From a virus, in IMG/VR virus record IMGVR_UViG_3300025073_000185, positions 1-20,731 of that record: a stretch of 20,731 nt of DNA. One strand, written 5' to 3'. How positions within the stretch are numbered: position 1 is the stretch's first letter; each line of letters starts with the position of its first letter. Below, piece after piece: positions 1-20,731 of the stretch. The position numbers and the translations under genes are program-made. The notes beneath the pieces are model-generated. The model saw nothing but the letters and a program-made list of their open reading frames with translations, did no database searches and had not been told where the DNA came from.

Positions 1-6
1 AAGGAC

Positions 7-35
7 TTGACAGAGAGGAAGAAATATAGTAGAAT
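7..35 (+). promoter_or_regulatory. Sigma70-type promoter of the portal gene
   Basis: TTGACA at 7-12 and TAGAAT at 30-35 are separated by 17 bp. Transcription would start near 42, about 20 nt before the portal ATG at 63. The leader is almost purely A/T and has no Shine-Dalgarno. The -10 is followed by ATATCATT, also found after the -10 of the promoter at 13927. Confidence 0.85.
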
Positions 36-62
36 ATATCATTGATTTAAAAGTATAATATC

Positions 63-2411
63 ATGAGCAAAACAAAAGCAGTTTCCTTAGAGCGTTATTT
101 AGATGGTCCTGGCATAGATTATGTAGGTAACTATAAAATCTGGACTAACAAGTCTGAGTGGAAGATTGTTGGAAAGGTTAAAGGTAGAATCCAGCAAATG
201 TATAATGCCAGACAGGGTTCTTGTAATTTAATTAATTATGATGGGTCCAAGAGTTGGGATTCCCACTGGAATCTATTAGAAAAAGACTACTTAATGTGGT
301 CTGATTTTGATGGTAATGATGACTGGGAGAGTAGCCTCAGGTCTAGTATAGCTTATAGGACTGTAGCATTTATAGATGCTAGAGAAAGAAAGCAAGAGAT
401 TAAGTTCTTAATAGAAGCTAGGCACGAAGAGGATGAAAGGAAAGGTAGGGCTTACACGTACAGATATATGTTAGATGATTATCTAAGAAGAAACCCTGAT
501 ATCAGGTATAAGTTCTTAGACACATCGAAGAGAGCTAAAATATTTGGTACATCAATTGCTTACATACCTTATACAATAAGAACAAGGGCAGTACAATTCC
601 CTAAGGACATGGATATAAAGAAAGAGGACTTAGAGAAGGGAGAGATTCCAGCCCAAGAGTATGAGAAGAAAACTATTGTTGAATATGAGGACATGGACTT
701 TGTTCCATGGGATATAAGAGATTTTTATATAGACCCTAATGCACAGTACCTACACGGTACTAGCCATGCAGCAACTGATGCCGCTGGTATAATGTATGTA
801 ACACCAGCACAGGTAAAGCTTATGTTCCAGGGTAATGGAGAAATTAAAAATCTGGAGAAGATTGATAATGTAAGTAATACAGAATCATATGCTTCACCAT
901 TTTTCAAACCACCTAGAGACGCAGAGAAGGGTTATGGGGAGCTTATATACTACTATAACGTAGAGACAGACTCAGAAGTTATAATCTACGAGGACGTATT
1001 ACTTAAGGATGGACCAATTCCTTATATAGATAAGCAAATTCCATTTGTATCCTTTCATTTTATAAGACATCCGGGTAGTTTTTATGGATTAGGGGTAGGA
1101 GATATTACAATACAGCAGTCTTCTGAGGAGAGTGCTATTAAAAATGCAAGATTAAACAGAATAAAGTTTGCTACTAACCCCCCAACATTTGTTGGTGCTA
1201 CAATCTTTGGTGATGTAGACGACCAGTGGGATAGAATGGAGCCTAACATGCTTATTAAAGTAGGTGATGTTAACCAAATAAGACCGTTAGAAATTCCTAG
1301 TATACCTTTTGATTCCTTTAGAATAAGTGAAGAGCTTAAGGACGAGGCGGTAATGAACACAGGTATTAATCCACAGGGATTAAGTCTACCTATGAGTTCT
1401 ACACCTGCTACAAACACACTAGCCATGAAGGAGAATGCTTCTGATATGGTAAACATGTACACTGACAACCTTATGGCTGGTATGACCACATGGGGTAAAT
1501 TACTTTTAAGTAGAATAACACAGTTTTATAGCAAACCAACTAAGAAGTCTTCATTAGAGTTTGGTAAGAAGGAAATGAGAGAGTTGAGGCTAGAAGATAT
1601 AGACCTTTACCAGGATATGGATGATAACTATAAGGTAAGGGAGATAAAGGGTTCTAAGATAATGCCTCTTGATAAGCAGATGTTTGAATGGAAGGGTGAG
1701 GCAAGAGTTTATATAAGCCCAGACTTTGTTTCTCCTATATCATCAGCATTCAAGATGAGAAAAGCAGAGGAGGTACTACCACAGTTAGTACAATTAGCAG
1801 GAGATAGGGCTACACCAAAGCCAGATGGTACATTACCAGTAATAGATATAAGAAAACTAACAAAGTGGTACCTAAAGGAAATGGAAATGGATGATGAGGA
1901 CCTCTTAATAGACGATGATGAGGATAAGATAGAGGAGATACAGCAGGCTATGGAACAGCAGAAGAAAATGCAAGATGGAGATGATGTACCAGGTAGAGCA
2001 GGAGAACCATTAGCACATAGGTATACACACTCTGTAGAGCTAAGGAGATTAAACGATACTATGTCCTCCGAGGAGTTTAAGATTATGATGGAAGGTGTAG
2101 ACCCACAGATGGGGGCCTTTGCAGAAGCTATGGAGAGCTATAGACTACAGTTAGCAGACCACTTGAGATTAGATGGATTACTTGCCGAACAAGCAGGAGA
2201 AGCTGCAGTAGCAGACGCAGACGCAATAACACAGAGTATGCAACAGCCTATGGGAGCACCTATGGGAATGCCTATGAATAACCAGCCACAGATTCCACAG
2301 ATGCCGGGAGCAGCAGGATTACCAAACCCTATGGGTGGGGTGATGCCAATGCCTAATAATATGGGTCAAGAAGATATGACTGGCCAAATGGCTGGTGGTA
2401 TGATGATGTAA
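63..2411 (+). CDS. Phage portal protein
   Basis: This 782-residue protein is the likely portal, the dodecameric ring at one capsid vertex through which DNA is packaged and ejected and to which the tail attaches. The overall pattern is portal-like: an N-terminal alpha/beta region with many aromatic and charged residues, a central stretch with 'PYTIRTRAV' and 'DFVPWDIRDFYIDP', a helical stem-like region, and a long acidic, glutamine-rich helical C-terminus from about residue 600. The last 60 or so residues are a Met/Gly/Pro/Gln tail ending in GGMMM, probably disordered. The length is at the large end for portals, closer to podoviral ones such as P22 (about 725 residues) than to siphoviral ones. 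It lies directly upstream of scaffold and capsid genes, the normal order; terminase would be expected just upstream of the window. It has its own promoter and a Shine-Dalgarno-free AT leader. Confidence 0.85.
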   Translation: MSKTKAVSLERYLDGPGIDYVGNYKIWTNKSEWKIVGKVKGRIQQMYNARQGSCNLINYDGSKSWDSHWNLLEKDYLMWSDFDGNDDWESSLRSSIAYRTVAFIDARERKQEIKFLIEARHEEDERKGRAYTYRYMLDDYLRRNPDIRYKFLDTSKRAKIFGTSIAYIPYTIRTRAVQFPKDMDIKKEDLEKGEIPAQEYEKKTIVEYEDMDFVPWDIRDFYIDPNAQYLHGTSHAATDAAGIMYVTPAQVKLMFQGNGEIKNLEKIDNVSNTESYASPFFKPPRDAEKGYGELIYYYNVETDSEVIIYEDVLLKDGPIPYIDKQIPFVSFHFIRHPGSFYGLGVGDITIQQSSEESAIKNARLNRIKFATNPPTFVGATIFGDVDDQWDRMEPNMLIKVGDVNQIRPLEIPSIPFDSFRISEELKDEAVMNTGINPQGLSLPMSSTPATNTLAMKENASDMVNMYTDNLMAGMTTWGKLLLSRITQFYSKPTKKSSLEFGKKEMRELRLEDIDLYQDMDDNYKVREIKGSKIMPLDKQMFEWKGEARVYISPDFVSPISSAFKMRKAEEVLPQLVQLAGDRATPKPDGTLPVIDIRKLTKWYLKEMEMDDEDLLIDDDEDKIEEIQQAMEQQKKMQDGDDVPGRAGEPLAHRYTHSVELRRLNDTMSSEEFKIMMEGVDPQMGAFAEAMESYRLQLADHLRLDGLLAEQAGEAAVADADAITQSMQQPMGAPMGMPMNNQPQIPQMPGAAGLPNPMGGVMPMPNNMGQEDMTGQMAGGMMM

Positions 2412-2428
2412 ATTTTTAATAACCAGTA

Positions 2429-2683
2429 ATGGATAAATATACTAAAGAGGAAATAAGGGACAATAGAAGAAAGGTGGCCGCAGTAGCAGAGATGGAGGGG
2501 TGGCAGTTTATTAAAGAGATGGTTCACACCTTTGTATTAGAGACAGAAAGGGAGATAATGATAGCTCCAGCAGAAGATAGAGATAAGATGCTAGCACTAG
2601 CAAACAAGCTCAAATTTGGTACGGGCTCTATCTTATGGATGATACAAGAGGTAGAGAAAATAAGAGATGGGCTTGACAAATAA
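2429..2683 (+). CDS. Small helical protein between portal and scaffold genes
   Basis: I do not recognise this 84-residue protein. It is rich in Lys, Glu, Arg, Met and Ile and reads as two or three amphipathic helices without signal peptide or membrane segment. It starts 17 nt after the portal stop with no Shine-Dalgarno, so it is probably read from the portal transcript. Its last codons (Leu-Asp-Lys-stop) overlap the -35 TTGACA of the next promoter at 2673, so coding and regulatory sequence are superimposed. Position suggests a virion or head-assembly role, but nothing in the sequence shows which. Confidence 0.7.
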   Translation: MDKYTKEEIRDNRRKVAAVAEMEGWQFIKEMVHTFVLETEREIMIAPAEDRDKMLALANKLKFGTGSILWMIQEVEKIRDGLDK

Positions 2684-2702
2684 CATAGACTTATAGTATA
2701 AT
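2673..2702 (+). promoter_or_regulatory. Sigma70-type promoter of the scaffold/capsid genes
   Basis: TTGACA at 2673-2678 and a perfect TATAAT at 2697-2702 are separated by 18 bp. The -35 lies inside the 3' end of the preceding gene. The start point would be near 2709, giving a leader of about 85 nt, far longer than at the other four promoters in the window. Confidence 0.85.
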
Positions 2703-2708
2703 AACTAT

Positions 2709-2793
2709 AGTAACCATAAAAGTTCTTGAGACTAGTTCTCGAGGCTAGGCAATAAGAGCCTTTATGGCTAGATAAATTCTTTAACAACATAGC
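2709..2793 (+). promoter_or_regulatory. Structured 5' leader with a three-way-junction-like fold and a 13-nt tandem repeat
   Basis: CCATAAA at 2714-2720 pairs perfectly with TTTATGG at 2761-2767. Inside this closing stem, CTTGAGA (2725-2731) pairs with TCTCGAG (2737-2743, one G-U) around a CTAGT loop, and AGGC (2747-2750) can pair with GCCT (2758-2761), competing for one base of the outer stem. The same DNA contains a tandem 13-mer, AGTTCTTGAGACT (2721-2733) and AGTTCTCGAGGCT (2734-2746), differing at two positions. It sits between the strong promoter and the scaffold gene, so it could be a cis-acting RNA, a ligand-binding leader or a repeat operator. It matches no riboswitch family I know. 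Confidence 0.5.
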
Positions 2794-3672
2794 ATGGCAG
2801 AAGTAGATTTTCAGGAGAAGAGCCCTGTCGACGAGACAGTAACCTCATCCTCCGCTACAGAGTCTTCCTCCACTCCTGAGGGTGGTAACGAAGATAGTCC
2901 TAATTTAACTCAGGATGACAGCGTCGACTGGAAGAAAAGGTATAGCGACAGTTCTAAGGAAGCCGCTCGAATCAAGGAAGAGGCCGAGACATATAGACGA
3001 CAGGCAGAGGATGCACAGTCTAAACTTCTCAACCGAATAACCAAGACTAGAGAGGATTACGAAGAGTTCGTTAACGAGCAGGGACTCTCCCCTCAAGAGA
3101 AGGAGTACTATATGAATATCTATGATACGAAGATAGCACCATCCAAACTCACGAGTAAGGTAACAGAGAAACCCGCCGGTACGCCACCTCCATCAGATGG
3201 TCTAGTTCCACAGCAAGTGGACCCAATTAGACAATCATGGATGAACAGGTTGGACTCTCAAGAGAGAGATAAATGGGAGATGCAGGTAAGTGCAACGAGA
3301 GACTTTTTCAGTAGAGAGGAGAATCAAAAACTCCCCAATACAGTACAAGAATCTATAAGGGCAACAGCAGCAATGCTTGACCAGGAGTTTGGATACAAAC
3401 CACAAGAGGCCCTAGAAGTTGCAAGGAAGAGGATTTTGGACCCTGAGGCAATCAGAGATGAGGGCTACACAGAGGGAGTCCGGGATTCTATGACGGGAGG
3501 AATAACCCGAGGATTTAGTGGTGGTAGTGCGAAGTCTGAAGAGACAATAAAACTACCCGCTAGAGATGAGGCATTCATTCAGTCAGAAGTCCAAAGAAAA
3601 GGACTCAAGGGTGAAGCAGTCAATGAACTCAGGAGGAAATACGCCGAGAGATTGGCACAAAAAAATAGATAA
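2794..3672 (+). CDS. Capsid scaffold protein
   Basis: This 292-residue protein is highly charged and low in aromatic residues. The first 45 residues are Ser/Thr/Glu-rich and likely disordered. Residues about 46-115 are strongly helical and coiled-coil-like, including 'EAARIKEEAETYRRQAEDAQ'. The C-terminus is basic ('ELRRKYAERLAQKNR'). This profile and the position between portal and capsid genes are typical of an internal scaffold, which guides procapsid assembly and leaves before DNA packaging; its basic C-terminus would contact the capsid protein. I see no protease active-site motif. Codon use differs slightly from neighbours, with more TCC, CTC and CGA codons. It is the first gene after the promoter at 2673. 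Confidence 0.75.
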   Translation: MAEVDFQEKSPVDETVTSSSATESSSTPEGGNEDSPNLTQDDSVDWKKRYSDSSKEAARIKEEAETYRRQAEDAQSKLLNRITKTREDYEEFVNEQGLSPQEKEYYMNIYDTKIAPSKLTSKVTEKPAGTPPPSDGLVPQQVDPIRQSWMNRLDSQERDKWEMQVSATRDFFSREENQKLPNTVQESIRATAAMLDQEFGYKPQEALEVARKRILDPEAIRDEGYTEGVRDSMTGGITRGFSGGSAKSEETIKLPARDEAFIQSEVQRKGLKGEAVNELRRKYAERLAQKNR

Positions 3673-3689
3673 TTTAAAACATTTGTATA

Positions 3690-4226
3690 ATGAAAATTAT
3701 AAAATATGCAGATGGTGCATCAAGTAGACCACTAGAGAGATGGCCAGTAATTAACAGCGGAGTCGTATATAACGGCGGAACTGTTAAGGTCGTTGCTACA
3801 GGGGTAGACGGAGCAGACGCAGTATCAGACCCTATCTACGGAATATGTAGAGGATGGGTAATGGGGTCAGGAATGACACCTTTAGAGAACGCTCTAGATA
3901 CAGCACATGACGGTACATTAGTAGATGGTGTTTCATTCACCGCAGCTAGTGATAACGTAACTGTTGAAACCGTTTATGCATTAGTAGAACCAATTCTACC
4001 TAATGACATAATAAGAGCAGAAGCAGATGCAACATTGGGAACCACAACTGGTTCCGATTTAGTAGGTTATTACATTGATGTATTAACCACAGACGAGAGA
4101 AAACTTGATGAGAGTAACACTTCAGCAAGCCAGCTACAGTTCTTAATTGTAGGTCAACCTGGTAAGGGTAACTTTGTAGACGTTAAATTGGTAGAAAACC
4201 AGAGTAACGGAAACGTAGGAGCTTAA
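3690..4226 (+). CDS. Head decoration-like protein
   Basis: The 178-residue protein is beta-rich, Gly/Val/Thr/Asp-rich and almost free of Cys. Features such as 'GVVYNGGTVKV', 'DPIYGICRGWVMG' and 'YALVEPILPNDIIRAEAD' look like a small virion beta-sandwich. The slot between scaffold and major capsid protein is a common place for capsid decoration or stabilisation proteins, and this is my preferred reading. There is no signal peptide, so it is not a secreted protein. It starts 17 nt after the scaffold stop with an AT-rich spacer and no Shine-Dalgarno, so it is read from the same transcript. The exact family is not recognised. Confidence 0.6.
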   Translation: MKIIKYADGASSRPLERWPVINSGVVYNGGTVKVVATGVDGADAVSDPIYGICRGWVMGSGMTPLENALDTAHDGTLVDGVSFTAASDNVTVETVYALVEPILPNDIIRAEADATLGTTTGSDLVGYYIDVLTTDERKLDESNTSASQLQFLIVGQPGKGNFVDVKLVENQSNGNVGA

Positions 4227-4252
4227 TAATTAATTTTGATTTTTAGATAGCA

Positions 4253-5254
4253 ATGGCTATGATAACAAGTACATACCCAGAACTAACAGTATGCGGAGTT
4301 GAAAACTGGATTCAAGAGGAAGCAGACAACGTAATGGTAAAAACATTACTCAGTAAGCTTTTCTCTGTAGAAACCACAAACAAACTCTTCGAGGACGACT
4401 CAAGTTGGTCTGGCATTGACTATCCTGAACTAGTAGGTGAATCAGCAGCATCTCCTGAAGATGAACTCTTAATCGGGTACACATACAGGTATGAGCTAAA
4501 CACTTATAAGAGAAAGATGGCTATCTCTAGTTTACTTAACAAAGTAGACCAGTATAGTATCGCTCAAGCAGAGGATATGTCAAGAGAGCTTGCAAGAAAA
4601 GCAGCTCAGGGAAGGGATATAAATGCCTTCTCAATATTTAGAAATGCATTCGACAACACTGTATTATACGGTGATGGAATGCCTTTGATTTCAGTACAGC
4701 ATCCTAGAAAAGATGGTGGAACTGCACAAAGGAACACCTTCTTAGATGGTGTACAAGATGCACTTTCTTATGACGCATTGAAAGATTTAGAAGATGTAAT
4801 GTATGAGGTATTCTCTAACAAGGGTATTCCTCTTAACATCGGTCTAGAGAGTAAGCTAATATTAATGGTAACCCCTTATAACAGAGAGGAAGCATTACAA
4901 ATAGCTGAAGCAGATATGGTTCCAGGAAGCGTTGACGAATCTGTCAACTACTTCAAGGGAAGAAACATGGATGTATTGGTAAACCCATACATGTCATGGA
5001 GATTTGCTTATAACAGAGGCGAAACAGCTTCTACAGATAGAGTAACTTACGACAAGAGATACTTCTTAATTGACCCATCATTTACTGGAAGACTTTTGAA
5101 GTTCAAACAACTTCAGAACTTTGAGATAAAGGCTTGGGAAGATGAAGATACCGACGTTATGTATGCTAAGGTAGCAGACGTATATGCTTACGGAGTTTCC
5201 GGATGGCAGGGTATTGTAGGAAGTCTTGGAGACGGTTCTACACACACAGCTTAA
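4253..5254 (+). CDS. Major capsid protein, HK97-fold type
   Basis: This 333-residue protein carries the signatures of an HK97-fold capsid subunit. A helical N-terminal region includes 'ARKAAQGRDINAFSIFRNAF'; a loop segment near residues 138-150 reads 'YGDGMPLISVQHPRKDGG', as in Mu-like and related capsid proteins; a central domain has 'YDALKDLEDVMYEVF'; 'LILMVTPYNREEALQIAEAD' resembles the usual stored-value strand of the A domain; and the C-terminus has 'LLKFKQLQNFEIKAWEDEDTDVMYAKVADVYAYGVSGWQGIVG'. The length fits an HK97-type protein without an N-terminal delta domain. Assembly would rely on the separate scaffold. The gene ends with tandem stops (TAA TAG) before a structured intergenic stretch, consistent with a highly expressed message. 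Confidence 0.87.
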   Translation: MAMITSTYPELTVCGVENWIQEEADNVMVKTLLSKLFSVETTNKLFEDDSSWSGIDYPELVGESAASPEDELLIGYTYRYELNTYKRKMAISSLLNKVDQYSIAQAEDMSRELARKAAQGRDINAFSIFRNAFDNTVLYGDGMPLISVQHPRKDGGTAQRNTFLDGVQDALSYDALKDLEDVMYEVFSNKGIPLNIGLESKLILMVTPYNREEALQIAEADMVPGSVDESVNYFKGRNMDVLVNPYMSWRFAYNRGETASTDRVTYDKRYFLIDPSFTGRLLKFKQLQNFEIKAWEDEDTDVMYAKVADVYAYGVSGWQGIVGSLGDGSTHTA

Positions 5255-5257
5255 TAG

Positions 5258-5355
5258 TGTGGACTCATGGCAGGGGAGTATAACTCTGCCTCCCAACAAC
5301 TAAGTTGACCTCAGGGATAAGTGAGGGAAAATATATTAGTTAATAGATAATAAAA
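5258..5355 (+). other. Structured intergenic region after the capsid gene
   Basis: Three hairpins stand back to back. GGCAG (5269-5273) pairs with CTGCC (5286-5290), and AGT/ACT can extend it internally. CAACT (5297-5301) faces AGTTG (5303-5307), a very tight palindrome. CCTCA (5309-5313) pairs with TGAGG (5322-5326). The sequence then becomes AT-only up to the next ATG. No clear T-run follows any stem, so this is not a textbook intrinsic terminator. It could stabilise the 3' end of the capsid message or attenuate read-through. Confidence 0.45.
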
Positions 5356-5811
5356 ATGTCAAACAGATTTCATACAGCACAGACCATTACAGCGGGAGGT
5401 TTCACTGGAAACTTAACAGGTAATGTAACTGGAAATGTAACTGGAAACATAACTGGTAATATAACTGGGTATGTAACCAAGGTAGCTGGAGCAGTAACCA
5501 CAAACACTACGGGTGTAGCCATGCCAGCTAATACAGACTTTGTAACAATCACATCAGCAGGAGCAAACAATATTGCTATCTTACCAGCACCAGTTGTTGG
5601 TAAAGTAGTAAGAGGAGCTATTGCAGGAACAGGTTGTGAAATAAGAAGTTCTGCACCATCATCTATAGCCCTCAACGGGACTACAGGTGCGGCAGTAGAG
5701 TGTGCATTGGCAGCAAATGCTTCATTTGAGGCAACTTGCAAGTCAGCAACACAATGGATTTTACTCAACTTCAGTTCAACTGGAGAAGTAACAAGTCCAC
5801 CAGCAGATTAA
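5356..5811 (+). CDS. Small fibre/decoration protein with GNxT tetrapeptide repeats
   Basis: The 151-residue protein opens with a conserved-looking N-terminus, followed at residues 18-41 by six tandem tetrapeptides of the form G-N/Y-x-T (GNLT, GNVT, GNVT, GNIT, GNIT, GYVT). Such short-period repeats usually form a beta-structured trimeric shaft. The remainder is an Ala/Thr/Val-rich globular beta domain with 'NNIAILPAPVVGKVV', a type seen in phage head fibres and tail-fibre ends. Directly behind the capsid gene, it is best read as a head fibre or decoration protein. Five units match N-x-T sequons, though use as a glycosylation site is only a possibility. It has tandem stops (TAA TAG) and no Shine-Dalgarno. 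Confidence 0.6.
   Translation: MSNRFHTAQTITAGGFTGNLTGNVTGNVTGNITGNITGYVTKVAGAVTTNTTGVAMPANTDFVTITSAGANNIAILPAPVVGKVVRGAIAGTGCEIRSSAPSSIALNGTTGAAVECALAANASFEATCKSATQWILLNFSSTGEVTSPPAD
5407..5478 (+). repeat. Six 12-bp tandem units encoding GNxT
   Basis: The 12-bp unit is close to GGWAATGTAACT and repeats six times with mainly third-position and Val/Ile/Leu changes. It encodes the fibre-shaft segment of the protein at 5356-5811. Confidence 0.8.
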
Positions 5812-5821
5812 TAGTTAATGG

Positions 5822-5839
5822 ACAGCCCTACGGGGCTGT
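5822..5839 (+). terminator. Stable UACG-tetraloop hairpin, possible terminator
   Basis: ACAGCCC (5822-5828) and GGGCTGT (5833-5839) form a perfect 7-bp GC-rich stem closed by TACG, which gives the exceptionally stable C(UACG)G tetraloop. The following GATTAGTTATTAATATTT is only moderately T-rich, so termination would be partial. It stands 10 nt after the stop of the fibre gene and about 37 nt before the next ATG. A role in protecting the mRNA 3' end is an equal alternative. Confidence 0.5.
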
Positions 5840-5876
5840 GATTAGTTATTAATATTTAATATAATAATATAATTAA

Positions 5877-6242
5877 ATGGAGAGAAGAAGAATTATACCT
5901 TTGTTTGAAAGCCAGACAGCTGATAAGACAAGTGGTGCAGTAAGTATTCTTGGTGCAAAGAAAGTAGTATTGGTCTGTAAGAGGGCAAGCCACACTAGTG
6001 GAAATACTGTATTCTCAGCAACTGTAGGGGTAGGTGCAGACTTAACCACATATAATAAGTGGATAAGTAATGTGACCAACACAAATGCTCAAATGCCAAC
6101 AAGGGTAGCAAGCTTAACCTTAAGTGCAGACGGAGTAGGTTTTCTAACAATGAGCTCAGAGGATACCTTTGATACTATAAAGGTAACAGCAGACGTATCA
6201 ACGGACGGTTCAAACAGTGCGTGGTTAATATTAGACTACTAA
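5877..6242 (+). CDS. Unrecognised beta-rich virion protein
   Basis: The 121-residue protein has a short basic N-terminus (MERRR), then alternating hydrophobic and Thr/Ser strands, and ends in 'VSTDGSNSAWLILDY'. Segments such as 'KKVVLVCKRA' and 'SLTLSADGVGFLTM' suggest a compact beta-sandwich like small virion-surface or fibre-attachment proteins. I cannot assign a family. The neighbourhood between a fibre-like protein and the collagen fibres supports a structural role. Its upstream spacer is a long A/T run with several TATAAT-like strings but no -35, so I do not call a promoter. Confidence 0.6.
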   Translation: MERRRIIPLFESQTADKTSGAVSILGAKKVVLVCKRASHTSGNTVFSATVGVGADLTTYNKWISNVTNTNAQMPTRVASLTLSADGVGFLTMSSEDTFDTIKVTADVSTDGSNSAWLILDY

Positions 6243-6246
6243 GAGC

Positions 6247-6528
6247 ATGTTTAACAGGAGAGATATAACTACTACCAGCTCCTGGAGTGATACAGATATA
6301 GGGGCTACTGCCTCTGCTTTTGAAAGAGTGGATGCAGATACCTCTACATTTGGTGACTCAGATATAACAACTACAAGTGGGAACCCCTTCTATTTAGTAG
6401 AAGAGGGAACGGATGATAAGATACTTACAGAGGATTTATATCAAATTCTCCTTGGGTATTTAGGTAACTGGAAAGAGATAAACACAAAAATTTCAACATG
6501 GGTTAGACGTAACTTTACCGAATCTTAA
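6247..6528 (+). CDS. Small unrecognised virion-module protein
   Basis: I do not recognise this 93-residue protein. The first 50 residues are Thr/Ser/Asp-rich ('[20 protein letters not shown]') and likely extended. The last 40 are helical with two Trp and end in 'WVRRNFTES'. It starts 4 nt after the previous stop and ends 2 nt before the next ATG, so translation is probably coupled. It may be a joint or chaperone for the neighbouring fibre, but nothing in the sequence proves this. Confidence 0.6.
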
Positions 6529-6530
6529 GA

Positions 6531-10470
<3,940 letters not shown>

Positions 10471-10495
10471 TATTTAATTTATTATTTTTATTTGA

Positions 10496-10750
10496 ATGGA
10501 GTATACATACCTTACAACAGAAGAGCAGAATGCTATTAAGGCAGAATACATAAAAGGGATAGAGGAGTCTCACCTTAGAGACAGTCTTTATGTTAAAGAA
10601 ATTGACGGGAAAATAGCTGTCGAAAGTGCAGATGAAGAGAAGACTACCTACTATCAGAGAATAAAAGATGAAACCTTGCAGAGGATAGCTCAGCAAGAGG
10701 AATCTATAATTTCACTCACAAAAGAGAGTGTCACAGAAATACAAAAATAA
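10496..10750 (+). CDS. Small charged helical protein after the large fibre
   Basis: I cannot assign this 84-residue protein. It is acidic and strongly helical, with many Glu, Lys and Gln residues, and no membrane segment. The start 'MEYTYLTTEEQNAIKAEYI' resembles short coiled-coil proteins that accompany tail fibres, so a fibre-assembly chaperone is possible but unproven. Its 3' end overlaps the next gene by 23 nt in another frame, so the two are probably coupled. Confidence 0.6.
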   Translation: MEYTYLTTEEQNAIKAEYIKGIEESHLRDSLYVKEIDGKIAVESADEEKTTYYQRIKDETLQRIAQQEESIISLTKESVTEIQK

Positions 10751-11420
10751 AACAATCTTAGTGGGTATGCCCTCTTATAGTGGGTTTATACCTAGTGCTA
10801 CAGTGCAGAGCTTATTACAATTACACAAGCCCTTACCCTGTGCTTTTATGGTAGTCGAGAGACAGAGGATAGACAAGGCTAGAAATAATATTGCTTTAGA
10901 GGCTCTTAAGAATGGGGTTGATTATGTTTTCTTTGTTGATGACGATAATCCAATACCACCAGATACACTTGAAAAGTTTATAGAGGATGATAAGGACATT
11001 GTAATTGCTCCTATACTAGGGAGAAATCCTGATAAGAATGGGGTTCATCCTTTGTGTGCTTTTTATAAAAGAGAGGTGAAGGCAGATGGTAAGAAGATAA
11101 ATCTTTATGAGAATATAGAGAAGTTTAAGGAAGACGATTATTTGCATAGGATTGATGCAGCAGGAACAGGTTGTATGCTTGTTAAGAGAAAGGTTTTAGA
11201 GAAACTTTTTGCTAAGTATGGAGAGTATATCTTTGAGTTTGGAGATATAAAATTTAAAAAGAAGGTGGTAGTTAAGGGGAAAGAGTATGACAGGAGGACT
11301 ATGAGTGAGGATTGTGAGTTTAGTGAAAGGGCTGTTAAAGAAGGATTTGAGATTTGGCTAGACGATAGGGTAAGACCTTTCCATATTACAACATATAATT
11401 TAATTCAGTATAAAGACTAA
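10728..11420 (+). CDS. GT-A-type glycosyltransferase-like protein
   Basis: The 230-residue protein looks like a compact nucleotide-sugar transferase. It has a first strand 'ILVGMPSYSG', an 'RIDKARNNIALEAL' helix, then 'YVFFVDDDNPIPPD', where D71-D73 fit the metal-binding DxD motif. Near the end 'MSEDCEFSERAVKEGFEIW' (S193-E194-D195) and H219 occupy places where GT-A enzymes carry the catalytic acid and a late metal-binding His. The start is GTG, chosen because it retains the first strand; an ATG 40 nt downstream would delete part of that strand. It overlaps the upstream gene by 23 nt, and its TAA shares one base with the next ATG. Placed among fibre genes, it may modify virion proteins or host-like glycans. 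Donor and acceptor are unknown. Confidence 0.7.
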   Translation: MSQKYKNKTILVGMPSYSGFIPSATVQSLLQLHKPLPCAFMVVERQRIDKARNNIALEALKNGVDYVFFVDDDNPIPPDTLEKFIEDDKDIVIAPILGRNPDKNGVHPLCAFYKREVKADGKKINLYENIEKFKEDDYLHRIDAAGTGCMLVKRKVLEKLFAKYGEYIFEFGDIKFKKKVVVKGKEYDRRTMSEDCEFSERAVKEGFEIWLDDRVRPFHITTYNLIQYKD

Positions 11421-12670
11421 TGGCTGACTGGGCAGTAACAACAGCAAATGCTAGTCTAGAGTTTGATACAGCATACGGTTTTTATAATTCATGTTATCAA
11501 ATAGACAGTAATCACTTTATAAACTTCTGGGCTGGAGACGGTTTGGATGGTTATGTACAAGTATTTGCAGTGAACACTTCTACTTGGGGAGTAACAACAG
11601 CAAATGCTAGACTAGAGTTTGATACAGCATACGGTGCAGACAACTCTTGTTACCAGGTAGATGGTAATCATTTTATTAACTTCTGGAGGCAAGAGTTTAG
11701 CAAGGGTTTTGTGCAAGTATTTACAGTTAGTACAAGTACTTGGGCAGTAACAACAGCTAATGCTAGCTTAGAGTTTGAGGCGAATAAGGGCCTTTATAAT
11801 TCGTGTTATCAAATAGACAGTAATCACTTTATAAACTTCTGGCAGGGAACGGGGGATTTGGATGGTTATGTACAAGTATTTGCAGTGAACACTTCTACTT
11901 GGGGAGTAACAACAGCAAATGCTAGTCTAGAGTTTGATACGGTAGATAACTCTTATAATTCGTGTTACCAAATAGACAGTAATCACTTTATAAACTTCTG
12001 GGCTGGAAGTAGTACAGATGGTTATGTACAAGTATTTACAGTTAGTACAAGTACTTGGGCAGTAACAACAGCAAATGCTAGTCTAGAGTTTGATATAGTT
12101 AATGGCACACACAACTCGTGTTATCAAATAGACAGTAATCATTTTATTAACTTCTGCAGTGGAGACGGTTTTGACGGTTTTGTACAGGTATTCACGGTCA
12201 ATACGAGCACCTGGGCAGTAACAACAGCAAATGCTAGTCTAGAGTTTGATACTGACATAGGATGGTACAATTCTTGCTATCAGGTAGACAGTAATCACTT
12301 TATAAACTTCTGGAGAGGAACAGGAGATGATGGTTATGTACAAGTATTTGCAGTGAACACTTCTACTTGGGCAGTAACAACAGCAAATGCTAGTCTAGAG
12401 TTTGATACGATAGGTAGTAATTACAATTCGTGTTACCAAATAGACAGTAATCACTTTATAAACTTCTACTGTGGAGTAAGTTCTGATGGTTTTGTACAGG
12501 TCTTTGCAGTAGAAGTACCTGCTGGAGCTACAGGGACTGACATGAAGTTGAACGTGGGTGATTCGTGGAAAACTGTAACAGCAGTAAAAGTTAATGTGGG
12601 AGATTCGTGGAAGCCAGTTACAAAGGTACAGGTGAATGTAGGGGACACGTGGAAGGAAGTATTTAGTTGA
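11420..12670 (+). CDS. Seven-repeat beta-propeller-like receptor-binding protein
   Basis: The 416-residue protein has seven consecutive 52-53-residue repeats (residues 7 to about 370). Each contains 'TTANASLEFD', 'NSCYQIDSNHFINF' and 'GYVQVFAVNTSTW' with little change. Seven blades of about 50 residues fit a seven-bladed beta-propeller. Variation is confined to two short loops per repeat, after 'EFD' and after 'INF', as expected for a binding surface. The C-terminus (375-416) has three 14-residue repeats of 'VNVGDSWKxVT', a motif seen at phage tail tips. I infer a host-binding virion protein with no signal peptide. The start codon overlaps the previous stop (TAATG). It uses the window's only TGA stop, followed in frame by TAG. 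Confidence 0.7.
   Translation: MADWAVTTANASLEFDTAYGFYNSCYQIDSNHFINFWAGDGLDGYVQVFAVNTSTWGVTTANARLEFDTAYGADNSCYQVDGNHFINFWRQEFSKGFVQVFTVSTSTWAVTTANASLEFEANKGLYNSCYQIDSNHFINFWQGTGDLDGYVQVFAVNTSTWGVTTANASLEFDTVDNSYNSCYQIDSNHFINFWAGSSTDGYVQVFTVSTSTWAVTTANASLEFDIVNGTHNSCYQIDSNHFINFCSGDGFDGFVQVFTVNTSTWAVTTANASLEFDTDIGWYNSCYQVDSNHFINFWRGTGDDGYVQVFAVNTSTWAVTTANASLEFDTIGSNYNSCYQIDSNHFINFYCGVSSDGFVQVFAVEVPAGATGTDMKLNVGDSWKTVTAVKVNVGDSWKPVTKVQVNVGDTWKEVFS
11438..12515 (+). repeat. Seven tandem 156-159-bp repeats
   Basis: Units begin with ACAACAGCAAATGCTAG and share long identical nucleotide stretches such as CAAATAGACAGTAATCACTT. Divergence is concentrated in two loop segments per unit. Homogeneity including silent sites points to recent amplification or gene conversion. 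Confidence 0.85.
12542..12667 (+). repeat. Three 42-bp repeats encoding VNVGDSWKxVT
   Basis: Three in-frame copies of a 14-codon unit at the gene's 3' end share GTGGGTGATTCGTGGAA-like cores. They encode a C-terminal tag probably used for anchoring or trimerisation. Confidence 0.75.
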
Positions 12671-12699
12671 TAGTCATATAATTTTACGCAGAGTACACA

Positions 12700-13914
12700 A
12701 TGAGTAGGTTAATAACTGTTGGATTTGAACAGCAGAGCTATACAAGTGAGGGCATGTTGGTCTACAACCATACAGGTGCATTTACTGACTCAGTTAGTAG
12801 GGGTGGAAGTTACTCTTGTAGGTTTAACAGTTTATCTTCTGGCACTAAGAAAGCTGTGTATTTTGGTCATGATGGTTCTGCAGGAGATTTTTATATTAGA
12901 TTCTACTTGAGGGTTGATACTGCTCCCAGTGCAGATAACATGATATTTTTTTTAGGAGAGGGAAATCTAGATTTTGCTGATAGAGACATTAGTGTTAAAT
13001 TGAGTTCTGGTAGGCAGCTAGGATTGTACTATAATACTTCTACTCAAATAGGAAGTAGCTCTAGTGCTCTTACAATAGGAGAATGGTATAGGATAGAGGT
13101 TAGGTACAACAACAGTCCTTCGGCAGGTTCGGAAATTGCAGAGTTAAAGGTTGATGGGGAATCTGTAGCTTCTTCTTCTTCTTTGACGTTAGGGACTGGT
13201 ATTTACACTATAGCGTTCGGAGGAAACCTCATTGGAGAGTCACAAACCCAGGGGGATTGGTATTTTGACGATGTTGCTGTTAACAGTAGTGCTGGAAGCT
13301 ACCAGACTGGTTATCCAGGAGAAGGTGCTGTTATAGTGTTAAGACCTAACGCTTCGGGGGATAACAACACTCTTCAAAAAACAGATGGTAGTGCGGGTGA
13401 TTCAAATAACTATACGCTAGTAGATGAAATTCCGTTAAATACTACAGATTATGTTAAAACGTCAAGTTCTCCTGAGGTTACTGGTGTTGATGATTATAAT
13501 GTAGATAATTCTGGGCTAACCTCTGAAGAGATTACTCTTGTTGCTGTTAATGCTTATGTAAAATGTTCTAATGACGACTATTATAGTTATTTGAGAATCA
13601 AGCCGAGTGCTAGTGGTACGGTATTAGAGGGTTCTAATATAACAACTACTTATGGAGATTGGCAGATAAACAGTGTTAATCAATATTACCTTAAAACCCC
13701 ACTATTAACTTCTTATGTTAAGCCTGGTACTTCTAACGCATGGACTCCGCCTGATATAGACTCAATGCAAATTGGGCTTAGACATACAGCTTTTGGAGTA
13801 GAGGTTCAAATGTCTACAATATGGGCTGTTGTAGAATATATTCCTAGCCCTGACACAGAATCGGGACCAGTATTAAATAAGGCGTACCCTTTACCACCAA
13901 GTGGGAGGGCTTAA
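12700..13914 (+). CDS. LamG/concanavalin-like lectin-domain tail protein
   Basis: The 404-residue protein has two domains. Residues about 1-200 read as a jelly-roll lectin of the LamG/concanavalin A type: 'DFYIRFYLRVDTAPSADNMI', 'LGLYYNTSTQIG', 'GEWYRIEVRYNN', 'AELKVDGESV' and 'DWYFDDVAVN' follow the order of its strands. Residues about 205-390 are a second beta domain ('NYTLVDEIPLNTTDYVKT', 'YYSYLRIKPSASG', 'MQIGLRHTAFG') that recurs in metagenomic phage proteins of unknown role. It probably binds carbohydrate on the host surface as part of the adsorption apparatus. It begins 29 nt after the repeat protein with no Shine-Dalgarno and is the last gene before the next promoter. Confidence 0.7.
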   Translation: MSRLITVGFEQQSYTSEGMLVYNHTGAFTDSVSRGGSYSCRFNSLSSGTKKAVYFGHDGSAGDFYIRFYLRVDTAPSADNMIFFLGEGNLDFADRDISVKLSSGRQLGLYYNTSTQIGSSSSALTIGEWYRIEVRYNNSPSAGSEIAELKVDGESVASSSSLTLGTGIYTIAFGGNLIGESQTQGDWYFDDVAVNSSAGSYQTGYPGEGAVIVLRPNASGDNNTLQKTDGSAGDSNNYTLVDEIPLNTTDYVKTSSSPEVTGVDDYNVDNSGLTSEEITLVAVNAYVKCSNDDYYSYLRIKPSASGTVLEGSNITTTYGDWQINSVNQYYLKTPLLTSYVKPGTSNAWTPPDIDSMQIGLRHTAFGVEVQMSTIWAVVEYIPSPDTESGPVLNKAYPLPPSGRA

Positions 13915-13926
13915 TACTATAGGTCC

Positions 13927-13955
13927 TTGACAAATAATGTAAAGTGTAGTACAAT
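13927..13955 (+). promoter_or_regulatory. Sigma70-type promoter of the GT2 gene
   Basis: TTGACA at 13927-13932 and TACAAT at 13950-13955 are 17 bp apart. The segment after the -10 (ATATCATT) is identical to that of the promoter at 7. The predicted leader is about 20 nt, AT-rich and without Shine-Dalgarno. Confidence 0.85.
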
Positions 13956-13981
13956 ATATCATTAAATTAATATTTAAAGCT

Positions 13982-14890
13982 ATGAAGATATCAGTAGCAA
14001 TGATTGTAAAGAACGAGGAGGAGATGCTACCTCGTGCGTTAGAGTCTGTAAAGGGAGCCGACGAGATAGTAGTGTGTGATACAGGTAGCGAGGACAGCAC
14101 TATAGAGGTTGCCAAGAAATTTACGGATAAGGTGTTTACAGATTTTAAATGGGTAGACCACTTTGGTAAGGCAAGGCAGCATAGTAAAGATAAGTGTATT
14201 GGGGACTGGATAATAACCTTAGACGCAGATGAGTATTTAGAGACAGACCTTAAGGAAGTAAGGAAGATTATAAAGAAGGCAGACAAGGAAGGCCACGTGT
14301 TTGTTAATGTAATTGTAGAAGCAGAGGGCAAAGCAGGTAGTAATATATTTCCTAGAATTTATAAGAACATACCTGAGATAACCTGGAATGGTCCTGCTCA
14401 TAACTACCTTAATTACAAGGGTAGTATGGTAGGTAAGAGTTATAAGTCAGATATTAAAATAGTATATGGTTATTCACCTGCACACAAGAAGGACCCAGAG
14501 AGAACCTTAAGAATACTAAAGGCTGCAGTAGAAGAAAATGGTGAGTTAACAAGGGAGAGATACTACTTAGCAAGGGAGTATTTTTACAGAAAGAATTGGG
14601 AGAAGTGTTTAGAGCATTTAAATGAATACATACCAAGGAGTAGGTTCTTAGGGGAGAGGAACGACGCATGGATGATGAAGGCATACTGTCTAGCAGGCTT
14701 AAAGAAATATGAAGAGGCTTGTGACGCAGCATGGCAGGCTATTAAATATAACGCCAACTTTAAAGAAGCCCTTAAATTCATAGGAGACCACATGGATGCG
14801 GTCAACAAGGTAGCATGGCACAGGTATGCAGAGTCAGCTACTAACGAGAATGTATTATTTGTAAGGAATATAGGAAATGCCAACAAGTAG
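13982..14890 (+). CDS. WaaE-like family 2 glycosyltransferase with C-terminal TPR region
   Basis: The 302-residue protein is a clear GT2 enzyme of the WaaE/beta-1,4-glucosyltransferase-like type. The N-terminus 'ISVAMIVKNEEEMLPRALES', the nucleotide-binding 'CDTGSEDST' (D33, D38), 'FGKARQHSKDKCIGDWIITLDADEYLE' with D81-x-D83-E84, and 'WNGPAHNY' (W135, H140) are all present in order. Residues about 193-275 are helical TPR-like repeats, often used to bind protein acceptors. Such enzymes transfer a sugar from a nucleotide donor in the cytoplasm. It is the first gene behind its own promoter and overlaps the next gene by 14 nt, so the two probably act together, likely on a virion or envelope glycan. 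Donor and acceptor are not readable. Confidence 0.85.
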   Translation: MKISVAMIVKNEEEMLPRALESVKGADEIVVCDTGSEDSTIEVAKKFTDKVFTDFKWVDHFGKARQHSKDKCIGDWIITLDADEYLETDLKEVRKIIKKADKEGHVFVNVIVEAEGKAGSNIFPRIYKNIPEITWNGPAHNYLNYKGSMVGKSYKSDIKIVYGYSPAHKKDPERTLRILKAAVEENGELTRERYYLAREYFYRKNWEKCLEHLNEYIPRSRFLGERNDAWMMKAYCLAGLKKYEEACDAAWQAIKYNANFKEALKFIGDHMDAVNKVAWHRYAESATNENVLFVRNIGNANK

Positions 14891-16181
14891 ACCATATCAC
14901 TTAACCTGGTTGTGTGACCAGATAATAAAGATTAGACCTAGGACTATACTAGACGTAGGTATTGGGTATGGTTCTAAGGGTATGTTGTTTAGGGAATACA
15001 CAGACGTATGGAATGGTAAGATGTTTGAACATTATACAATCATAGACGGGGTGGAAATATTCCCAGAATATATAACAGACTTACAGAGGGATATCTATGA
15101 CAACATTTATATAGGAGATATAATGGACCTAATAGATGGTATGGGTTTTTATGAACTCATATACATAGGGGATGTACTAGAGCATTTTAATAAAGAGGAG
15201 GGTAAGATACTATTAGAGAAACTTAAACAGAGGTGTAGGTATCTTATAATAGTAACACCAGTACAGGTATCTGAGCAGGGTGCTGTGTACGGTAATGAAC
15301 ACGAGACCCATAGGAGTGAGTGGGCACCCATGGACTTTCCGAACTTTGATGTACTACAAATACACAATAGTTTAATAGCCACATGGAAGAGACCCGAGGT
15401 GTACTACTGTGAGGGTATGAAGTTCTACGGTGAGAGAATGAAGAGTACCTTTGGGTTTAGAGAATACTCAGGTACTGAGGAGGAAAGACTACTCTTTATG
15501 GGATTATACTTTAAGGAGGACTATGAGGTGTATAAGAAACACACAGGCCAGAAGGTAGTGTTCTGGAATGGGTCTGATGTATCTAGGTTACTACAACACC
15601 CAGAGGGGGTTGAGATATTAAAGGAGCACCCAGGTATACACGTGTGCCACAATGAGATGTTAAGGGAGGAGCTAGCTAGTGTGGGTATCACTGCAATAGT
15701 GGAGCCAATCTTCTTTGCGTACGTGTCAGACTACAAGGAATCATTCAAGCCAGGTAAGCCATTAGAAGTTTATATAAATGCACACCCAGACAGGGAGCAG
15801 GAGTATGGTGTTACAGAGGCTGTGATGACCCTAGAAGGCATGGAAGGGGTAGAGTTGTATGTTTATGGGATTGAAGGAAATAGTAGTGGTAATATTCACT
15901 ACATGGGGTGGTTTGAAGAAGAGGATGCAGACAAGAAAATGTCACAACACCATGTGTGTTTAAGATTAAATAGACATGATGGACTTAGTCAATTGGTAAT
16001 CAAGGCTGCTTTATGGGGACACCATATAGTATCTAGAATTCCAATAGAAGGTGGGCATACTATAAAAAGCAGTGAAGACCTTAAGATAAAAGTAAAAGAA
16101 CTACAGAAAGAGAAGAAGCCTAACACAAAGACAAGAGAGTTTCTTAAGGAGTCTAACCTTAACAGATTCAGTTGGTTGTAG
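14877..16181 (+). CDS. Methyltransferase fused to a GT-B-like glycosyltransferase
   Basis: The 434-residue protein joins two enzymes. Residues 1 to about 195 are a class I SAM-dependent methyltransferase: 'TILDVGIGYGSKG' (motif I, D26-G32), an acidic E59 ending the second strand, D81, and 'YIGDVLEHF' (98-104). Residues about 205-434 resemble the GT-B fold: 'KVVFWNGSDVSRLL', 'NIHYMGWFEEEDADKKMSQ', and 'RHDGLSQLVIKAALWGHHIVSR' at about 366-387, the nucleotide-sugar-binding signature of family 4-like enzymes. It would add and methylate sugars, probably on the same glycan as the GT2 product. The start lies inside the previous gene, with a possible AAGGA 9 nt upstream. The GT half seems to lack a full N-terminal acceptor domain, so it may be degenerate. 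Confidence 0.7.
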   Translation: MPTSRPYHLTWLCDQIIKIRPRTILDVGIGYGSKGMLFREYTDVWNGKMFEHYTIIDGVEIFPEYITDLQRDIYDNIYIGDIMDLIDGMGFYELIYIGDVLEHFNKEEGKILLEKLKQRCRYLIIVTPVQVSEQGAVYGNEHETHRSEWAPMDFPNFDVLQIHNSLIATWKRPEVYYCEGMKFYGERMKSTFGFREYSGTEEERLLFMGLYFKEDYEVYKKHTGQKVVFWNGSDVSRLLQHPEGVEILKEHPGIHVCHNEMLREELASVGITAIVEPIFFAYVSDYKESFKPGKPLEVYINAHPDREQEYGVTEAVMTLEGMEGVELYVYGIEGNSSGNIHYMGWFEEEDADKKMSQHHVCLRLNRHDGLSQLVIKAALWGHHIVSRIPIEGGHTIKSSEDLKIKVKELQKEKKPNTKTREFLKESNLNRFSWL

Positions 16182-16183
16182 CA

Positions 16184-16212
16184 TTGACAATTAAAGCTGC
16201 TTATGTTAGAAT
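16184..16212 (+). promoter_or_regulatory. Sigma70-type promoter of the nozzle gene
   Basis: TTGACA at 16184-16189 and TAGAAT at 16207-16212 are 17 bp apart. The -35 starts 3 nt after the preceding stop. ATATGATT follows the -10, one base different from the motif at promoters 7 and 13927. Confidence 0.85.
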
Positions 16213-16244
16213 ATATGATTAAAGCTAATATTATTATTTAGAAG

Positions 16245-17780
16245 ATGAAAGCAGATACATACTTAATGAGGAGGTATGACCTTTCCGGTGGAATGGACAT
16301 GGGAACTAACCCCTTTATGATGGAGGACACAGCCTACACTTATTTAAGAAACGTTAATCATGATGAGAACGGGTCTCTTAGTAAGGATGGTGGATACTCA
16401 GTATTTTTAGATAAGATAGCCACAGTAACTGGGGATGATTTAGTGTTTGATTATACAGACTATGACGGGGCACACACAATAATGAAAGTGTCCGGTGGTG
16501 GATTGTATGAGGCAGACTTTACGGGTACAGCAGCATGGTCTGTCGTGGCAACAGGAGTAACAACAGCAAACTACAAGTGCAGTGCGGTTAATTATTTAGA
16601 CCGAATGTATTTTGTAGAGGCTAGTACAGATATACATTATTTTGATGGCACTAATGTCTCAGATATTTATACCGATAATGCAGACGCAAACGTAAGAGGA
16701 AAGTACTTAACCACTATAGGTAGTACCATGTACCTGGGAAATATAACCACAGTACATAGGACTAGTGATGTTGTGTATACTATGCCAGATAGTCATACCT
16801 TCTACGATGCTAATGAGGAAGGTTTTGCTACTTATGCAACCACCTCACATATAATACCAGTAATAGGGGATATAACGGGTATTAAAGGATATAGAGGAAT
16901 GCTTTTAATATTTACAAACAGTGATGTATGGCAGTGGAACCCGGCTACTCTAGGTGAGGCTAAGATATTAGCAGGTACTGGGTGTGTAGCACATGATACG
17001 ATACAGGAAATAGATGGTATTCTCTACTGGGCTGGTAAGGACGGTGTCTATAGGTTTGATGGGAATAATATGCCATCCCTAATATCTTTACCTATAACCA
17101 ACTGGGTTACTAATTCGTTATGGAGATTAATAAATGGTACTAACTGGACTAAGATGTCTGCCGGTGTGTTAGATGGTAGGTATTACTTATGGATAGGAAA
17201 CTTAACCGCAGCTTTACCGGGTGATTCTGCTGCCTTAAACAATGTAGTGATAGTGTTTGATACCTATAGGGGTACCTGGAGTTTCTATGACAACCACCCT
17301 GTTAGACAGTGGGCTACAATAACCAACACCAGCGACAATAAGCAACTTATATTTGGTAGTAATGCAGACGGACAAACATACCAGAGGGGTTATACATACA
17401 CACATAACACAGCGGCTATTACATCGGTGGTAAGAACTAAGTACTTTGACTTTGACAACCCTGAGGTTGAGAAGGTTCTTAATAATTTGTACGTAACATA
17501 CAGACCGTCAGCAGAAACTACTAAGTACATAAGTGTGGCAGTATCTAAGAACGGAAGTAACACATACACCACGCTTCTTAACAGTGCAAGTAACACGAGG
17601 CTTCCCTTAACAGGTGCTGCTACCTTAGAGTACCAGTTTGAGAGGGTATCCTTAGGTGGACTAAGAGCAAGGACAGCTTCATATGAATTTAAAAATGCAG
17701 ACAGTGGGGTAGATGTAACACTCTTAGGGTTTTCCCAAGAGTTCTCTTACCTCAACTCTAACTTAAACTACACAGTATAA
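16245..17780 (+). CDS. Tail nozzle/stabilisation-like beta-propeller protein
   Basis: The 511-residue protein begins with 'YDLSGGMDMGTNPFMMED', 'YLRNVNHDENGSLSKDGGY', the start typical of podoviral head-tail stabilisation or nozzle proteins (P22 gp10, T7 gp12 class). The middle has propeller-type strands, notably 'GMLLIFTNSDVWQWNP', 'AGTGCVAHDTIQEIDGILYWAGKDGVYRFDG' (split by about 10 residues) and a late 'YRGTWSFYDNHPVRQWATI'. A C-terminal beta domain follows. It would close the channel beneath the portal and adaptor in the short tail. It has its own promoter and a short leader with GAAG directly against the ATG, too close to act as a Shine-Dalgarno. Family assignment is by pattern only. Confidence 0.65.
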   Translation: MKADTYLMRRYDLSGGMDMGTNPFMMEDTAYTYLRNVNHDENGSLSKDGGYSVFLDKIATVTGDDLVFDYTDYDGAHTIMKVSGGGLYEADFTGTAAWSVVATGVTTANYKCSAVNYLDRMYFVEASTDIHYFDGTNVSDIYTDNADANVRGKYLTTIGSTMYLGNITTVHRTSDVVYTMPDSHTFYDANEEGFATYATTSHIIPVIGDITGIKGYRGMLLIFTNSDVWQWNPATLGEAKILAGTGCVAHDTIQEIDGILYWAGKDGVYRFDGNNMPSLISLPITNWVTNSLWRLINGTNWTKMSAGVLDGRYYLWIGNLTAALPGDSAALNNVVIVFDTYRGTWSFYDNHPVRQWATITNTSDNKQLIFGSNADGQTYQRGYTYTHNTAAITSVVRTKYFDFDNPEVEKVLNNLYVTYRPSAETTKYISVAVSKNGSNTYTTLLNSASNTRLPLTGAATLEYQFERVSLGGLRARTASYEFKNADSGVDVTLLGFSQEFSYLNSNLNYTV

Positions 17781-17992
17781 TGATTAGTGGTATATATGAC
17801 GCTAAAGGAAAACTCATAGAGGGTTCTATGGAGAGAGAAGAAATAAAGAATGAACCTGCAAGTAAGACAGAGAGTGAAACCTCTGTGTTGTCGGACAGCC
17901 CAGGGGGAGCATACTCACCAGTTAACTATCAAGGTAATATAATCATTAAAGATACCAATAGTGTTATAAGTGTATTTATAGGAATAAAGTAA
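17780..17992 (+). CDS. Small unrecognised virion-module protein
   Basis: I do not recognise this 70-residue protein. The centre is Glu/Lys/Ser-rich and likely disordered, flanked by 'MISGIYDAKGKLI' and a beta-like 'GNIIIKDTNSVISVFIGIK'. Its ATG shares one base with the preceding TAA, and its TAA shares one base with the next ATG, so it sits in a translationally coupled chain with the nozzle and module proteins. The AGGA 8 nt before the next gene's ATG lies in its last codons. Confidence 0.55.
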   Translation: MISGIYDAKGKLIEGSMEREEIKNEPASKTESETSVLSDSPGGAYSPVNYQGNIIIKDTNSVISVFIGIK

Positions 17993-18411
17993 TGAGAGGT
18001 GTTATTAAAACTGCCCGTCGTGGATACAATGCATTGAATTGTCACCCTAGATTCTGTACTATAGACTCTACTAAAAATCAGCTTAAAGAGTATATGAGTG
18101 GTAGTGGTACAGTTACCCTGGCAAAAACAGGGTTTGCAGTAGACAAGGAGATAGTAGAAATAGAACACAATCTTGGATACCAGCCCTTATTTCATGGGTG
18201 GTTTAGGAGTGCAGACTCAGATACTTGGCGTAAGATGCCAACTAGTGAAGTAATTTCATTAGTATATTTTGGAGCTGGGATATCAAGGCCCAATGATAAT
18301 ATATTACAATTGTGTTTTTATACCGCAGACCCATTTGCAGCAGACTATGAAGAGGATTTTGACTATAAGTATATAATTTACATAGACCCTTATAAGGATG
18401 CCTGGAGCTAG
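17992..18411 (+). CDS. Tail protein with one 'HxLGYxP' module
   Basis: This 139-residue protein holds a single beta module: 'GYNALNCHPRFCTIDSTKNQLK', a glycine-rich turn ('MSGSGTVTL'), 'EIEHNLGYQPLFHGWF' and a final strand 'YKYIIYIDPY'. The same order of elements occurs twice in the next protein, so the two are paralogous. Such modules recur in fibre or tail proteins of many phages and are taken as small binding or assembly units; no function is established here. It overlaps the next gene by 14 nt. Its start follows a weak AGGA. Confidence 0.6.
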   Translation: MRGVIKTARRGYNALNCHPRFCTIDSTKNQLKEYMSGSGTVTLAKTGFAVDKEIVEIEHNLGYQPLFHGWFRSADSDTWRKMPTSEVISLVYFGAGISRPNDNILQLCFYTADPFAADYEEDFDYKYIIYIDPYKDAWS

Positions 18412-19423
18412 AGCAACTGTTTCTAAAATAGGAGAGGACGCATTAGGTGGAGACCTTGTAAATATGGCCTTTGATACAAGGTATAACCTTAACAAGATAG
18501 CACGGGCTATAAAATCAGAGGGTACTGCCGCAACTGAACATGGTCTTACTTATACCCCAAAGATACTAGCTATGAGAGAAGTACCTACGGGTAAGTTTGC
18601 TTATGGTGCATCTTGTGTTGTGGATAGTACTTATATTTATCCAAATCCTGGCACTGATGATGCAACATGGACCTATATACTTGTAGACCCACTAACAACA
18701 GGGAGTTTCAAGAAAAGAATGAAGGGTAGGCCATGTATACTAATTGGTGATGGAAAGGTCTCAGACTATGACTACAAACTACACAGTGGTTATGATACAT
18801 TTAAAGTATTTACTACTGGTACTTTAACAATAGAGGCTGATGCTTATGACCCTGGGTCTGGAGGGGGAACTGACACACAGACTGCTACATTTAACCATGG
18901 GCTTGGGTATGCTCCAATATTTGCACCGTTTGTGGAATATGAAACAGACCTCTACTTTTACTACATGGCCAACGGTACTTTTAACACTTCTATTGTAAAT
19001 GGTGGTACGTGGCAAGCTAGTGCAATTTATAAAACAGGGGAGGATGTTATGGATTCTGGTAGTGTTCTATATACTTGTATAAAAACACACACCTCAAGTG
19101 CGGCTGATGAACCCGGAGTGGGGGTTAATTGGTCTACCTACTGGGAGTTAGCAGAGGATGTAGACTATACAAATACCTATGTTAATAACCTAGAGGACAC
19201 TAAGGTTAACTTATGGGTATTTGGCGATGATGGTCAACATAACTATTATTACATATATCTTTATTCTACTAGCACGCAATTAGTATTAGAATATAAAAGA
19301 GTTGTAACTGCAAGTGACGAACCAATATATACATATGAACCAGAACCAGCAGGTACTGTAACAGTTGACTACACTGTTTTCTATAATAGGGCAGACGAGG
19401 AGTTTAATCTTCTTATAGGTTAG
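18398..19423 (+). CDS. Tail protein with two 'HxLGYxP' modules and an inserted CBM5/12-like domain
   Basis: The 341-residue protein contains two copies of the module found in the preceding gene. Copy one has 'NMAFDTRYNLNKI' and 'TEHGLTYTPKILAM' (about 23-59); copy two has 'KLHSGYDTFKVFTTGTLTI' and 'ATFNHGLGYAPIFAPF' (about 127-178). Within copy two, residues about 201-253 read as a small carbohydrate-binding module of the CBM5/12 type: W205, Y211, G214, Y225-x-C227, P239 and W249 are spaced as in that fold. The module resumes with 'DVDYTNTYVNN' and 'HNYYYIYLY'. A cell-wall or glycan-binding role in adsorption is the likely job. The stop codon is directly followed by the next promoter. Confidence 0.6.
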   Translation: MPGARATVSKIGEDALGGDLVNMAFDTRYNLNKIARAIKSEGTAATEHGLTYTPKILAMREVPTGKFAYGASCVVDSTYIYPNPGTDDATWTYILVDPLTTGSFKKRMKGRPCILIGDGKVSDYDYKLHSGYDTFKVFTTGTLTIEADAYDPGSGGGTDTQTATFNHGLGYAPIFAPFVEYETDLYFYYMANGTFNTSIVNGGTWQASAIYKTGEDVMDSGSVLYTCIKTHTSSAADEPGVGVNWSTYWELAEDVDYTNTYVNNLEDTKVNLWVFGDDGQHNYYYIYLYSTSTQLVLEYKRVVTASDEPIYTYEPEPAGTVTVDYTVFYNRADEEFNLLIG

Positions 19424-19426
19424 GGC

Positions 19427-19455
19427 TTGACAAACTTAGGAAAATGTAGTATTAT
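19427..19455 (+). promoter_or_regulatory. Sigma70-type promoter of the adaptor gene
   Basis: TTGACA at 19427-19432 and TATTAT at 19450-19455 are 17 bp apart, starting 4 nt after a stop codon. The leader is about 18 nt. GAAGAAG abuts the ATG and is too close for Shine-Dalgarno pairing. Confidence 0.85.
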
Positions 19456-19480
19456 ATAAAATAATTATAATTAGAAGAAG

Positions 19481-20227
19481 ATGACATTACTTGAAATACT
19501 AAACGATGTCGGCTCTAGAATAAACCAGTACAACGCCAGTACTGACTCATTTGTCTCTGGCTTTGTAACAACAGCAGAGGTTAAAAGGTGGGCCAACCAG
19601 TCATTTGAAGAAATTTATAAATGGTACGCACTCGCAAATAAGGGGCGTTTTTCTGTATCAGCTACTGTAGACACGGTAGAAGACCAGGCTATTTATACAT
19701 TTGGTGGTGACGCAGCAGACTTACTAGCAATAGAGTCTGTTTATATTATGTATGATACCACGGACACAGACTATACAAGAGTATATCCTATAGAGATTAA
19801 TGACTTTGTATTATCTGGTTCTGAGAAGGTACCTAGTGGTTGTCCAAGGTACTCAGAGATACAGGTTTACAACACAGACACGGAGCACTATGTATTGGGA
19901 ATAGAATTCTTAGAGGATTGTATTCCAGACGAGGCAGTAACGGATGGATTGAAGGTAAGGTATATAGAGAGGCCTCCTACTATGACTGCAGACACAGACA
20001 TACCAGAGAAGCTACCTTCAGAGCTGCACAAATTAGTAGTAATAGGGGCTGCTATACCAGCATTTGAAAAGATGGGGGATTATCAAGCAGCAGGTTATTT
20101 AGAAAATAAATACAATTCACAGATAAAATCCTTCTTCTCACAAGAACAGTCAATTACATCAAAGGGAACTAAGAAAATAAAGATGAGCAGGAAGGACGTT
20201 AATAAGTTTTTCTTAAGGAGAACATAA
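19481..20227 (+). CDS. Head-tail adaptor-like protein
   Basis: The 248-residue protein starts 'MTLLEILNDVGSRINQ', then 'TTAEVKRWANQSFEEIYKW', the helical opening typical of podoviral adaptor proteins (T7 gp11 or P22 gp4 class) that form a ring under the portal. A beta-rich centre follows ('AIYTFGGDAADLLAIESVYI', 'GLKVRYIERPP'), then helices 'LPSELHKLVVIGAAIPAFEKM' and a basic tail 'KKIKMSRKDVNKFFLRRT'. With the nozzle-like gene nearby it supports a short-tailed virion. The last codons carry the Shine-Dalgarno of the following gene. The assignment is by pattern, not by alignment. Confidence 0.65.
   Translation: MTLLEILNDVGSRINQYNASTDSFVSGFVTTAEVKRWANQSFEEIYKWYALANKGRFSVSATVDTVEDQAIYTFGGDAADLLAIESVYIMYDTTDTDYTRVYPIEINDFVLSGSEKVPSGCPRYSEIQVYNTDTEHYVLGIEFLEDCIPDEAVTDGLKVRYIERPPTMTADTDIPEKLPSELHKLVVIGAAIPAFEKMGDYQAAGYLENKYNSQIKSFFSQEQSITSKGTKKIKMSRKDVNKFFLRRT
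20215..20220 (+). promoter_or_regulatory. Shine-Dalgarno of the LysM gene
   Basis: AAGGAG lies 8 nt before the ATG at 20229, inside the last codons of the adaptor gene. It is the clearest Shine-Dalgarno in the window and fixes the start of the following gene. Confidence 0.75.
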
Positions 20228-20228
20228 T

Positions 20229-20731
20229 ATGTCTACGTATAAAGTTAAGAGTGGTGATACACTAAGCAGTCTCTATAAAAAGTTGGGGTATAAAACATGG
20301 CAAGACCTTTATAATGCAAATAAGCAAGTGATAGGTAATAACCCTAACCTAATATATGCAGGACAAGTATATAACTATGCAGGCTCAGGTGGTTCTAGTT
20401 CTACTACAGGTGCACCATCTACAGGAATAGGTACGACAATAGCAGCAGCAGTAGAGGACCCAACAAGGGAGAACTTTATAAAGAAGTATGGAAGAGAGGA
20501 AGATTACTATGATGCAGAGGGTAACCTAGTACAGGGGTTGAGACCAGATGAGATGTTTATGGCAGCAGGAGAAGAGAGGGTAAACCCAGAGCAGATGAGG
20601 ATAGCCTCACAACAGATGAAGAACATGGACTGGCAGAGAGCGATAGGTGGTGGTGGTGGTAGGGTTAGTGGCTCCACATTATTAGCAAGGCAGAACGCAA
20701 TGAACCAATTAGAGAGACAGAGGAAAGAGGC
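20229..20731 (+). CDS. LysM-domain protein, 3' end outside the window
   Basis: An open frame of 167 codons runs off the window with no stop. Residues about 4-50 are a textbook LysM: 'YKVKSGDTLSSLYKKLGYKTWQDLYNANK' (split here only for description), then 'IGNNPNLIYAGQVYNY'. LysM binds N-acetylglucosamine-containing polymers such as peptidoglycan. A Gly/Ser/Thr linker follows, then a charged helical region ('EDPTRENFIKKYGREEDYYD') and Gln/Met-rich helix. It has no signal peptide, so it is probably a virion component: a tail-associated lysin, an internal ejection protein or a tape-like protein. The missing C-terminus would decide. It starts 1 nt after the adaptor stop. Confidence 0.75.
   Translation, partial: MSTYKVKSGDTLSSLYKKLGYKTWQDLYNANKQVIGNNPNLIYAGQVYNYAGSGGSSSTTGAPSTGIGTTIAAAVEDPTRENFIKKYGREEDYYDAEGNLVQGLRPDEMFMAAGEERVNPEQMRIASQQMKNMDWQRAIGGGGGRVSGSTLLARQNAMNQLERQRKE

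Follow-up and report, generated by a model that had tools for sequence, protein, structure and literature searches.

A phage cassette pairing a glycosyltransferase with a seven-bladed beta-propeller of constant framework and variable loops, a candidate virion-borne recognition protein

In a viral DNA stretch of 20,731 nucleotides (the whole of IMG/VR record IMGVR_UViG_3300025073_000185, hereafter the window), positions 10728-12670 carry a two-gene cassette consisting of a glycosyltransferase and a seven-bladed beta-propeller, which on balance is best read as a virion-borne recognition protein, binding a receptor or a glycan and probably itself glycosylated. Judged from sequence, the propeller belongs to a real and apparently undescribed phage family, without cover in Pfam or PHROG. 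A broader proposal is put forward more tentatively, at somewhat less than even confidence, namely that the cassette represents an undescribed phage recognition module, in which a propeller with hypervariable loops would have its framework glycosylated by a dedicated enzyme, the cassette would move between unrelated phages, and the whole would be a counterpart of the fungal HET-D/E proteins. The features concerned are the following.

10728-11420, plus strand: GT-A-like glycosyltransferase, 230 aa, GTG start (Pfam Anp1 PF03452 2.1e-8 and Glycos_transf_2 2.3e-5, both above cut-off)
11420-12670, plus strand: seven-bladed propeller gene, 416 aa (open reading frame; AlphaFold2 pLDDT 95.2 and pTM 0.92 on residues 1-369)
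11429-11584, plus strand: blade unit 1, loops 11468-11485 and 11528-11548
11585-11740, plus strand: blade unit 2, loops 11624-11641 and 11684-11704
11741-11899, plus strand: blade unit 3, loop 2 longer by one codon, loops 11780-11797 and 11840-11863
11900-12055, plus strand: blade unit 4, loops 11939-11956 and 11999-12019
12056-12211, plus strand: blade unit 5, loops 12095-12112 and 12155-12175
12212-12367, plus strand: blade unit 6, loops 12251-12268 and 12311-12331
12368-12514, plus strand: blade unit 7, ending on strand C, loops 12407-12424 and 12467-12487
12512-12670, plus strand: C-terminal tail with three VNVGDxWK-like motifs, probably a docking tail

The seven near-identical blades that an earlier note on this DNA had described at 11420-12670 are indeed encoded there in a single reading frame, as tandem units of 52, 52, 53, 52, 52, 52, and 49 residues, each starting with W[AG]VTTA; the seventh unit is cut short, and a 52-residue tail comes after it. 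Columns 14-19 of the unit, which follow LEFD, and columns 34-41, which follow FINF, hold most of the variation, 39 of the 48 excess residue kinds, a concentration matched by none of 2000 shuffles of column order, and at column 18 the seven blades carry seven different residues. A near-constant framework interrupted by two short windows that differ in each blade, as the note had it, is therefore borne out, the first window lying after EFD as described and the second, in most blades, starting one residue past FINF, after W. The most divergent blade, correcting the note, is blade 2.

At the nucleotide level, the blades are 88% identical in the framework and 48% identical in the loops. The suggested comparison of substitution rates across repeats, calculated as pN/pS (Nei-Gojobori counts on codon-aligned blades), gave 0.16 for the framework and 0.85 for the loops, and most of the genes tested have a loop pN/pS close to 1. 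In the window gene, loop pN (0.50) exceeds framework pS (0.34) by 0.16, a marginal excess with a 95% interval of -0.01 to 0.33 by column bootstrap. These comparisons point to purifying selection on the framework, with the loops free to vary. The framework pS of 0.34 is about half of the 0.63-0.75 found within ten relatives, so the homogenisation of the framework at the DNA level, which had also been noticed earlier, applies to the window phage in particular; since low framework synonymous divergence occurs in the window gene only, among eleven genes tested, this homogenisation is recent or ongoing. In a test for recombination between blades, 35 of 55 site pairs were incompatible, yet a positional signal was absent, a mixed outcome that speaks neither for nor against gene conversion.

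Structure prediction, which the earlier note had proposed as a check, yielded a closed seven-bladed propeller when AlphaFold2 was supplied with an alignment of 21 relatives over residues 1-369 (pLDDT 95.2, pTM 0.92), and this fold can be regarded as a confident prediction; the non-propeller fold that the note had named as contrary evidence was not seen in the model. A model built with only six relatives was poor (pLDDT 57, Foldseek TM near 0.17) and was set aside. In the accepted model, each blade comprises strands A (FYNSCYQID), B (HFINFWA), C (GYVQVFAVN), and a split D (VTT, then LEFD), so that, by this strand assignment, loop 1 links D with the strand A that follows it and loop 2 links B with C, the A-B and C-D turns being conserved. 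Since an antiparallel meander has its D-A and B-C connections on the same side and its A-B and C-D turns on the opposite side, the predicted propeller would display fourteen variable loops on one face and the conserved turns on the other. The chain begins with strand D and unit 7 ends on strand C, and the ring is accordingly expected to be closed by unit 1 through its N-terminal strand; closure by an N-terminal strand D and a C-terminal strand C is usual for propellers.

Foldseek comparisons place the model at TM 0.64-0.72 to seven-bladed propellers, including the EPTP domain of LGI1, 6-phosphogluconolactonase-like proteins, and the Photorhabdus lectin PLL3 along with other PLL/PHL fucose lectins, and in a viral structure library the top match (TM 0.83) was a protein without a name. 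At the sequence level, none of the Pfam propeller families (WD40, Kelch, YVTN, FG-GAP, and others) scored above cut-off in the window protein and 12 family members, the window propeller matched no PHROG family over a significant stretch, and it had no sequence relative in the PDB. Weak Pfam and PHROG matches to the propeller (DUF1137 and others) were below cut-off and were dismissed.

Sequence relatives were gathered from IMG/VR contigs, all of them metagenomic, with framework motifs as search patterns, so that the sample is biased toward conserved frameworks. With the patterns used, no cellular relatives appeared among the GTDB species genomes (two pattern sets), no propeller relatives appeared among plasmids, and the INPHARED phages yielded only the tail motif. 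The relatives fall into two classes: stand-alone propellers, and propellers embedded in a virion-like protein (about 860 residues), the body of which has weak matches to the virion proteins phrog_3287 and phrog_511 (E 1.8e-4 and 0.003; hhalign probability 6%, E 0.0065). The fused class forms a branch separate from the class paired with the glycosyltransferase. Irregular domains occur in L026 and L049, and the blade number is seven in all 21 aligned domains. The comparison of repeat number and loops among related phages that had been called for thus gives a fixed count and differing loops, and the idea that specificity is gained by copying blades is not supported; whole domains, genes, and cassettes are exchanged instead. 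A second family of propellers, of the DSTHFVV type, occurs in L005, and a pattern search for it gave no further relatives. In L052, positions 4299-5627 encode a lipoprotein-like protein with a DSTHFVV-type repeat propeller, which is distinct from the window family and resembles the first propeller of the L005 gene.

The propeller gene is flanked in the window by tail fibre and virion genes. Its C-terminal tail is matched over 42 residues by the N-terminus of the Vibrio phage protein CHOED_010, which adjoins a tail fibre gene in that phage; a similar tail is present in L015, and the propellers of other relatives carry different tails. Positions 6531-7793 and 7795-10470 of the window hold two tail fibre genes of collagen-like (G-x-y) type, one of which has a phage tail collar domain.

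The gene upstream of the propeller can be assigned to predicted GT-A enzymes from its Pfam matches and its conserved DxD, the motifs DDDNP and SED..F.ERA being invariant across 13 homologues. It overlaps the propeller gene by a single base, with which its stop codon ends and the propeller ATG begins, and translation of the two genes is probably coupled. In a comparison of neighbourhoods, 10728-11420 was the flanking gene common to most propeller loci: the same glycosyltransferase family lies directly upstream in 16/16 stand-alone propeller contigs that have upstream sequence, and reciprocally a propeller comes next in 17 of the 18 glycosyltransferase homologues of at least 40% identity, with junctions of -16 to +1 nt. 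No propeller was detected behind more distant homologues, and upstream of the fused propellers a different, GT2-TPR glycosyltransferase lies directly adjacent in 4/6. The earlier interpretation, which was sound as regards the propeller, its constant framework and free loops, and the modular gene, had missed this partner. A search of largely open-access literature found no paper on a glycosyltransferase-propeller pair in phages. Elsewhere in the window, positions 13982-14890 encode a GT2-TPR glycosyltransferase about 40% identical to those upstream of the fused propellers in L019, L044, L045, and L049, and positions 14877-16181, in the same neighbourhood of glycan genes, a putative methyltransferase-like protein (weak Rsm22 match).

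Exchange was examined in pairs of metagenomic contigs, for which chimeric assembly is a possible caveat. L016 and L017 have unrelated flanks and share the cassette alone, a stretch of 1767 bp with 98.2% identity that begins near codon 4 of the glycosyltransferase and stops where the propeller domain ends, the C-terminal tails beyond it being different; the 32 differences within the shared segment argue against a chimeric assembly. Loops contain 11 of the 15 amino-acid changes (binomial p 1.3e-4), loop pN (0.068) exceeds framework pS (0.044), and the shared region of the glycosyltransferase has three silent changes and no protein-altering ones. L004 and L005 agree at 99.8% over 7060 bp and at only 67% in the propeller gene, the last domain retaining 71% identity in the framework and 32% in the loops; as the divergence continues across the holin-like gene that follows, acquisition of an entire allele is indicated rather than point hypermutation. 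On these alignments, and with the caveat given, the cassette, the gene, or the domain has been exchanged between phages, in agreement with the earlier view of a modular, exchangeable gene. Identical loops on variable frameworks, which the earlier note would have taken as contrary evidence, were not seen, the loops differing more in every close pair compared. L105 and L106 have backbones related to that of the window phage and lack the cassette; in the corresponding stretch (2126-7167), L106 has a longer protein that includes the GT2 homologue, and a further glycosyltransferase-like gene. The window and a second assembly of the same phage (L002), compared over 17,248 bp, have identical propeller loops and differ only by nine changes within 13 bases (9985-9997) of a collagen-like repeat.

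A mechanism consistent with these observations may be outlined as follows. The fourteen loops formed by the D-A and B-C connections, two per blade, would constitute a binding surface on one face of the propeller, which the virion would bear on its tail. The exchangeable C-terminal segment would anchor the propeller there, a function that in some relatives would fall to a virion protein in which the propeller is embedded. A role in receptor binding would fit the position of the gene, the fusion of some relatives with a virion-like protein, and the exchange of alleles, and the structural resemblance of the model would also be compatible with a lectin. New specificities would arise from allele and cassette exchange together with loop change, the framework being held by purifying selection. 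The most likely substrate of the glycosyltransferase is the propeller, because the two genes are adjacent, are probably translationally coupled, and move together, and because the enzyme is paired with very different propellers; the enzyme may glycosylate conserved Thr/Ser residues of the framework, in the N-T-S-T turn and the V-T-T strand, before assembly. These positions are Ser/Thr in 98% and 92% in the paired class versus 43% and 17% in the fused class, a contrast confounded by ancestry because the fused class is a separate branch. Between L006 and L014, the enzymes are 93% and the propellers 45% identical, which suggests that the enzyme reads the common framework. Overall, identities of enzyme and propeller are uncorrelated (r -0.03 without the near-identical pair L016/L017), which fits an enzyme reading a shared framework but would also fit a partner with another target. 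Residue-level co-evolution of the two proteins was considered and rejected, as the correlation vanishes once L016/L017 is removed.

Such another target is assumed in a less likely account, in which the glycosyltransferase alters the host surface, as phages do to convert the serotype or to exclude superinfection, and the propeller binds the unmodified glycan, the two genes being linked through the same host structure. Alteration of the host cell wall is commonly proposed for phage glycosyltransferases (PMC10202952), and pairing and co-transfer would fit as well; the location within a late structural block and the tight junction with the propeller gene speak against it, as does the L006/L014 pair, since a shared glycan target should tie the enzyme to the loops. 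Somewhat less probable still is a decoration protein with affinity for glycans, mucus, or particles but no part in determining specificity, although lectins are among the structural neighbours, the window phage also encodes a LamG-like protein besides its two collagen-like fibres, and phages with related backbones lack the cassette. Near-identical phages differing in exactly the propeller gene, as L004 and L005 do, present a pattern usual for host-range genes, which favours the recognition protein.

That the loops are merely unconstrained, drifting on a recently amplified structural propeller with no role in recognition, appears improbable. Loop pN/pS near 1 within most genes would agree with drift, and recent amplification is common among propellers (PMC9218822), but loop pN exceeds framework pS both in L016/L017 and, marginally, in the window, and exchange of alleles and cassettes is unexpected for a neutral scaffold. 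Mutation of the loops by a diversity-generating retroelement, a known mechanism for phage receptor-binding proteins (PMC10743442), is very improbable and was rejected: no reverse transcriptase (RVT_1) was found in the eight records searched, including a 49 kb record of the same phage, by a search that works on a control, the loops are constant between the window and the second assembly, and by inspection the loop substitutions have no adenine-only pattern.

A recognition propeller of this kind finds its nearest analogy in HET-D/HET-E of Podospora anserina, in which diversifying selection acts on residues of the d-a loop and the b-c turn, in WD40 blades that are themselves nearly identical (PMC1805685). 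Near-identical blades with diversity in the same two connections (columns 14-19 and 34-41, with strands taken from the model) and on one face, as inferred for the phage propeller, are common to both. HET-D/HET-E, however, are fungal, have WD40 sequences and variable repeat numbers, and are part of an NLR, whereas the phage propeller has no WD40 match, always seven blades in the aligned domains, and a glycosyltransferase partner. Recently amplified beta-propellers share blade identities above 60% within a propeller (PMC9218822, whose main text does not contain the word "phage"), and the window gene differs from them in its homogenised framework and highly diverse loops. Phage tail receptor-binding proteins with exchangeable tips resemble it in allele and domain exchange and in a separate docking tail, and differ in that the window protein is a propeller, varies in fourteen loops, and has a dedicated glycosyltransferase encoded next to it. 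The seven-bladed PLL/PHL fucose lectins of Photorhabdus, which have repeated binding sites, are alike in fold (TM about 0.6-0.7) at just ~11-12% sequence identity, and we know of no glycosyltransferase partner for them. To our knowledge, virion glycosylation in mycobacteriophages likewise has no propeller pairing. That mycobacteriophage virion proteins bear sugars is reported by Freeman et al. 2023, as cited in PMC10955285.

If the proposed reading is true, phages would recognise their targets through fourteen variable loops set on a ready-made ring, free of retroelements and equipped with a private sugar-attaching enzyme. The cassette would then provide a simple, testable system for virion glycosylation, its relatives would offer many natural loop sets built on a single scaffold, and the fact that fungal self-recognition and phages diversify the same pair of propeller loops would point to convergent use of the fold.
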